64,000 bases of DNA from Actinoplanes aureus. Its GTDB lineage: Bacteria; Actinomycetota; Actinomycetes; Mycobacteriales; Micromonosporaceae. Within the stretch, counting starts at the first letter, position 1. Each line of letters begins with the position of its first letter. Below, piece after piece: positions 1 to 64,000 of the stretch. Below the pieces are notes generated by a model that saw nothing but the letters and a program-made list of their open reading frames with translations, was not told where the DNA came from and made no database searches. The position numbers and the translations under genes are program-made. The stretch spans positions 1 to 64,000 of the forward strand of contig NZ_JADQTO010000019.1 of the NCBI RefSeq assembly GCF_015704865.1, in the 5' to 3' direction.

Positions 1-18
1 GGCCTCCCGCGGGAGGCC
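1..18 (-). terminator. Hairpin downstream of the cyclophilin pair
   Basis: A perfect 18-base palindrome (GGCCTCCC, GC, GGGAGGCC) lies 20 bases beyond the stop of the minus-strand cyclophilin gene. Its position and GC-rich stem suit an intrinsic terminator of the two-gene cyclophilin unit. The window edge cuts off whatever follows, so a U-tract cannot be checked. Confidence 0.5.
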
Positions 19-38
19 GCCCCTTTCGTACTACTCGC

Positions 39-863
39 TCAGGAGACCGTCATGGTCTTGATCGTCAGTTCCTTCTTGGGGTGACCGCCGCCGGCCGACT
101 CCTTGAAGGCGCCGTCATCGCCGGCCTTGACCACGTCCTTGACGACGTCCAGACCCTTGGTGATCGTGCCGAGCAGCGTGTAGTTCGGCTGGAGCTGGGT
201 GTCCTCGGAGACGATGAAGAACTGGCTGCCGGTGCTGCCGGGCTGGCCGGTGTTCGCCATCGCGATGGAGCCCGCCGGGTACGGCTTGGCGGTGTCGGTC
301 GGCAGGTTCTCCTCGACCATGGTGTAGCTCGGGCCGCCGGTGCCGTCGCTGTCGCGGTAGCCCTTGCCGGTGGCGAACGGGTCACCGCACTGGAGGACCT
401 TGAACGAGGCCTCGTTGACCAGCCGGTGGCACTTGGTGTTGTCGAGGAACTTCTTCTCCGCCAGGTGCTTGTAGCTGGCGCCGGTGCACGGGGCCTTCGA
501 CAGGTCGATGGTCGCCTCGATCGGGCCGAGGTTGGTGTCGAGGGTGAGCGTGCTGGTGCCGACGTTCGGCACGCTGGTCGGTGGCAGGCCGACGTCCTTC
601 ACCTTGCCGCCGGTCGACTCGTCGGACGGGGTCCAGGTGCAGGACACGGTGCCGGCCTTGGCCGCCGCGCTGGTCTTCTTGTCGTCCTTGTTCATGACGC
701 TGACGACCCAGACGGCCGCACCGGCGATGACGACCACCGCGAGTGCGGAGCCGAGGATCGCCCGCTGGCGGCGGCGCTTGCGTGCGGCTGTCGCACGCTC
801 GGCCATCTCCTTCTCGAGCCGGGCCCGCGCCGCCGCGCGTTGCCGGTCCTTGATCGACGACAC
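39..863 (-). CDS. Membrane-anchored peptidyl-prolyl cis-trans isomerase (cyclophilin type)
   Basis: This 274-residue protein has a basic cytoplasmic N-terminus, one membrane segment at about residues 35-57, and a cyclophilin domain from about residue 100 to the end that should lie outside the membrane. Cyclophilins isomerise X-Pro peptide bonds. The domain keeps CHRLV (the catalytic His-Arg pair), QCGD in place of QGGD, and GSQFFI. I chose the GTG at 863, with AGGGAG 9 bases upstream, over a start 14 codons earlier, because the resulting N-terminus (VSSIKDRQR) matches that of the upstream paralogue (VASSRDRQR). It lies 38 bases downstream of that paralogue and is probably co-transcribed. In Mycobacterium tuberculosis the equivalent gene is the ppiB-type protein beside hisS and relA. 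Confidence 0.9.
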   Translation of the reverse strand: MSSIKDRQRAAARARLEKEMAERATAARKRRRQRAILGSALAVVVIAGAAVWVVSVMNKDDKKTSAAAKAGTVSCTWTPSDESTGGKVKDVGLPPTSVPNVGTSTLTLDTNLGPIEATIDLSKAPCTGASYKHLAEKKFLDNTKCHRLVNEASFKVLQCGDPFATGKGYRDSDGTGGPSYTMVEENLPTDTAKPYPAGSIAMANTGQPGSTGSQFFIVSEDTQLQPNYTLLGTITKGLDVVKDVVKAGDDGAFKESAGGGHPKKELTIKTMTVS

Positions 864-901
864 GGTGTTCTCCCTGCTGCTGTCTTCGTCCATCACGAAA
901 C

Positions 902-1759
902 TCACGACTGGGTGCTTGCCGAGGGGGCCGCGGAGGCGGCGGCCGCGCCGACGGTCAGGGTTTTGATGGTGATCTTCTCCTTGGGCTTGACCTTGTCACC
1001 CGTGGCGTTCTCGACCGTAGCGATCTTGGAGATGGCGGTCAGGGTGTCCTGACCACCGGTCACCTGGCCGATGATCGAGTACTGCGGCTCGGCCGGGCTG
1101 AAGTCCTTCAGGAAGATCAGGAACTGGCTGCTGTTCGCGCCGGGTGGGTTGCCGATCATCGCCACCGTGCCCTTGGGGTAGAGGACGGTGCCGGCCGGGG
1201 CGGCGCTCGCGCTCGGCGACGGCGCCGGAGCCGACGGCACGTTCTCGTCGTAGAAGCTGTACGTCGGGCCGCCGTTGCCGGTAGCGCTCGGGTCACCGCA
1301 GCGCAGCGCGCCGTCAGCGGTGATCTCGTGGCACTCGGTGTTGTCGTAGAACGTCTTGCCGGCCAGGTAGGAGATGCTCGCCGCGGCACACGGCGCACTG
1401 GCCAGGTCCAGGCTCGCGACGATCGGCGCACCCTTGTCGGTGCTGATCGTCATGGTCTCCGTACCGGTCTGCGGCAGGTCCTTGGTGGGCGGTGTGCCGA
1501 CCTCTTTGAGGTCGGGATTGGCCGACGCGCTCTGCGGGGTCCAGAGGCAGACGTCACCGGCCTCGGTCTCGGTGGATTCATCGCCGTCGAAGGCGCCACC
1601 GATCCAGGCACCGCCGGCGATGACCAGGACGAGTGCCGTCACGGTGCCGACACCGGCCCAGATTCGACGGCGGCGGCGCTCCCGCTCGGCCCGGCGGGCC
1701 ATCTGCCGGTCGTATTTCGCGCGCGCGAGCTTGCGCTGCCGGTCCCTGCTGGAAGCCAC
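902..1759 (-). CDS. Cyclophilin-like membrane protein lacking the catalytic arginine
   Basis: This 285-residue paralogue of the downstream gene shares its layout: basic N-terminus, one membrane segment at about residues 36-57, then an extracytoplasmic cyclophilin-like domain. Where the neighbour reads CHRLV, this protein reads CHEIT, so the arginine essential for isomerase activity is replaced by glutamate. QCGD has become RCGD and GSQFF has become SSQFL. It probably binds proline-containing targets or acts as a scaffold rather than a catalyst. That is inference from the substitutions. The GTG at 1759 has AAGGA about 9 bases upstream. Longer in-frame extensions would run into the divergent hydrolase gene and were rejected. 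The C-terminus is rich in Ala and Ser. Confidence 0.85.
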   Translation of the reverse strand: MASSRDRQRKLARAKYDRQMARRAERERRRRRIWAGVGTVTALVLVIAGGAWIGGAFDGDESTETEAGDVCLWTPQSASANPDLKEVGTPPTKDLPQTGTETMTISTDKGAPIVASLDLASAPCAAASISYLAGKTFYDNTECHEITADGALRCGDPSATGNGGPTYSFYDENVPSAPAPSPSASAAPAGTVLYPKGTVAMIGNPPGANSSQFLIFLKDFSPAEPQYSIIGQVTGGQDTLTAISKIATVENATGDKVKPKEKITIKTLTVGAAAASAAPSASTQS

Positions 1760-1903
1760 CGAACGCTGTCCTTCCCTGTGCATGTCAAGGGGTGCGGCAC
1801 GCCACACGCCCGCAAGAGTGTACGGGTACCTCCTGAGAAAGTGGTGTGCGGAGGTCCGGCTAGGCTCGTTACGATTCGGACCCATCCCAGAGAGGTCGTC
1901 ACC

Positions 1904-2590
1904 GTGCTCGTCACCGGCTTTCCGGCTGAGGCCTTCGGCACCAACTGCTATGTGGTGGCCGCCGGTCCGGGCGAGCAGTGCCTGATCGTGGACCCGGGCA
2001 TCGGCGTGCTCGACCAGCTGGACGAGGTGCTGGCGAAACACCGGCTGTCGCCGGCCGCGGTGCTGCTCACGCACGGGCACCTGGATCACACCTTCTCGGT
2101 GGCGCCGGTCTGCGGCGCGCGCGGCATCACGGCGTATGTGCACCCCGCCGACCTGGAGATGCTGGCCGATCCGGCGAAGGGTCTCAGTGCCGACCTCAAT
2201 CAGCTCTTCGGCGGCCGCCTGCAGTACTCGGAACCCGACGATGTGGCCGAGCTGACCGACGGCGCGGTGCTGAGCCTCGCCGGCCTCGAGGTGACCGTCG
2301 ACCACGCTCCGGGCCATACCGGCGGGTCGGTGCTGTTCCGCCTGCCGGGCGACACCTCCGAGGAACTCTGCTTCTCCGGGGACGTGCTCTTCGCGGGATC
2401 CATCGGACGCACCGACCTGCCGGGTGGCAGCACCCCGACGATGATGGCCAGCCTGCGGGACAAGATCCTGCCGCTGGCCGATGACACCGTCGTGCTGCCC
2501 GGCCACGGTCCGGCCACCACCATCGGCCGTGAGCGCGCGTCGAACCCGTACCTGCGGGAGCTGACCGGCGCGCCCGGCCGCGGCTTCTGA
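1904..2590 (+). CDS. MBL-fold metallo-hydrolase (glyoxalase II-like)
   Basis: This 228-residue protein is a compact metallo-beta-lactamase-fold hydrolase. THGHLDH at residues 56-62 is the HxHxDH zinc-binding motif, followed by APGHTGGS around residue 140, a GDVLF segment with the bridging aspartate, and PGHGPAT near the end. Such proteins hydrolyse thioesters such as S-lactoyl-glutathione or mycothiol equivalents; the substrate here is unknown. The GTG at 1904 is preceded by AGAGAGG. It lies 14 bases before hisS and divergent from the cyclophilin pair, the same neighbourhood as the glyoxalase II homologue next to hisS in mycobacteria, so co-transcription with hisS is likely. Confidence 0.88.
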   Translation: MLVTGFPAEAFGTNCYVVAAGPGEQCLIVDPGIGVLDQLDEVLAKHRLSPAAVLLTHGHLDHTFSVAPVCGARGITAYVHPADLEMLADPAKGLSADLNQLFGGRLQYSEPDDVAELTDGAVLSLAGLEVTVDHAPGHTGGSVLFRLPGDTSEELCFSGDVLFAGSIGRTDLPGGSTPTMMASLRDKILPLADDTVVLPGHGPATTIGRERASNPYLRELTGAPGRGF

Positions 2591-2604
2591 TCTCTGGAGA
2601 AATT

Positions 2605-3912
2605 GTGCCTATTTCCGGTTTTCCCGAATGGCTGCCGCCGCAGCGCATGATCGAGCAGTTCGTGCTCGACAAGATCCGGTCCACCTTCGAGCTGTACGGG
2701 TTCGCCCCGCTGGAGACGCGTGCCGTCGAGCCGGTCGAGACGCTGCTCAGCAAGGGCGAGACGTCCAAAGAGATCTACCTGCTGCGCCGTCTCCAGGAGG
2801 AGTCGGCGACCTCGGATGATCAGCTCGGCCTGCACTTCGATCTGACCGTCCCGTTCGCACGGTTCGTCGTGGAGAACAACGGGAAGCTGCAGTTCCCGTT
2901 CCGCCGCTACCAGATTCAGAAGGTGTGGCGTGGTGAGCGGCCGCAGGAGGGCCGCTACCGGGAGTTCCTCCAGGCCGACATCGACGTGGTGAACCGGGAC
3001 ACCCTGCCGTTCCACTTCGACACCGAGATGCCGCTGGTGATCGGCGACGTGTTCCGGTCGTTGCCCATCCCGCAGGCGATCATCCAGGTCAACAACCGGA
3101 AGGTGTGCGAGGGCTTCTATCGCGGTCTCGGGCTGCCCGACACCGCGCAGGTGCTGCGTACCGTCGACAAGCTCGACAAGATCGGCCCGGACAAGGTCGC
3201 GGCGGCGCTGGTCGAGACGGCCGGCGCCACCGACGCACAGGCGGCCGCCTGCCTGAAACTGGCCGAGATCTCGGCATCCGACGGCTCGTTCGTCGACCGT
3301 GTCCGCGCCCTCGGCGTGACCGACCCGCTCCTCGACGAGGGCCTCAGCGAGCTGCTCCAGGTCGTCGAGACCGCCGCCGAGCACGCGCCCGGCCTGGTCG
3401 TCGCCGAGCTGAAGATCGCGCGCGGGCTGGACTACTACACCGGCACGGTCTACGAGACCCAGCTGCGTGGCTACGAGCGGTTCGGCTCGGTCTGCTCCGG
3501 CGGCCGCTACGAGACCCTCGCCTCGGTCGGCAACACCCGCTTCCCGGGCGTCGGCATCTCCATCGGCGTCTCCCGGCTGCTCGGCATCCTCTTCGGGCAG
3601 AACGCGCTGACTGTCTCCCGGTCGGTGCCGACCTGTGTGGTGGTCGCGGTGCCCAGTGAGGACAAGCGCTCCGGCTGCGACCGGATCGCCACGGCGCTGC
3701 GCCGGCGGGGCATCCCGACCGAGGTGGCCCCGACCGCCGCCAAGTTCGGCAAGCAGATCCAGTTCGCCGACCGGCGCGGTATTCCGTACGTGTGGTTCCC
3801 CGGCTCGCCGGACACCGTGAAGGACATCCGCTCCGGCGAGCAGGTGGAGGCTTCCGCCGCGGATTGGACTCCGCCGGCCGCCGATCTGCAACCGGTTGTC
3901 TCAGCAGGCTGA
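2605..3912 (+). CDS. hisS: Histidine--tRNA ligase
   Basis: This 435-residue class II aminoacyl-tRNA synthetase charges tRNA-His in the cytoplasm. Class II motif 2 is visible in the segment FRRYQIQKVWRGERPQEGRY at about residues 97-116. The histidine-specific segment ARGLDYYTGTVYE lies near residue 275, motif 3 (GVGISIGVSRLLG) follows, and a C-terminal anticodon-binding domain completes the protein. The length is normal for the bacterial family. The start is GTG at 2605 with CTGGAGA 6-7 bases upstream. It follows the MBL hydrolase by 14 bases and is probably in the same transcript. Confidence 0.97.
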   Translation: MPISGFPEWLPPQRMIEQFVLDKIRSTFELYGFAPLETRAVEPVETLLSKGETSKEIYLLRRLQEESATSDDQLGLHFDLTVPFARFVVENNGKLQFPFRRYQIQKVWRGERPQEGRYREFLQADIDVVNRDTLPFHFDTEMPLVIGDVFRSLPIPQAIIQVNNRKVCEGFYRGLGLPDTAQVLRTVDKLDKIGPDKVAAALVETAGATDAQAAACLKLAEISASDGSFVDRVRALGVTDPLLDEGLSELLQVVETAAEHAPGLVVAELKIARGLDYYTGTVYETQLRGYERFGSVCSGGRYETLASVGNTRFPGVGISIGVSRLLGILFGQNALTVSRSVPTCVVVAVPSEDKRSGCDRIATALRRRGIPTEVAPTAAKFGKQIQFADRRGIPYVWFPGSPDTVKDIRSGEQVEASAADWTPPAADLQPVVSAG

Positions 3913-3945
3913 CGTCGCCCTGGTCCGGCGGTTACCTTGACGGGG
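3910..3945 (+). promoter_or_regulatory. Leaderless promoter of the acyl-ACP desaturase
   Basis: TGACGT at 3910-3915, a 17-base spacer and TACCTT at 3933-3938 make a plausible sigma-70-type promoter. The GTG start at 3945 lies exactly where transcription would begin, and no Shine-Dalgarno sequence precedes it. Confidence 0.5.
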
Positions 3946-4874
3946 TGCCGCTGGACCAGACCGCACTTCTGATCGAGCTCGAGCCCGTGGTGGCCACCAA
4001 CCTCGACCGGCATCTGTCGCTGGCCAAGGAGTGGTTCCCACACGAGTACGTGCCGTGGAGTTCCGGGCGCACCTTCGACGGTGTGCTCGACGGGGAACCC
4101 TGGCGCCCGGACGATTCGGATTTACCCGATGTGGCGCGTACCGCGCTGATCGTCAATCTGCTCACTGAGGACAATCTGCCCTCTTATCACCACGAGATCG
4201 CCACGCTCTTCGGCCGTGACGGCGCGTGGGGCACGTGGGTGCACCGGTGGACCGCGGAGGAGGGGCGGCACGGGATCGCCATCCGCGACTATCTGACCGT
4301 GACCCGCGCCGTCGACCCGATCGCTCTGGAACGCGCCCGGATGACCCATATGGAGTCCGGCTACACGAACGATCATCCCGACGAGCTGTTGCACTCGGTG
4401 GCCTACGTGGCCTTCCAGGAGCTGGCCACCCGCATCTCGCACCGCAACACCGGCCGGGCCACCGGTGATCCGATCGCCGAGCAGCTGCTCGCCCGGGTCG
4501 CCGCCGACGAGAACCTGCACATGGTCTTCTACCGCAACCTGCTTGCGGCGGCCTTCGACCACGCACCCGACCAGGCGATGCGTGCGGTCACCGACGTCGT
4601 CGCCGGCTTCCAGATGCCCGGCGCCAACATCGAGGGCTTCGGCCGCAAGGCGCTGTCGATCGCGCTGGCCGGCATCTACGACCTGCGCCAGCATCGCGAC
4701 GAGGTGCTGGCGCCGGTGCTGCGCCAGTGGGACGTCTGGGACCGCACCGACGTGGGCGCGGAAGGCGAGAAGGCGCGCGAGGAGCTCGCCGCGCACATGC
4801 GCGAGCTGGAAACCCAGGCCGCGCGCTTCGAGGAGAAGCGCGAGGCTCGCAAGAACCGCCTGAAACCCTCTTGA
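3945..4874 (+). CDS. Acyl-ACP desaturase (ferritin-like di-iron)
   Basis: This 309-residue protein belongs to the soluble acyl-[acyl-carrier-protein] desaturase family, like mycobacterial DesA1/DesA2 and plant stearoyl-ACP desaturase. Such enzymes put a double bond into ACP-bound fatty acids using a di-iron centre, oxygen and ferredoxin. Iron-ligand motifs are visible: TEDNLPSYHHE near residue 70, EEGRH near residue 105 and DENLHMVFYR near residue 188. The C-terminus is a charged, probably coiled helix. The start is the GTG at 3945, which appears leaderless. The gene converges on the thioesterase gene. It probably sets membrane-lipid unsaturation; the exact substrate cannot be read from the sequence. 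Confidence 0.9.
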   Translation: MPLDQTALLIELEPVVATNLDRHLSLAKEWFPHEYVPWSSGRTFDGVLDGEPWRPDDSDLPDVARTALIVNLLTEDNLPSYHHEIATLFGRDGAWGTWVHRWTAEEGRHGIAIRDYLTVTRAVDPIALERARMTHMESGYTNDHPDELLHSVAYVAFQELATRISHRNTGRATGDPIAEQLLARVAADENLHMVFYRNLLAAAFDHAPDQAMRAVTDVVAGFQMPGANIEGFGRKALSIALAGIYDLRQHRDEVLAPVLRQWDVWDRTDVGAEGEKAREELAAHMRELETQAARFEEKREARKNRLKPS

Positions 4875-4988
4875 GGTACGGGTCAACCCAGTCGCGCCGA
4901 GCCGAGGCCGTCCCCGGAAGCTCCGCGCGAGCCGGGCGCCGGTCTCGGCCCCAGCGCGACCGCCGGGCCCAGGCTGGTGGCTTTCCCG

Positions 4989-5510
4989 CTAGCGGGCGGG
5001 AAGCTCGAAGAGCAGGCAGCTCGAGGTCGCGTGAGCGACCAGGCGGCCGGCGGCGTCGGTGAGGCGGGCCTCGGCCAGTGCGGTGCGGCGCCCGCGCTGC
5101 AGGACCGTGCCGGTGCAGGTGAGACGGCCGGAGTCGACGGTGACGGCGCGGAGGAACTTCACGTTGAGGTCCATGCTGGTGTAGCCGACGCCGGCCGGCA
5201 GCGTGCTGTGCACCGAGCAGGCGGCGGCGGTGTCCAGCAGGGTGGAGATCACGCCGCCGTGCACGGTGCCCAGCGGGTTGTAGTGGAACTCCTGCGGGTC
5301 CAGCTCGAGGGTGACGCTGCCCTCCTCGGCCCGCATGCCGGCCGCGTCGATCAGGTGCATGATCGGCGGCGGGGGCAGCTCGCCGGCGGACATCGCGCGG
5401 AGCAGCTCGAGGCCGCTGCGCCGGCCGAGCAGCGCGGCGTGCTCGGTCGGGTCGCTCCAGCTGTAGGTGCGGGTGCGGGCCGAAGCGGGAGCATCCTGAG
5501 TCTGCGTCAT
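4989..5510 (-). CDS. Hotdog-fold thioesterase (PaaI/YbgC-like)
   Basis: This protein of about 173 residues carries a single hotdog domain of the acyl-CoA thioesterase type. The segment NPLGTVHGGVISTLLDTAAA around residues 80-99 holds the conserved GxxHGGxxxxLxD motif of PaaI-like enzymes. It probably hydrolyses an acyl- or aryl-CoA. I chose the ATG at 5510. An in-frame TTG at 5546 would extend it by 12 codons, but it lies inside the likely promoter region shared with the divergent HxlR gene. Pairing with an HxlR regulator suggests induction by a small molecule, which is inference. A CCCGCTAGCGGG palindrome at 4985-4996 spans the stop codon. Confidence 0.82.
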   Translation of the reverse strand: MTQTQDAPASARTRTYSWSDPTEHAALLGRRSGLELLRAMSAGELPPPPIMHLIDAAGMRAEEGSVTLELDPQEFHYNPLGTVHGGVISTLLDTAAACSVHSTLPAGVGYTSMDLNVKFLRAVTVDSGRLTCTGTVLQRGRRTALAEARLTDAAGRLVAHATSSCLLFELPAR

Positions 5511-5530
5511 GGACGCAGGCTGCCACGGGC

Positions 5531-5567
5531 TTGCTGCGTCTGTCAACGAGACCTAGCCTCGACGGCA
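5531..5567 (+). promoter_or_regulatory. Leaderless promoter of the HxlR-MFS operon
   Basis: TTGCTG at 5531-5536, a 17-base spacer and TAGCCT at 5554-5559 form a good actinobacterial promoter. The ATG at 5567 is 7 bases past the -10 box, so the transcript probably starts at or next to the start codon. Confidence 0.6.
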
Positions 5568-6052
5568 TGGTCGGAAACGTCACACCCGCGGACGCCCTGA
5601 ACTGGTCCGCCGACAACTGCACGATCAGCCGGGCGATGGCGATCCTCGGCGAGAAGTGGACCATCGTGGTGCTGCGTGACGTCTTCAACGGGATCCGGCG
5701 TTTCGACGACATGCGGGTGCACACCGGCATCCCGCGTCAGGTGCTGACGAACCGGCTGGCCGCCCTGGTCGAGCACGGGGTGCTGCGCCGGGTGCCCTAC
5801 CAGGAGCCGGGCGCCCGGGTCCGCCACGAGTACCGGCTGACCGAGAAGGGCTTCGACCTCTACCCGGTGCTGATCGCGGTCGCCGAGTGGGGCAACCGGT
5901 ACCTGGCCGATCCCGAGGGGCCGCCGATCGAGTACGCCCACCGGGAGTGCGGCGCCGAGGTGAGCGTCGAGATGCGCTGCACCGAGGGGCACACGATCGG
6001 CGACAAGCGTGCCGTGCTGCCCCGGCCCGGTCCGGGTACCCGGCGACGGTGA
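5567..6052 (+). CDS. HxlR-family winged-helix transcriptional regulator
   Basis: This 161-residue protein has the typical HxlR domain at about residues 15-110. It includes the cysteine-bearing N-terminus (NCTISRAMAILGEKWT), RFDDM and PRQVLTNRLAALVEHGVL, the recognition-helix region. A C-terminal extension carries further cysteines (HRECGAEVSVEMRC) that might sense redox state or a ligand. HxlR proteins are usually local repressors or activators that respond to small molecules. The gene overlaps the following exporter by a GTGA junction, so the two are translationally coupled. It is divergent from the thioesterase gene, and it probably controls both sides. Confidence 0.9.
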   Translation: MVGNVTPADALNWSADNCTISRAMAILGEKWTIVVLRDVFNGIRRFDDMRVHTGIPRQVLTNRLAALVEHGVLRRVPYQEPGARVRHEYRLTEKGFDLYPVLIAVAEWGNRYLADPEGPPIEYAHRECGAEVSVEMRCTEGHTIGDKRAVLPRPGPGTRRR

Positions 6053-7626
6053 CCGTTACCGACCCGTGGGCTCCTCTGCGTCAACCGGTGTTCCGGATGC
6101 TCTGGCTGGCGGCGCTCGCCAGCAACGTCGGCACGTGGATGCAGACCGTCGGCGCGCAATGGCTGGTGGTGCACGAGCCGGACGCGGCGACCTGGGTGAG
6201 CCTGGTGCAGGCCGTCACCATGCTGCCGGTGCTGCTCTTCGCCCTGCCGTCCGGAGCGCTGGCGGACACCCTGGATCGGCGGCGACTGCTGCTCGGCGTA
6301 CAGATCGGGCTCTTCGGGGTGGGTGCGGCGCTGGCCGCGCTCACCTGGCTGGACCACATGCCGCCCGCGTGGTTGCTCTTCTTCACCTTCCTGCTCGGCG
6401 CCGGGCAGGCGCTGACGCTGCCGTCCTGGCAGGCGCTGATCCCGGAGATCGTGCCGCACGACGAGCTGCCGGCCGCCTCCGCGCTGGGCGCCGTCAACAC
6501 CAACCTCGCGCGTTCGGCCGGGCCGGCGGTCGGCGGCCTGCTGGTGGCGCATCTCGGCTCGGCCGCCGTGTTCGCGCTGAACGCCCTCTCGTTCGCGGTG
6601 TTCGCGCTGGTCCTGCTCGCCTGGCGGCGGCCACCGCGGACGCCGGCCGAGCACCCGGAGCACTTCGGGTCGGCGCTGCGCGCCGGCGGGCGGTACGTGC
6701 GGTACTCGCCGGTGATCCGGCGGATCCTGGGCCGGGTGCTGCTCTTCGTGCTGCCCGGCAGCGCGATCTGGGGTCTGCTGCCGCTGATCGCCCGCGAGGA
6801 ACTCGGGATGGGGGCGAGCGGTTACGGCGTGCTGCTCGCGGCGCTCGGGATGGGCGCGATCATCGGCGCGCTGCTGATGCCGCGGGCCCGGATGCTGTTC
6901 AGCCCGGATCAGATGATCGTCGCGACCGGGCTGGTCTACGCCGCGGCGCTGGCGGTCGTCGCGACCGTGCCGCACGCGGTCCCGGTCACCGTCGTGCTGG
7001 TGGGAGCGGGTCTGGCCTGGATGATGCTGGTCTCGCGGATGAACGCCGCGTTGCAGCTGCTCCTGCCGAACTGGGTGCGTGCCCGGGCGCTCGCCATCTA
7101 TCAGCTGTTCTTCGCCGGCGGCCAGGCGGTGGGCGCGCTGCTGTGGGGCCAGGTCGCCGAGGCCTCCGGCCTCACCGAGACCTTCGGCGCGGCCGCGGTG
7201 GTGATGCTGGTGGGTGCCTTGAGCGTACGGGTGCTGCCCGTGCGAACCCACGAGGAGCAGGACCAGACCCCGGCCGTCTTCTGGGCGGAACCGCACCTGA
7301 TGCTCCAGCCGCACCTGGACGAGGGTCCGATCCTGGTCTCCGCGACGTTCCGGGTGCCCGCGGCCAACGCCGAGGCCTTCGCTGCCGGGATGCGGCAGCT
7401 CCGCTGGTCGCGGCAGCGTACCGGGGCGACGCAGTGGGGGCTGTTCCGCGACGGCGCCGACCCGGCTGTCTTCGTCGAGGTCTATCTGGTGCCGACCTGG
7501 GCGGAGCATCTGCGCCAGCACGAGGGACGGCTGACCGGGGCGGACGAGCAGGCCGAGGAGCGGGTGATCGCGCTGGCCGAGGGACCGCCGGAGGTCAAGC
7601 ACCTGTTGCCAGACAACTCCAATTAG
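6049..7626 (+). CDS. MFS exporter of the MFS_3 (EntS-like) type
   Basis: This 525-residue protein has 10-12 predicted membrane helices over residues 10-405. MFS motif A is visible as ALADTLDRRR after the second helix. The soluble C-terminal segment of about 110 residues (the region of RWSRQRTGATQWGLFRDGAD) looks like the ABM-fold tail seen in many MFS_3 proteins. The family includes the enterobactin exporter EntS and exports siderophores or drugs. The GTG at 6049 overlaps the stop codon of the HxlR gene. The regulator-exporter pairing suggests efflux of the compound sensed by the regulator; that compound is unknown. Confidence 0.88.
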   Translation: MTVTDPWAPLRQPVFRMLWLAALASNVGTWMQTVGAQWLVVHEPDAATWVSLVQAVTMLPVLLFALPSGALADTLDRRRLLLGVQIGLFGVGAALAALTWLDHMPPAWLLFFTFLLGAGQALTLPSWQALIPEIVPHDELPAASALGAVNTNLARSAGPAVGGLLVAHLGSAAVFALNALSFAVFALVLLAWRRPPRTPAEHPEHFGSALRAGGRYVRYSPVIRRILGRVLLFVLPGSAIWGLLPLIAREELGMGASGYGVLLAALGMGAIIGALLMPRARMLFSPDQMIVATGLVYAAALAVVATVPHAVPVTVVLVGAGLAWMMLVSRMNAALQLLLPNWVRARALAIYQLFFAGGQAVGALLWGQVAEASGLTETFGAAAVVMLVGALSVRVLPVRTHEEQDQTPAVFWAEPHLMLQPHLDEGPILVSATFRVPAANAEAFAAGMRQLRWSRQRTGATQWGLFRDGADPAVFVEVYLVPTWAEHLRQHEGRLTGADEQAEERVIALAEGPPEVKHLLPDNSN

Positions 7627-7693
7627 CCGGATGTTTCGTATTTGTTCCGAATACCCTCAGGAGTAGCCCGATCGGGTTCTGCCGCCGGGCTTC

Positions 7694-7719
7694 GGCCTGC
7701 GGGCTTCTGCTTTCAGGCC
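7694..7719 (+). terminator. Weak hairpin after the MFS exporter
   Basis: GGCCTG and CAGGCC form a 6-base stem around a 14-base loop, followed by TTTCTG. It is the only terminator-like structure in the 123 bases between the exporter and the cyanophycinase gene. The stem is short, so the call is weak. Confidence 0.25.
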
Positions 7720-7749
7720 TTTCTGCTTCGGCCGCACTGAGGAGGCGCG

Positions 7750-8535
7750 GTGGAGGGCCGGCTTCTGATCATGGGTGGGGCCGCCGGACCGGCTCTGCTG
7801 CTGCGATTCGTCGAACTGGCCGGTGCGGCGGCCGCACAGATCGTGGTGATCGCGACCGCCAGCGAGTCGCCGGAGACCGCCGAGGCGGCGTACGTCGAGA
7901 AGTTCTCCGCGCTCGGCGCCGGCTCGGTGCGCCCGCTCCGCCTCACCTCCCGGATCGAGGCGAACGCGCCCGGCGTCGAGCCGGTGCTGCGCGCGGCCAC
8001 CGGCGTCTTCTTCACCGGCGGTGACCAGGAGCGGATCACCCGGGTGATCGGTGGCACGGCGGCCGACTCGCTGCTGCAGGTGCTGGTCGGGTCCGGTGCG
8101 GTGGTGCTCGCCGGAACCAGTGCGGGCGCCGCGGTGATGTCCGCCACGATGATCACCGGCGGCGACGAACCGGGCGTGACCGCGGGCTGTGTCAGCACCG
8201 GCCCGGGCCTGGAGTTCCTGCCCGGAGTCCTGATCGACCAGCACTTCTCCGAGCGAGGCCGGCTCAACCGGCTGCTCGCCGCGGTCGCCTGCTATCCGCA
8301 CGAGCTCGGTGTCGGCATCGACGAGGACACCGCGATCCTGACCGACGGCGACCGGTTCGAGGTGCTCGGCAGCGGCACCGTGACGGTCGTCGACGCCGGG
8401 TGCGCCACCGACATCCAGGTTCCGCCGGCCGGGCCGATCGCGCTGGCCGGGGCACGCATCCACGTGCTGCCGGCGGGTCACACCTTCCACCTCACGGGCC
8501 GTCAACCGGCCGTAGAACGGGGACGAGCCGCATGA
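7750..8535 (+). CDS. cphB: Cyanophycinase
   Basis: This 261-residue protein is a serine-type exopeptidase of the S51/class I glutamine amidotransferase-like fold. It would cleave cyanophycin into beta-Asp-Arg dipeptides. Visible features are GGAAGP near the N-terminus, FFTGGDQ around residue 85, GTSAGA with the likely nucleophile at Ser124, and DQHFSERGRLNRLL with the conserved histidine region. The length matches cyanobacterial CphB (about 270). The GTG at 7750 has GAGGAGG 6 bases upstream. It overlaps the next gene, cyanophycin synthetase, by an ATGA junction, and that pairing makes the assignment firm. Confidence 0.93.
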   Translation: MEGRLLIMGGAAGPALLLRFVELAGAAAAQIVVIATASESPETAEAAYVEKFSALGAGSVRPLRLTSRIEANAPGVEPVLRAATGVFFTGGDQERITRVIGGTAADSLLQVLVGSGAVVLAGTSAGAAVMSATMITGGDEPGVTAGCVSTGPGLEFLPGVLIDQHFSERGRLNRLLAAVACYPHELGVGIDEDTAILTDGDRFEVLGSGTVTVVDAGCATDIQVPPAGPIALAGARIHVLPAGHTFHLTGRQPAVERGRAA

Positions 8536-11288
8536 AGATCGACAGTCTGCGCCGCCTGCGCGGCCCCAACGTCTACCTGTCCCGGCCGGCGGTGGTCGCC
8601 CGGCTGCGCCTCGAGGAGCTGACCGGGCAGGAGACCAGCGACGTCACCGGTTTCACCGAGCGCCTGCTGCGGGCCCTGCCCGGGCTCGCCGAGCACCACT
8701 GCGCCGCCGGAGCACCGGGCGGGTTCGTCAGCCGGCTGCGCAACGGCACGTACTTCGGCCACGTCACCGAGCACGTCTGCATCGAGCTCTCCCAGCTGAT
8801 CGGCCGGGACGTCAACTTCGGCCGGACCGTCGCGGCCGGTGAGCCCGGCCTCTACGACGTGATCCTCGAGTGCCCGGTGGACGAGTCGCCGGAGTCACGC
8901 GTACCGGGGGAGTTGCTGGAGACCGCGATCGACCTGGTGCTCGAGGTGCACGCGGGCACGACGATCCCGTCCGTGGAGACCCTGTCCCGCCGCCTGGCCG
9001 GCCTGGCGGCTCTGGCCGAGCGGGAGGCGACCGGACCGAGTACCCGGTCGATCATCGCGGCGGCGCGCCGCCGCGGCATCCCGGTGGAGCGCTTCGACGA
9101 CCTCAGCCTGGTCCGGCTCGGCTGGGGCTTCCGCCGTCGGCTGGCCTGGGCCGCGATGACCGACCGGACCAGCGGCGTCGGTGTGGACATCGCCGGCGAC
9201 AAGCACGTCACCCGGCGCCTGCTCGGGGAGGCGGGCATCCCGGTGGCGCCCGGCGGCGCGGCGGCCGGCGCGGCGGAGGCGGTACGCCTGCTCGCCGAAC
9301 TCGGTTCGCCGGTAGTGGTCAAACCCCGGCACGGCCACCACGGCCGGAACGTGGCGCTGAACCTGGTCACCCCGGCCGATGTGGAGCGGGCCTGTGCCGA
9401 GGCGGGCGGCGACGTGGTCGTCGAGCGGCAGCTCGGTGGACGGGACTACCGGGTCCTGGTGGTCGCCGGCGAGGTGGTGGCGGCCGCCGAGCGGATCGCC
9501 GCGCACGTCGTCGGCGACGGCCGGCTCAGCGTCCGGGAACTGGTCGAGCGCGCCAACGCCGATCCGCGCCGGGGTGCCGGCCACTCCCGCGTACTCACCC
9601 GGATCGAACTGGACGAGACCGCGGAACGACTGCTGCACGCTCAGAAGCAGACCCTGGAGAGCGTGCCGGCCGCCGGTACGGCGGTGTGGCTGCGCCAGAA
9701 CGCCAACCTGTCCACCGGCGGGACCAGCCGGGACGTCACCGACCAGGTCCATCCGGATGTGACCCGGCTCTGCCAGCGGGTCGCCGCGCTGGTCGGCCTG
9801 GACATCGCCGGCATCGACCTGCGGCTGCCGGACATCGCGGCGCCGGTGCCGCCGCTCGGCGAACCGGACGAGGTCACGTCCGGGGTGATCGAGGTCAACG
9901 CGGTACCCGGTTTGCGGATGCACCTCGCGCCGGTACACGGACGGGCCCGGGACGTGGGCGACGCGATCGTGCGGGCGATGTTCCCCGGTGGTTCGGACGG
10001 GCGGATCCCCACCGTGGTGATCACCGGCACCAACGGCAAGACCACCGTCACCCGGCTCACCGCCCATCTGCTCAGCGGCAACGGCACCCGGGTGGGCATG
10101 ACCAGCAGCGACGGGGTCAGCATCGACGGCCGTACGGTCCACGTCTCGGACGCGACCGGGCCGAGGTCGGCGCAGATGGTGCTCGGCGACCCGCAGGTCG
10201 AGGTGGCCGTCCTGGAGACCGCGCGGGGCGGGCTGCTCAAGCGCGGGCTCGGCTACGACTGGTCCGACGTGGGGGTGATCACCAACATCACGGCCGACCA
10301 CCTGGGGCAGGACGGGCTGGCCTCGATCGAGGATGTGGCGCACGTCAAGGCGCTGGTCGCCGAGCGGGTCCGGGACGGCGGCACGCTGGTGTTGAACGCC
10401 GACGACCCGTGGGTGCGCACCCTGCCCGACCGGCCCCGGGTACGCGCGGACCGCAAACGCCTCGTCTGGTTCGGCCTGGACGCGGAGAACCCGGTGGTGA
10501 CCGAGCATCTGGCCCGCGGGGCCACGGCGTACGTGCTGCACGACGGCTGGCTGGTGCAGGCGACCGGTGCGCGCCGGACGCCGCTGGTCCGGCTGGCCGA
10601 CGTGCCCGGCGCGTACGGGGGAGCGGCGCTGCACGTGGCGGCGAACACCCTGGCCGCCATCGCGGCCGCCCGCGCGCTCGGCGCACGCCCCGAGTCGCTG
10701 GTGGACCGGCTCGGCGAATTCGACCCGAGCATCGACAATCCGGGCCGCGGCACGCTGTTCCGTCACGGTGAGGTCTCGATTTTTCTCGATTACGCCCACA
10801 ACCCGGCAGCGCTCGCCGCTACGCTGCGTACTCTTCACCGGCTCTGGGGCTCGGAACGCTGCGTAGCGGCCGTCACCCTCCCCGGCGACCGCCGGGACGA
10901 TCTGCTGGCCGCCTCGGCGCAGGTGCTGGCCGACGGGGTGACCCGGGCGGTGCTCTACGACGACTGTGATCCGCGCGGCCGTGCCTCCGGCGAGGTCTCC
11001 GCTCTGGTCGAGCGGGAGATGCGTGCGCGCCGCCCGCAGTTGCGAGCGGTACGCGCGGACAGCTACCGGGAGGCGGTGACCCGGGCGCTGCGACTCGCCG
11101 GTCCGGGCGACGTCGTGCTGGTGATCTACGAGAAGTGGGGGCCGATGCGGGCCTTCCTGACCGAGCTGGGCGCCGTTCCGGCCGGCGGGGCGCCGGTGGT
11201 GGCCGGGCTCGCGTTGCCGCATTCGCCGGCTTCGGGGGTGGTTGCGGCGGTGCGGCGGAGCCTTACGGTCACCCGTACGCGTGGCTGA
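8532..11288 (+). CDS. cphA: Cyanophycin synthetase
   Basis: This 918-residue enzyme polymerises arginine and aspartate into cyanophycin, a nitrogen reserve, using ATP. The N-terminal part (1-160) is the CphA-specific domain. An ATP-grasp domain follows at about 210-470 (GDKHVTRRLL, VVKPRHGHHG, and a metal-binding VIEVNAVPGLRMH stretch). A Mur-ligase domain starts near 490 with the P-loop GTNGKTT at about 497-503, then ATGPRSAQMVL, ETARGGLLKRGLGY, and a C-terminal ligase domain with DYAHNPAAL. The length is close to the usual 870-910. It is translationally coupled to cyanophycinase. Homology to MurE or folylpolyglutamate synthase covers only the second half and does not fit the whole protein. 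Confidence 0.95.
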   Translation: MKIDSLRRLRGPNVYLSRPAVVARLRLEELTGQETSDVTGFTERLLRALPGLAEHHCAAGAPGGFVSRLRNGTYFGHVTEHVCIELSQLIGRDVNFGRTVAAGEPGLYDVILECPVDESPESRVPGELLETAIDLVLEVHAGTTIPSVETLSRRLAGLAALAEREATGPSTRSIIAAARRRGIPVERFDDLSLVRLGWGFRRRLAWAAMTDRTSGVGVDIAGDKHVTRRLLGEAGIPVAPGGAAAGAAEAVRLLAELGSPVVVKPRHGHHGRNVALNLVTPADVERACAEAGGDVVVERQLGGRDYRVLVVAGEVVAAAERIAAHVVGDGRLSVRELVERANADPRRGAGHSRVLTRIELDETAERLLHAQKQTLESVPAAGTAVWLRQNANLSTGGTSRDVTDQVHPDVTRLCQRVAALVGLDIAGIDLRLPDIAAPVPPLGEPDEVTSGVIEVNAVPGLRMHLAPVHGRARDVGDAIVRAMFPGGSDGRIPTVVITGTNGKTTVTRLTAHLLSGNGTRVGMTSSDGVSIDGRTVHVSDATGPRSAQMVLGDPQVEVAVLETARGGLLKRGLGYDWSDVGVITNITADHLGQDGLASIEDVAHVKALVAERVRDGGTLVLNADDPWVRTLPDRPRVRADRKRLVWFGLDAENPVVTEHLARGATAYVLHDGWLVQATGARRTPLVRLADVPGAYGGAALHVAANTLAAIAAARALGARPESLVDRLGEFDPSIDNPGRGTLFRHGEVSIFLDYAHNPAALAATLRTLHRLWGSERCVAAVTLPGDRRDDLLAASAQVLADGVTRAVLYDDCDPRGRASGEVSALVEREMRARRPQLRAVRADSYREAVTRALRLAGPGDVVLVIYEKWGPMRAFLTELGAVPAGGAPVVAGLALPHSPASGVVAAVRRSLTVTRTRG

Positions 11289-11681
11289 CAGATCTTGGAC
11301 AGATTCGATCTCTCTGCGTAGCAACTTGTTGACCGATCGTGAACTGGCCGATCAACGACACATGGACAAGGTTGAAGACGCAAGTTCCGACGAATCGGAC
11401 GTCCGTCATGCCGTGTCGTGGCGCTACGTGTGCGCGCAGTACCGGAAAACCCTTTCCGGGGCGGTGCCGTGCCCCACAGGAGGGGGTTACAGCCACCAAC
11501 GGACCGTAACTAGCCCCTGGTAGATCCCGGTATCCCGGGTCGAACTGGTGACCGATAGGGACTAACATCCTCGCCGTCGATGGGGGATGCTCGGGGTCCG
11601 ACGGTGGGCCCGACTCGCCCGGCGGCGGGCGGCATGGCGGTGCGGCCCGGCGTTTTCCTCGAAGCGCGCATGTGGGGGCAC
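11289..11681. other. Gene-free region with hairpins, upstream of the kinase
   Basis: No convincing gene lies in these 393 bases. A perfect stem CCGGAAA/TTTCCGG with a 4-base loop lies at 11442-11459 and overlaps a second stem GGGGC/GCCCC at 11458-11475. Shortly after, GGGGGTTAC and GTAACTAGCCCC could pair imperfectly. TAGGGACT and TAACAT at 11556-11568 are possible -10 elements. The region may end cphA transcription, or form a structured leader for the kinase. I do not recognise a known riboswitch in it. Confidence 0.4.
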
Positions 11682-13697
11682 ATGAGCACGACGGACCTGC
11701 CCGGTTCGGGACTGCTCGCTGGTCGTTACCGACTGGTCGAGCGGCTCGGTGCCGGCGGGATGTCAGTGGTTTGGCGAGGGTTCGACGAAGTGCTGGGACG
11801 CCAGGTCGCCGTCAAGGTCCTGCCGCCCTCGACGAGTGCCGATCCCTCGTTCCGACGCAGATTGCGTGCGGAGGCGCAGGCCGCGGCGCGGCTCACGCAT
11901 CCGAACATCACCAACGTCTACGACTACGGCGAGGCCACCACGGTCGACGGTGAGCCGGTGCCGTATGTCGTCATGGAGCTGGTCGACGGCGAGTCGCTGG
12001 CCGCGGTGCTGGCCCGGGTCCGGGTGCTGCCGTGGCCGTCCGCCGTGCGGATCAGCGCCGAGGTCGCGGCCGCCCTGGCCGCCGCGCACGCGCGCGGCAT
12101 CGTGCACCGCGACGTCACCCCGGCCAACGTCATGCTCACCCCGAGCGGCGCCAAGGTCGTCGACTTCGGCATCTCCGCGCTGATCGGGGAGAACGACACC
12201 GACGACGACGGCGCCCTGCTGGGCACCCCGGCCTACCTGGCGCCCGAGCGGCTCGAGGGCGGCCAGGTCAGCCCGGCCACCGACGTCTACGCGGTCGGCC
12301 TGTTGATCTACCGGATGCTGATCGGGCAGCTGCCGTGGGACGTGGGTACGACCACCGCGCTACTGCGCGCCCACCAGTACACCGAGCCCGAGCCCATGCC
12401 GCCCGTCGACGGGCTCCCGCCCGCGGTGGACGCGCTGATCGGCCGCTGCCTGGAGAAGCGGCCGGCGGACCGGCCGTCCAGCGCCGAGATGGCGCACGTG
12501 CTGGCCGGCCTCTCGGCCTCCGCCCCGCTGATCACCTCCGGCTTCGAGGCCGACTGGGAGGACAGCGAGGACACCTTCATCCTCCCCTCCGGGTACCCGT
12601 ACACCGGGCTCGGTCCGGCAGCCGCCGAGCTGGGCACGGTCAGCACGGAGGGCGCGACCGACCCGGACGCGGTGCATCCGGTGGTCTCAGCGGCCGTCAC
12701 AGAGTCCGGGAAGGCTCCGGGGGAGCCCCGGCCCGCCGAGCGGTCGCCGGTGCCCGCAGCGGCCGCACAGCCCCCGCTGCGGCCCGGTGCCGGCGGGCCC
12801 CCGGCGGGATCCCCGCCCGGCCGCCCGCAGGGCACCAGCCGGACCCAGGTGCGGATCCGGCGGGTCGTCGTGGTCGCCGGTACGGTCGCGCTGCTCAGCG
12901 CCCTCACCTGGGGCTGGACCGCGATCGGGCAGCCGCGCGACAACAAGGCCGCCGGAGCGGTGACGGCGCCGCAGCCCAGCGTCGTCCCGCCGGCCGGCCA
13001 GTGCGTGGTCAGCTACGCGGTCTGGTCGGACACCCAGGGCCGGTTCAAGGCCCAGCTGACCCTGGCGAACCGGGCCGCCACCGCGCTGCCGGACTGGGAC
13101 CTGTGGTTCCTGCTCCCCGGTGACCAGGTCGTCTCCGGCAACGGCAAAATCGCCCTGGACCAGCAGGACCGGGCCGTCAAGGTCACCTCGGCGGCGCCGC
13201 TGGAGTCCCAGCGCACCACCACCATGCAGCTCACCGGCCGCTATTCGGAGAGCAACAGGGCGCCCATGGTCTTCAAGCTCAACGGCGAGACCTGCGAGAC
13301 CTACGTGTCCGGCGAGCCCGGTGAGCCGTCCCGGCCGGTCGAGCACCTCTCCGACGGCAACGTCCGTCTCGGCGACGCGAACAGCACGCCGTCCTCGGGT
13401 GTCTCGATAGGGCCCAGCGGTGACGTGGTGATCCGGCCGACCGGCTCGCCGACCAGGAGCTCGAACCCCAAGCCGCCCAACAAGCCGATTCCCGTCCCCA
13501 GCAACAGCTCCAAGCCGGGCGGTGGTGGTGGCACGTCGTCCTCGCCCGCACCCGACGCGTCGGACACGATCGAGCCGCCCCCGCCGCCGGAGTCGGACGA
13601 TCCGGACCCGAAACCCAGCCACAGCATCCCTCCACCGCCGGACCCGGGTCAGTCCCTGGAGGCCTGTGACCCGGCGGACTGCGGGACAAAGGAGTGA
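11682..13697 (+). CDS. Receptor-like Ser/Thr protein kinase with CBM2-like ectodomain
   Basis: This protein of about 671 residues has an N-terminal Hanks-type kinase domain (10-270): GAGGMSVVWRG loop, AVKVL lysine, HRDVTPANVM catalytic loop and DFGIS. The invariant lysine of HRDxKxxN is threonine here. A Pro/Ala-rich linker leads to one membrane helix at about 394-416. The outside part contains a roughly 100-residue domain bounded by Cys441 and Cys538. Its pattern (Cys, VSYAVWSD, GRFKAQLTLANR, LPDWDLWF) resembles a family 2 carbohydrate-binding module. The tail is rich in Pro, Ser and Gly. The ATG at 11682 gives the usual short N-terminus before GRYRL; an in-frame ATG at 11580 is an alternative. 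It probably senses a cell-wall or environmental polysaccharide (inference). Confidence 0.85.
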   Translation: MSTTDLPGSGLLAGRYRLVERLGAGGMSVVWRGFDEVLGRQVAVKVLPPSTSADPSFRRRLRAEAQAAARLTHPNITNVYDYGEATTVDGEPVPYVVMELVDGESLAAVLARVRVLPWPSAVRISAEVAAALAAAHARGIVHRDVTPANVMLTPSGAKVVDFGISALIGENDTDDDGALLGTPAYLAPERLEGGQVSPATDVYAVGLLIYRMLIGQLPWDVGTTTALLRAHQYTEPEPMPPVDGLPPAVDALIGRCLEKRPADRPSSAEMAHVLAGLSASAPLITSGFEADWEDSEDTFILPSGYPYTGLGPAAAELGTVSTEGATDPDAVHPVVSAAVTESGKAPGEPRPAERSPVPAAAAQPPLRPGAGGPPAGSPPGRPQGTSRTQVRIRRVVVVAGTVALLSALTWGWTAIGQPRDNKAAGAVTAPQPSVVPPAGQCVVSYAVWSDTQGRFKAQLTLANRAATALPDWDLWFLLPGDQVVSGNGKIALDQQDRAVKVTSAAPLESQRTTTMQLTGRYSESNRAPMVFKLNGETCETYVSGEPGEPSRPVEHLSDGNVRLGDANSTPSSGVSIGPSGDVVIRPTGSPTRSSNPKPPNKPIPVPSNSSKPGGGGGTSSSPAPDASDTIEPPPPPESDDPDPKPSHSIPPPPDPGQSLEACDPADCGTKE

Positions 13698-13700
13698 CGA

Positions 13701-13761
13701 AACGCGGCGATCGAGTCGGAGACCGGCGGAAACCAGAGGCCGGAGGACCGATCGCCGCGTT
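13701..13761 (+). terminator. Long stem-loop after the kinase gene
   Basis: Perfect 13-base arms (AACGCGGCGATCG at 13701-13713 and its complement at 13749-13761) enclose 35 bases, which hold a shorter CCGG/CCGG pairing. It begins 3 bases after the kinase stop codon. There is no U-tract, as is common for actinobacterial terminators. The rest of the gap up to 13988 shows nothing recognisable. Confidence 0.5.
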
Positions 13762-13988
13762 ACGGTGAACCCGATACTGACTGGCGCTTTCGCTCCGACG
13801 CGTACGAGGGCGACGAACCGGAACCGCCCTGATCGCGGTCCTTCCGCACGGCGTGGCTGCCGGCTGGTGTGTGCCATCCACGAGGATGATGGGCGATGAC
13901 CACACGGGATGGCCCTCATCGAGCGCCGACGTTCGTCGGCCAGGATCGCACCAACAACTAGCAGGTCGTCGACATCGGGGAGTTCGAC

Positions 13989-14240
13989 ATGATCAGCACA
14001 GTCCGGGACCTGGCCGCCGAGGCGCTGTTCGTCTCGTACCTGCAGCCGTCCGAGTGTCCCACCCGGGCGATCGTCGAGCAGGCGATCACCACGATGATCC
14101 TTCGCTACGGCAGCGACGGGTGCGCGGCCGGCGTCGCCACCGAGTTCGGGGACCACCCGGACGTCGCTGTGCGGCGGATGGCGTGGGTGCACGCGGAGCT
14201 GGCCGAGGTTTTGGCACCTCGGATGCCGGTTCTGCACTGA
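13989..14240 (+). CDS. Small hypothetical protein, 83 residues
   Basis: This short helical protein is not recognised. It has no membrane segment or signal peptide. Its composition (AAEALFVSYLQPSECP, then VRRMAWVHAELAEVL) suggests an all-alpha cytoplasmic fold. The ATG at 13989 is preceded by GGGGAG at a good distance, and codon third positions are GC-rich like those of its neighbours, so it is probably a real gene. It stands alone between the kinase and the sigma factor. No function can be assigned. Confidence 0.6.
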   Translation: MISTVRDLAAEALFVSYLQPSECPTRAIVEQAITTMILRYGSDGCAAGVATEFGDHPDVAVRRMAWVHAELAEVLAPRMPVLH

Positions 14241-14330
14241 CCCACCCGGTAAGGCCTCCGCGGCCGGCCCATCCGGGTCGGTCCTTTCGCGGCACGGTTG
14301 GCGTGGGTCCGTGCTAGTCCCGGTGGGGCT

Positions 14331-14352
14331 GAGGTTTTTCGTGAAAAAACTC
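14331..14352. repeat. AT-rich inverted repeat upstream of the sigma factor
   Basis: TTTTTC and GAAAAA flank a 2-base centre, extended by GAG and CTC with one mismatch. Poly-T and poly-A tracts are very unusual in this GC-rich window. The element lies about 105 bases before the sigma-factor start and could be an operator, a curved promoter region or a terminator of the short upstream gene. Confidence 0.35.
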
Positions 14353-14455
14353 CGCAAAAGCAACCGAGTTCGGGCTCCGCTGCACCTTAGGGCGGCCACT
14401 GTTCTTCTCGTCAGCCGGTTTTCACCAGCCGGTTCGTACGAGCGAGGAGGACTAC

Positions 14456-15358
14456 GTGACCACCACGACCGAACTCCCCGCCACCATCGGCACCGCGCAC
14501 GACGTGCCCTCGGGGCGCGACATCGAGGACCTGATCCGCGAACACATGCCGATGGTTGGCCATCTGGTCCGGGAATTGCTCAACCGGGTACCCGGCCACG
14601 TCCACTCAGATGACCTCTCGTCAGCCGGGTTCGCGGCCCTGCTCGGCGCCGCCCGCTCCTTCGACGTGACGCGTGGCATCCCGTTCCACCGGTTCGCCGC
14701 GGTCCGGATCCGGGGTGCTCTGCTGGACGAGCTCCGGGGTCAGGACTGGGCCAGCCGGTCGGTACGGGCCCGGGCGCGGCGCGCGGCCGTGGCGCGGCAG
14801 GAACTGACCGCCGCGCTGGGCCGTACGCCGAGCGATGCCGAGGTGGCCGAGGTGCTCGGGATCGGTGTCTCGGAACTGGCCAGCGTCGAGGACGACGTGC
14901 AGAAGGCGTCGCTGCTCAGCCTCCAGGGCTTTCCCACCGGTGCGGCCGAGGAGATGGTGCCGGAGACGTCCGAGGGGCCGGAGGACCTGCTGCTGAAGCG
15001 GGAACGACTCGGCTACCTGCATCAGGCCGTCCAGGCGTTGCCGGAGCGGTTGCGCCAGGTCGTCGAGGAGTCCTTCCTGCAGGAACAGCCGCTGAGCGAG
15101 GTGGCGGCACGGCTCGGGGTGACCGAGTCACGGATCTCGCAGCTGCGGACCGAGGCGTTGCGGCTGCTGCGTGAGGGTCTGAACAGTTCGCTGGCGCCGG
15201 AGCTTCTCACCGTCGCGGCGGGCGGGCCCCGGACCCGGAAGGGATGCCTGCAGCGCCGGCGGACGGAGTATTTCGCGAAGGTGGCGCAGCAGGGGAGCCT
15301 GCACACCCGGTTGGCCCTGACCGACGCTCACGGCGTACCGATAGCGGTCGCCGCCTGA
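14456..15358 (+). CDS. RNA polymerase sigma factor, FliA/WhiG type
   Basis: This 300-residue sigma-70 family factor has region 2 at about 25-100 (LIREHMPMVGHLVREL, FHRFAAVRIRGALLDELRGQDW), region 3 at 100-160 (LGRTPSDAEVAEVLGI) and region 4 at 185-245 (LPERLRQVVEESF, VTESRISQLRTEALRLLREG). The DELRxxDWxxRSVR-type segment is typical of FliA/WhiG factors. Those factors drive flagellar genes in motile bacteria, including Actinoplanes zoospores, or sporulation genes in Streptomyces. About 55 residues after region 4 are extra and of unknown role. The GTG at 14456 has a strong GAGGAGGA site. The 3' end overlaps the convergent DUF4386 gene by 31 bases. Confidence 0.85.
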   Translation: MTTTTELPATIGTAHDVPSGRDIEDLIREHMPMVGHLVRELLNRVPGHVHSDDLSSAGFAALLGAARSFDVTRGIPFHRFAAVRIRGALLDELRGQDWASRSVRARARRAAVARQELTAALGRTPSDAEVAEVLGIGVSELASVEDDVQKASLLSLQGFPTGAAEEMVPETSEGPEDLLLKRERLGYLHQAVQALPERLRQVVEESFLQEQPLSEVAARLGVTESRISQLRTEALRLLREGLNSSLAPELLTVAAGGPRTRKGCLQRRRTEYFAKVAQQGSLHTRLALTDAHGVPIAVAA

Positions 15359-16086
15359 GCGGAGGAAGAGCAGTCACGGAGGGCGGCCGACGGCCGCCCT
15401 CCGCGCTTCACCAGCACCACACCCAGCGCGGCGATCCACAGTCCCCACGACGTGCTCCCGACCAGCCCGGCCGGCTCCCACACCGGGAAGCCGGGCACCG
15501 CGGTCGCCAGCACGTCACCCTGGTTGAGCAGGTACAACATCGAGGCGGCCAGTCCGGTCCAGCCGATCCATCCGGGCAGTGCCGCCGACCGCAGCGCTAC
15601 CACGGCGACCGTCGCTGACCAGGCCACCGCGAGCACCTGCCCCAGGTGCTCGCCGAGCATCGCCCCGCCGAACTGGTGCTGGGCCGTCCAGGCCGCCTCC
15701 ACCGCGATCCGGGTTTGCCGGTCGCCGCCGGCCCAGGACGTGGCCAGCGCCGGAACCACGAACACCCAGCGCAGGAAGCCGATCAGGGAGAGCAGAGCCG
15801 AGGCCGCGCCGATCGCGCCGGCCGCCCGCAGGACCGGGTCGCGGTGGCGGCGCAGGGCGCCGGCCAGCAATAGCACCGGTACGCCGAGCAGCCCGTAAGT
15901 CCACGCGACGGCGAACCAGGTCCAGATCAGACCGGCGCCGCCGTCGTGGAAGGACTCGAGCACCACCGGGGCGGGCTCGCGCAGGATGTCGGGCCAGTCG
16001 AAGGTCGCCGAGAGCAGGCTCGACGCGACTGCGAAGCTCACCGCGGCCGTCACGAAGAGCCATCCCGTCACTCGCTGAAGAGTCAC
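15328..16086 (-). CDS. DUF4386-type integral membrane protein
   Basis: This 252-residue protein has about six or seven hydrophobic helices spread over its whole length, starting with a signal-anchor-like helix at about residues 6-26. The pattern fits DUF4386 membrane proteins, whose function is unknown. The start is GTG at 16086 with a GGGG-rich stretch before it. It is divergent from a TetR regulator gene with 82 bases between the starts, so the TetR protein is probably its regulator. The 3' end runs 31 bases into the end of the sigma-factor gene on the other strand. Confidence 0.75.
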   Translation of the reverse strand: MTLQRVTGWLFVTAAVSFAVASSLLSATFDWPDILREPAPVVLESFHDGGAGLIWTWFAVAWTYGLLGVPVLLLAGALRRHRDPVLRAAGAIGAASALLSLIGFLRWVFVVPALATSWAGGDRQTRIAVEAAWTAQHQFGGAMLGEHLGQVLAVAWSATVAVVALRSAALPGWIGWTGLAASMLYLLNQGDVLATAVPGFPVWEPAGLVGSTSWGLWIAALGVVLVKRGGRPSAALRDCSSSAQAATAIGTP

Positions 16087-16102
16087 CTCAACCCCATTTC
16101 TG

Positions 16103-16150
16103 TACGCCGTGCAGAGTTATCATGGTGAGAATGTTCTACGGTGTGCAGAG
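16103..16150. promoter_or_regulatory. Candidate TetR operators (direct repeats)
   Basis: TACGCCGTGCAGAG at 16103-16116 and TACGGTGTGCAGAG at 16137-16150 match at 12 of 14 positions, 34 bases apart, between the divergent DUF4386 and TetR genes. CTGTACGCCGTGCAG around the first copy is also a near-palindrome. These are likely binding sites for the TetR protein encoded alongside. Confidence 0.45.
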
Positions 16151-16168
16151 ATAAGTCAAGGAGGTGGC

Positions 16169-16843
16169 ATGACCCAGCCCAAGCGCAGACCCGGCCCGAA
16201 ACGCGCGCTCAGCGAGGGCGGTGTGCTGGACGCCGCACTCACGCTGATGGACGCCGACGGTCCCGATGCGGCGTCGATCCGCCGGATCGCGGCGGCGCTC
16301 GGCGTGTCACCGAATGCGGTTTATACGTACTTCCCGGATAAGTCGGCGATCGAGCAGGCGCTGGTGGAGCGGCTTCTCGGCGAGCTGAACCGAGCGGCAT
16401 ACAACGGCGGCGAGTGGCGGACCGACGTGGAGGCGCTCGCGCTGGACCTGCGCAGCCGGCTGACCGCCCATCCCGGTGCGGTGCCGTTGCTGCTGGGCGG
16501 GGCGATGAACGGTCCGGAGGCGTTGCTGCTCGGCGAGCGCCTGCTGGAGGTGCTGGCCCGGGCCGGGCTTCCGGCGGAGGCGGCGGCCCGCGCGGCGTAC
16601 CTCGTCATGGTCTATGTCCTGGGCGCGATAGCGCTCGAGGTCGCCGACGTCCCACAGGCCGGCGCCCTCGCGCCGGAGCCGGACCGGATAGCCGCCCGTC
16701 GGGCGGCGATGGCTCACGTGCCCGCGGAGACGTTCCCACGGACTGCGGCCGCCGTCGACGTGATGTCCGGCTGGATCGGCACCGAGCAGTTCCTCTGGGG
16801 CCTGCGGCGAGTCCTGGACGGCCTTACCCGGGGACCGGTATGA
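16169..16843 (+). CDS. TetR-family transcriptional regulator
   Basis: This 224-residue protein has the N-terminal TetR helix-turn-helix at about residues 15-60 (VLDAALTLMDADGPDAASIR, VSPNAVYTYFPDKSAI). The C-terminal ligand and dimer domain resembles the TetR_C class. The ATG at 16169 has an excellent AAGGAGGT site 3-4 bases upstream. Upstream in-frame starts lack such a site. It is divergent from the DUF4386 membrane protein gene and probably represses it. The 3' end overlaps the convergent ureD gene by 20 bases. Confidence 0.9.
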   Translation: MTQPKRRPGPKRALSEGGVLDAALTLMDADGPDAASIRRIAAALGVSPNAVYTYFPDKSAIEQALVERLLGELNRAAYNGGEWRTDVEALALDLRSRLTAHPGAVPLLLGGAMNGPEALLLGERLLEVLARAGLPAEAAARAAYLVMVYVLGAIALEVADVPQAGALAPEPDRIAARRAAMAHVPAETFPRTAAAVDVMSGWIGTEQFLWGLRRVLDGLTRGPV

Positions 16844-17570
16844 GAGGCGAACGGCACAGCGGGTCGAGGGCCCGGCAAACCTCGCGGATGTCGCTGCCGA
16901 CCGCCGTGGCCAGGATGCCCGGGCCGGCCAGCGGCATCACGGCGGCGTTCGGCCCGGCGATGCCGGGTGCCGGCAGATCGGACCCGGCGGCCACCAGGGT
17001 GCCCACCGCCTGTCCACCGCCGAGCACCGCGGCGCCGTCCCACCCCGGCGCTCGAGGCCCGACGGTCAGCTCGTGGCGGTACAGGGTGGTGCCGGCATAC
17101 GAGATCAGCGCGTCCGCCCGTACATCGCCGGGTTCTTCACCGTGCCGGCCGCACACCAGATCGTCGCGCCACAGCAGCGACCCGCCGGCTTCGACCGCGA
17201 CCCGGGTGATCGCGACATGGTCGCAGCCGGCCGCCGCGATCAGCGGCTCCGGCAGCCAGCGCAGCGTGGCGCCGGCCGCCACCGTCGCGGTGACCGTCAG
17301 CCGCGAGGCCGGCGCCGGCCGGCCGGGCAGCGCGAGCGACGCCGCCACGCTGAGCATCTCCAGCCAGGCGCCCGGCCCGACCTCGATGTCCAGCCGCAGG
17401 TCGTCGCCGCGTAGCGGCCCGGCCGCGCCGCCCACCAGGTGGACGATCGGCCGGCCATCGCCGCGCCGCCCGGTGCGGCGCAGCAGCAGCGGTGACTCGC
17501 CGTGCAGTACGGCCAGCCGGGTGCCCCCGCGCCCGTCGGACTCCGCGACGATGTGTGCCCTGGCCCGCAT
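16824..17570 (-). CDS. ureD: Urease accessory protein UreD
   Basis: This 248-residue protein is the UreD/UreH chaperone. It binds apo-urease together with UreF and UreG and helps deliver nickel. The family pattern is visible in LHGESPLLLRRTG near the N-terminus, LPEPLIAAAGCDH around residue 110 and GGSLLWRDDLVCGR around residue 135. It is somewhat shorter than the usual 270-280 residues. It is the last gene of the minus-strand urease operon and starts 3 bases after the ureG stop codon. Confidence 0.88.
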   Translation of the reverse strand: MRARAHIVAESDGRGGTRLAVLHGESPLLLRRTGRRGDGRPIVHLVGGAAGPLRGDDLRLDIEVGPGAWLEMLSVAASLALPGRPAPASRLTVTATVAAGATLRWLPEPLIAAAGCDHVAITRVAVEAGGSLLWRDDLVCGRHGEEPGDVRADALISYAGTTLYRHELTVGPRAPGWDGAAVLGGGQAVGTLVAAGSDLPAPGIAGPNAAVMPLAGPGILATAVGSDIREVCRALDPLCRSPLIPVPG

Positions 17571-17573
17571 CCG

Positions 17574-18272
17574 TCAGACCCGCGACGCCACCAGACCGCG
17601 GATCCAGCTGGCGACCGGGGTCGCCGCCTTGTCCTCGGCCAGCGAGAGGAACACCGTCGGCAGGTCACCGCGCCGTGCCGCGGCGTCGCGTTCCATCACC
17701 GACAGATCCGCGCCGACGAGCGGAGCCAGATCCGTCTTGTTGATCACGAGCAGGTCGGCGGTGGTCACGCCCGGGCCGCCCTTGCGCGGCACCTTGTCCC
17801 CACCGGCCACGTCCACCACGAAGATCTGCTGGTCGATCAGACCCTTGCTGAACGTCGCGGTCAGGTTGTCGCCGCCGCTCTCCACCAGCACCAGGTCCAG
17901 CGGCCCGAGTGCGGCCTCCAGGTCTTCGACCGCGTCCAGGTTCGCCGAGATGTCGTCCCGGATCGCCGTGTGCGGGCAGCATCCGGTCTCCACCGCGCGG
18001 ATCCGCTCGGCCGGCAGTACGCCGTTGCGCAGCAGGAAGTCCGCGTCCTCGGTGGTGTAGATGTCGTTCGTCACCACGGCCAGCCGCAGTTCCGCCCCGA
18101 GCGCCCGGCACAACGCCGCGACCAGCGCGGTCTTGCCGGACCCCACCGGACCGCCGATCCCGACGCGCAGTGCGCGGGCTCCGGTGTGCAGCGGGGCGTG
18201 CGGATCCACACCCGGTTCGGGATGGGTGTGCGGGGTTTCGTCGGGGCCGTGTTCGTGCAGGTCAGGATGCAA
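17574..18272 (-). CDS. ureG: Urease accessory GTPase UreG
   Basis: This 232-residue SIMIBI-class GTPase powers nickel insertion into urease. The P-loop GPVGSGKT lies at about residues 41-48. The nickel-binding CPH motif is in [12 protein letters not shown], followed by ESGGDNL and NKTDLAP (the guanine-specificity NKxD). The N-terminus is rich in His, Asp and Pro ([20 protein letters not shown]) and could store or bind nickel, which may offset the missing ureE. I place the start at TTG 18272, inside the end of ureF, with GGAGG 9 bases upstream. The longer open frame into ureF has no support. Confidence 0.93.
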
Positions 18273-18909
18273 AGAGACGCACCTCCCAGGTGGCGTGGTG
18301 CTCGGCGCCGATGTCGAGCAGGGGAGCGCCCGCGGCCGGCAGTTCGTCGACCGGGTCACCGGACCGTTCCGCGGCGACCGCCGCGACCCGGTCACATTCA
18401 GGGGCAAGCCGCGCCAGGAGCGCGTGCACCGCGTACGGATCAAGACCAAGAAGCCGGACCGCCGCACTGGCCGGACCGGTGATGCTGCCGTGCGCCGCCG
18501 CAACCGCCACCTCGACGGGCGACAGCCCGGCGGCCGCCGCCAGCGCGCCCAGCGCAACCGGCTGATGCGGCTCCCGCCCGACCGCCGCCGGCAAGGTCCA
18601 CATCGCCCGCCCAGCCCGCAGCAACGCCCGCCCTTGCGCCCGCGACGCCCGACGCAGACCGGGCGACGGAGTACGCGCGTCCAGGCCCAGATCGAGCTCC
18701 GAGAAACGAGTCACATCCGCACAGGCCGCCGCAGCAAAAGCCGCCGACACGAGTCCACCGGTGGCGAGCTTCCCTCGAAGAAACCCGTCCAGCCCGCTGA
18801 TCTCTTTCACCCGCCCAGCCGCCACCTGAGCTTCCAGCCCACCCGAATGCGCATGCCCACCCGACGGCAACCGCCCATCAGCAAGCAACAGCAGGGTCGC
18901 CAAACTCAT
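18262..18909 (-). CDS. ureF: Urease accessory protein UreF
   Basis: This 215-residue all-alpha protein acts with UreD and UreG in urease activation, where it controls UreG GTPase activity. The typical N-terminal [20 protein letters not shown] segment is present at about residues 5-24. The ATG at 18909 follows the ureC-ureF spacer. The 3' end overlaps the ureG start by 11 bases, which implies coupled translation. Identification rests on both the sequence and the operon. Confidence 0.88.
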
Positions 18910-18948
18910 AGCGCAACCTCGCGGCACCCCGCCCAGCCGGGCAAGGTC

Positions 18949-19014
18949 TTCGGCGGGTGATGGCCCACGCAGGGATCAAGCCGGACCGCCCGGAGTGGGC
19001 CATCACCCGCCGAA
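18949..19014. repeat. Perfect 20-bp inverted repeat between ureC and ureF
   Basis: The 20-base arm at 18949-18968 is the exact complement of 18995-19014, with a 26-base loop. On the minus strand it starts 19 bases after the ureC stop codon. There is no U-tract. In the transcript it would form a very stable stem that could weaken read-through to ureFGD or protect the 3' end of the ureABC message. The loop shows no recognised motif. Confidence 0.75.
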
Positions 19015-19033
19015 AACCGCCCCTGCTCGCGCA

Positions 19034-20752
19034 TTAGAACAGGAAATACCGCTGAGCCATGGGCAACGACTCGACCGGGGAGGGCTCGATGACCGACCCA
19101 TCGATCCGGACCTCGAACGTATCCGCCTTGACCTCGATCCGGGGCAGAGCGTCGTTGAGCGGCATGTCCGCCTTGCCCACCGACCGCGTGTCGCCCACCG
19201 GAACAAGGGCCCGCTTGACGCCGATCCGGTCGTTGAGCAGCGCGTCGATCGCCGCCGGCGCGACGAACGCCACGGAGGTCTGTGCCGGCACCACGCCGTA
19301 CGCGCCGAACATCGGCCGGGGAAGCATCGGCTGGGGCGTCGGGATGGAGGCGTTCGCGTCGCCCATCTGCGCGTACGCGATCATGCCGCCCTTGATCACC
19401 AGCGCCGGGCGTACCCCGAAGAAGACCGGGTCCCACAGCACCAGATCGGCCAGCTTCCCCGGCTCGACCGAGCCCACATGGGCGTCCATGCCGTGTGCGA
19501 TGGCGGGGCAGATGGTGTATTTCGCAACGTAACGGCGAGCCCGGTTGTTGTCCGCGGCGCCGTCGCCCGGCGCCGCACCGCGGCGCTCCTTCATGACGTG
19601 CGCGGTCTGCCAGGTACGGGTGATCACCTCGCCCACCCGCCCCATCGCCTGCGAGTCCGAACCGATCATCGAGATCGCGCCCAGGTCGTGCAGGTAGTCC
19701 TCGGTGGCCATGGTGGACGGCCGGATCCGGCTCTCGGCGAAGGCCAGGTCCTCCGGCACGGCCGAGTTCAGGTGGTGGCAGACCATCAGCATGTCGAGGT
19801 GCTCGCTGAGGGTGTTGCGGGTGTACGGCCGGGTCGGGTTGGTCGACGACGGCAGGATGTTCGGGTGCGACGCGACGGTGATGATGTCCGGCGCGTGGCC
19901 GCCGCCCGCTCCTTCGGTGTGGTACGCGTGGATCGACCGTCCCGCGATCGCCCGCAGCGTCTCCTCGACGAAGCCGGCCTCGTTCAGCGTGTCGGTGTGG
20001 ATCGCCACCTGCACCCCGGAGGCGTCGGCCACGCCTAGGCAGGCGTCGATCGCGGCCGGGGTGGTGCCCCAGTCCTCGTGCAGCTTGAAGCCGCCGGCAC
20101 CGCCGCGCAGCTGCTCCCACAGCGACTCGGCGGACATGGTGTTGCCCTTGCCGAGCAGGAGAACGTTTATCGGCCAGCTGTCCAGCGACTCCATCATCCG
20201 GGCGAGGTGCCACGCGTTCGGGGTGACCGTGGTGGCCTTGGTGCCTTCGGCCGGCCCGGTGCCGCCGCCGATGATCGTGGTGATGCCGGAGGCGAGCGCG
20301 GTGTCCAGGATGGTCGGGCTGATCAGGTGCACGTGGCTGTCGATCGCGCCGGCCGTGAGGATCTTGCCGTTACCGGCGATGATCTCGGTGCCGGCGCCGA
20401 TCACCAGGCCGGGGTGCACACCGTCCATGGTGTCCGGGTTGCCGGCCTTGCCGATCGCCACGATCAGGCCGTCGCGGATGCCGACGTCGGCCTTGATGAC
20501 GCCCCAGTGGTCGAGGACGATCACGCCGGTGATCACGGTGTCCGGGGTGCCCTCGGCGCGGGTGGCGCGGGACTGGCCCATCGACTCGCGGATCACCTTG
20601 CCACCGCCGAAGACGACCTCGTCACCGGGTCTCGGCCCGGCGCTGCGGTCCTCCTCGATCTCGATGAGCAGGTTGGTGTCGGCGAGCCGGACCCGGTCGC
20701 CGGTGGTGGGTCCGTAGAGGGCGGCGTACCGGCCACGATCCAATGTGGTCAT
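19034..20752 (-). CDS. ureC: Urease subunit alpha
   Basis: This 572-residue catalytic subunit hydrolyses urea to ammonia and carbamate. The nickel and active-site segments are visible: DSHVHLISP near residue 135, [12 protein letters not shown] with the carbamylated lysine at about residue 223, HTDTLNE near 250, [14 protein letters not shown] around 275-290 and MVCHHLN near 325. The length is the normal 570. It is coupled to ureB by an ATGA overlap. Confidence 0.97.
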
Positions 20753-21159
20753 CGCGGGCTCCCGTTGTGCTCGCCCTCGCCGGTGTCCTCGTCCAGGGAG
20801 CCGGCCGGTTCGATGTCGGTGGGGTCGGGTCCGGGTGCCGCCGCCGGCCGGTCGAGCGCGCCGCCGGCCAGGCCGCGCAGGCCGGGCACGACACGTGCGC
20901 CGGCGAGCGCCACCAGGGTGATGTCGCGTGGGATGCCCGGCTCGAAGCGGACCGAGGTGCCGGCCGGAATGGCCAGCCGGTGGCCCCAGGCGGCCGCGCG
21001 GTCGAACTCGAGGGCCGCGTTGGACTCGGCGAAGTGGAAGTGCGAGCCGACCTGAACCGGGCGGTCGCCGGTGTTGCGCACGGTCAGGGCAACGGTGGGG
21101 CGGCCCGGGTTGATCTCGATGTCGCCCTCGCCGAACAGGATCTCGCCGGGGATCGTCAT
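20749..21159 (-). CDS. ureB: Urease subunit beta
   Basis: This 136-residue structural subunit of urease carries the usual core ([44 protein letters not shown]). A C-terminal extension of about 30 residues is rich in Pro, Asp and Glu; typical UreB has 100-110 residues. It overlaps ureA and ureC by ATGA junctions on both sides. Confidence 0.95.
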
Positions 21160-21458
21160 GAGATCGGCCCGTGCACGGTGACCAGCTTCGTGCCGTCCGG
21201 GAAGGTGGCCTCGACCTGCACCTCGGCCAGCATCTCGGGTACGCCGTCGAGCACGTCCTGGCGGGTCAGCACCCGCCGGCCGGCGTCCATCAGCTCAGCG
21301 ACGGTACGCCCGTCGCGCGCCCCTTCGAGCAGGAACGCGGTGATGATCGCGGTGGCTTCCGGGTAGTTGAGCCGCAGACCTCGTTCGCGCCTGCGCCGGG
21401 CGACATCCGCGGCGACGTGGATGAGCAGGCGTTCCTGCTCGTGCTGGCTGAGGAACAA
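21156..21458 (-). CDS. ureA: Urease subunit gamma
   Basis: This 100-residue subunit matches the standard length of UreA. Visible family segments are [20 protein letters not shown] and [20 protein letters not shown]. The start is TTG at 21458, with a textbook AGGAGG 6 bases upstream and no competing ATG or GTG. It is the first gene of the operon. The 120 bases upstream, before the tetR stop, hold a TTTGATCAAA palindrome at 21524-21533 that may belong to the promoter. Confidence 0.93.
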
Positions 21459-21578
21459 AAGAGACCTCCTGATCGCGCCCCGGAATGCTCGCAGGTGGAA
21501 GTTTCGGACGTGTTACCCGGCGCTTTGATCAAATCACGCGGACCGGTCACACGCAGGCTTTGTTCGAAGCGCGCGGGC

Positions 21579-22154
21579 TTAGTTCAAAGCGCGAGCGGCT
21601 ACGCCGTCGATCAGCAGTTCCACGGCGAGGGCGAACCCGGTGTCGTCGGCCTCGCCGTCCCCGACGAGCCGGCGCATCGTCCCGTTCACCTCGGTGTGCA
21701 GCAGCCCGCCGACCAGCACGGCGAGGACGGCGCCGGTGCGCTCCACCTCGGACTCGGCGAGCCCGGCGCTGCGCAGCACGGTGCAGAGGGTGCGCCACAT
21801 CGGACCGTCGCGCCGGATGACGTCGTCGGTCGCGAAGGCGTACCGGATGAGGTTGCGGTGGGCCAGGCTGAGCTCGCGGAACTCGTACGCCAGCCGGCGC
21901 AACTGCTCCTGCCAGGTGCCCTCGCCGACCTCGATGTGCTCGGCGCCCCGGGTGATCAGCCGGGTGAGCCCGTCGAGCAGCGCCGCCTTGTTCTCCACGT
22001 GGTGGTAGATCGACATCGGGTTGACGCCCAGGTCGGCGGCGAGTTTGCGCATGCTGAGCGACTCGACGCCCTCGGCATCCACGATGCGCAGCGCGGCTTG
22101 GAGGATCCCGTCCTTTGTCAACCGTTGATCAACCGGTTTTGCGCCCTCAGCCAT
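21579..22154 (-). CDS. TetR-family repressor of the P450 fusion gene
   Basis: This 191-residue protein has an N-terminal TetR helix-turn-helix (ILQAALRIVDAEGVESLSMR, VNPMSIYHHVENKAAL) at about residues 12-62 and a TetR-type C-terminal ligand domain. The ATG at 22154 appears leaderless: TACCAT on the minus strand ends 7 bases before it. It is divergent from the P450-reductase gene, with two palindromic operators between. The layout recalls BM3R1 and CYP102A1 of Bacillus megaterium, where a TetR-type repressor is relieved by fatty acids. The same logic here is inference. Confidence 0.9.
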   Translation of the reverse strand: MAEGAKPVDQRLTKDGILQAALRIVDAEGVESLSMRKLAADLGVNPMSIYHHVENKAALLDGLTRLITRGAEHIEVGEGTWQEQLRRLAYEFRELSLAHRNLIRYAFATDDVIRRDGPMWRTLCTVLRSAGLAESEVERTGAVLAVLVGGLLHTEVNGTMRRLVGDGEADDTGFALAVELLIDGVAARALN

Positions 22155-22185
22155 ACGCCGTATGGTAGCGCCATACACCGTATGG
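22151..22185. promoter_or_regulatory. Twin palindromic operators between tetR and the P450 gene
   Basis: CCATACGCCGTATGG at 22151-22165 and CCATACACCGTATGG at 22171-22185 are near-perfect palindromes, 20 bases apart centre to centre (two helical turns). The first covers the tetR start codon and a likely P450 -10 box (TATGGT at 22161-22166, with TTTGCG at 22138-22143 as -35). The second covers the probable transcription start of the P450 gene. A bound TetR pair would shut off both genes. Confidence 0.8.
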
Positions 22186-22200
22186 CTGAGGAGGTACGCC

Positions 22201-25200
22201 GTGACCGCCGCGATTCCCGCTCCGCGCGGGCTCCCGATCGTGGGCAATGGACTGCAGGTTCCGGTGGAAGGCAACCATCGTTTCTTCGCCGATCTGGCGG
22301 CGCAGCACCCCGCGGGTCTGTTCAAGCTCAACCTGGCCGGCCGGCACGTCGTGTTCGTTCACGACCCCGACCTGGTGGCCGAGGTCTGCGACGAGACGCG
22401 CTTCTACAAGCCGGTCGACGGGCCGCTCGCCGAGGTGCGGGAGTTCGCCGGTGACGGGCTCTTCACCGCCCGGGAGGACGAGGCGGTCTGGGGTCAGGCG
22501 CACCGGATCCTTCTCTCGGCGTTCAGTCAGCGCTCGATGAAGGCGTACTTCCCGCAGATGCTCGCGGTCGCCGACGGCCTGGTCCGGGCATGGGAGGGAC
22601 GCGCCGAGGTCGACGTCACCGATGACATGACCCGTCTGACCCTGGACACCATCGCGCTGGCCGGCTTCGGGCAGTCGTTCAAGTCCTTCGAGCAGCCGGC
22701 ACTGCACCCGTTCCTGCAGGCCATGGGCAATGCTCTGACCGAGGTGATGCACCGGGCGCGGCAACTTCCGGTGGTCACCAGCCTCAAGCGCAAGGCCGAT
22801 TCCAGGTACCGATCCGACATCGCGATCATGCAGGACACGGTCGACGAGGTCATCCGCGCCCGGCGCTCCTCCGGTGAGAAGTCGAACGACCTGCTCGGGC
22901 TGATGCTCGACGCCACCGACCCGGTCACCGGCGAGCGGCTCTCCGACGAGAACATCCGCAACCAGGTGCTCACCTTCCTCATCGCCGGGCACGAGACCAC
23001 CAGCGGCACCCTCTCGTTCGCGCTGCACCTGCTGCTGCGCAACCCGCACGTGCTGGCCCAGGCGTACGCCGAGGTGGACCGGATGCTGCCCGGCGACACC
23101 GTGCCCACCTACGAGACGATCATGAAGCTGGACGTGATCCCGCGGATCCTGGACGAGACGCTGCGGCTGCTGTCGCCGATCCCGTTCATCGGTCTGGCGT
23201 CCCGCTCCGCGACGGTGCTCGGCGGGAAGTATCCGGTTCCCGCTCACCAGAAGATCGGCGTGCTGCTGAAGCCGCTGCACACCAACCCCGCGGCCTGGCC
23301 CGACCCGGAGACCTTCGACATCGACCGGTGGCTGCCGGAACGCAAGGCCGCGCAGCATCCGCACGCGTACAAGCCGTTCGGCAACGGCGAGCGCGCCTGC
23401 ATCGGCCGGCAGTTCGCGCTCACCGAGGCCCGGCTCGCGCTCGCCATGGTGCTCCAGCGATTCGCGATCGCCGACCCGGAGGGTCACCGGCTGACCATCA
23501 AGCAGACCCTGACGATCAAGCCCGAGGACTTCCGGCTGCGGCTTCGCCTCCGCAAGGATCATGAGCGCCTGGTGGTCGCGGACCGGCCTTCGGCGCCGGC
23601 TCCGGAGGTGGCCGAGGTTCAAGCGCCGGGGGTACGGATGAGCGTCGCCTACGGGTCGAACCTGGGCACCTCGGAAGACCTGGCTCAGCAGGTCGCCGAT
23701 CGGGCCCGGCGCTCCGGTTTCGACGTCACCGTGCGGACCCTCGACGACCTCGCCGCCGATCTTCCCGGTGACGGCCTGCTGGTCGTCGTCACGTCCAGCT
23801 ACAACGGCAAGGCGCCGGACAACGCGCAGCTCTTCGACGAGCTGGAGATCCGGCCCGGAAGCCTGGACTCGGTCCGGTACGCGGTGCTCGGCAACGGCAA
23901 CACGCAATGGGCGACGTATCAGGCGTACCCCAAGCGGGTTTTCGCCAAGCTCGCGGCGGCGGGAGGGACGCCGCTGGTGGAGCGCGGCGAGACGGACGCG
24001 TCCGGTGACTTCGACGGCATGGCGACCGCCTGGATGGACAAGCTGTGGACGACCCTGGCCGCGTCCTTCGGTGCGGTCACCCCGGCCGCGGCGGGTCCGC
24101 GTTACCAGGTGGAAGTGCTGGGCGAGGATCAGATCCGGCCGGCCGTGGTGTCGGCGCAGGCGTACCCGATCAGCGTCGTCGCGGTCGAGGAACTGGTCGG
24201 CGATCCGGCGGGCCTGTGGGACTTCCGCCGGGAGGCGCCCCGGCCGGGCGTCAAGGCGATCACCGTACGCGTACCGGACGGTGTCACCTACGCCGCCGGC
24301 GACCACCTCGCGGTGTACGCGAAGAACGACCCGGAGCTGGTCGACTGGGCGTTGCGCACCCTGCGCGTCAACCGGGACCTGGTGGTCCGGCTGAGTCAGG
24401 ACGGCGAGCGGCCGACCGGGCTGCCGATCGGTGTGCCGGTCACGGCCCGTCTGCTGCTCACCGAGTTCGTCGAGCTCCAGGAACCGGCCACCCGCGGGCA
24501 GATCGCCACGCTCGCGGAGCACACCGGGTGCCCGTGGACGACCCGGCAGCTGTCGGATGTCGCCGAGCGTCTCTCGGTGCTCCAGCTCCTGGACCGGTTC
24601 CCGGCGATCGAGCTGCCGTTCGGGGTCTTCCTGGAGCTGGTCGGCACGATCCGGCCGCGCTTCTACTCGATCTCGTCGTCACCGCGGATCGACCCGCGGC
24701 TGGTGACGATCACGGTGGGGCTGGTGGACGGGCCGTCGCGTACCGGAAACGGCCGCTACCGGGGCATGTGCTCGCAGTACCTGGCCCGGCTCCGGCCCGG
24801 TGACGTCTTCTACGGCCACGTCCGGGTGCCGGCGCCGCCCTTCCGTCCGCCGGCCGACCCGGCCACGCCGATGATCCTGATCGGTCCCGGGACCGGGTTC
24901 GCGCCGCTTCGCGGCTTCCTTCAGGAGCGTGCCCTGCTGCCGTCCCGCGGTCCGGCGATGCTCTTCTACGGGTGCCGCCACCCCTCGCACGACTGGCTGT
25001 ACCGCGACGAGGTGCGGCAGTGGGAGTCCGACGGCGTCCTGGAGTTGCACCTGGCGTTCTCGGCGGTGCCGGAGCATCCGTACCGCTTCGTCCAGGAGGC
25101 GCTCGCGGAAGCCGGCGACCGGGTGTGGGCGCTGCTGGAACAGGGCGCCCACGTCTACCTCTGCGGCGACGGTGCCCGGATGGCCCCGGCCGTACGCGGC

Positions 25201-25311
25201 GAACTGCTGGCGCTGCACCGGCGGCACACCGGCGCCACGGCTGAGCAGGCCGAGGTGTGGTTGCGGTCGCTGGAGGCGTCCGGCCGCTACCAGCAGGACG
25301 TCTTCGCCTGA
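22201..25311 (+). CDS. Self-sufficient cytochrome P450-reductase fusion (CYP102 type)
   Basis: This 1,036-residue protein joins a P450 haem domain (1-455) to a FMN/FAD/NADPH reductase, like P450 BM3, and would hydroxylate fatty acids or similar compounds with NADPH and oxygen. Seen in the sequence: GDGLFTAR (equivalent of BM3 Phe87) near residue 88, I-helix AGHETT at about 262-267, EXXR in DETLRLL, haem-binding FGNGERACIGR with Cys400, FMN-binding YGSNLGTSEDLA from about 483, FAD-binding RFYSISSSPR near 820 and NADPH-binding GPGTGFAPLRGF near 900. GTG at 22201 has GAGGAGG 6 bases upstream. The divergent TetR gene is its likely regulator. The natural substrate is unknown. Confidence 0.96.
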   Translation: MTAAIPAPRGLPIVGNGLQVPVEGNHRFFADLAAQHPAGLFKLNLAGRHVVFVHDPDLVAEVCDETRFYKPVDGPLAEVREFAGDGLFTAREDEAVWGQAHRILLSAFSQRSMKAYFPQMLAVADGLVRAWEGRAEVDVTDDMTRLTLDTIALAGFGQSFKSFEQPALHPFLQAMGNALTEVMHRARQLPVVTSLKRKADSRYRSDIAIMQDTVDEVIRARRSSGEKSNDLLGLMLDATDPVTGERLSDENIRNQVLTFLIAGHETTSGTLSFALHLLLRNPHVLAQAYAEVDRMLPGDTVPTYETIMKLDVIPRILDETLRLLSPIPFIGLASRSATVLGGKYPVPAHQKIGVLLKPLHTNPAAWPDPETFDIDRWLPERKAAQHPHAYKPFGNGERACIGRQFALTEARLALAMVLQRFAIADPEGHRLTIKQTLTIKPEDFRLRLRLRKDHERLVVADRPSAPAPEVAEVQAPGVRMSVAYGSNLGTSEDLAQQVADRARRSGFDVTVRTLDDLAADLPGDGLLVVVTSSYNGKAPDNAQLFDELEIRPGSLDSVRYAVLGNGNTQWATYQAYPKRVFAKLAAAGGTPLVERGETDASGDFDGMATAWMDKLWTTLAASFGAVTPAAAGPRYQVEVLGEDQIRPAVVSAQAYPISVVAVEELVGDPAGLWDFRREAPRPGVKAITVRVPDGVTYAAGDHLAVYAKNDPELVDWALRTLRVNRDLVVRLSQDGERPTGLPIGVPVTARLLLTEFVELQEPATRGQIATLAEHTGCPWTTRQLSDVAERLSVLQLLDRFPAIELPFGVFLELVGTIRPRFYSISSSPRIDPRLVTITVGLVDGPSRTGNGRYRGMCSQYLARLRPGDVFYGHVRVPAPPFRPPADPATPMILIGPGTGFAPLRGFLQERALLPSRGPAMLFYGCRHPSHDWLYRDEVRQWESDGVLELHLAFSAVPEHPYRFVQEALAEAGDRVWALLEQGAHVYLCGDGARMAPAVRGELLALHRRHTGATAEQAEVWLRSLEASGRYQQDVFA

Positions 25312-25324
25312 CATCCCGGCCCGC

Positions 25325-27472
25325 TCAGCGGGGGAAGGCGCGCGCCAGCAGCGGGGTCATCGCCGCGGAGATCGCGGTGCTGAGGTGGCTGTTGTCCTTC
25401 CACACCAGCGCGTTGCCGATGATCGCCGGGCAGATCTCGTCGGTGCAGAACCACGGCTGGGTGTCGATCACGACGGCACCCCGCCGACGGGCGGCCTCGG
25501 CGATCAGCTCGCGGCGGGCCGGCTCGGCGATGGCCTCGCCCGGCGGGCGGCCACACCTGCGTACCTGCTTGGGGTTCGTGACCAGGCACTCCGGGGCGGA
25601 GCCGGACGGCCACGGGGTGTCCTCGATCAGGACGATCCGGGAGCCGGCCGCCTTCACCCGGTCGAACGTCTTCCCCCACGCGGCGGCCCAGACCTGGTCG
25701 CGGTTCGGACCGTCGTCCAGCGGGACGCTGTTCGCGTCGACCATGCCGCCGCTGTCGCCGCCGTTCGAGGACACCACCACGAACTTCGGCTTCGTCCGCT
25801 CGATCTCCCGGAGAACCGACTCACGCCATTGGAAACACTCCTGATAGGGGCGCTTCAGCGTGGCGCTGTAGATCAGGGCGGTCGCCGCCTGGCAGTTGCT
25901 CTTGGTGCGGCTGGCCAGCTTCAGGTCGCGTTGCACGGCGATCTCGTTGACGGCGGGGAACCAGTGCGCGGCGTGTGAGTCTCCGAGCAGGAACATCGAG
26001 TCGGTGGCGGCCGGGTTGCCGTACACGCACGGGTTCGGTGCTGCCGTCTCCGGGTAGCCGAGGTGGCAGTCGTCCCGGTAGATGATCGGCTTGTCCTTGC
26101 GGGCCCTGGTCGGGTTCGGACTGAGGTTGTTCGGCAGCCTCCGCAGGGCGGCCGACTCCTGGAGCAGCTCGCGTATCCGGGCCCGCGGGTCGGACGCCTC
26201 CGCGATCGCCCGCGCCGTGTCGGCCGCCGGTCCACCGGTGGCCAGCGGCGGCGTGTGCTCACCGGCTACCATCGCGAAGCCGGCGGTCGCACCGGACAGG
26301 GCGAGACCGAGGCCGAGACCCCGCCACGAGCGCGACTTGATCCAGCCCAGCGTGCGGACCGGATTCTCCACGACGTGGTACGAGACCACGGCCAGCACCA
26401 GCGACCCCGCGGCGAGCGCCAGGTTCACCTCGATCGACGGCTCCACGTCGAGCGCCGCCGGACCGATCATCAGCACCGGCCAGTGCCACAGATAGAAGCT
26501 GTACGAGTACCGCCCGATCAGCTGGAACGGCTTGGTGCGTAGCAGCACCGAGGCGCCGCCACGCGGTGCCGCACCACCCGCCGCGATGATCGCCGCGGCG
26601 CCGAGCACCGGCAGCGCGGCCGCCGTACCCGGGAACGGGGTCTGCTCGTCGTAGATCACCGCCGAGGCCACCACCGCGGCCAGGCCGCCCCAGGTAAGCG
26701 CGGTGGCGAGCATCGCGGGCAGACCCGCGAGCCGGGACGCGCCGATGGCCACGAGCGCGCCGACGGCCAGTTCCCAGGCTCGGGTGTGTGCGCCGAAATA
26801 CGCCCACGGAGCGGAGGTCTCGGTCTGGGTGACGCTAACGGCGAGCGAGGCCGCGGTGATCACGAACAGGGCGGCGGCCAGGGGAGCCTTCCCGCCTTTC
26901 TTGCGCTTGGTCCAGGTGAGTGTGAAGACCAGCATCAGCAGCGGCCAGACCAGGTAGAACTGCTCCTCCACGGCGAGCGACCAGAAATGCTGGAGCGGCG
27001 ACGGGGCGGCGTCGGCGTTGAGGTAGTCCACGCCCTCGCTCGCGAGCCGCCAGTTGATCCCGTAGAAGGTGGCGTACAGCGCGTCCAGGCTGATCGAGTT
27101 GAACCGGGTCGACGGCAGCCAGAACCAGGCGCCGGCCACCGTGGCGACCAGTACGAGAGCGGAGGCCGGCAGCAGGCGGATCGCCCGGCGGGCGTAGAAG
27201 CCGGCCAGCGAGACGGTCCCGGTCCGGGCCACCTCGTTCAGCAGCAGCGTCGTGATGAGGAAGCCGGAGATGACGAAGAAGACGTCCACTCCGACGTACC
27301 CCCCGGCGAGCCCGGTGAGACCGGCGTGCGAGAGGACGACGAGCATCACCGCGATCGCGCGCATGCCCTCGATGTCGGGACGGAAACCGAGATGCGATCT
27401 GGGCGTTGCGGCCTGGATGGCCGGGGTACGGGGTTGCGGCTTCTCCACAACGGTGTCGTAGGTAACCGACAT
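25325..27472 (-). CDS. Acyltransferase-3 membrane protein with SGNH domain (OafA/YrhL type)
   Basis: This 715-residue protein has an acyltransferase-3 domain of about ten membrane helices (35-390), starting with FRPDIEGMRAIAVMLVVLSH and the conserved GVDVFFVISGFLITTLL. An extracytoplasmic SGNH-hydrolase-like domain occupies the last 280 residues (MFLLGDSHAAHWFP with the GDSH nucleophile motif; SHLSTAIS near the end supplies the catalytic histidine). Such proteins O-acylate surface polysaccharides, peptidoglycan or exported metabolites. It converges on the P450 fusion gene with only 13 bases between. Its substrate cannot be deduced. Confidence 0.92.
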   Translation of the reverse strand: MSVTYDTVVEKPQPRTPAIQAATPRSHLGFRPDIEGMRAIAVMLVVLSHAGLTGLAGGYVGVDVFFVISGFLITTLLLNEVARTGTVSLAGFYARRAIRLLPASALVLVATVAGAWFWLPSTRFNSISLDALYATFYGINWRLASEGVDYLNADAAPSPLQHFWSLAVEEQFYLVWPLLMLVFTLTWTKRKKGGKAPLAAALFVITAASLAVSVTQTETSAPWAYFGAHTRAWELAVGALVAIGASRLAGLPAMLATALTWGGLAAVVASAVIYDEQTPFPGTAAALPVLGAAAIIAAGGAAPRGGASVLLRTKPFQLIGRYSYSFYLWHWPVLMIGPAALDVEPSIEVNLALAAGSLVLAVVSYHVVENPVRTLGWIKSRSWRGLGLGLALSGATAGFAMVAGEHTPPLATGGPAADTARAIAEASDPRARIRELLQESAALRRLPNNLSPNPTRARKDKPIIYRDDCHLGYPETAAPNPCVYGNPAATDSMFLLGDSHAAHWFPAVNEIAVQRDLKLASRTKSNCQAATALIYSATLKRPYQECFQWRESVLREIERTKPKFVVVSSNGGDSGGMVDANSVPLDDGPNRDQVWAAAWGKTFDRVKAAGSRIVLIEDTPWPSGSAPECLVTNPKQVRRCGRPPGEAIAEPARRELIAEAARRRGAVVIDTQPWFCTDEICPAIIGNALVWKDNSHLSTAISAAMTPLLARAFPR

Positions 27473-27565
27473 GTCCTGCCTTCGGGGGTGCTGGCGCCGA
27501 GCTTTCCGATCCGGGGACTAACGATCGGTACACAGCACTAGCACAGGCGAATCATCAGAGATTCG

Positions 27566-29527
27566 TCATTCGTCGCCCTCGGAAGCCTCCGGAGTCGGCG
27601 GCGTGGTGGTGCTTTCCGGCTCCCGGGTCGGTGCGGTGGTAGTCGGTTCTTCGGCAGGTGCGGTAGTGGTCGGTTCCGCTGGTTTGGTCGTCGGGTCAGT
27701 GGTCCGCGTACGGTCCGATGTGGGTTCGGCCTCGTCGTCGTCCTCGGAGTTGTTGCTGGTCACGGCGTTGTTCTTGGTCTTCTTCGGCTTGTTTGCGGGA
27801 GTCGGCGCTTGCTTCGGCGCCTCGGAAGCGGGAATCGAGGTGACCGGTGCCGGTGCTTCGGAGCGATCAAAGGGATTGATTAAAGTCAATGACGTTCCGA
27901 GGCCGACGAGAGTGAGAAGAAGCGCGCCAAAGGCGGCGACCCGCCGCCGGCCGGGTGAATTGTTGCGGGAAACCGTAACGGGACTGTCAACCCATACCTG
28001 CGTATCAGCTACTCGCTGTGACCCGGCGGGTGCGAGGGGTGCGGTGACATCAGGCTCGGTCGTCGGGTGGGCGGGCTCGTGCGCCGCGGCCGCGGCGGTC
28101 CCTATCGCGAAGCGTGGTTCGTTGCCGGCTGCGGGCCGCGTACCCGTCCCGGCGTTGGGGGCCTTCCCCTTTTCGCCGGTCCCTGCGCCGGTGGTCGGGC
28201 TGGGTGTGGCGTGCGTCGCGGCTTCGGCGGCGGGCTCAACGCCCGCGCCTAGACCTGCGCCCACGCCCGCGCTTGTGCCCACGCCCGCGCCTGGGCTTGC
28301 GCCTGCACCCGCGCCTGCGTCTGGGCCTGCGCCCGCGCCGACGCCGGTGGCCGCGCCGTATCCTGCGGCGTCGCCAGTGGCATCACCCGTCCCCAAAGCA
28401 GCGCCATGTCTCGCAGATGTGCCGTTTCCAGCGGCCGGGTCGCTGCTGGCGGCGCCACCGGCCATCGCTCCGGCTGCCGCCGCGATGGGCGCGGCGTCCG
28501 CGGCTGTGGGGAGGCCCTCCGCTCCCGGGGGCGAGCCCGGGCTTGCGGCGAAGGTGCTCCCGGTAGCGCCGATAGCGCCGGCCGCGATGGCCCCGCCCTC
28601 GGCCGCTGTGATGGGCGCGCCTGCGGCCGGGCTGATGCGCGAGCCGTCGGCCGCTGCGATGGGCACGCCTGCGGCCGGCGCGTTAGTCGCGCCCGTGGCC
28701 GGGCTGACGTGCAGGCTTGCGGAAGCGGCTTCGGCCGCCTCGGCCATCGCGAGAGCCGACGGGAAGCGCTCAGCCGGATCCTTCGCCATCGCGGTGGCCA
28801 CGAGGTCACGAACCGGCCCGGGGACACTCGCCGGCAATGGCGGCGGCTCCTGGTCGAGATGTTGCAGGGCGACCGCCACCGGGTTGTCGCCGAGGAACGG
28901 AGGCCGCCCGGCCAGGCAGTGGTAGGCGACCGCGCCCAGCGCATAGAGATCCGCAGCCGGCCCGGTGGCCTTCTTCGACACCTGCTCAGGCGCGATGTAC
29001 AGCGCGGTACCGACCACCTCCCTCGCGCCGGTGAGCGTGACCGACTGGGTCGAACGGGCGACCCCGAAGTCCACGAGAACCACGTTGCCGTCCGGCTCGA
29101 TGATCAGGTTGCCGGGCTTGACGTCACGGTGCACGATCCCGGCGGCATGTGCCGCAGCCAGCGCGCGGGCGCCCCGCGCGACGATCGACAGCGTCTCGGC
29201 CGCGGTCAGCGGACCGTGCTCGGCGATCCACTGGTTCAACGGCACACCGTCGACCCGAGCCATCACCAGATAGGCACCCTCGCCCGTCTCGCCGAAGTCG
29301 TAGACCGGCGCCACCCCGCCATGCCGGAGCGAGGCCATGGCACGCGCCTCGTGATGGAAACGGGTCCGGAACCCCGCATCGCCCGCATAGCCGGCGAGCA
29401 GAGTCTTCACCGCGACGGGCCGTCCGAGCACGGTGTCGGTAGCCCGCCACACCTCGCCCATGCCGCCCGCAGCGATCCGATCGTCCAACCGATACCGGTC
29501 ACCGAGCAAGTCTCCGGAATAGGGCAT
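27566..29527 (-). CDS. PknB-type Ser/Thr protein kinase with long low-complexity linker
   Basis: This 653-residue protein has a Hanks kinase domain at about 9-265 with all key motifs (AAGGMGEVWRA, AVKTLL, IVHRDVKPGNLII, VDFGVA). A region of about 230 residues is almost only Ala, Gly, Pro, Ser and Thr. One membrane helix follows at about 525-546, and an extracytoplasmic tail is rich in Thr, Pro, Glu and Asn with no globular domain. The linker has short A/G-rich repeats (such as GAGAGASPGAG) that look expanded by slippage and opens a long false frame on the opposite strand. ATG at 29527 follows GGGGGAG. The ligand and targets are unknown. Confidence 0.9.
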   Translation of the reverse strand: MPYSGDLLGDRYRLDDRIAAGGMGEVWRATDTVLGRPVAVKTLLAGYAGDAGFRTRFHHEARAMASLRHGGVAPVYDFGETGEGAYLVMARVDGVPLNQWIAEHGPLTAAETLSIVARGARALAAAHAAGIVHRDVKPGNLIIEPDGNVVLVDFGVARSTQSVTLTGAREVVGTALYIAPEQVSKKATGPAADLYALGAVAYHCLAGRPPFLGDNPVAVALQHLDQEPPPLPASVPGPVRDLVATAMAKDPAERFPSALAMAEAAEAASASLHVSPATGATNAPAAGVPIAAADGSRISPAAGAPITAAEGGAIAAGAIGATGSTFAASPGSPPGAEGLPTAADAAPIAAAAGAMAGGAASSDPAAGNGTSARHGAALGTGDATGDAAGYGAATGVGAGAGPDAGAGAGASPGAGVGTSAGVGAGLGAGVEPAAEAATHATPSPTTGAGTGEKGKAPNAGTGTRPAAGNEPRFAIGTAAAAAHEPAHPTTEPDVTAPLAPAGSQRVADTQVWVDSPVTVSRNNSPGRRRVAAFGALLLTLVGLGTSLTLINPFDRSEAPAPVTSIPASEAPKQAPTPANKPKKTKNNAVTSNNSEDDDEAEPTSDRTRTTDPTTKPAEPTTTAPAEEPTTTAPTREPESTTTPPTPEASEGDE

Positions 29528-29724
29528 GGATCTCCCCCTACCCAGTTACATCCGTCGCTATCCCCTCCTTCCCAGGGCGCCCGCTCCGCTGCTGCGCTGC
29601 CGGAACGCGGTCGCGTCGCTTGCCGTGAGGCGCGCGCGAGCGTGTTCGCGCTACCGAGACCCCCGCCCCTGTCGGGAGGCGAACCCGGAACGCCGAACCC
29701 TGCCGGCGCTCCGGGTAATCCCGG

Positions 29725-30105
29725 TCAGGCGCCGGTATAGAGAACCGCGTCGATCTCGATGTCGAAGCCGACGAGCGGCACCGGCAGGGTGGTGCGCACC
29801 GGGCGGTGGTCGCCCTTGATGTACTGCTGGTAGATCTCGTTCATCTCCGCGAAGTCGTCGAAGTCGCGCAGGTAGACGCCGACCCGGACGGCCTGGTCCA
29901 GGCTGGAGCCGGCCGCCTCGGCGACCGCTGCCAGGTTGCGGAACGCGGCGTGCGCCTGTTCCGCGAAACTGCCGGTCACCCAGGTGCCGTCGGGCAGCGC
30001 CGGGACCGCGCCGGCCAGGTAGATCGTGTCGCCGGCGACCACGGCATGCGAGTAGGGGCCGCCGGCCGGCGCCGCCTTGTCGGTCATCACAGCGCGCTTG
30101 GGCAT
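29725..30105 (-). CDS. RidA/YjgF-family imine deaminase
   Basis: This 126-residue single-domain protein hydrolyses reactive enamine and imine intermediates released by PLP enzymes. The family core is visible: GPYSHAV near residue 16, IYLAGAVP, and VYLRDFDDFAEMN. The conserved arginine near residue 105 (RPVRTTLPV) is present. It overlaps the upstream amidohydrolase gene by one base (TGATG), so it belongs to that operon. With a D-serine/D-threonine-type PLP enzyme encoded 5 kb away, detoxification of its imine product is a reasonable guess. Confidence 0.92.
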   Translation of the reverse strand: MPKRAVMTDKAAPAGGPYSHAVVAGDTIYLAGAVPALPDGTWVTGSFAEQAHAAFRNLAAVAEAAGSSLDQAVRVGVYLRDFDDFAEMNEIYQQYIKGDHRPVRTTLPVPLVGFDIEIDAVLYTGA

Positions 30106-31319
30106 CAGGAACTCCTCGGGTTTGTTCTCGGGAACTGTTCGGCCAGCCCGTCCACGTCCACGAGTGGCGTGGTGAGCAGGTCACGGATATGGCGTTCGCG
30201 GCGGGAGAGCGCCGTGTGCTGCGCCTGGGTCAAGGGGATCCAGGGAGCCGGGGGAGCGGGCAGGCGCGGTGTCAGGAGGCGACCGTCCACAAACGTCGCC
30301 ACGTTGACGAGTCGTATCGGGGAGGTACGGACCTGACGGTGCGCGTCGGTCACCGGGAACTCCTCGTCGCGTACCTCGAATATCGCTAGGTCGGCCGGGG
30401 CGCCCACGGTGAGCGTCCCGCCAGGCAGGCCCAGTGCCCGGGCCGGGTTGGTGGTGACCGCGGTGATGACGTCCGGCAGCGGCACGCCGACCGCCAGGAG
30501 TTTCGCCATCGTCGTCGGCAGGTCGAAGACCGGCCCGTGCACGGATCGGGCGTGCAGATCGGTGGAGATGGTGTACGGCCGCAGGCCCGCCTCGAGCTGC
30601 GCCTCCACCACGTCGAAGGCGAAGCCGCCGGAGCCGTGTCCCAGGTCGAGAAGGACGCCGCGCTCGGCCGCCGCACGCACCGCCGGGCCGAGCGGTGCGG
30701 CTATCCCGCTCGAGCAGTGCGTCACGATGTCACCGGGCCGCAGCAGGTCGAGCACCTCATCGAGCGACGGAGGTGCCGCACCGATGTGGACCATGACCGG
30801 CACGCCGCAGGCTGCCGCGGCGGTCAGACCGCGCCGCAACGGTTCGACGCCGTTGGTGCCGACGGTGTCGGCGTCGATCCGGACCTTGATGCCGCGGATC
30901 AGGTCACGGTTGGCCTGGATCGTGTCGATGGCCAGGGCGGCGTCGCAGTTCGCCAGGTCGCGGCACTCGCCGGTGCGCCCGGCCAGCCCGACGGCGGAGA
31001 TGTTGAGCAGGGCCGGGACCCGTACGGCGGCCTCGGCGGCGACGCGGCGCAGTCCGGCCAGCGTGTACGCCCCGGCGGAGCCCGCGTCCACCCAGGTGGT
31101 GACACCCGAGCACCAGGCGATCGGGTCGGGATCGATGGCCCAATAGCCGGGGCCGACGTGGGTGTGGATGTCGATGAGCCCGGGGGTGAGGAGCCGCCCG
31201 GAGACGTCGACCACCTGGTGGGCATCGCGAGGCAGGTCCGCTCCCACGGCGACGATCAGACCGTCGCGGACCGCCACATCGCCCTGCTCGGCGCCGGTCA
31301 GCAGCAGGTCGTACCTCAT
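30105..31319 (-). CDS. Amidohydrolase/deacetylase-family metallohydrolase
   Basis: This 404-residue TIM-barrel amidohydrolase resembles the EF_0837/enamidase-like group, with likely activity on N-acyl or cyclic amides. Metal-ligand motifs are visible: LIDIHTHVGPG near residue 53 (HxH), a lysine in GIKVRIDADTVG near 150 that could be carbamylated, PVMVHIGA near 180, VTHCSSG near 205, and STDLHARSVHG near 255 with the final aspartate. It is the middle gene of a minus-strand operon, coupled by ATGA to the upstream regulator and by one base to RidA. The substrate is unknown; neighbours suggest N-acetylated or D-amino-acid compounds. Confidence 0.85.
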   Translation of the reverse strand: MRYDLLLTGAEQGDVAVRDGLIVAVGADLPRDAHQVVDVSGRLLTPGLIDIHTHVGPGYWAIDPDPIAWCSGVTTWVDAGSAGAYTLAGLRRVAAEAAVRVPALLNISAVGLAGRTGECRDLANCDAALAIDTIQANRDLIRGIKVRIDADTVGTNGVEPLRRGLTAAAACGVPVMVHIGAAPPSLDEVLDLLRPGDIVTHCSSGIAAPLGPAVRAAAERGVLLDLGHGSGGFAFDVVEAQLEAGLRPYTISTDLHARSVHGPVFDLPTTMAKLLAVGVPLPDVITAVTTNPARALGLPGGTLTVGAPADLAIFEVRDEEFPVTDAHRQVRTSPIRLVNVATFVDGRLLTPRLPAPPAPWIPLTQAQHTALSRRERHIRDLLTTPLVDVDGLAEQFPRTNPRSS

Positions 31320-32629
31320 CCGGCCGCACCTCCGGCGGCCAGCGCGGAGCCGATCGCGAGCCGGTGCAGGCGTGTCGGGCGACCCTTGTGGTACGGCTGT
31401 GTGCTGCCCTCCGGGACCGCCAGCCCGGCCTCGGCGAGCTTGCGGATCAGGCGTCGTCCGCTGGGGTCGGTGATGCCGAGCGCGGCCGCCAGCTCGCCCG
31501 GGGAGATCGGGCGCCCGGCCAGGGACCGCTCCAGTGCCGCCAGCCGGGACAGCGTGGCGGGGCTGAGCCCGGCCCGGCCGGCCAGCGACTCCAGACCGCC
31601 GTGCTGCCGGTAGGTGTAGGCCAGTGCGGGGCCCGCCGCACCCATCGGCCCGATCATCACCCCGTCGTCGGTGATCAGGTAGGCCGCCGGGGCACCGTCC
31701 TGCTCGGCCCGGTCGGCCGCCTGCTCGGCGAGGGCCACACTGCGCCGTGCGGACGGGCCGATGCCGAAGCCGGCCACCGCAGGGGTGTCCGGGCCGTCCG
31801 CCTCCGCGCCGGCCGATGCCGGCGCGGCGCCGTGCCAGGGCATCGGGGTGGTGATCCAGTGCTGGGTCATCGTCTCGAAGACCGCGGCGGGGGCGAACGC
31901 GACCACGCCGCGGTCCCCGTGCTCCTCGACCCACGCGTCCGCCAGCTCGGGTAGCTCCAGCAGCGCCCGGCGCAGTGCGGAACGCGTACTCGATGCGGGG
32001 GTGCGGAAGACGGCGGCCGCGAATCGCTGCTCGTCGGCGCGCCGGCGCCGCACCCGCAGGACCAGCTCGTGCAGGTCGGCGCGGATGGTGCCGGGCGTGG
32101 CCAGGGCGTGCAGCACGGCCGCCTGCCCGTCCAGGGCGGCGGCCACGCCGGTCCGGACGCTTATCGCGTAGCGCGCACCGGTCCGGCCCAGATGTGCCCG
32201 GTGGAACTCGACCACCTCGGCGATCGACTGGTCGGGGGCGAAGGGCAGCGTGGCGATGGCCGAGCGGTCCAGCCCGAGCGCGATGGCCACCTCGGACACG
32301 GTCTCGTCGGTGAACGTGTCGATGCTGACCGGAGTGGCCGGCCAGCCGTTGCCGCGGGCGCGGGCCCAGGCCAGTGCCAGATCGAGTGCCGCGGACCGGG
32401 TGACGGCGGTGGGGAGCCCGGCGGGGATCAGGTCGCGGGCGCGGGCGAATGGAACCAGGCCGAGCAGCAGCCCGTCGAGCTCGCCGGCGGCCAGCAGGTC
32501 CCGCACGTCGTCCCGGATGTGCTCCTCCCGCTCGTAAGCTGCCCAGGCGAACGAGACACCGGTGAGAGTGCGCGCCGCCTCGGCGAAACGCTCCCGATGC
32601 CCGGCTTGGACGACCAGTCCGATCCGCAT
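31316..32629 (-). CDS. Transcriptional regulator with C-terminal helix-turn-helix
   Basis: This 437-residue protein is probably a regulator. Its last 90 residues hold a helix-turn-helix or winged-helix region (LSPATLSRLAALERSL, ELAAALGITDPSGRRLIRKL, YHKGRPTRL). The first 200 residues look like a two-lobed sensing domain (MRIGLVVQAGHRERFAEAAR, then VSIDTFTDETVSEVAIALGL) that I cannot name with certainty. ATG at 32629 was chosen over a start 21 codons upstream, which lies inside repeat elements of the divergent promoter region. It is first in the operon with the amidohydrolase and RidA and divergent from a hexosaminidase gene, so it likely controls both. Confidence 0.65.
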   Translation of the reverse strand: MRIGLVVQAGHRERFAEAARTLTGVSFAWAAYEREEHIRDDVRDLLAAGELDGLLLGLVPFARARDLIPAGLPTAVTRSAALDLALAWARARGNGWPATPVSIDTFTDETVSEVAIALGLDRSAIATLPFAPDQSIAEVVEFHRAHLGRTGARYAISVRTGVAAALDGQAAVLHALATPGTIRADLHELVLRVRRRRADEQRFAAAVFRTPASSTRSALRRALLELPELADAWVEEHGDRGVVAFAPAAVFETMTQHWITTPMPWHGAAPASAGAEADGPDTPAVAGFGIGPSARRSVALAEQAADRAEQDGAPAAYLITDDGVMIGPMGAAGPALAYTYRQHGGLESLAGRAGLSPATLSRLAALERSLAGRPISPGELAAALGITDPSGRRLIRKLAEAGLAVPEGSTQPYHKGRPTRLHRLAIGSALAAGGAAG

Positions 32630-32640
32630 CCTAACCCCTG

Positions 32641-32660
32641 GTGGTTCGTATGTGGTTCGT
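32641..32660. promoter_or_regulatory. Direct-repeat operator candidate
   Basis: GTGGTTCGT occurs twice (32641-32649 and 32652-32660), 11 bases apart, in the 72 bases between the divergent regulator and hexosaminidase genes. One-turn spacing suits a regulator binding the same DNA face, probably the neighbouring gene product. TAGCGT at 32663-32668 could be the -10 box of the hexosaminidase gene. Confidence 0.45.
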
Positions 32661-32701
32661 TGTAGCGTCCTCCTAAGCGCTCGCCAGGTCAAGGAGGCGT
32701 C

Positions 32702-34330
32702 ATGAACGAGCTATTTACGAGCCTGCTCCCTCGTCCCTCCTCGATCGCGGCCGTCCCCGGTTCGTTCACGCTCCAGACGTCGACCCCGCTTCAGGCGGGA
32801 CCGGACCTGGTCGCGGTGGCCGCCTGGCTGCGGGCCGCGCTGGGGCCGGCCACCGGCTGCGCGCTGCCGCCCGGCGACGGCGGCATCCGGCTGCGGATCG
32901 ACGAGGAGCTGCCCGGCGAGGGCTACGAGCTGGACGTCGGGCCGACCGGCATCGCGATCGCCGGAGGTTCGCCGGCCGGCGTCTTCCACGGCGCCCAGAC
33001 GTTGCGGCAGCTGCTGCCCCCGGCCACTCTGCGGCGGTCGCGGATCGCCGACGGCCCGTGGCAGGTTCCCGGGTGCCGGATAGTGGACGCGCCACGGTTC
33101 GCCTGGCGGGGTGTGATGCTCGACGTCGCCCGGCACTTCATGCCGGTCGCGGACGTGCTGCGCTTCGTCGACCTCGCCGCGTTTCACAAGCTCAACGTGC
33201 TGCACCTGCATCTGACCGACGACCAGGGCTGGCGGATCGAGGTGCCCGGCCGGCCCCGGCTCACGTCCGTGGGAGCCTGGCGGCCGTCGACGATGCTCGG
33301 CTCCCGCTCCCACGACCGCTATGACGGGCGGCCGCACGGCGGGTTCTACACCGCGGACGATCTCCGGGAGATCGTCGGCTACGCGGCGGACCGGCACATC
33401 ACCGTGGTGCCGGAGGTGGACATGCCCGGCCACATGCAGGCCGCCGTCGCGGCCTATCCCGAGCTGGGCCACGGTTACGACGGCCCGGTGCGGACGGCGT
33501 GGGGCGTCTCGCCGCACGTCCTCAACGTCGGCTCGGCGTCGCTGGACTTTTGCCGGGAGGTTCTCGACCACCTTTGCGACATCTTCCCGAGCGAGCTGAT
33601 CGGCATCGGCGGCGACGAGTGCCCGACCACCGAGTGGCAGGAGAGCCCGGTGGCGTGGGAGCGGATCCGGGCCGAGAAACTCGCGGGTCCGCACCAGCTG
33701 CAACCCTGGTTCACCGCGCGGCTCGCCGAGCATCTGGCCGCCCGCGGCCGCCGGCTGTACGGCTGGGACGAGATCCTGGCGGGCGGGGCGCCACCCGGTG
33801 CCGTCATCGCCGCCTGGCGTGGCGTCGAGCCCACCGTGCACGCGGCGCGGGCCGGGCACCAGGTGGTCGCGTGTCCGGACACCGCCGTCTATCTGGACTA
33901 TCGGCAGTCCGACGACCCGGGCGAGCCGACCCCGGTGGGCACGCGGCTGACGCTCGCCGACGTCTATGCCTTCGACCCCGTCCCGGACGGGCTCGCCCCG
34001 GCTGAGGCGGATCGCGTCCTGGGCGCACAGGCCAACGTGTGGACCGAGCATCTCGAGTCCGCTCAGCGGGTGGACTACCAGGTCTTCCCCCGGCTGTGCG
34101 CGTTCGCCGAGGCGGTGTGGGGTCCGGCCGCGCGCGACTTCGCGGAGTTCGAGGCTCGGCTGCCGGCCCACCTGGCCCGGCTGGACGCACTCGGCGTCAA
34201 CTACCGGCCGATCACCGGGCCCCGTCCGTGGGACGCGCGGCCGGACGCGCCGGGAAATCCGCGTACGCTCGCCGACCGGCTGGCAGAGTTGCACGAGATG
34301 ACCGCAGACCTGCGCCGCCCGGTGTCATGA
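32702..34330 (+). CDS. Beta-N-acetylhexosaminidase, GH20
   Basis: This 542-residue enzyme removes terminal N-acetylglucosamine or N-acetylgalactosamine by substrate-assisted catalysis. A GH20b-like N-terminal domain (1-130) precedes the TIM barrel. Family segments are FAWRGVMLDVARHFMPV, HLHLTDDQGWRIE, VPEVDMPGHMQA and GIGGDECPT, which holds the catalytic Asp305-Glu306 pair. No signal peptide is visible, so it probably works in the cytoplasm on imported chitin or murein fragments. ATG at 32702 has AAGGAGG 5-6 bases upstream. It is divergent from the regulator operon and abuts the convergent phosphotransferase gene. Confidence 0.95.
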   Translation: MNELFTSLLPRPSSIAAVPGSFTLQTSTPLQAGPDLVAVAAWLRAALGPATGCALPPGDGGIRLRIDEELPGEGYELDVGPTGIAIAGGSPAGVFHGAQTLRQLLPPATLRRSRIADGPWQVPGCRIVDAPRFAWRGVMLDVARHFMPVADVLRFVDLAAFHKLNVLHLHLTDDQGWRIEVPGRPRLTSVGAWRPSTMLGSRSHDRYDGRPHGGFYTADDLREIVGYAADRHITVVPEVDMPGHMQAAVAAYPELGHGYDGPVRTAWGVSPHVLNVGSASLDFCREVLDHLCDIFPSELIGIGGDECPTTEWQESPVAWERIRAEKLAGPHQLQPWFTARLAEHLAARGRRLYGWDEILAGGAPPGAVIAAWRGVEPTVHAARAGHQVVACPDTAVYLDYRQSDDPGEPTPVGTRLTLADVYAFDPVPDGLAPAEADRVLGAQANVWTEHLESAQRVDYQVFPRLCAFAEAVWGPAARDFAEFEARLPAHLARLDALGVNYRPITGPRPWDARPDAPGNPRTLADRLAELHEMTADLRRPVS

Positions 34331-34332
34331 GA

Positions 34333-35253
34333 TCAGGGCAGCAGGGGCAGAAGTCGTTGTGCCACCCGCAACGAGCGCATGTTCATCGGCGCGTCCCCCT
34401 CGAAGATCCACACTTCGGAGAGCACCGCCTGCACGAAACCCCAGGCGATCACCCGCTCGATCGGCATACCCAGTCCGTCGGCGAGCTGTTCGACGCGGGC
34501 CGGGAGGAGCTCCAGCACGGTCTCGTCGGCGCTCAGCGGATCGGGGTTGTAAAGGAGCGCGCCGATCTCGTACCCGGGATCGCCGACGACGCCGTGCGGG
34601 TCGATCGTCAGCCACGGCTCCCGGTCGCTGGTCAGCACGTTGTCGTGGTGCAGATCGCCGTGCAGCACCACCCGTTCGGTCGCGGTCGCGCAGAGCTCCG
34701 CGAACAGGTGGCGGGCCCGTTCGACCAGGTCCCGCGATACCGGACCGGCACCCGGAAACCGGCGCAGGTGGTCGTCGAAGGAGGCGACCCGCCGGGACAG
34801 CTCGGGCAGCGGCACACCGGCCGGTGCCGGGCGGTGCAGCCTGCGGACGACCTCGATGATCGCGGCTGTCGCGGTCTCGTCCCGCTCCGGGACGAGCGAT
34901 CGGAGCGGCACGCCCGGCCGCGCCTCCTCGAGCAGCAGGGCTCCACGCGCGTCGTCGCGGGCGAGCACCGCGACGGCGCCGCGTCCGGCGAAGAACTCCA
35001 GGGCGGCCGCCTCATCGGCCAGATGGCCCGCCTCCGGTACGCCCAGTTTGAGGACCGCCGTCGTCCCGTCGGCCCGGCGCACCCGGGTCACCCAGTTCAT
35101 GCTCAACGGGAACGGTTCCTCAGCCTGCAGGTCCCACCTCAACAGCACCTGCTCCGCGATCCGGGGCAGGCCGGCCAGCCACCGGCGGCCGTCGGGCCCC
35201 CAGGTGCCCTCGACCGTACGGGTGAAGGTGGCGGGCAGCGCGATGTCGACCAT
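34333..35253 (-). CDS. Aminoglycoside/hydroxyurea phosphotransferase-family kinase
   Basis: This 306-residue protein has the APH fold and resembles the APH(6)/hydroxyurea phosphotransferase family. The catalytic Brenner motif is seen as VVLHGDLHHDNVL at about residues 205-217, and the metal-binding segment as TIDPHGVVGDPGYEIGALL near 230. The start at ATG 35253 gives the N-terminus VDIALPATF, typical for the family. It could confer resistance to streptomycin-like drugs, but many chromosomal members have other small-molecule substrates. Nothing nearby points to aminoglycoside synthesis. It converges on the hexosaminidase gene and is divergent from the PLP enzyme gene. Confidence 0.82.
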   Translation of the reverse strand: MVDIALPATFTRTVEGTWGPDGRRWLAGLPRIAEQVLLRWDLQAEEPFPLSMNWVTRVRRADGTTAVLKLGVPEAGHLADEAAALEFFAGRGAVAVLARDDARGALLLEEARPGVPLRSLVPERDETATAAIIEVVRRLHRPAPAGVPLPELSRRVASFDDHLRRFPGAGPVSRDLVERARHLFAELCATATERVVLHGDLHHDNVLTSDREPWLTIDPHGVVGDPGYEIGALLYNPDPLSADETVLELLPARVEQLADGLGMPIERVIAWGFVQAVLSEVWIFEGDAPMNMRSLRVAQRLLPLLP

Positions 35254-35294
35254 GAACCGCAGTCTCGCAAGCGCCGACAAGGAGGCCAAGCGCA

Positions 35295-36482
35295 ATGATC
35301 GGCTGGCAGAGCAAAGGATTCTGGTCACCGGACGAGTCCCGGACCCCCGAGCAGGTCGCCGCGGACCGCCCGAGCATCTTCGGCGGCGAGTTCACCTGGC
35401 CGTTGCTGGTGGTCCGGCAGTCCGCAGTGGAGACCAACATCGCCACCATGGCCGCCTTCTGCCGCCGGCACGGCCTGGACTTCGCCCCGCACGCCAAGAC
35501 CACGATGGCCCCCGCCCTCCTCGAGGCTCAGCTGCGGGCCGGGGCGTGGGGGATGACGGTGGCGACGCCGAACCAGGCACTCGTGTTGCGGCGGCTCGGG
35601 ATCGAGCGGGTGCTGATCGCCAACGAGATCCTCGATCCGTCGGCACTTCGCTGGCTCGCGGCCGAGAGCAGCGCGGGGTGGGAGGTGTATTTCCAGGTCG
35701 ACTCGGTCATCGGTGTCACGGCGGCGGCCGCGACGGGCGGCCCGCTGCGCGTTCTCGCCGAGCTGGGGCACGCGGACGGGCGGACCGGGGTGCGGACACT
35801 GGACGAGCTGGAGACGGTGGCGCGGGCGGCGGCGGATGCGCCCGGCGTCGAGCTGGTGGGGTTGGCCGGCTACGAGGGACAGTTACCCGATCAGGCCGGT
35901 GTGGACGAGTTCCTGGACCGCTTGGTCGAGGGCTTCGAGCGGCTGACGAAAGCCGGTCTGCTGCCCCCACGGCCGATCGTCACGGCCGGTGGCAGTGCCT
36001 GGTTCGACCGGGTCGCCGACCGGCTCGGCGGCATCGGCTCGCGGGCGCGACTGATCCTGCGCAGCGGGGCGTCGGTCACCCACGACGACGGCTTCTACCG
36101 GGAACGGACGCCCTTCGTCCGGGTTCCTGACGAGGGGCCGCTCACCGCGGCCCTGGAGATCTGGGCTCAGGTGCTGTCGGCCCCGGAGCCAGGGCTGGCC
36201 ATCGTCGGCATGGGCAAGCGGGACGCCCCGTTCGACGAGGGACTGCCGGTTCCGTGGGAGATCCGCTCGGGCGATGGGTCGGTGCGGGCGGCGGACGGTC
36301 TCCGGGTGAGCAAGATGAACGACCATCACACCTACCTCGACGTGGACGGCGCCGAGGTCGTGCCGGGTGACCTGATCCGGTTCGGGATCTCTCACCCGTG
36401 CACGGCGTTCGACAAGTGGCGGGACATTCCGATGGTCGACGACGAGCGGCGAGTGGTGGATGTACTGCACACGTACCTGTGA
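35295..36482 (+). CDS. PLP-dependent D-threonine aldolase/D-serine dehydratase-like enzyme
   Basis: This 395-residue fold-type III PLP enzyme has an alanine-racemase-like N-terminal barrel with the PLP lysine at about residue 68 (FAPHAKTTMAP). The C-terminal D-serine dehydratase-like domain has a His...Cys metal site (MNDHHTYL; FGISHPCTAFDKW). Such enzymes act on D-threonine, D-serine or related beta-hydroxy D-amino acids; the amino deaminases of this family sit in similar actinobacterial loci. ATG at 35295 is preceded by AAGGAGG about 9 bases upstream. Its presence with RidA, an amidohydrolase and a hexosaminidase suggests D-amino-acid catabolism, possibly from cell-wall material (inference). 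Confidence 0.88.
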   Translation: MIGWQSKGFWSPDESRTPEQVAADRPSIFGGEFTWPLLVVRQSAVETNIATMAAFCRRHGLDFAPHAKTTMAPALLEAQLRAGAWGMTVATPNQALVLRRLGIERVLIANEILDPSALRWLAAESSAGWEVYFQVDSVIGVTAAAATGGPLRVLAELGHADGRTGVRTLDELETVARAAADAPGVELVGLAGYEGQLPDQAGVDEFLDRLVEGFERLTKAGLLPPRPIVTAGGSAWFDRVADRLGGIGSRARLILRSGASVTHDDGFYRERTPFVRVPDEGPLTAALEIWAQVLSAPEPGLAIVGMGKRDAPFDEGLPVPWEIRSGDGSVRAADGLRVSKMNDHHTYLDVDGAEVVPGDLIRFGISHPCTAFDKWRDIPMVDDERRVVDVLHTYL

Positions 36483-36594
36483 CCACATCCATGCGAAGTC
36501 GCCTCACCGGGGGATGGCATCACAATGATCGCGGTGTTTATGGTGATTGAGCGCCGATCAAGCGATTTCTCCTTCTGTGCCGCCGGAGTCCGCC

Positions 36595-37518
36595 ATGCCC
36601 GTTTTCCGTGCAGCAGCGAACGAACCGACCGTCAACCGCCCGGCCGAGAACGTCTCCACCTATCCGGCGAACCACGCTGGTTACCCCGGAAACGCGGCCA
36701 CCCATCCCAACATGCCCCAGCATCCCCACAATCCAGCCATCCACGGTCACCCGCACCACCATCCCGGAAACGCCGCCCACCAGGGCGGCATCTATCCGGC
36801 CAACGTTCCCGCGCAACGGCCGGCCAGCCCCGCGGCACCGTGGGTCGCGCCGCCCACGCAGGCCGCGGAGCCACCTGTCCCGGAGGGGCCCACCGAGCCA
36901 TTGCGAGCCTCGGAAGGACGGGCGCCGGAGAAACCGGCGCCGAAGCCGCGACGTCGCTCCGGGGTCGTACTCGCCGTGCTGCTCAGCGTGCTGGCTCTAC
37001 TCGCCTCAGTCGGTGCGGGACTGCTGTCCTGGCGAGCGTTCGAGACGGCCCGGGCCGCTCACCGGGCGCCCACCGCGGCCGGCGATGGTGCCGTGAGCCG
37101 GCCGCCGGAGCCGGAGCAATACCAGGTCACGTACGCGAAGGAGCCGCTTCGCGTACAGGTGGGCTGCTCCGCGGTGCTCTTTCTGGACCTGGACGAACCG
37201 CGTGCCGACGCCGGGGAGCAGGAGGCCGACCTGCGTTACGACAGCCGGTGCGGAAACCAGACGCCGCGCTTGAGCCTGGCCGCCGGGGCGGCGTCCGGCA
37301 GCCAGAGCAGCGGCTCCGACATCGATGCGGCCGGCTGCCTGCGGGCGATCCGCACGAGTCCGCTCGGGCCGGGCGCCGAGGTGGAGGTCAAGAAAGGTAC
37401 GGCTCTCTGCGTGTTGACGGCTGCCACTCCGGCCGAGCTCGTCCTCGTGGAGATCCTCGACGTCGGCGGCACCGGCACCGCCGGCCTGCGCGCCACATCG
37501 TGGCGGGTCCCCCGGTGA
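36595..37518 (+). CDS. Single-pass membrane protein with Pro/His/Asn-rich N-terminus
   Basis: This 307-residue protein is not recognised. Residues 1-125 are low complexity, rich in Pro, Ala, Asn and His (a HPHHH-type cluster near residue 55). A basic stretch precedes one membrane helix at about 128-150. The remaining 150 residues lie outside and contain several cysteines (VGCSAVLFLDLDEP, RCGNQTP, AGCLRAI, ALCVLTA). They resemble the ectodomains of actinobacterial sensors but match nothing I can name. ATG at 36595 has GGAG at a fair distance; a TTG at 36547 would add 16 residues. It stands alone upstream of aspS. Confidence 0.7.
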   Translation: MPVFRAAANEPTVNRPAENVSTYPANHAGYPGNAATHPNMPQHPHNPAIHGHPHHHPGNAAHQGGIYPANVPAQRPASPAAPWVAPPTQAAEPPVPEGPTEPLRASEGRAPEKPAPKPRRRSGVVLAVLLSVLALLASVGAGLLSWRAFETARAAHRAPTAAGDGAVSRPPEPEQYQVTYAKEPLRVQVGCSAVLFLDLDEPRADAGEQEADLRYDSRCGNQTPRLSLAAGAASGSQSSGSDIDAAGCLRAIRTSPLGPGAEVEVKKGTALCVLTAATPAELVLVEILDVGGTGTAGLRATSWRVPR

Positions 37519-37597
37519 CCGGCCCGTGGCGCGTGGCGCGGGGCGTGCCTGACAGAATGTCGGGTGCGCCCCGCGAACCCTGTTAGGAGACGTTTCC

Positions 37598-39400
37598 GTG
37601 ATCCGTACCCATGACGCCGGCACTCTGCGCGCGAGCGACGCCGGCACGACGGTGACGCTCGCCGGGTGGGTCGCCCGGCGGCGCGACCACGGCGGTGTCA
37701 TCTTCGTCGACCTGCGGGACGCCTCCGGCGTGGTGCAGGTCGTGTTCCGCGAGGAGGACGCGCACGCGCTGCGCAACGAGTTCTGCGTGAAGGTCGTCGG
37801 CGAGGTCAACGCCCGCCCGGCCGGCAACGAGAACCCCGAGCTGGCGACCGGCGCGATCGAGGTGGTCGCCAGCGAGCTGACCGTGCTCTCCGAGGCGGCC
37901 CCGCTGCCGCTGCCGGTCGACGACACGGTCACCGCCTCCGACGACCTGCGGCTCAAGTACCGCTACCTCGACCTGCGCCGCTCCGGCCCGGCGAAGGCAC
38001 TGCGCCTGCGCAGCCGCGCCAACCAGATCGCCCGCGAGGTGCTGCACGCCCGCGACTTCAACGAGATCGAGACGCCGACCCTGACCCGGTCGACGCCCGA
38101 GGGCGCCCGTGACTTCCTGGTCCCGGTCCGTCTCCAGCCCGGCACCTGGTACGCGTTGCCGCAGTCCCCGCAGCTCTTCAAGCAGCTGCTGATGGTCGCC
38201 GGCATGGAGCGGTACTACCAGATCGCCCGCTGCTACCGCGACGAGGACTTCCGCGCCGACCGGCAGCCCGAGTTCACTCAGCTCGACATCGAGATGTCGT
38301 TCGTCACCCAGGACGACGTGATCGAGCTCGGCGAGGAGATCGTCAGCAGGCTCTGGAGCGAGCTCGCCGACTACCGGATCCCGCTGCCGATCCCGCGGAT
38401 CACCTGGACCGACGCGATGAACCGGTACGGCTCCGACAAGCCCGACCTGCGGTACGGGGTCGAGCTGGTGGAACTGACCGACTACCTGCGCGGCACCGCG
38501 TTCCGCGTCTTCGCGGGTGCGATCGACGCGGGCGGTTACGTCGGCGCGGTCGTGATGCCGGGCGGCGCGTCGCAGACCCGCAAGGAGCTGGACGGCTGGC
38601 AGGACTGGGCGAAGGCCCGCGGTGCACGCGGCCTGGCCTACGTCGTGCTCGACGAGTCGACCGGCGAAGCGCGCGGTCCGGTCGCGAAGAATCTGTCGCC
38701 TGAGCATCTGACCGGTCTGGCCGACGCGGTCGGCGCCAAGCCGGGCGACGCGATCTTCTTCGCCGCGAGCACGGAGAAGAGGGAGGCCCAGGAGCTTCTC
38801 GGCGCGGCCCGCATCGAGATCGCCAAGCGCGCGAACCTGATCGACGAGAGTGCCTGGGCCTTCTGCTGGGTCGTCGACGCCCCGATGTTCGAGAAGACCG
38901 ACGAGGGTGGCTGGACCGCGGTGCACCACCCGTTCACGTCGCCGAACGACGAGTGGGTCAGCCGCTTCGAGGAGGCGCCGGACGAGGCGCTCGCCTACGC
39001 GTACGACATCGTCTGCAACGGCAACGAGATCGGCGGCGGTTCGGTCCGTATCCACCGCGCCGACGTGCAGAGCCGCGTCTTCGACCTGCTCGGCATCACG
39101 CCGGAGGAGGCGCAGGACAAGTTCGGCTTCCTGCTGGACGCGTTCAAGTACGGCCCGCCGCCGCACGCCGGTATCGCGCTCGGCTGGGACCGGACCTGCA
39201 TGCTGCTCTCCGGCAACGAGTCGATCCGTGAGGTCATCGCCTTCCCGAAGACCCGCGGCGGCTACGACCCGTTGACCACCGCGCCGACGCCGATCACGGC
39301 GCAGCAGCGTCTGGAGGCCGGGATCGACGCCAAGCCGAAGGCGACCGCCGGCACGCCCGGCACCGACGGCCAGGCCGCACCGGTACAGCACTCCAACTGA
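37598..39400 (+). CDS. aspS: Aspartate--tRNA ligase
   Basis: This 600-residue bacterial-type class IIb synthetase has an OB-fold anticodon-binding domain (1-110), the class II catalytic core with [19 protein letters not shown] motif 2 ([20 protein letters not shown] near residue 210), a GAD insertion domain at about 300-410, and motif 3 [13 protein letters not shown] near residue 530. In most actinobacteria this enzyme is non-discriminating and also charges tRNA-Asn for amidation; that applies here only by family. The C-terminal 40 residues are an Ala/Thr/Pro-rich tail. GTG at 37598 follows AGGAGA by 8 bases. Confidence 0.97.
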
Positions 39401-39411
39401 TCGTTTCGCCA

Positions 39412-39443
39412 ACCGGCGGCCGGGACTGCGCCCGGCCGCCGGT
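39412..39443 (+). terminator. Terminator hairpin after aspS
   Basis: Perfect 13-base GC-rich arms (ACCGGCGGCCGGG and its complement) enclose a 6-base loop, 11 bases after the aspS stop codon. There is only a short CCTGTG after it rather than a U-tract. It separates aspS from the next gene. Confidence 0.75.
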
Positions 39444-39457
39444 CCTGTGAGACTGGC

Positions 39458-39949
39458 GTGGTGGAACCCACCATCGTTCAGCGCGCCGAGCAGCCGTACA
39501 TCGGCCGCCGCGAGTCGATCACCATGACGGAGTTCGCACGCGTGGCGGACCACCTTCCCACCATGTTCGAGGGCCTGGCCGCACGCGGCATACCGATCGC
39601 CGGGGCACCCTTCTTCCGGTACCGGGTGATCGACATGGCCGCCGAGATGGTGGTCGAGGCCGGCATCCCGGTCACCGAGCCGGTCGACGTCGAGGCGCCG
39701 GACTTCCCCGGCGTGCTGCCCGCCGGCCGCTATGCGACCCTCATCCACATCGGCCACCCCGACGAGCTGATGAGCGTCACCGCCCGCCTGCTGGACTGGG
39801 CGCAGGACCAGGGCCTGAGCTGGGACATGACCCCCACACCCACCGGCGAGGAGTGGGGGTGCCGGCTGGAGATGCTGATGACCAACCCGGCCGAGCAGCC
39901 CGACATGCACAAATGGGAGACGGCCTTGCTTTTCAAACTGGCCGATTGA
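39458..39949 (+). CDS. GyrI-like/AraC effector-binding domain protein
   Basis: This protein of about 163 residues is a stand-alone GyrI-like small-molecule-binding domain, the fold used as ligand sensor in AraC-type and MerR-type regulators. The family pattern is visible in the N-terminal EQPYIGRRESITM and the C-terminal EEWGCRLEMLMTNP with a conserved Glu, followed by WETALLFKL. No DNA-binding part is present. Such proteins bind or hydrolyse small toxic molecules. Two in-frame GTG codons (39458 and 39461) compete; GAGACT at 39449-39454 is a weak -10 box that would make the transcript leaderless at 39461. Confidence 0.8.
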   Translation: MVEPTIVQRAEQPYIGRRESITMTEFARVADHLPTMFEGLAARGIPIAGAPFFRYRVIDMAAEMVVEAGIPVTEPVDVEAPDFPGVLPAGRYATLIHIGHPDELMSVTARLLDWAQDQGLSWDMTPTPTGEEWGCRLEMLMTNPAEQPDMHKWETALLFKLAD

Positions 39950-40090
39950 GGGGTACGCGGATCGGCCGTCACCGAAAACCACCCCGTCCCCGCTCTCCCT
40001 GAGCGACCGCCGGCAACACCGGGCCGCAGCGCCGGCGCCGGGAAACGGCACCGGGCGCCGCGGCCGGTGAGCATTCAGCGTTCAGCTCGA

Positions 40091-41110
40091 CTACTCCGGG
40101 GCCGTGATGAGGGTCGTGGCATGACCAGCCGCGGCGAGCAGGGCCGGGTCCGCGGTGACCTGCCACGCCTCGATCGCGGCGTCGGCGAACTTGATGGCGT
40201 GCGCGTCACCGGAGACCGTCGCCTGGTCGAAGACGTCGGCCGCGGAGGCGACCAGATCGGCGCCCGCCGGTTCCGGCACCGCGGGGCTGTATGCGGCCGT
40301 CACCGCCGCCGATGCGGCCCACGCGGCGGCGAGACTCGGCCCGGCGAGTTCTGCCGGGAGAGCCGGTAGCGAGCGCAGCACGGCCGCCGGTGCCGTCGTG
40401 GCATGCACCAGCATGACCGGGCTGCCATAGCCGAACCGCCGGTGCCGCAGGACGGCCGCCGCGACGATCGCCCGGAGCCGATCCGGCGCCGGCCCGGTTC
40501 CGGGGATCGCGCCGGTCGTCTCCGGCCAGCCGGGCAGGCCGGCGAGCTGGGCGAGCCGGTTCCGGATCCCGGACCGCTGATCCGGCACCCGGGGTACGGC
40601 GTCGAGCGCCGCCCGGGGATCACCGGCCGGGTACCGCCCACGCCCGGGCGGAGCGAGCGGCTGCCATCGGGCCGCCCAGTAGGCGAGTCCCTGCCCGAGC
40701 TCGGCGACCCGCTCCGGGGTTTCCTGCTCGAGCAGAGCCCGGACCGCGTGCCCGACCCGGATGACGCCGTGGGTGGCTCCGGCGGCGATACCCGGCAGGA
40801 GCCGCGGCCACCATGTGGCGAGCACGTCCCGCCACGGTTCGGCTCGCAGCGCCCGGTCGAAGAAGGCGATCCAGTCCCCGGTGCGTACCGGATCGCCGAG
40901 CGGGTCGCGCCATTCGTCGTCCGGGATCGGGCTGATGCCCCTCGGGGTCTCTTCGAGCTGGTCGCGGTAGCCGTCGATCCACCGGTGCACCCGGTCCGCG
41001 CGTCCGTGCCGGACCAGTGCCTCGACGGCCATCGGCGCGTGGTTCGAGAGCCAGCCGGTTCGTTCCGGGCCGGTGTCGCGGAGCCGGTGCAGCGCTTCGT
41101 CGAGAGTCAT
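40091..41110 (-). CDS. Questin oxidase-like (DUF4243) protein
   Basis: This 339-residue helical protein resembles the questin oxidase-like family, whose fungal members are Baeyer-Villiger-type oxidases; bacterial members are uncharacterised. The typical N-terminus is present (TLDEALHRLRDTGPER, then LSNHAPMAVEALVRHG), followed by WRDPLGDPVRTGDWIAFFDR and a THGVIRVGHAVRAL segment near residue 120 with a conserved histidine. ATG at 41110 matches this N-terminus better than a start 7 codons upstream. It is divergent from an ArsR-type regulator gene, with a nested palindrome between them, and is probably regulated by it. Confidence 0.7.
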   Translation of the reverse strand: MTLDEALHRLRDTGPERTGWLSNHAPMAVEALVRHGRADRVHRWIDGYRDQLEETPRGISPIPDDEWRDPLGDPVRTGDWIAFFDRALRAEPWRDVLATWWPRLLPGIAAGATHGVIRVGHAVRALLEQETPERVAELGQGLAYWAARWQPLAPPGRGRYPAGDPRAALDAVPRVPDQRSGIRNRLAQLAGLPGWPETTGAIPGTGPAPDRLRAIVAAAVLRHRRFGYGSPVMLVHATTAPAAVLRSLPALPAELAGPSLAAAWAASAAVTAAYSPAVPEPAGADLVASAADVFDQATVSGDAHAIKFADAAIEAWQVTADPALLAAAGHATTLITAPE

Positions 41111-41153
41111 GTCCCGACTGTGCGACCTCAACCTCGGTTCACCTCAAGACCGG

Positions 41154-41196
41154 CTATGCACAAATACTTTGCAAAGAAGTTGTGCATAGATATTGT
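41154..41196. promoter_or_regulatory. Nested palindromic operator and leaderless promoter of the ArsR-MFS operon
   Basis: CTATGCACAA at 41154-41163 pairs perfectly with TTGTGCATAG at 41180-41189. Exactly midway lies a second palindrome, CTTTGCAAAG (41167-41176), giving a 36-base symmetrical element. It overlaps the -35 box (TTGCAA at 41169-41174), and TATTGT at 41191-41196 is the -10 box, 7 bases before the ATG at 41203. Repressor binding would block transcription of its own operon, and probably of the divergent gene too. Confidence 0.8.
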
Positions 41197-41202
41197 GGAC
41201 AC

Positions 41203-41895
41203 ATGGCGGACGAACTTAGTCAGGTGCACCTCACTGGGCGGCAGATCCGGGTGCTTGCGCATCCGCTGCGGGTCCGGTTGCTGGGTCGGCTGCGAGGCGA
41301 GGGGCCGGCGACCGCGACCGGGCTGGCCGGGGTGCTCGGCACCAACACCGGCGCGACGAGCTACCACCTGCGGCAGCTCGCGGAGGCCGGTCTCGTCGTC
41401 GAGGAGGAGCGCTCCGGCGCGGGACGGCAGCGCTGGTGGCGGGCCGCGCACGACATGTCGAGCTGGCGCCGCAGCTATTACCTGGACGACCCGGACGCGA
41501 CAGCCGCCGCCGAGTGGCTGGAGGCGTTCCAGGTCAACCGGTTCGTGGAGCTGGCCGAGCAGTGGCGGCGCGGCCTGCCGGACGAGCCGGCCGAGTGGCG
41601 GGACACCGGCGAGCTCTCCGACTACCTGCTCCACATGGATCCGGACCAGGTCCGTGCCCTGATGGGCGACATCGAGCAACTGGTCGAGACGCACGTGGCG
41701 GCGGCGAAGGCGGCCCCACGACCGGGCGCCCGGCACGTCGCGCTCTACCTGGCAGCGCTCCCAAAGCACCCGGACGACGCCCACCTTCCGCCGCGCCCGC
41801 AGGACGACGCGATGCGCCCGGACGACGACGTGCCGCGCCCTGAGGACGATGCGGCGCGCCCGGAGGGCGGCCCGGCGCCGGCCGAGGAGGACTGA
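41203..41895 (+). CDS. ArsR-type winged-helix regulator
   Basis: This 230-residue protein has an ArsR/HTH_20-type winged helix at about residues 10-95 (GRQIRVLAHPLRVRLLGRLR, NTGATSYHLRQLAEAGLV, wing EEERSGAGRQRWWRA). A helical middle part follows. The tail of about 45 residues has three degenerate acidic repeats of the type RP-x-DD (PRPQDD, MRPDDD, PRPEDD). No metal-binding cysteine pair is visible, so a small-molecule or drug ligand is more likely than a metal. The ATG at 41203 is leaderless by position. It overlaps the MFS gene by one base (TGATG) and probably represses it through the upstream palindrome. Confidence 0.9.
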   Translation: MADELSQVHLTGRQIRVLAHPLRVRLLGRLRGEGPATATGLAGVLGTNTGATSYHLRQLAEAGLVVEEERSGAGRQRWWRAAHDMSSWRRSYYLDDPDATAAAEWLEAFQVNRFVELAEQWRRGLPDEPAEWRDTGELSDYLLHMDPDQVRALMGDIEQLVETHVAAAKAAPRPGARHVALYLAALPKHPDDAHLPPRPQDDAMRPDDDVPRPEDDAARPEGGPAPAEED

Positions 41896-43160
41896 TGACC
41901 GTCGAGCAAGCGCGCTTCCGCTATCTGCTGCTGGCCGGCCTCCGCTGGTTCCCGGTCGGCCTGCTCATCCCGGTGATGATGCTGCTGCCGCTCGAGCGTG
42001 GCCTCACCATCGCCCAGGTCGGCGCGGTCGCCGCCATCCAGGGGATCACCGTCCTCTTCCTGGAGCTGCCGACCGGCGGCCTCTCCGACGCGGTCGGCCG
42101 CCGGCCGGTGCTGCTCATCGCCGGCGTGGTCAACCTGGCCTCGGTGGGACTGTGGCTGGTCGCCGACTCGGTGCCGATCTTCGCGCTGGTCTACCTGCTC
42201 CAGGGCATCTATCGGGCGCTGGACTCCGGGCCCCTCGAGGCCTGGTATGTCGATCATGCCCTGGCCGCCGACCCGGAAGCCGACATCGAGGGTGGCCTCA
42301 GCCGCAGCGGCGTGGTGATCGGACTGTCCATCGCCGGGGCGGCCCTGGCCAGCGGGGGCTTGGTGTGGCTCGGTCCGATCGGGCCGGTGAGCGCTTTGAC
42401 CGTACCGGTCATGGTTGCCCTGGTTCTCAGCTTGATCAGCACCGTGGCGGTGGCGCTGCTGATGACCGAGGAGCGCCCAGCTCGCGGCATCGCGGCCTTG
42501 GCCGCATCGGTTCGGGGCGTGCCGGCGGCGATCGGCGCCGCGCTGGGTCTGGCACGCCGCTCCCGCGTGGTGTTCGCGCTGATCATGGTGGAGTTCTTCT
42601 GGAGCTTCGGCATGGTCACGTTCGAGAAGCTGATGCCGGTCCGGCTCAGCGAGGTGATGGCCGATCCGGGCGCGGCCGGCGCGCTGCTCGGGCCGGTCAA
42701 CTCGGTGGGGTGGGCGGCGTCGGCGGGCGGCGCCGCGCTGGTGCCGCTGCTCGCCAAGCGGCTCGGGCCGGGATGGACCGGTTTCACGCTGAAGATCGTG
42801 CACGCCGTGACGATCGTCGGCATGGGCCTGCTCGCCGGGCCGGCCGGGGTGATCGGAGCGTTCCTGCTCTGCTACGCGATGCACGGCGCGGCCGACCCGG
42901 TGCACGCCGGGATGCTGCACCGGTTGGCCGAGGGGGAGTTCCGGACCAGTCTGCTGTCGCTGAACTCGATGGTCGGCCAGCCCGGTTTCGCGCTCGGCGC
43001 GATCGTGCTGACCGTGGTGGCGGCTCAGGCCGGCACGCCGGCCGCGATCGTGACCGGTGCGATCGTGCTAGCCGCAGCGGCGCCGCTCTATCTGATGAAG
43101 CCGAAGGTGGAGTTTCGGGAGCACTCCCAAGCGGGTATCAGCGGGTCACTGGCTCTCTGA
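41895..43160 (+). CDS. MFS transporter
   Basis: This 421-residue protein has about 12 membrane helices. MFS motif A is seen as GGLSDAVGRRP between helices 2 and 3 (near residue 60), and a short cytoplasmic loop lies at mid-protein. It resembles drug or multidrug efflux pumps of the major facilitator superfamily. It is translationally coupled to the ArsR-type regulator upstream, so it is probably an inducible exporter. The C-terminal tail is short (VEFREHSQAGISGSLAL). Confidence 0.9.
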   Translation: MTVEQARFRYLLLAGLRWFPVGLLIPVMMLLPLERGLTIAQVGAVAAIQGITVLFLELPTGGLSDAVGRRPVLLIAGVVNLASVGLWLVADSVPIFALVYLLQGIYRALDSGPLEAWYVDHALAADPEADIEGGLSRSGVVIGLSIAGAALASGGLVWLGPIGPVSALTVPVMVALVLSLISTVAVALLMTEERPARGIAALAASVRGVPAAIGAALGLARRSRVVFALIMVEFFWSFGMVTFEKLMPVRLSEVMADPGAAGALLGPVNSVGWAASAGGAALVPLLAKRLGPGWTGFTLKIVHAVTIVGMGLLAGPAGVIGAFLLCYAMHGAADPVHAGMLHRLAEGEFRTSLLSLNSMVGQPGFALGAIVLTVVAAQAGTPAAIVTGAIVLAAAAPLYLMKPKVEFREHSQAGISGSLAL

Positions 43161-43176
43161 TCCCCCGGAGGAACCG

Positions 43177-43395
43177 ATGCTTGCCATCGCCGCAGCTGTC
43201 GTTTTCGGTGTCTGGCTTCTGGCCGACCTGTTGGACACCCAATTCGGAGCACCCGACCTGTTCAACTTCCCCACGCTCGCCTCGCTCGGCCTGCTGCTCC
43301 TCTCGCTCTACCTGGCCGGCGTCGGCAGCGGCCCGCGGGCGGGCACCGGTTCCTCCGGTCGCCGGTTCTACGGCCGCCGCCCGGGCCGCGGCTGA
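43177..43395 (+). CDS. Small membrane protein, 72 residues
   Basis: This protein has two hydrophobic helices (residues 2-20 and 33-50) and a Gly/Ser/Arg-rich basic tail (SGPRAGTGSSGRRFYGRRPG). ATG at 43177 follows CCGGAGGA at a good distance and lies 16 bases after the MFS stop codon, so it may be co-transcribed with that operon. I do not recognise the family. The 154 bases after it, up to rarA, show no gene. Confidence 0.65.
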   Translation: MLAIAAAVVFGVWLLADLLDTQFGAPDLFNFPTLASLGLLLLSLYLAGVGSGPRAGTGSSGRRFYGRRPGRG

Positions 43396-43549
43396 CCCCT
43401 GAACTTTCCAGGTTGCCAGGGCCGCACGGCCGGGTGCCACGACGAAAAAGTTCACTGCGTGACCCCGCCTGTCCTCTGCGTGAGGGCAGGCGGGAGCGCT
43501 TCCAGCCGCGTTTCGGATCATCCTCGCTTGGCCGGTACTGTCGATTGCG

Positions 43550-45154
43550 ATGGAAACGGACGGGCTCTTCTCACTCGCGCAACCGGACGTGCGGTCCGCG
43601 GCACCGACCGGTGCCGGCCCCGCCGGATTCGCCGCGCCCGCCGCCGACGCCCCGCTGCCGGTCCGGATGCGTCCCGCCAGCCTCGACGAGCTGGTCGGCC
43701 AGGAGCATCTGCTCGCACCGGGCGCGCCGCTGCGCCAGCTGGTCACCGGTTCCAGCCCGATGTCGGTGATCCTCTGGGGTCCGCCCGGCACCGGCAAGAC
43801 CACCATCGCGCACCTGGTCGCGCATGCCACGGACCGCAAGTTCGTCGCGATGTCCGCCCTGAGCGCGGGCGTCAAGGACGTGCGCGCGGTGATCGACACC
43901 GCCCGCCGCGAGCGCCGCTACGGCGGGCCGCCGACCGTGCTCTTCATCGATGAGGTGCACCGCTTCAGCAAGACCCAGCAGGACTCGCTGCTCGCGGCGG
44001 TCGAGGACCGGACCGTCACGCTGCTCGCGGCGACCACCGAGAACCCGTACTTCTCGGTCATCTCGCCCCTGCTCTCCCGCTGCGTGCTGCTCACGCTTCA
44101 GGCGCTCGACTCCGACGACGTGCGCGGTCTGATCCGGCGCGCGATCACCGACGAGCGCGGCCTGGGCGGCGCAGTCACCCTTTCCGACGAGGCAGAAGAC
44201 CATTTGGTACGCCTCGCGTCCGGCGACGTCCGCAAAGCCCTGACCGCGCTGGAGGCGGCAGCGGGGTCCGCGCTCGCCCAGGGCGTCAAGGAGATCGACC
44301 TAGCCACCGCGGAACGGGCGGTCGACGTGGCGGCCGTCCGCTACGACCGGGACGGCGACGCGCACTACGACGTGACCAGCGCGTTCATCAAGAGCATGCG
44401 AGGCAGTGACCCGGACGCGGCGCTGCACTACCTGGCCCGGATGCTGGTCGCCGGCGAGGATCCGCGGTTCATCGCCCGGCGCATCGTCATCTTCGCGAGC
44501 GAGGACGTCGGCATGGCCGACCCGCAGGCGCTGCTCGTGGCCACCGCGGCGGCCGAGGCCGTGCAGCTGATCGGCCTGCCCGAGGCGCAGCTCAACCTGG
44601 CCCAGGCCGTGGTGCACATGGCCACCGCGCCCAAGTCCAACAGCGTGACCACCGCGCTCGGCGCCGCGATGGCGGACGTGCGGGCCGGTCGCGGCGGGGC
44701 GGTTCCGGCGCACCTGCGGGACGCCCACTATCCGGGCTCGCGTGGCCTGGGGCACGGCCGTGGCTACCGCTACCCGCACGACGATCCGCGCGGCGTGGTC
44801 CGCCAGCAGTACGCGCCGGATGATCTCGTCGGCACGGATTACTATCGGCCGACCGATCACGGCGCCGAACGCGCCGTCGGGGAACGCGTGCCGCGGCTCC
44901 GCCGGATCGTTCGCGGCCTCGGAGCCGTAACTCCAGCCGTGACCAGGTCGGTTACCGCTTCGGCGGGTACGCCGGACCGCGCGGCGGGTGGTGCTCAGGC
45001 CGAGGATGCGTCACAGTCTTCGGCGGACTCCGTTTCGGACGTGATCGCGGAGAGTCCGGGCGTCGTGACGGATGGTGTCGCCCCGGTTGCCGCCGAGGGT
45101 GACGAGAAGCGGACAGACGACAGCGGCGCGAGCGCCGGGGAGGAACAGCCGTGA
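43550..45154 (+). CDS. rarA: Replication-associated recombination protein A (RarA/MgsA AAA+ ATPase)
   Basis: This 534-residue protein is the clamp-loader-like AAA+ ATPase that acts at stalled replication forks. The Walker A motif GPPGTGKTT lies at about residues 77-85, Walker B is FIDEVHRF, sensor 1 is [14 protein letters not shown], and the arginine finger region is [12 protein letters not shown] RarA C-terminal oligomerisation domain runs to about 445 ([22 protein letters not shown]). The last 85 residues are a non-conserved Ala/Glu/Val-rich tail. ATG at 43550 has TACTGT at 43536-43541 as a possible -10 box, which would leave a leader of only about 2 bases. Its stop overlaps the next gene by GTGA. 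Confidence 0.95.
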
Positions 45155-48100
45155 AAGCGCGGGGTGCCGATCGGCCCGACGACGACGCCGGCAAGAAGGG
45201 TCGTCGCTTCGGCCGTGGCCGGCCCGAGCAGCCGGTCGTCCCCGAGGAGATCCCGCAGGAGGAGACCGGCTGGCTCGACGACCTCCGTACGGCGAAGCAC
45301 GACCGCTCCGCGATCGGCCCCGGCATGTCCCCCGGCGAAGGCCGCACCAGCAAGTCCGGACGGGTCGCGCCCGGCCCGGATGACGCCCCCGACGACGACC
45401 TCTCCCTTCCCGGGGAAGAGTTCTCTCGCGGCGGCGCTCCCGGCTGGCAGGACGGCTCGGGCGAGCACGCCACCGGCGCCTGGCAGAACCCGCCGGGCCA
45501 GCGGTCCGGCCCGGTGGTGCCGGGCCAGGGCCGATCCGGCCCGATCCAGCAGCCCGGCCCTGGTCGGCCGCCGGTTTCCGGTGTTGTGCCGCCTGGTTCG
45601 TCGCAGCAGTCCGTACCTGGTCGGCCCCCGGTTTCTGGTGTTGTGCCGCCCGGTCCGGCCCAGCAGTCCGTTCCTGGTCGGCCGCCGGTTCCTGGTGCTG
45701 TGCCGCCTGGTCCGGCCCAGCGATCCGGCCCTCCGGCGCCGTCCGGGCGACGTTCCGGTCCGGTAGGCCCGGCTCCGGTGTCGCCGGGCGCGCGCTCCGG
45801 CCCGATCCCACCCGGCCAGCCGGGTCAGCCGGCGATCGTGCCTGGTCAGCCCTCAGTTCCGGTGTCGCCTGGTCAGCCCGGAGCCAGTCGTTTCGGCCCG
45901 GGTCAGCCTGGTCCTGGTCAGCCCGGTCGTGGCCAGCTTGGTCCTGGTCAGCCTGGTCCTGGTCAGCTTGGTCCTGGTCAGCGGTCGGTTCCGGTGGCTC
46001 CCGGGGCAGCTCCGCCCGGAGGTCGCCCCGGCCGGCCCGGTTCGGTCCCGCCGGAGCGGGAGCCGGGCAACGGTCCGCGACAGGCCGGACCGCACGGTCG
46101 GCGGCCACCCGGTCAGGTCCCGGGCGAGGCGCCGGGCATTCCCGGTCAGATGCCGCGCGGCGTACCCGAGCAGATGCCGCGTGGCGGATCGGGCCTCCAG
46201 ATGCCGCCCGGCGTGCCCGAGCAGATGCCGCGCGGTGCGTCCGCTGCGGGTCAGCCGCCGGCCGGACAGGCACCGGGAAACACCCTGCCAGGCGCGCGCC
46301 GCGGTGGCCCGCCTCCGCAGTCCGCCCGTCCGCCGGCCACGCCCGAACCCGGGCAGGGGCGGCGACAGTTCGACGCTGAGCCCGGTGGTCCGGGCGCGGC
46401 GTTCAGCGGTCCGCCCTCTGGTGCGGCGCCCGTTCCGCTCTCGGGCAATGCCCCCGAGATCCCGCCGTCCCGCGGTGCGGCGCCCAGCGTGCGCCCTACC
46501 TCGCCCAGCGTTCGCCCGACTTCCCCGGGCGTGCGGCCGATGTCTCCGGCCGGGCCCGCTCGGGATCGGTTCCGTCCGGTGGACCCCATCTCTCCCGGCC
46601 GTCCTGGCGCGGATCCGTCCGGTCCGTTGCCGCGCGGCTATGACGAGGCGCATCAATCCGGCGCCATCCCGAGCGGCTTCGATCTTCTCGGTAAGCCGGG
46701 TGGGTTTGACCAGTCAGGTCCGATTCCGAGGACGCCGGGCGCGGCTTCGGGCGGGTTTGATCAGTCGGGTCCGATCCGGAGGACACCGGGCGCGGCTTCG
46801 GGCGGGTTTGATCAGTCGGGTCCGATCCGGAGGACACCGGGCGCGGCCTCGGGTGAATTTGACCAGTCAGGTCCGATTCCAAGAACGCCAGGTGCGGCTT
46901 CGGGCGGGTTGAACCCGTCGGGTCCGGTCTCCGGCATCCCGGGTGCCGGGGAGGAACGCTCCGGGCGGTCCCGTGGCCGCCGGGCCCGCGCCGAGCAGAG
47001 CGACGCCCCCGGCGAGTCGACCGGCCGGCACGGCCGTGCCGGACACGCCGCGCCCGCCGAGGACACCGGACACCGGGCGGGACACGCCGCCCCGCCGGTC
47101 TCGGGCGACCAGCGCGCCGGGCGCCACGGAGTCCCGGACGGCCCGCGCGGCGGCGCCGAAACGGGCGCGCACGGGCTGAATCGGCCTGGCAGCGAGACCG
47201 GGGCGCATGGTTTGAATCGGCCTGGCAGCGAGACCGGGGCGCACAGTGCCGGGCGGTCTGGCGGCGAGCCGCGCGGCAGGCGACGGGCGGCCGAACCCGA
47301 GGGCGGCGGGCACCCGGGTGCTCCGGAACAGCCGGGCGGGCCTGCCGGCGTGCCCGGACCCAGGCGGATCGGCCCCGGCGACGGGCGGCCGATCCGGGCC
47401 GCGGCCGCGGTTGTCCCACCGGTCGTTCCCGGGCGCCAGGGTGCGCGTACCCCGGCGGTGCCCGGACGGGCCGGCGCGATGGCCGACAGCACCTCCGGTG
47501 TGATTCAGCGGCCCGGTACCGGCCGGGTGGACCGAGGCACCGGAGTCCCGCCGCAGGCGGACCAGGAACGAGGCGCGGCCGTGCCCGGACAGCCCGGCCC
47601 CGGCCGCCGTGCGGCCCGGCCGGACGGCCCGGGTGGGCCCCGATCGGCCGAGCAATTCACCGAGACCACCGGCGCGCACGGCGATGGCCGGCCGGACGGA
47701 TTCGGGCAGCCGTCGCGCAACATCGACGAGCAGGGCCGGCGGCGCGCGGCCGGTGCGGCCCGAGCGGGTGCCGCCGTGCCCGGCCGTGCCGCGGTCGTGC
47801 CCGATAATGATCAGACGATGCCCGGCCGTGGGCCGGGCGGTTCCGCGCGCCCGATCTCCGGAGCGCCGGGACGAGCCGGGGCCGGCCCGGACGGCGGTTC
47901 CGCAGCGGCGATGGGCGCGGGCGCCCCGGGGTTCGTCCCTGGGCGCGGTACCGAACCCAGCCACGCGCGGGGTGCGGCAGTGCCGGGTCAGGGACTGCCG
48001 GTCCGGAGCGGTGAGCCGGGTTCCCCACGAGGCGCGGCAGCCCGGGGTCAGGGCGCGGCGGGCCGCGGTGGCGAGCGGGGTTTGGCAGCTCCGGGCCAGG

Positions 48101-49602
48101 GCGTGCCGGGCGATGAGCCGGGTCCCGGGCGGAGTGCGGTAGCGCCGGGATCGGGTGCGCCGGGCCGTGGTGGTGAGCCGGGTTCCGCGCGGGGCGCGGT
48201 GGTGCCCGGTCATAGCGCACCGGTTCGGGGCGGTGAGCCAGGTGCCGGGCGGGGTGCGGTAGCACCGGGGTCGGGTGCGCCGGGCCGCGGCACCGAGCCG
48301 AGCCCCGCACGCGGCGGTGCGATGCCGCCGGGACAAGACATGCCGGGACCGGGCGCGCCGGGACACGGCGCTCCCGGCCGGGAACCGATGGGTTCGGGAC
48401 GTGCGGCGGTCGGAGCGGCGCGTGCCGGTGCGGCCGTGCCCGGCCGGGCACCGGCCGGCCCGGACGCCGGGCCCGTTCAGGGCATGGGTGCCGGTCCGGA
48501 CAGCGGCCCGGTGCGTGGCCGTGGCAAGGCCGGGCGCACCGCGGCGGGCTCCGACAGCGGTGCTCCTCAAGGGCTCGCCGAAGGAGTCACCTCAGCGGGC
48601 CGCGGTGCCGGCCGCGCCGGAGTGGCGCCGGCCGACGCCCCTGGTCAAGGCGCGCCGGGACGCGCGGCAGCTCCTGGTCAAGGCGCACCGGGGCGCGCGG
48701 CAGCTCCTGGTCAAGGCGCGCCGGGGCGCGCGGCAGCCCCAAGCCAAAGCGCGCCGGGGCGCGCGTCGGTCAGCTCGGACACACTGCCCTCCGGCGCGAT
48801 CGGCGCCGCCGCGGCACCCGGCCACGCGGCCGGCGGCCCGGACAGCGGGCCGTCACGGGCACTGGGCGCGGGCGTGCCGGGCCGGGTCGGACCGGTGGAC
48901 GACCTGCTGCCCGAGCCTCGTGAGGGGCGCGAAGGCGGTCTGCGCGGCGCCGGCGCCGAGCTGCGGCAGCGGATGCGTACCGAGCGGCAGATGCGCCAGG
49001 TGACGCTGATCTCGCTGGCCGCGCTGGTGCTGCTGGTGCTGCCCGCCTTCTTCGGGATCCGGGCCCTGAGCAGCGACCCGGTCTTCTCCTCCCTGGACGA
49101 CCTGGAAGTGCCGTCCTGGGCCGCCACCAAGGTCGAGGACCAGGGCAGCGGTAGCCGCTGGTGCCTGCTGGAATGCCGGTTCCGGGAGCGGATCGCCGAG
49201 TCCGACCAGCCGTTCAAGGAGACCTCACAGGCGTACGCGAAGGCGCTCACCGACGCCGGCTGGACGCAGTGGCAGGTCGCCGACTGCCCGGAGACGCCGA
49301 TCAACCCGGAAGAGGGCACCTACAGCTGCTGGCGGCATGACGAGTTCACTCTGGACCTGTACGTGAGCCTGCCCGGCTGCGCGGTGGAACAGGCCACGCC
49401 GGAGGCGGGGACCGAGGAGGCCGTGGAGGGCGCGGCCGCCGCCGAGGAGTGCGTCGGATCGACGGTCAACATCAAGGTGCAGAACACGATCTCGGATCAG
49501 CGGGGTAAGACCGATCAGGCTCCCGGCCCCGTCGGAGTGACTCCGGACCCGACGTTGCCGGCTGACTCACCCCTCTTGGAGCCGACACCCGAGGCGTCGT
49601 GA
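45151..49602 (+). CDS. Giant Pro/Gly/Arg-rich repetitive protein with C-terminal membrane anchor
   Basis: This 1,483-residue protein is largely low complexity. After a charged N-terminus (residues 1-110, including [19 protein letters not shown]), about 1,150 residues are rich in Pro, Gly, Ala, Arg and Gln, with at least four tandem-repeat arrays and many PGQ/GAPGR-like motifs. One membrane helix lies at about 1282-1304 ([20 protein letters not shown]). The outer domain of about 175 residues contains cysteines ([29 protein letters not shown]) and may be folded by disulfides. GTG at 45151 overlaps the rarA stop codon. Orthologues at this position are likely much shorter in the linker (inference). 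No function is known. Confidence 0.85.
45562..45732 (+). repeat. Three tandem 57-bp in-frame repeats
   Basis: Units begin at 45562, 45619 and 45676 and each encode 19 residues starting GRPPV. Copies differ at few bases, and the third diverges at its end. They lie in the cytoplasmic linker of the giant repetitive protein. Confidence 0.85.
46702..46956 (+). repeat. Five tandem 51-bp in-frame repeats
   Basis: Units begin every 51 bases from 46702 and encode the 17-residue pattern [17 protein letters not shown]. Copies two and three are almost identical, copy four has a GEF variant and copy five is degenerate (LNPSGPVSG). Near-identity of the inner copies points to recent slippage or unequal crossing-over. 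Confidence 0.9.
47173..47244 (+). repeat. Two tandem 36-bp in-frame repeats
   Basis: Units at 47173-47208 and 47209-47244 encode [12 protein letters not shown] twice with only a few base differences, within the giant repetitive protein. Confidence 0.85.
48637..48768 (+). repeat. Four tandem 33-bp in-frame repeats
   Basis: Units at 48637, 48670, 48703 and 48736 encode [11 protein letters not shown]. The first three are nearly identical; the fourth reads [11 protein letters not shown]. They lie just before the membrane anchor of the giant repetitive protein. Confidence 0.9.
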
Positions 49603-49609
49603 CGCGCGC

Positions 49610-49662
49610 GGTGGTCACGGACGGTAGGGTCTGCTAGTTGTCCCGCCGAACCCGTGACCACC
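49610..49662 (+). promoter_or_regulatory. Promoter framed by an 11-bp inverted repeat
   Basis: GGTGGTCACGG at 49610-49620 and its exact complement at 49652-49662 flank 31 bases that contain TAGGGT at 49625-49630, a good -10 box for the DUF948-alaS operon. No clear -35 box is seen. The repeat could be an operator, or the terminator of the upstream gene with the promoter in its loop. Confidence 0.5.
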
Positions 49663-49681
49663 CGAAGAGGAGACGCGCTAC

Positions 49682-50131
49682 ATGGACGCCGGAGAAATCG
49701 CAGGTCTGATCGCGGCGGGCGCCTTCCTGATGCTCGTGCTCGTGCTCGCCGTGCCGATCCTCAAGCTGGGCCGCACCGTGGACGCCACCACCCGGGCGAT
49801 CAACGACGTGGTGGACCGCACCGGCCCGCTGCTCACCAACGTGAACACCACGGTGGAGAACGTGAACACCGCTCTGGGCCAGGTCCAGGTCTCTTTGGAC
49901 GGCGTGAACGTGCAGCTCGCCAAGGTGGACACGATGACCGAGCACGCCCAGAACATCACGGCCAACGTCGCGAATCTGGTCACCGTCGTCTCCGCCGCCG
50001 CGGCCAACCCGCTGGTCAAGGTCGCCTCGTTCGGGTACGGCCTGCGTAAGGCCGCCGCCGCGCGCCGGCACGCCGAGGACGAGCGTGAGGTTCGTGCCTC
50101 CCTGAAGCAGCGCCGCAAGGCCGCCCGCTAA
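49682..50131 (+). CDS. DUF948-family membrane-anchored protein
   Basis: This 149-residue protein has one N-terminal membrane helix (residues 5-28, ending AVPILKLGRTVD). A long amphipathic helix rich in Asn, Val and Thr with heptad-like spacing (TNVNTTVENVNTALGQVQ) follows, which could form a coiled coil, and the C-terminus is strongly basic. This matches DUF948 proteins, which stand next to alaS in many actinobacteria and whose role is unknown. ATG at 49682 has AGAGGAG 11 bases upstream. It is followed after 39 bases by another small conserved gene and then alaS. Confidence 0.85.
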   Translation: MDAGEIAGLIAAGAFLMLVLVLAVPILKLGRTVDATTRAINDVVDRTGPLLTNVNTTVENVNTALGQVQVSLDGVNVQLAKVDTMTEHAQNITANVANLVTVVSAAAANPLVKVASFGYGLRKAAAARRHAEDEREVRASLKQRRKAAR

Positions 50132-50170
50132 GCCACCCGTCGATATCGAAACGCGAAAGGGAACGCCGCC

Positions 50171-50461
50171 ATGAAGCGCCTGCTCTGGCTCGGCGTCGGC
50201 CTGGCCGTCGGCGCCATCGTCGTCCGCAAGCTCAACCAGAAGGCCAACGAGTTCACTCCTAGCGGGATCGCCACCTCGCTGTCGGAATCCGCTGGCGGCC
50301 TCGTCGAATCGCTGCGTAGCTTCGTGGAAGACGTCCGCGACGGCATGGCCGAGCGGGAGCAGCAGATCCACGAGGCGTTCGCCGCCGGGGAGCTGTACGA
50401 GGACAAGTTCGCCGAGCTTCGTGAGGACGCGGGGCCCGGCTCGCAGGAGGGAATTCGATGA
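50171..50461 (+). CDS. DUF6167-like small membrane protein
   Basis: This 96-residue protein starts with a short hydrophobic helix (residues 3-18) and continues as a charged helix ([20 protein letters not shown]). The same type of gene precedes alaS in many actinobacteria. ATG at 50171 follows GAAAGGGAA. It overlaps alaS by an ATGA junction, so expression of the two is coupled. Its function is unknown. Confidence 0.8.
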
Positions 50462-53139
50462 AGACGGCGGAAGTGAAGCGGCGCTATCTGGCGCATTTCG
50501 AGGCGAACGGGCACACGGTGGTCCCGAGTGCCCCGCTGCCGGCCATCGACGACCCGAACCTGCTGTTCATCAACGCCGGCATGGTGCAGTTCGTGCCGTA
50601 CTTCCTGGGCCAGCAGACCCCCGCGTTCAAGCGGGCGGTCAGCGTGCAGAAGTGCATCCGTACGCCGGACATCGACGAGGTCGGCAAGACCAGCCGGCAC
50701 GGCACGTTCTTCCAGATGAACGGCAACTTCTCGTTCGGCGACTACTTCAAGGCGGGCGCGATCCCGCTGGCGTGGGAGCTGTCCACGAAGCCGGTCGAGC
50801 AGGGTGGTTTCGGCCTGGACCCGGAGCGGATCTGGGCGACCGTCTACCTCGACGACGACGAGGCCATCGAGATCTGGAAGCAGACCGGCATGCCGGCCGA
50901 GCGGATCGTGCGCCGCGGCAAGAAGGACAACTTCTGGTCGATGGGCATCCCGGGCCCGGCCGGCCCGTGTTCCGAGCTGTATTACGACCGTGGCCCGGAG
51001 TACGGCAAGGAGGGCGGCCCGGAGGTCGACGAGGACCGGTACCTGGAGTACTGGAACCTGGTCTTCATGCAGTACGAGATCAACAACGTGAAGTCGAAGG
51101 AGGACTTCACGATCGTCGGTGAGCTGCCGAAGCAGAACATCGACACCGGCATGGGCCTGGAGCGCATCGCCTCGATCCTGCAGGGCGTCGACAACCTGTA
51201 CGAGATCGACGAGGTCCGCCCGATCCTGGCGCGCGCCGCGGAGATGACCGGCAAGCAGTACGGCGTGCGCTCCGGTCACGCGGCGAACCAGTCGCACCCG
51301 GACGACGTACGCCTGCGGGTGATCGCCGACCACGTGCGGACCGCGCTGATGCTGATCGGCGATGGTGTGGTGCCGTCCAACGAGGGCCGCGGTTACGTGC
51401 TGCGCCGGATCATGCGCCGGGCGATCCGGGCGATCCGCCTGCTCGGCTGGCAGGAGCCGGCGCTGCCGATCCTGTTGCCGATCGCGCGTGACTGCATGTC
51501 CCCGTCGTACCCGGAGCTGGCGAAGGAGTTCGGCCGGATCTCCTCGTACGCGTACGCGGAGGAGGACTCGTTCCTGTCCACGCTGCGGGCGGGCACCACG
51601 ATCCTGGACACCGCGATCACCGAGACCAAGAAGTCGGGCGGCAAGCAGCTCTCCGGTTCGCAGGCGTTCAAGCTGCACGACACGTACGGCTTCCCGATCG
51701 ACCTGACCCTGGAGATCGCGCAGGAGCAGGGCCTCCAGGTCGACCAGGACGGCTTCCGCCGGCTCATGAAGGAGCAGCAGGCGGCCGCGAAGGCGGACGC
51801 GGCGGCGCGCAAGACCGGTCACGCGGACCTGAGCGCCTACCGGAGCGCTCTGGACGCGGGCGGCCCGGTCGAGTTCACCGGTTACCAGGAGGTCACCCGG
51901 GAGTCCCGGGTGCGTGCCCTGATCGGCGACAAGGGCCGGGTCGAGGTGGCCGGCGAGGGCGAGTTCGTCGAGCTGGTGCTGGACACCACCCCGTTCTACG
52001 CCGAGGGCGGTGGCCAGCAGGCGGACACCGGTCTGATCAACGTGGGCGGCGGCCGGCTCGAGGTCGTCGACGTGCAGCAGCCGATCCCCGGTCTGATCGT
52101 GCACCGGGCGCGGGTCGTGCAGGGCGAGGTGCGTACCGGTGAGAGTGGTCTTGCCGAGATCGACATCGACCGCCGCAAGGCGATCTCGCGGTCGCACACC
52201 GCGACCCACCTGGTGCACCAGACCATGCGGAACTTCCTCGGCGAGTCGGCGACCCAGGCGGGTTCGCTGAACGCGCCGGGCCGGCTGCGGTTCGACTTCC
52301 ACACCCCGGGCGCGGTCAACCCGTCGGTGCTGTTCGACGTCGAGCAGCAGATCAACGAGGTGCTGCTGCGTGACCTCGAGGTGCACGCGTTCATCACCTC
52401 CCAGGACGAGGCGCGCCGGCTCGGCGCGATGGCGCTGTTCGGTGAGAAGTACGGCGATGAGGTCCGCGTGGTTGAGGTCGGTGACTACGCGCGTGAACTC
52501 TGCGGCGGTACGCACGTGGCCCGCTCCGGTCAGCTCGGCCTCGTGAAGATCCTCACCGAGTCGTCGATCGGTTCCGGTGTCCGCCGGGTCGAGGCGCTCG
52601 TCGGCATCGACGCGTTCGGCTTCCTGGCGAAGGAGCACCTGCTGGTGTCCCGGCTCGCCGAGATGTTCCGGGTGCCCGGTGACCAGGTCGCGGACCGGGT
52701 CGAGCAGACCGTCACGGCGCTGCGCGACGCGGAGAAGGAGCTGGAGAAGCTGCGGGCGCAGATGGTGCTCGGCGGCGCCGGCGCCCTCGCGGACCAGGCG
52801 AAGGACCTGCGCGGTGTGGCGTACGTGGGCACCGAAGCGCCGGAGGGCGCGGCCGGCAACGACGTGCGCACCCTCGCGCAGGAGATCCGCGGCAAGATCG
52901 ACGCGGCCCGCCCGGCGGTGGTCGCGGTGGTCTCCCGGGCCAACGGCAAGGCGTCGCTGATCGTGGCGCTGAACGGCGCGGCGAAGAGCCGCGGCCTGTC
53001 CGCGGCGGACCTGGTGAAGGGCGCGCTGTCCGGCCGGGGCGGCGGCAACGCCGACCTGGCGCAGGGCGGCGGCGTGCCGGCGGCGGAGGCGCCGCGCCTG
53101 CTCGCCGCGGTCGAGCAGGCGGTCGGAGACGCCGCCTGA
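50458..53139 (+). CDS. alaS: Alanine--tRNA ligase
   Basis: This 893-residue enzyme charges tRNA-Ala and edits misacylated Ser or Gly. The catalytic domain (1-240) carries [20 protein letters not shown] and [24 protein letters not shown] class II segments. The tRNA-recognition domain ends near 470. The editing domain has the zinc motifs HTATHL (near residue 580) and CGGTHV (near 682), and the C-terminal DHHA1 domain includes the glycine-rich [14 protein letters not shown]. The length is normal. ATG at 50458 overlaps the small upstream gene and has GGAGG 8 bases before it. Confidence 0.98.
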
Positions 53140-53152
53140 CGGTTGATCTCCG

Positions 53153-53187
53153 CATCGGGCCCGTCACTATTGGTGACGGGCCCGATG
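53153..53187 (+). terminator. Strong intrinsic terminator after alaS
   Basis: CATCGGGCCCGTCAC at 53153-53167 and its exact complement at 53173-53187 form a 15-base stem with a 5-base loop, followed by TCTGTTC. It lies 13 bases after the alaS stop codon and separates it from yqgF. Confidence 0.9.
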
Positions 53188-53292
53188 TCTGTTCACAGCG
53201 GTTACGCGCTTTTGAGCAGGCGTGGGGGTGATCATTGAGCGTGCTTCGACTACTCTTCGCGTCGGATCTTGATGGGACGGGAGGCGCGTGGC

Positions 53293-53754
53293 GTGACGCA
53301 GGGCTTCACTCGGGGCGTACGCCTGGGCGTGGACGTGGGCCAGGTGCGGATCGGGGTCGCCAGGTGCGACCCGGACGGCATCCTGGCCAGTCCGGTGGCG
53401 ACCGTGCCCCGGGACCGGGAGACCGGCGAGGACGGCACGCCGAAGGACATGGTGGAGCTGGCCCGGCTGGCGGCCGAGTACGAGGCGGTCGAGATCGTGG
53501 TCGGCCTCCCGGTGGACCTGAGCGGGCGCGAGGGCGTGGCGGCCGGTCACATCCGGGCGTACGTGCGGCGGCTGGCCGCGCTGGTCGACCCGCTGCCGGT
53601 GGTGCTCTCCGACGAGCGCATGTCCACCGTGGTCGCCACCCGGCGGCTGGCCGAGCGCGGTGTCCGTGGCAAACGTCAGCGTGCGGTCGTCGATCAGGCG
53701 GCCGCTGTCGAGATCCTGCAGAGCTGGCTGAACGCGCGGCGGAGGCAGGAGTAG
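53293..53754 (+). CDS. yqgF: Holliday junction resolvase-like nuclease YqgF/RuvX
   Basis: This 153-residue RNase H-fold protein is the pre-16S rRNA nuclease/putative Holliday junction resolvase. Family motifs are RLGVDVGQVRIGVARCD at the start, VVGLPVDLSGREG near residue 75, and LSDERMSTVVATR near residue 110, all with conserved acidic residues. I chose the GTG at 53293, preceded by GGGAGG at 8 bases, over a TTG 8 codons upstream. The gene order alaS-yqgF-mltG is conserved in actinobacteria. It runs directly into mltG. Confidence 0.93.
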   Translation: MTQGFTRGVRLGVDVGQVRIGVARCDPDGILASPVATVPRDRETGEDGTPKDMVELARLAAEYEAVEIVVGLPVDLSGREGVAAGHIRAYVRRLAALVDPLPVVLSDERMSTVVATRRLAERGVRGKRQRAVVDQAAAVEILQSWLNARRRQE

Positions 53755-54927
53755 TTGAGCGACGAAGAAGTGGGATTCGCGTTCGATACGGGCGTGGACC
53801 CCGCCCGGTGGCGACATCGCAAACCCGAGGGGAAGGGCCGAGCTGTTCTCGCCTTCGCCGTGGTTCTGCTGCTCTTCGGCGTGCTGGGCGGCGGCGCCTG
53901 GTACGGCTACCAGCGGTTCTTCTCCGCCGAGGACTACGCCGGCCCGGGCACGGGTGAGGCCATCGTCGAGGTCGGCGAAGGCGACAGCGCGACCGACATC
54001 GCCAACAGCCTGGTCAAGGCCGGTGTGGTGAAGAGCGCCGCGGCCTTTGTCGACGCTGCAAAGGACAATACCGACAGTAAGAACATTCAAGTCGGATCGT
54101 ACATCCTTCGCAAGGAGATGAAGGCCGACGACGCGCTGATCATGTTGCTGGACTTGAAGAACAAGAACATCAACAAGGTCACCCTGCCCGAGGGCCTCAC
54201 CTACCAGCAGGTCTACGACCGCCTGTCCAAGGCGTCCGGGATACCGGTGGCCGAGTTCGAGGCGGCCGGCAAGGCGCCGCAGAAGCTCGGGGTGCCGGCC
54301 CTGTGGTTCAAGCGCACCGACGGCAAGAAGGTCGACAAGACCAACATCGAGGGCTTCCTGTACCCGGCGACGTACGAGCTCCCCAAGGGCGCCACCGCCA
54401 CCGACATCCTCAAGCTCCTCGTCGGCAACTTCAACGCCGAGATGGCCGAGCTGAAGTTCGCCGAGACGGTGACCGCCAAGCTGAAGATCTCGCCGTACGA
54501 GGCGCTGGTGGCCGCTTCGATCGCCCAGGTCGAGGCGCTGCTGGACGAGGACATGGCCCCGGTGGCCCGGGTGCTCTACAACCGCGCCTACACCGGCAAC
54601 TTTCCCTGCGAATGCCTCCAGTTGGACAGTACGGTCAACTACTGGCTGCGGATCACCGGCAAGGAGGCGAAGTCCTCCGATCAGCTGCTCGAGTCGGAAT
54701 TGCATGACCCGGACAATCCCTACCGTTACAACGCCAAGGGGATGACGATCGGTCCGATCAGCAATCCCGGCGACGTGGCGCTCAAGGGCGCGATGAACCC
54801 GCCGAAGAGCAAGAACTACTTCTTCGTGACGGTCAATGAGAAGGGCGCCATGGCGTACGGCGAGACCTACGACGACCACAAAAAGAACATTCAGGAGGCC
54901 TGCAAGAACGGCATCCCGATCTGTTGA
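53755..54927 (+). CDS. mltG: Endolytic murein transglycosylase MltG, first copy
   Basis: This 390-residue enzyme cuts nascent peptidoglycan strands at the membrane. It has a cytoplasmic N-terminus of about 35 residues, one membrane helix (36-60), a LysM-like region (VEVGEGDSATDIANSLVKAG), and the YceG catalytic domain to the end. The conserved ASxxxxE glutamate is in AASIAQVEALL, at about Glu260, followed by VARVLYNR. The start is TTG at 53755, immediately after the yqgF stop codon, with AGGAG upstream. A near-duplicate follows 261 bases later. An extra cysteine pair (FPCECLQLD) distinguishes this copy. Confidence 0.93.
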   Translation: MSDEEVGFAFDTGVDPARWRHRKPEGKGRAVLAFAVVLLLFGVLGGGAWYGYQRFFSAEDYAGPGTGEAIVEVGEGDSATDIANSLVKAGVVKSAAAFVDAAKDNTDSKNIQVGSYILRKEMKADDALIMLLDLKNKNINKVTLPEGLTYQQVYDRLSKASGIPVAEFEAAGKAPQKLGVPALWFKRTDGKKVDKTNIEGFLYPATYELPKGATATDILKLLVGNFNAEMAELKFAETVTAKLKISPYEALVAASIAQVEALLDEDMAPVARVLYNRAYTGNFPCECLQLDSTVNYWLRITGKEAKSSDQLLESELHDPDNPYRYNAKGMTIGPISNPGDVALKGAMNPPKSKNYFFVTVNEKGAMAYGETYDDHKKNIQEACKNGIPIC

Positions 54928-55188
54928 CGGCGTTTCGTACGTATCCCCGATGCGTTGACCAGATTGCGCCACAACGCAGAGTTACCGGCGAACGATCACA
55001 GGGTGCCGGGGGTGGGCGGCGGGCCATCGATATGGGTATGGTGCGCGTCAGTAACCGGGTCTTGACCCGGCGGACGGGGAGGACGGCGACGTGGTCACTA
55101 CCCGTGGGTTGGTGACACGCGGCAGTCGATGCGGTGACCGCGATGGAGTTCTGCGGAGCCGGCTGGACGGGCAGCGGAGGCAGACGAC

Positions 55189-56367
55189 ATGATCGACGAG
55201 CTGGATGTGGCGTTCGACGAGGACGCTGAGCAGAGCAAACCGCGGCGCCATCGGGCGAAGAAGAGCGGCGGCCGGTCCGCGGTCGCGTTCGCGCTGACCT
55301 TCGTCCTGCTGGCCGTCCTCGGCGGTGGCGTCTACTTCGGCTACACGAAGGTCCGCGGGTTCTTCGTCGCGGCTGACTACGACGGCCCAGGCAAGGACCC
55401 GGTTCAGATCACGGTGGCGAAGAACGCGTCGCTCACCGAGATCGGCAACGAGCTGGTCAAGGCCGACGTCGTGAAGAGCACCAAGGCGTTCACCAACGCG
55501 GCCGAGGAAGAGCCCCGCAGCAAGAACATCCAGTCGGGGACGTACAACCTGCGCAAGCAGATGGCGGCGAAGGAAGCCGTGACGCTGCTGCTCGACCCGA
55601 AGGCGCGGATCGCCAAGGGGGTCACCATCCCCGAGGGCAAGACCGCCAAGCAGACGTACGAGCTGCTCGCCAAGGCCACCGGTATCCCGGCGAAGGACTT
55701 CGCGGCCGCCGCCAAGGACCCGGAGGCGCTCGGCGTCCCGGACTGGTGGTTCAACCGCGGCGACGGCAAGAAGGTTTCCAAGACCGCCGAGGGCTTCCTC
55801 TTCCCGGACACCTACGAGTTCGATCCCAAGGCCTCCGCGACGCAGATCCTGCGCTCGATGGTGGACCACTTCCTCACCGTCACCGGTGAGCTCGGGTTCG
55901 CCGACGACGTGCAGAAGAATCTCGACGTCTCCCCGTACGAGGCGTTGATCGTCGCGTCGCTGTCGCAGGCCGAGGCCGGCATCGCCGAGGACCTGCCCAA
56001 GGTCTCCCGGGTCGCCTACAACCGGGCGTACAAGGAGAAGATGCCGCTCCAGTTCGACGTGACCACGAACTACTGGCTGGAGCTGAACGGCAAGGACCCG
56101 AAGCACTCCGGCAAGCTGCTGGACGCCGAGATGCGCGACCCGAAGAACCCGTACAACACCGAGACCGTGGTGGGCCTGCCGGTCGGTCCGATCAACAGCC
56201 CGGGCAAGTCGGCCCTGGCCGGGGCCATGAAGCCGGCTGAGGGTCCGTGGCTGTTCTTCGTGGCGATCGACAAGGAGGGCCACTCCGCCTTCGCGGTCAC
56301 CGACGCCGAGCACCAGAAGAACATCCAGAAGGCGTGTGCCAACGGCATCGACCTCTGCGGCAAGTGA
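55189..56367 (+). CDS. Endolytic murein transglycosylase MltG, second copy
   Basis: This 392-residue paralogue of the preceding gene has the same plan: N-terminal helix at about 30-55, LysM-like part, and YceG domain with GFLFPDTYEFDP near residue 204. The ASLSQAEAG segment carries the conserved glutamate at about Glu262, and the ending is also similar. It keeps the catalytic pattern, so both copies should be active. ATG at 55189 follows a GGAGG site. The 261-base gap before it holds no gene; TATGGT and GGGTCTTGACCC are the only notable sequences. Most actinobacteria have one mltG at this place. Confidence 0.92.
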   Translation: MIDELDVAFDEDAEQSKPRRHRAKKSGGRSAVAFALTFVLLAVLGGGVYFGYTKVRGFFVAADYDGPGKDPVQITVAKNASLTEIGNELVKADVVKSTKAFTNAAEEEPRSKNIQSGTYNLRKQMAAKEAVTLLLDPKARIAKGVTIPEGKTAKQTYELLAKATGIPAKDFAAAAKDPEALGVPDWWFNRGDGKKVSKTAEGFLFPDTYEFDPKASATQILRSMVDHFLTVTGELGFADDVQKNLDVSPYEALIVASLSQAEAGIAEDLPKVSRVAYNRAYKEKMPLQFDVTTNYWLELNGKDPKHSGKLLDAEMRDPKNPYNTETVVGLPVGPINSPGKSALAGAMKPAEGPWLFFVAIDKEGHSAFAVTDAEHQKNIQKACANGIDLCGK

Positions 56368-56382
56368 CGGGACAGCGCGCCG

Positions 56383-56395
56383 TAAAGTGGGCGCG
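56383..56395 (+). promoter_or_regulatory. -10 box of a leaderless aroE transcript
   Basis: TAAAGT at 56383-56388 ends 6 bases before the GTG at 56395. No Shine-Dalgarno sequence and no clear -35 box are visible, so aroE may be read from a leaderless start in addition to any mltG read-through. Confidence 0.4.
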
Positions 56396-57276
56396 TGCAG
56401 AGCCAAGACGAGACTCCGTCCAGCACCCGCAAAGCCGCGGTGTGCGGTAAGCCGATCGCCCACTCGCTCTCCCCGGTGATCCACAATGCCGGATACGCCG
56501 CGAGTGGGCTCACCGGCTGGGCGTACGAGGCGATCGAGTGCGCCGAGTCCGAGCTGCCCGACCTGGTGGCGGGACTCGGCCCGGAGTGGGCCGGCCTGTC
56601 GCTCACCATGCCGCTCAAAGAGACCGCGCTGCGGATCGCCGACGTGGCGTCGCCGGTGGCGATCGCGGCCGGTGTGGCGAACACGCTGGTCCGCCAGCCG
56701 GACGGCGCCTGGCACGCCGACAACACCGACGTCGGCGGCATGGTCCGGGTGCTGCGGGAGGCCGGGATCGGGCTCAGCCGGGGCCGGCATGCGGTCAAGG
56801 AGGCGCCGCCGCGGATCACCGTGCTCGGCGGTGGCGGCACCGCGCGCGCCGCTCTCGCCGCGTCCGCAGAGCTGGGCGCCGAGACGGTCACCGTGGTCAC
56901 CCGCCGGCCCGAGGCCTTCGCGGAACTGGAGCAGGTCGCGGTCGCCCTCGGCATCCGGCTGGAGGGGGTGGCCTTCGACGACGCGCCGAGCGCGTTCGAG
57001 GCGGACGCCGTCGTCGCCACCGTGCCTAAGGGCGCCGCCGACCATCTCGCCGACCAGGTCAGCTGGCGGGCCGGGAGCGTCTTCTTCGACGCCCTCTACG
57101 ACCCGTGGCCGACCCCGCTGGCGGCCGCCGCCATCGCGCAGGGCGTGCCGGTCTTCTCCGGCCTGGACCTGCTGCTGGCTCAGGCGCTGGGCCAGTTCGA
57201 GCAGTTCACCGGCGTCGCACAGGCGCCCGAGGAGGCCATGCGGGCCGCTCTGGACGAGGCCGTCCGCAGCCGCTGA
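56395..57276 (+). CDS. aroE: Shikimate dehydrogenase
   Basis: This 293-residue enzyme reduces 3-dehydroshikimate to shikimate with NADPH. Substrate-binding motifs are GKPIAHSLSPVIHNAGY at about 16-32, LTMPLKETAL with the catalytic lysine near 78, and DNTDVGGM near 110. The nucleotide-binding GGGGTARAAL lies near 145, followed by GLDLLLAQALGQFEQFTG near the end. The GTG at 56395 is supported by conservation of the N-terminus. The order mltG-aroE-aroC is the usual one, but here a decayed transporter gene lies between aroE and aroC. Confidence 0.95.
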   Translation: MQSQDETPSSTRKAAVCGKPIAHSLSPVIHNAGYAASGLTGWAYEAIECAESELPDLVAGLGPEWAGLSLTMPLKETALRIADVASPVAIAAGVANTLVRQPDGAWHADNTDVGGMVRVLREAGIGLSRGRHAVKEAPPRITVLGGGGTARAALAASAELGAETVTVVTRRPEAFAELEQVAVALGIRLEGVAFDDAPSAFEADAVVATVPKGAADHLADQVSWRAGSVFFDALYDPWPTPLAAAAIAQGVPVFSGLDLLLAQALGQFEQFTGVAQAPEEAMRAALDEAVRSR

Positions 57277-57284
57277 CCGCTCCT

Positions 57285-57309
57285 GGCGCCGGTCTCAGCG
57301 GCCGGCGCC
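57285..57309. terminator. Hairpin between aroE and the transporter pseudogene
   Basis: GGCGCCGG and CCGGCGCC form an 8-base stem with a 9-base loop just after the aroE stop codon. It could end transcripts from either side. No U-tract is present. Confidence 0.4.
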
Positions 57310-58010
57310 GCGGGTCAGCACGAGGGTGGAGAGCAGCGCGGCCGCCGCGAAGCCCATGATCACCAGACTCATCGGTACGCCCTGGCCCGGGTCGCCGAGC
57401 CCGGCCAGCGGCGCCGCGACCGAGGCGATCACCGACTGCACCCCCCGAGCAGCGCGGCCGCCGATCCGGCGTTCTCCGGATAGCGGTCCAGTCCGCTGAA
57501 GCACCAGGCTGCCCAGGCTGGGCGCCGCGATCGGCGCCAGGCCGAAGACCAGGGTGAGGCTGGAGAAGAGCTTCGCCGCCGCCGGGCCGGAGCTCACGTC
57601 CCGCACCACCGCGCGGGCGACGACCACCCCGACGCCTCCGGCGAACCCCTGGAGGAGACGCAGGCCGGTGAGCATCGGCGCCGTCGGTGCCAGGGCGATC
57701 AGAAAAGACAGGGCGGCGTACGCGGCAAGCCCGGCGTCCCCACCTGTCACTGAGCGGGCCGAGGACGAGCTGGCCGAGCGCCATGCCGACCAGACGGAAG
57801 GTGAGCGAGAGCTGCACCTGTGCGGGAGAGACCGCCAGGTCGCGCGCGATGTCGGGGAGCGCCGGCAGGTACATGTCCAGCGACAGCGGCCCGATCGTCG
57901 TGATCAGCCCCGAGAATGACGACCAGCAGCACCCGGCGCGGGGCGCGGGTCCTCGCTTCTCCGGTTCCCACGGTCACGGCCGGAACATACGTCGCGTCCG
58001 GGAGTTTCAT
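57295..58010 (-). pseudogene. Bcr/CflA-type drug exporter, frameshifted and internally deleted
   Basis: Remains of a Bcr/CflA MFS exporter are spread over all three minus-strand frames. From ATG 58010 the frame reads [10 protein letters not shown] and then shifts at a C4 run (57908-57911); the next frame reads MYLPALPDIARDLAVSPAQV and the motif A segment LGPLSDRWGRR. Near 57745-57765 a few codons are missing and the frame shifts again to GLAAYAALSFLIAL, GLRLLQGFAGG and VVARAVVRDV. Near 57490 the sequence jumps to the family's last-helices segment RYPENAGSAAALLGG, implying loss of about 170 codons, and a C6 run (57441-57446) causes another shift. The region is about 715 bases long against about 1,200 expected. 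Confidence 0.85.
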
Positions 58011-58122
58011 TCCGGGATGTGATCAGAGGACTCCGAGGTCAGGCGTACGCCGGGTGTCCGGAAGGCGGGACGAGAGTGGCCGGGACAGCGCCCGGTCAGG
58101 GCGCCATGCCAGACTGTCACCC

Positions 58123-59301
58123 GTGTTGCGTTGGCTTACCGCAGGTGAATCGCACGGACCGGCTCTCGTCACGCTGCTGGAGGGTGTTCCCGCCGGGGTG
58201 GAGGTGACGAGCTCGGACATCACCCGTGACCTCGTGCGCCGCCGCCTGGGCTATGGGCGCGGCGCCCGGATGAAGTTCGAGCAGGACGAGATCGAGGTCA
58301 TCGGCGGCATCAGGCACGGCCTCACGCTGGGCAGCCCGGTGGCGATCCGGGTGGGCAACACCGAGTGGCCCAAGTGGGAGACCGTGATGGCGGCCGACCC
58401 GGTGGACCCCGAGGAGCTGGCCGCGCAGGCCCGCAACGCCCCGCTCACCCGCCCGCGGCCTGGCCACGCCGACCTGGCCGGCATGCAGAAGTACGGGCAC
58501 ACCGACGCCCGCCCGATCCTGGAGCGCGCCAGCGCCCGGGAGACCGCGGCCCGCGTCGCCGCCGGCGTGGTCGCCAAGAAGCTGATCAAGCAGGCGCTCG
58601 GCATCGACATCGTCTCGCACGTGATCGAGCTCGGCTCGGTCGCCGCGAAACCCGGCGTGATCCCCACGCCCGACGACTTCGACCGGATCGACGAGGACCC
58701 GCTGCGCTGCCTCGACCCGGAGGCCAGCGCCCGCATGGTGGCCGAGGTCGACGCCGCCAAGCAGGACGCGGACACGCTCGGCGGCATCGTCGAGGTGCTC
58801 GCCTACAACGTGCCGCCGGGCCTCGGCTCGCACGTGCAGTGGGACCGCAAGCTGGACGCCCGCCTGGCCACCGCCCTCATGTCGATCCAGTCGGTCAAGG
58901 GCGTCGAGATCGGCGACGGCTTCACCCAGGCGCGGTCCCGCGGCTCGGTGGCGCACGACGAGATCATCCCGACGCCGGACGGCGTCAAGCGGGTGACCGA
59001 CCGGGCCGGCGGCCTGGAGGGTGGCATCACCAACGGCGAGCCGCTGCGGGTCCGTGCCGCGCTCAAGCCGATCTCCTCGCTGAACCGGGCGCTGCAGACC
59101 ATCGACATCACCACCGGCGAGCCGGCCACCGCGATCAACCAGCGGTCCGACGTCTGTGCGGTCCCGGCCGGCGCGGTGGTCGCCGAGGCGATGGTCGCGC
59201 TGGTCCTGGCCGAGGCGGCGACCGAGAAGTTCGGCGGCGACTCGGTCGCCGAGATCCGCCGCAACCTGGCGTCGTACCTCGACACGCTGGTGGTCCGCTG
59301 A
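58123..59301 (+). CDS. aroC: Chorismate synthase
   Basis: This 392-residue FMN-dependent enzyme turns 5-enolpyruvylshikimate 3-phosphate into chorismate. Signatures are [11 protein letters not shown] at the start, [17 protein letters not shown] near residue 40, [15 protein letters not shown] near 112, and [12 protein letters not shown] near residue 297. The length is normal. The GTG at 58123 matches the conserved N-terminus; CAGACT at 58110-58115 could be a leaderless -10 box. A much longer upstream open frame has no support. Its stop codon overlaps the aroK start. Confidence 0.97.
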
Positions 59302-59807
59302 TGGCTCCGGTCGCCGTCGTGCTCGGCGTGATGGGCGCCGGCAAGACCACGATCGGCGCCGCGGTGGCCGAGGCCCTCGGCGTGCCGTTCGCCGACACCG
59401 ACGCGATCATCGAGGAACGGGCCGGCAAGCCCATCCCGGAGATCTTCGTCGACGACGGCGAGGCCGCCTTCCGCGCGCTGGAGCGTGAGGTCGTCGCCTC
59501 GTCGCTGCGCGACTTCGGCGGGGTGCTCGCTCTAGGCGGCGGCGCGATTCTCGACGACGGTACGCGCAAACTGCTCGCCGACCACACGGTGATCTACCTG
59601 TCGGTGGAGCTGACCGACGCGATCAAGCGGGTCGGGCTGGGCGCGGGCCGCCCACTGCTGGCGATCAACCCGCGGGCGACGCTGAAATACCTGCTGGAGC
59701 AGCGGCGGCCGCTCTATCTGGAGGTCGCCACCCACACGATCACCACCGACGGTCGTGAGCCGGAGGAGATCGCCACCGAGGTCGTCGCCCTGCTCCAGTC
59801 GGCTTGA
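59301..59807 (+). CDS. aroK: Shikimate kinase
   Basis: This 168-residue P-loop kinase phosphorylates shikimate at O3. Walker [10 protein letters not shown] lies at residues 9-17, [11 protein letters not shown] (the DxD shikimate and Mg site) near 33, FRALEREVV with the shikimate-binding Arg near 58, and [11 protein letters not shown] near 78. The lid segment is RPLLAINPR. It overlaps aroC by one base (TGATG). In most actinobacteria aroB follows at once; here an antisense NACHT gene intervenes, ending 10 bases after the aroK stop codon. Confidence 0.95.
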
Positions 59808-59817
59808 GGCCAGCGCG

Positions 59818-62800
59818 TCAGGCGTAGCGGACCTTGATCGAAGCCGGCAGGTTGTCCGGTAGGGTCTGCTCCTTCCGCTTGTGCCAGGGCAGCTTGATGG
59901 TGAGTGGGCCGCCCTGCCAGTCGACGAAGGGCGTGAGATCGACCGGACCGTCAGACGCTTCCACGTCTATCCGCCGAAGACCGGGGGAGTTCACCAAGGG
60001 AGCCAGCTCCGCGCGGTCCGTGAACACCATCTCGATGGATCGCGCCGTCGTCGGAAGCTGGAGGGTGGGCATCTGTCGTTTCGCGAGGCCGCCGAGGAGC
60101 AGCGCGCGTAACCGCCCAAAATGCCGCAGGCTGTCAAGACGAGCGCGCCAATGATCCGATCCGTAGAGCTTGAGCTCCTCGACCAGCGGGAAACTCGTGT
60201 GCACATCCGCCAGGCCCCGGCGCGGGGGCTTGTGGCACGGGCCGAAGCCGAAGATCCGCACCGGCAGCTGTGCGAGCGCCCGGAACGACCGCACGCTGCC
60301 CCACTCGACGTCGAGAGATTCGAGCCGGGACAAGGCCGCCAATGGATCGATGTGTGCGATGTCCTCGGTAAGGACTATCTCCAGCCCTTTCAGCGTCTGG
60401 AGTTTGCTGAGCGCGGATATCTCGGGTCCGCCGCAACCGATCTCGCCGGTAAGCGACAAATGCCCGAGTTCGGGCAGGCGGGCGAGGCTTCCGATATCCG
60501 CTGCGGCGACGCGACCATGAGCGTCATACGCGTCCAGGATGACGAGGTTGCGAAAGCGTTCCAGGGCAGCCATCGGACCGCGGAATCCGTTGCCCAAGAT
60601 CAACCGTGTCAACTTGGCGTTGGCCGGCAAGTCGCGGAGGTCCACGCTCGTTCTCAGCCACAGGTCGATTGTCGTCAAATGCCGCAGATGTCGCGTCGCC
60701 TCCAGGAATGACGGACGTCTGATGAGGATGTGGCCGCCGACGAGCGGAGCCTCGGCCAGAACCTCTCTCGCGTATTCCTCGGCGTCGAAGTAGTCCCAGG
60801 CGCCCGCCAGCTCTAGTTGCACCAGCCTGCGGGGATCCTGGCTGTATCGGCTCAGTACCCGGATCGCGTGCGGGCCATTGATCAGAGCCGCCGTTCGGAC
60901 CGTGGCCGCGGCTTGTGCTTCCGAGAGGCCCGCCAAGTCGGCCGGGAGCCGGCGTAGTAGCGGGTCGCCCACCGGGTACAAGGACCGGGCCTCGTTCAGG
61001 TTGCGCGGCGGCAGAACGTGGTCGAGGCGGGCGTTGATCTCAGTGATCAAAGAGGAAGGTTCCAGGGACGACACGGTTTCCAGACAGGCGCCCGCGAGCA
61101 GGGTCAGCGACCTCCGGTGCCGAGGCTCCCGATCGGCGCGTGCCAGGATGCCGGTGACGATCTCGGTGCGTGTCGGGCTGTTGCTGTGCCCGGCGGCCAT
61201 GATGACGATCTCTCGCCAGGTGTCCAGGTGCGCCTGCCCCGCGAGCAGTCCGCCCATACTCTGCTCAGCGGCCTCGCGAGCGGTCAGATACTCCTGGAAG
61301 GTTCGGTGCACGAAATCGATCCGGCCCACCGCCGGCTCGCGGAGGATGCCGCTGCGCTCGATCAAGTGCTGTAACACCGGCTCGGCCTCCGCCGTCATGC
61401 GCGGCATTGCCGCCAGCTTCCGGCTCACGTAGTCGAGTGCTTCCGCCCTGGTCAGTTCCGACCGCCCGTTCAGGGAGAGGCGCCAGGCCAGGTCCTGCAG
61501 CAGCTGCAACCGCTCCCGTGCAGTCATCTGCGGCAGCGCGGACGGCACTTCCCGCTCGGTGTCGCGGCGGTGCAGGAGCATGTCGACCGCTGCCTGGTAG
61601 ATGCCCATCCGATCGGGTGGCAGATGGGTCTGGCGGTCCAGGTTCAGGGCGCACAGCATGGCCGCCATCAGAGGGTTCCCGGCCAGCCGGTACAGGTGGT
61701 GATTCGCCGCCAGCTGGTTGAGCAGGCTCTGCTCGTACCGATGAAGATCGCCGGCAGGGCACGGCAGCGAGGGTGACGTGCGGGCGGCCTGGTGCCACTG
61801 ATCGATGAGGGCCCGCACGTCGGCCGGCGCCATGCGTTCCAAGGTGAGGGAGCCGAAGTCTTCGTCTTCCAGCCACCGCACCGGCGCCGCCGGCGGCCGC
61901 GAGGTGATCACCACCAGTATGTCGGTGTACGCGGCGAGCAGGTCCCGCAACCATTCACGAACCTTGGGCCGGCGCTCGGCGGGCAACTCGTCCACGCCGT
62001 CGACGAGCAGCAGCGCCCGGCCCGCACGCAGCTGGTCATGGACCCAGCCGGGGGGCATCGCGCCGACGAGTGGATCGGCCACGCCGCTGAGGAACCGCTC
62101 CGGTTGCGGCAGTTCGGCCGGCCAGCTGCGCAGCTTGACCAGGAAAGGAATGCGGCCGTTCCACTCGGCGAGCGCGCCGGTGAAGCCGTTGCCGGCCGCA
62201 GTCACCGCCAGCCAGCGCAGCAACGTCGACTTTCCGGCGCCCGCATCGCCACGGATGAGCGTGCGGGTGCGCCGGGCGAGTGCCTGCTCGACTCGCTCGG
62301 AGCCGCCGGCGCCGAGGCGGGCGTGGCGCAGTAGACCGGGATCCCACTTGGGCAGGCGGGCCCGGGCGGGTGCTCCGGTTCCATTCACCGCGAGGCTGAC
62401 GTAGGCGACGCTGAGCGTGGTCCGCGGCCGGAACTGGGTGTCCAATCCCACCAGCTCCAGCGCGTTCAGCTTCTTGACCAGGAACTCCTGATAACGAGCG
62501 AGGAAGCCGGTGGCGGTCTCCGGTACGGCGAGGGCGAGTCTCCGCAGCGCCTCGGACATCAAGTCGGTCAACTCGGAGAGCCGGCCGAGGATCTCCACGG
62601 AAGCGCGGCCGGTGAACGGCGCAGTCTGCACGACGAACTGGACGAAGCACCTGGCACAGTCGTCCAATGCGATGTCGTAGAGGCGTTCACCCAAGTCGGA
62701 GAGGGCGGCCGGGGGAGCGGAGGCGCGCAGCCGGGCGGTGAGCCGGGCCGGTTCGAGGTCATCGGCGAAGACCGCGTCGTCGGTGAGATCCGCCCGGCGG

Positions 62801-63087
62801 AAGGTGTCGGCCACCGCCTCCATGCAGGCCACCACCTCGTTCTCAGGCAGGGCCGCGAAGCGGGTGGTGATCAGTGGCTTCAGTCGTTCAGCGACGTCGT
62901 CGACGACGGCCTCGATCTGGCGTTCGCCGCGCCGCCGGGTGAATTCATCGGTGGCTCGCTCGCGCAGAAGCTCGCTCAGCGGCAGCGTGCGCTCCCGCTC
63001 CTTCCGCCGGCCGCCCAGCCATCGAGTGAACAGCGGCGTGACCACCGCTCGGCCGACGTTGAGAAGAGCCGTCTCGATGCCGCTCAC
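59818..63087 (-). CDS. NACHT NTPase with C-terminal leucine-rich-like repeats (bacterial NLR-like)
   Basis: This protein of about 1,089 residues has a STAND-type layout. An all-alpha N-terminal effector-like region (1-265) begins with a hydrophobic helix (ALLNVGRAVVTPLF). The NACHT domain follows: Walker A GDAGAGKSTLLRWLA at about 279-293, Walker B ALLLVDGVDELP at about 357-368, sensor VVITSRPPA, a NACHT winged-helix region (GNPLMAAMLCALN) and RIDFVHRTFQEYLTA near 600. From about 800 to 1040 are leucine-rich-like repeats (LTRLILGN, RLPELGHLSLTG, LQTLKGLEIVL, RLESLDVEWG). Related bacterial NACHT proteins protect against phages. The start is GTG 63087 or 63090, after TACAGT. Extensions to 63633 would overlap aroB and are rejected. 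It splits aroK from aroB in antisense. Confidence 0.9.
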   Translation of the reverse strand: MSGIETALLNVGRAVVTPLFTRWLGGRRKERERTLPLSELLRERATDEFTRRRGERQIEAVVDDVAERLKPLITTRFAALPENEVVACMEAVADTFRRADLTDDAVFADDLEPARLTARLRASAPPAALSDLGERLYDIALDDCARCFVQFVVQTAPFTGRASVEILGRLSELTDLMSEALRRLALAVPETATGFLARYQEFLVKKLNALELVGLDTQFRPRTTLSVAYVSLAVNGTGAPARARLPKWDPGLLRHARLGAGGSERVEQALARRTRTLIRGDAGAGKSTLLRWLAVTAAGNGFTGALAEWNGRIPFLVKLRSWPAELPQPERFLSGVADPLVGAMPPGWVHDQLRAGRALLLVDGVDELPAERRPKVREWLRDLLAAYTDILVVITSRPPAAPVRWLEDEDFGSLTLERMAPADVRALIDQWHQAARTSPSLPCPAGDLHRYEQSLLNQLAANHHLYRLAGNPLMAAMLCALNLDRQTHLPPDRMGIYQAAVDMLLHRRDTEREVPSALPQMTARERLQLLQDLAWRLSLNGRSELTRAEALDYVSRKLAAMPRMTAEAEPVLQHLIERSGILREPAVGRIDFVHRTFQEYLTAREAAEQSMGGLLAGQAHLDTWREIVIMAAGHSNSPTRTEIVTGILARADREPRHRRSLTLLAGACLETVSSLEPSSLITEINARLDHVLPPRNLNEARSLYPVGDPLLRRLPADLAGLSEAQAAATVRTAALINGPHAIRVLSRYSQDPRRLVQLELAGAWDYFDAEEYAREVLAEAPLVGGHILIRRPSFLEATRHLRHLTTIDLWLRTSVDLRDLPANAKLTRLILGNGFRGPMAALERFRNLVILDAYDAHGRVAAADIGSLARLPELGHLSLTGEIGCGGPEISALSKLQTLKGLEIVLTEDIAHIDPLAALSRLESLDVEWGSVRSFRALAQLPVRIFGFGPCHKPPRRGLADVHTSFPLVEELKLYGSDHWRARLDSLRHFGRLRALLLGGLAKRQMPTLQLPTTARSIEMVFTDRAELAPLVNSPGLRRIDVEASDGPVDLTPFVDWQGGPLTIKLPWHKRKEQTLPDNLPASIKVRYA

Positions 63088-63094
63088 CACGCGG

Positions 63095-63123
63095 ACTGTA
63101 GCGAAGGCGTCCCAGGATGCGAA
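63095..63123 (-). promoter_or_regulatory. Promoter of the NACHT gene
   Basis: On the minus strand, TTCGCA (63123-63118), a 17-base spacer and TACAGT (63100-63095) precede the GTG pair at 63090/63087 by 4-7 bases. No Shine-Dalgarno sequence is present, so the message is probably leaderless. Confidence 0.45.
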
Positions 63124-63162
63124 GAGATGGAATCGCCGTCCGATCTTGTCGTGGCCGGCCGC

Positions 63163-63175
63163 TAGGGTGAGCGCG
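63163..63175 (+). promoter_or_regulatory. -10 box of a leaderless aroB transcript
   Basis: TAGGGT at 63163-63168 ends 6 bases before the GTG at 63175, with no Shine-Dalgarno sequence. It would give aroB its own promoter, which it needs because the NACHT gene separates it from aroK. Confidence 0.5.
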
Positions 63176-64000
63176 TGGTGACGCGGATTCCGGTGACGGG
63201 TGACCGTCCATATGACGTGATCGTCGGGCGTGGCCTCGACGGCGAGCTGCCCTCTCTCATCGAGGGCGCGGCCCGGGTGGCGATCCTGCACCCGCCCACG
63301 CTGCGGGAGCGGGCCGAGGCGGTCGGCAAGGCGGCCGGTGTCGCGACGGTGGTGCCGATCGAGGTGCCCGATGCCGAGGCCGGCAAGTCGATCGAGGTCG
63401 CGGCCCGGTGCTGGGACGAGCTGGGTGCGGCCGGCTTCACGCGTACCGATGTGGTCGTCGGTGTCGGTGGCGGAGCGACCACCGACCTGGCGGGATACGT
63501 CGCGGCGGCCTGGCTGCGCGGGGTGCGCTGGGTGCCGGTCTCCACCTCGGTGGCCGGCATGGTCGACGCCGCGGTCGGCGGCAAGACCGCGGTCAACATC
63601 GCGGCCGGTAAGAACCTGGTGGGCGCGTTCCACCCGCCCGCCGGGGTGCTCTGCGATCTGGACGCGCTCGACACCCTGCCCGCCGAGGACATCGCGGCCG
63701 GCCTGGCCGAGGTGGTCAAGGGCGGCTTCATCGCCGATCCGCGGATCCTGGAGCTGATCGAGGCCGACCCGGCCTCAGCGATGAATCCACGCGGCGACGT
63801 GCTCCGGGAGCTGGTCGAACGCAAGGTCAGGGTGAAGGCGCACGTGGTGAGCGTGGATCTCAAGGAGTCCGGGCTGCGGGAGATCCTCAACTACGGGCAC
63901 ACGCTCGGGCACGCGATCGAGCGCCGCGAGAAGTACACGTGGAAGCACGGGCACGCGATCTCGGTCGGCCTGGTGTTCGCCGCCGAGCTGGGCCGGCTCA
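63175..64000 (+). CDS. aroB: 3-dehydroquinate synthase (partial, runs off the window)
   Basis: The first 275 residues of AroB are present. The enzyme makes 3-dehydroquinate from DAHP with NAD and a metal ion. Seen in order: an N-terminal Rossmann region ([11 protein letters not shown]), [21 protein letters not shown] near residue 98, [19 protein letters not shown] near residue 127, [13 protein letters not shown] near 144, [11 protein letters not shown] near 182, and [12 protein letters not shown] near 240 with two metal-binding histidines. The 3' end lies beyond 64000. Two GTG codons (63175, 63178) compete for the start. Confidence 0.96.

Follow-up and report, generated by a model that had tools for sequence, protein, structure and literature searches.

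The gene at the aroK-aroB junction of the 64,000-nt stretch of DNA analyzed here (the window) encodes an NNH1-NACHT-LRR protein, which is a well-formed member of a large, known, and largely untested actinobacterial family of bacterial NLRs. It probably acts as a solitary bacterial NLR, in which a single gene supplies the sensor, the switch, and the executioner of an abortive defense. What is new here is the genomic context and the evolution of the gene, not the family. The features discussed are collected in Table 1.

Table 1. Features of the NLR gene, its product, and the aroK-aroB junction in the window
Feature	Position	Strand	Remarks
NNH1-NACHT-LRR gene (bacterial NLR)	59818..63090	-	1090 aa from GTG 63090; likelier GTG 63087, 1089 aa
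NNH1 domain (PF22733), residues 10-182	62545..63063	-	Pfam E 2.4e-49, 168.3 bits versus cut-off 27
NACHT domain (PF05729), residues 277-435	61786..62262	-	Pfam E 2.6e-18, 66.9 bits versus cut-off 26.7
Walker A GDAGAGKST, residues 281-289	62224..62250	-	
Walker B LLLVDGVDE, residues 360-368	61987..62013	-	
LRR solenoid, predicted sensor, residues 781-1090	59821..60750	-	fastest evolving part
TACAGT, -10-like, predicted leaderless promoter	63095..63100	-	7 nt before GTG 63087; sequence pattern
Divergent intergenic region, NLR gene/aroB, 84 bp	63091..63174	.	
aroC reading frame, upstream of aroK	57916..59301	+	true start probably near 58123; presumed gene name
aroK, left border of junction	59304..59807	+	presumed gene name
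aroB 5' part, right border, runs off the window	63175..64000	+	presumed gene name

The minus-strand reading frame is uninterrupted and intact, and its stop lies 10 bp from that of aroK, as stated in the preliminary description of this DNA. At its other end, the gene diverges from aroB, whose start is 84 bp away. The presumed names aroK, aroB, and aroC follow the same description. A second in-frame GTG follows the first. In 28 of 35 homologs a start codon lies four codons ahead of the conserved Glu6, and its equivalent in the window gene is this second GTG; because of this agreement and the TACAGT box upstream, GTG 63087 is the likelier, better-fitting start. A TANNNT pattern 4 to 8 nt upstream of a usable start was found in 11 of the 35 homologs and in six of the eight sequences with a known genomic place in the clade to which the window gene belongs (it is absent in G019 and G371), compared with 15 of 1869 internal start codons, which makes a leaderless promoter likely for the NLR gene. 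The TACAGT box was not among the promoters listed by a generic sigma-70 scan. The promoter of its own that had been proposed for the gene is a prediction from sequence pattern.

The domain architecture agrees with most of what had been described. Both Walker motifs are present, and their core residues (G281, G284, G286, K287, and T289 in Walker A; D364, G365, D367, and E368 in Walker B) are invariant in an alignment of 95 rows. The C-terminal leucine-rich repeats are confirmed by a profile built from the 95 rows, which matched internalin-type LRR chains with an E value of 2.6e-56, and by a solenoid visible at the C terminus of the AlphaFold model (pLDDT of 88.9). The N-terminal region, which was said to match no nameable toxin domain, can be named and is Pfam NNH1. 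Searched as a whole with Foldseek, the model matched NLRC4, NOD2, and NLRP3 best. However, global superposition on these NLRs was poor (TM-scores of about 0.2-0.3 and rmsd of 21.9), and the resemblance seen in the model is therefore one of domain order. The NNH1 domain is all-helical in the model; searched alone, it gave no confident structural match, including to any solved enzyme or pore, and neither a death-fold nor a CC-domain was among the structural matches listed. Its conserved residues include several Arg and Asp, in which we recognize no catalytic signature, a judgment rather than a test. No DNA-binding domain was detected in Pfam or NCBIfam scans at E <= 1. At the same threshold, PADLOC (2023) returned just PtuA1 and mad8, both weak, with no match to a curated Avs model.

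Relatives of the protein are numerous. Among the 7992 best candidates scored in a protein search, 956 matched at E <= 1e-20. The first of the 120 matches listed is the window's own protein, and the next 19 share 56-64% identity with it, so that the closest relatives among the matches listed are 64% identical or less; the list includes proteins of Actinoplanes sp. KI2, A. ianthinogenes, A. oblitus, and Paractinoplanes atraurantiacus. More distant relatives, at about 39% identity, are located on Streptomyces plasmids. Of the 67 genomes of the genus, which we take to be Actinoplanes or close to it and which include the window genome, 20 carry NNH1, at 28 places in all. Across the family, full-protein matches at E <= 1e-100 were found in 47 of 354 genomes and 15 of 44 genera, with just the two best candidates scored per listed genome. 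Two further loci were also observed. An orphan fragment in G005 (G005:C4:356613-356732, L133), on a different contig from the aro genes, matches only NLR residues 2-41 at 65-68% identity and may be a decayed copy or a reused start. At G025:C1:10259154-10261666, two adjoining NNH1 matches in frames of 718 and 775 aa form a possible tandem pair. The literature search, whose coverage did not extend to the founding bNACHT paper (Cell 2023), found no paper on NNH1 function, an absence that proves little, and nothing on a NACHT gene in Actinoplanes; the portions of text that it returned named no phage-tested NNH1-LRR protein.

The junction that holds the gene is variable throughout the genus. In all 67 genomes aroK and aroB were found as neighbors on one strand, separated by 43 bp to 6.8 kb; the gap is <400 bp in 10 genomes, 400-1100 bp in 24, and longer in 33. 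An antisense gene of about 236 aa, which carries a Clp_N domain in the one member scanned, lies in the junction of 46 genomes. With family names resting on one scanned member each, the other cargo comprises an ADH-like enzyme (10 genomes), a polysaccharide deacetylase (8), a WYL regulator (6), an alpha/beta hydrolase (4), and an AAA_16-like protein (4; 30.0 bits, below the Pfam cut-off of 32.6). The NLR gene occupies the junction in six genomes, every time antisense and adjoining aroK. G044, which is sister to the window genome on the aro tree, has no NLR at the junction and carries a GntP permease along with other genes in its place. Outside the genus, 43 genomes were picked by hand, many for carrying a NACHT homolog, and the gap was <400 bp in 30, >=1.1 kb in 12, and divided between contigs in 1. 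In 11 of the 12 long gaps, no picked ORF matched the NLR at E <= 1e-3. The twelfth, in a Plantactinospora genome (G371, matching protein entry P0022), does hold the NLR, with an alpha/beta hydrolase and a WYL-type gene between it and aroK.

Since other cargo separates aroK from aroB in most genus genomes, the NLR gene would in this genus occupy a junction already open or repeatedly opened, not a closed operon that it split, and the earlier statement that it was inserted into an aro operon is not borne out in that form. Comparison of the junction among relatives thus places the gene in six genus genomes and one Plantactinospora, with mostly other cargo in the gap elsewhere in the genus, and points to a site of small-cargo exchange in which further conflict genes might be sought. 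Two further observations concern this cargo. The AAA_16-like protein (584-827 aa; L048, L053, L054, and L073 in G033, G011, G002, and G100, respectively) is possibly another STAND-type gene, and in G011 it is found at the junction together with the NLR. The window genome has no Clp_N gene at its junction; a 59% identical relative is located at G000:C19:95210-95932 (L163).

The history of the gene was examined in trees of the NLR and of the aro genes. In a quick tree of 51 rows, the seven junction copies fell within one 22-row clade (SH-aLRT of 95). Of the other 15 rows in this clade, 13 have no known genomic place, P0022 is effectively the G371 sequence, and G035b, a close copy located away from the aro genes, is the sole other placed member. 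On the aro tree (645 aroK/aroB bases, 67 genomes), NLR presence requires five changes, a number matched by 106 of 500 shuffles, which indicates that presence is patchy and not clearly clustered. G051 and G035 share one aro sub-clade and G011 and G038 another, and the NLR tree shows the same pairing. These data fit a single arrival followed by many losses as well as re-entry through recombination in the flanks. Judged from these sequences, the NLR looks like an old, often-lost resident of the junction rather than a fresh insertion.

A recent horizontal insertion that split the aro operon is unlikely, even though several features are in its favor. The GC3 of the whole gene is 0.837 (0.855 in the N-terminal part, 0.866 in the NACHT part, and 0.794 in the LRR), compared with 0.91-0.94 in aroK, aroB, and aroC and a mean of 0.891 (sd of 0.047) over 46 ORFs from a simple caller. 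The patchy distribution on the aro tree, the other genes at the site in the aro sister, and the relatives on Streptomyces plasmids point the same way. A repeat scan listed repeats of 14-32 nt only, two of which frame the gene: a direct repeat of 16 nt (88%) at 59420 and 63378 and an inverted repeat of 17 nt (82%) at 59768 and 63269. Neither is perfect, and both are located within aroK and aroB instead of at the edges of the gene; no tRNA was found in the window. The earlier statement that neither a tRNA nor a flanking repeat is visible holds for the former and is qualified by these two repeats for the latter. Against a recent arrival, the seven placed junction copies fall within one clade and, in both genera, occupy this junction in antisense orientation, and other cargo parts aroK from aroB in most genus genomes. 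The level of identity to the closest listed relatives likewise argues for old residence or re-entry via the flanks. The lower GC bias noted by eye in the repeat region is confirmed. However, the transfer that it was taken to hint at is not supported as stated, since the placed junction copies fall within one old clade and share junction and orientation, and other cargo separates the two aro genes in most genus genomes.

The LRR is the part of the protein that evolves fastest. Among 95 homologs, its entropy is 2.51 bits; the NACHT NBD has 1.15 bits and residues 36-187 of NNH1 have 1.61. Pairwise identities of these three parts in the close set are 0.36, 0.79, and 0.69, respectively. In seven of seven sequence pairs, the dN/dS ratio was highest in the LRR (0.23-0.58, versus 0.03-0.35 in other parts); in some pairs dS approaches or exceeds 1, and the value is rough. 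As the LRR ratio never exceeds 1, its pace could also reflect relaxed constraint. Polar strand positions of the LRR are more variable than other polar positions, both in 18 rows (means of 2.33 versus 2.01; p of 0.0032) and in 95 rows (3.20 versus 2.80; p of 6.3e-06). With strands assigned from a model and rows that are related, this is the pattern that a ligand-reading concave face would show. The LRR DNA matched only itself in its own genome, in a comparison that could miss a short, diverged DGR-type template. In one pair of homologs (G230 and G258; L109 and L111), LRR dS is 0.34, versus 0.09-0.16 elsewhere in the pair, a difference that an exchange of the LRR could have left.

The proposed mechanism follows the plan of the STAND family, in which the LRR senses, ATP drives assembly of the NACHT part, and the N terminus delivers the output (PMC12169576, PMC8195603, and PMC7159879), and for this protein we infer each step beyond the sequence. 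The C-terminal LRR would bind a protein derived from or altered by an invader, putatively a phage. Binding would free the NACHT ATPase to bind ATP and oligomerize, and the clustered NNH1 helical domains would then carry out or recruit growth arrest or killing. The NLR-like architecture and the conflict or defense role claimed earlier find support in the order of the domains, the fold, the patchy presence, and the fast evolution of the sensor, with phage protection standing as a prediction. A non-enzymatic output of NNH1, by homotypic assembly or membrane action, is the leading guess, because there is neither a widely recurring partner gene nor a recognized catalytic signature. Across 23 homolog loci (the window gene and its paralog included), one non-NACHT family was common to three and none to more, in stretches of unequal length with genes picked by a simple script that could miss a small partner. 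In the window, the direct neighbors of the NLR are aro genes, with no recognizable defense gene and no protease or effector gene beside it; the lack of a defense gene there and the weakness of the two PADLOC hits speak against the defense reading.

NNH1 may instead be an adaptor that recruits, through homotypic helical contacts, an effector encoded elsewhere in the genome, in the manner proposed for animal CARD/PYD and for bacterial effector-associated domains. Such adaptors have been proposed for bacterial conflict systems (PMC8195603 and PMC7159879), and NNH1 is conserved and all-helical and, by itself, matched none of the solved enzymes or pores with confidence. However, no neighbor family recurs in more than three of the 23 loci, in a survey of adjoining genes only, and we consider recruitment of this kind rather unlikely. 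More doubtful still is that NNH1 represents a new, membrane-perforating class of executioner, so that one self-sufficient bacterial gene would do what the plant CC-NLR resistosome does. A short hydrophobic helix beginning almost at the start codon would then be thrown out after LRR-triggered NACHT assembly, and rapid evolution or the exchange of modules at a chromosomal cargo site would supply new LRR specificities. The new mode of killing suggested earlier is weakened by NNH1 being already cataloged in a large family; the lack of a function found for it and of a confident structural match for the domain alone speak in its favor. It is very improbable that the protein, instead of serving in defense, controls cell physiology or the aro genes as a STAND-type regulator. 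The gene lies within a shikimate cluster and is divergent to aroB, and there are bacterial STAND proteins that were investigated as regulators of transcription (PMC7159879). However, no DNA-binding domain was detected in the Pfam and NCBIfam scans, the gene is at the junction in just 6 of 67 genus genomes, a close copy (G035b) lies away from the aro genes, and a hypervariable LRR would be unexpected in such a role.

Bacterial NACHT-LRR proteins are the nearest prokaryotic analog of animal NLRs, and this family is a compact, seemingly one-gene case, which combines a hypervariable LRR with the N-terminal NNH1 domain. From it one could learn if phage proteins are read directly by bacterial LRRs and if killing is within the reach of a domain that is helical and apparently not an enzyme. 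The window protein has no essential difference from other actinobacterial NNH1-NACHT(-LRR) proteins, also named "NACHT conflict system protein" or "NACHT N-terminal Helical domain 1-containing protein", with which it shares domains, order, and length; its own LRR sequence and its aroK-aroB location are what distinguish this copy within the family. With the experimentally tested proteins bNACHT25 (clade 6) and bNACHT02/12 (clade 14), it shares the tripartite plan of N-terminal domain, NACHT, and C-terminal sensor. However, it has NNH1 and an LRR where bNACHT25 has a PD-(D/E)XK nuclease and an NCH1 C terminus and clade 14 has SNaCT (PMC12169576). In CARD-NLR systems, protease or effector genes are adjacent, whereas the window NLR is flanked by aroK and aroB. 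Plant CC-NLR resistosomes (ZAR1 and NRC) have a helical N terminus, a STAND switch, and an LRR in common with it, with a weaker Foldseek match (6j6i_C; E value of 5.8e-09); their switch is NB-ARC instead of NACHT (PMC12169576). In the animal NLRs NLRC4, NOD2, and NLRP3, NACHT is followed by helical domains and an LRR, as in the window protein, which shares only about 14% identity and low TM-scores with them and carries NNH1 in place of CARD or PYD.
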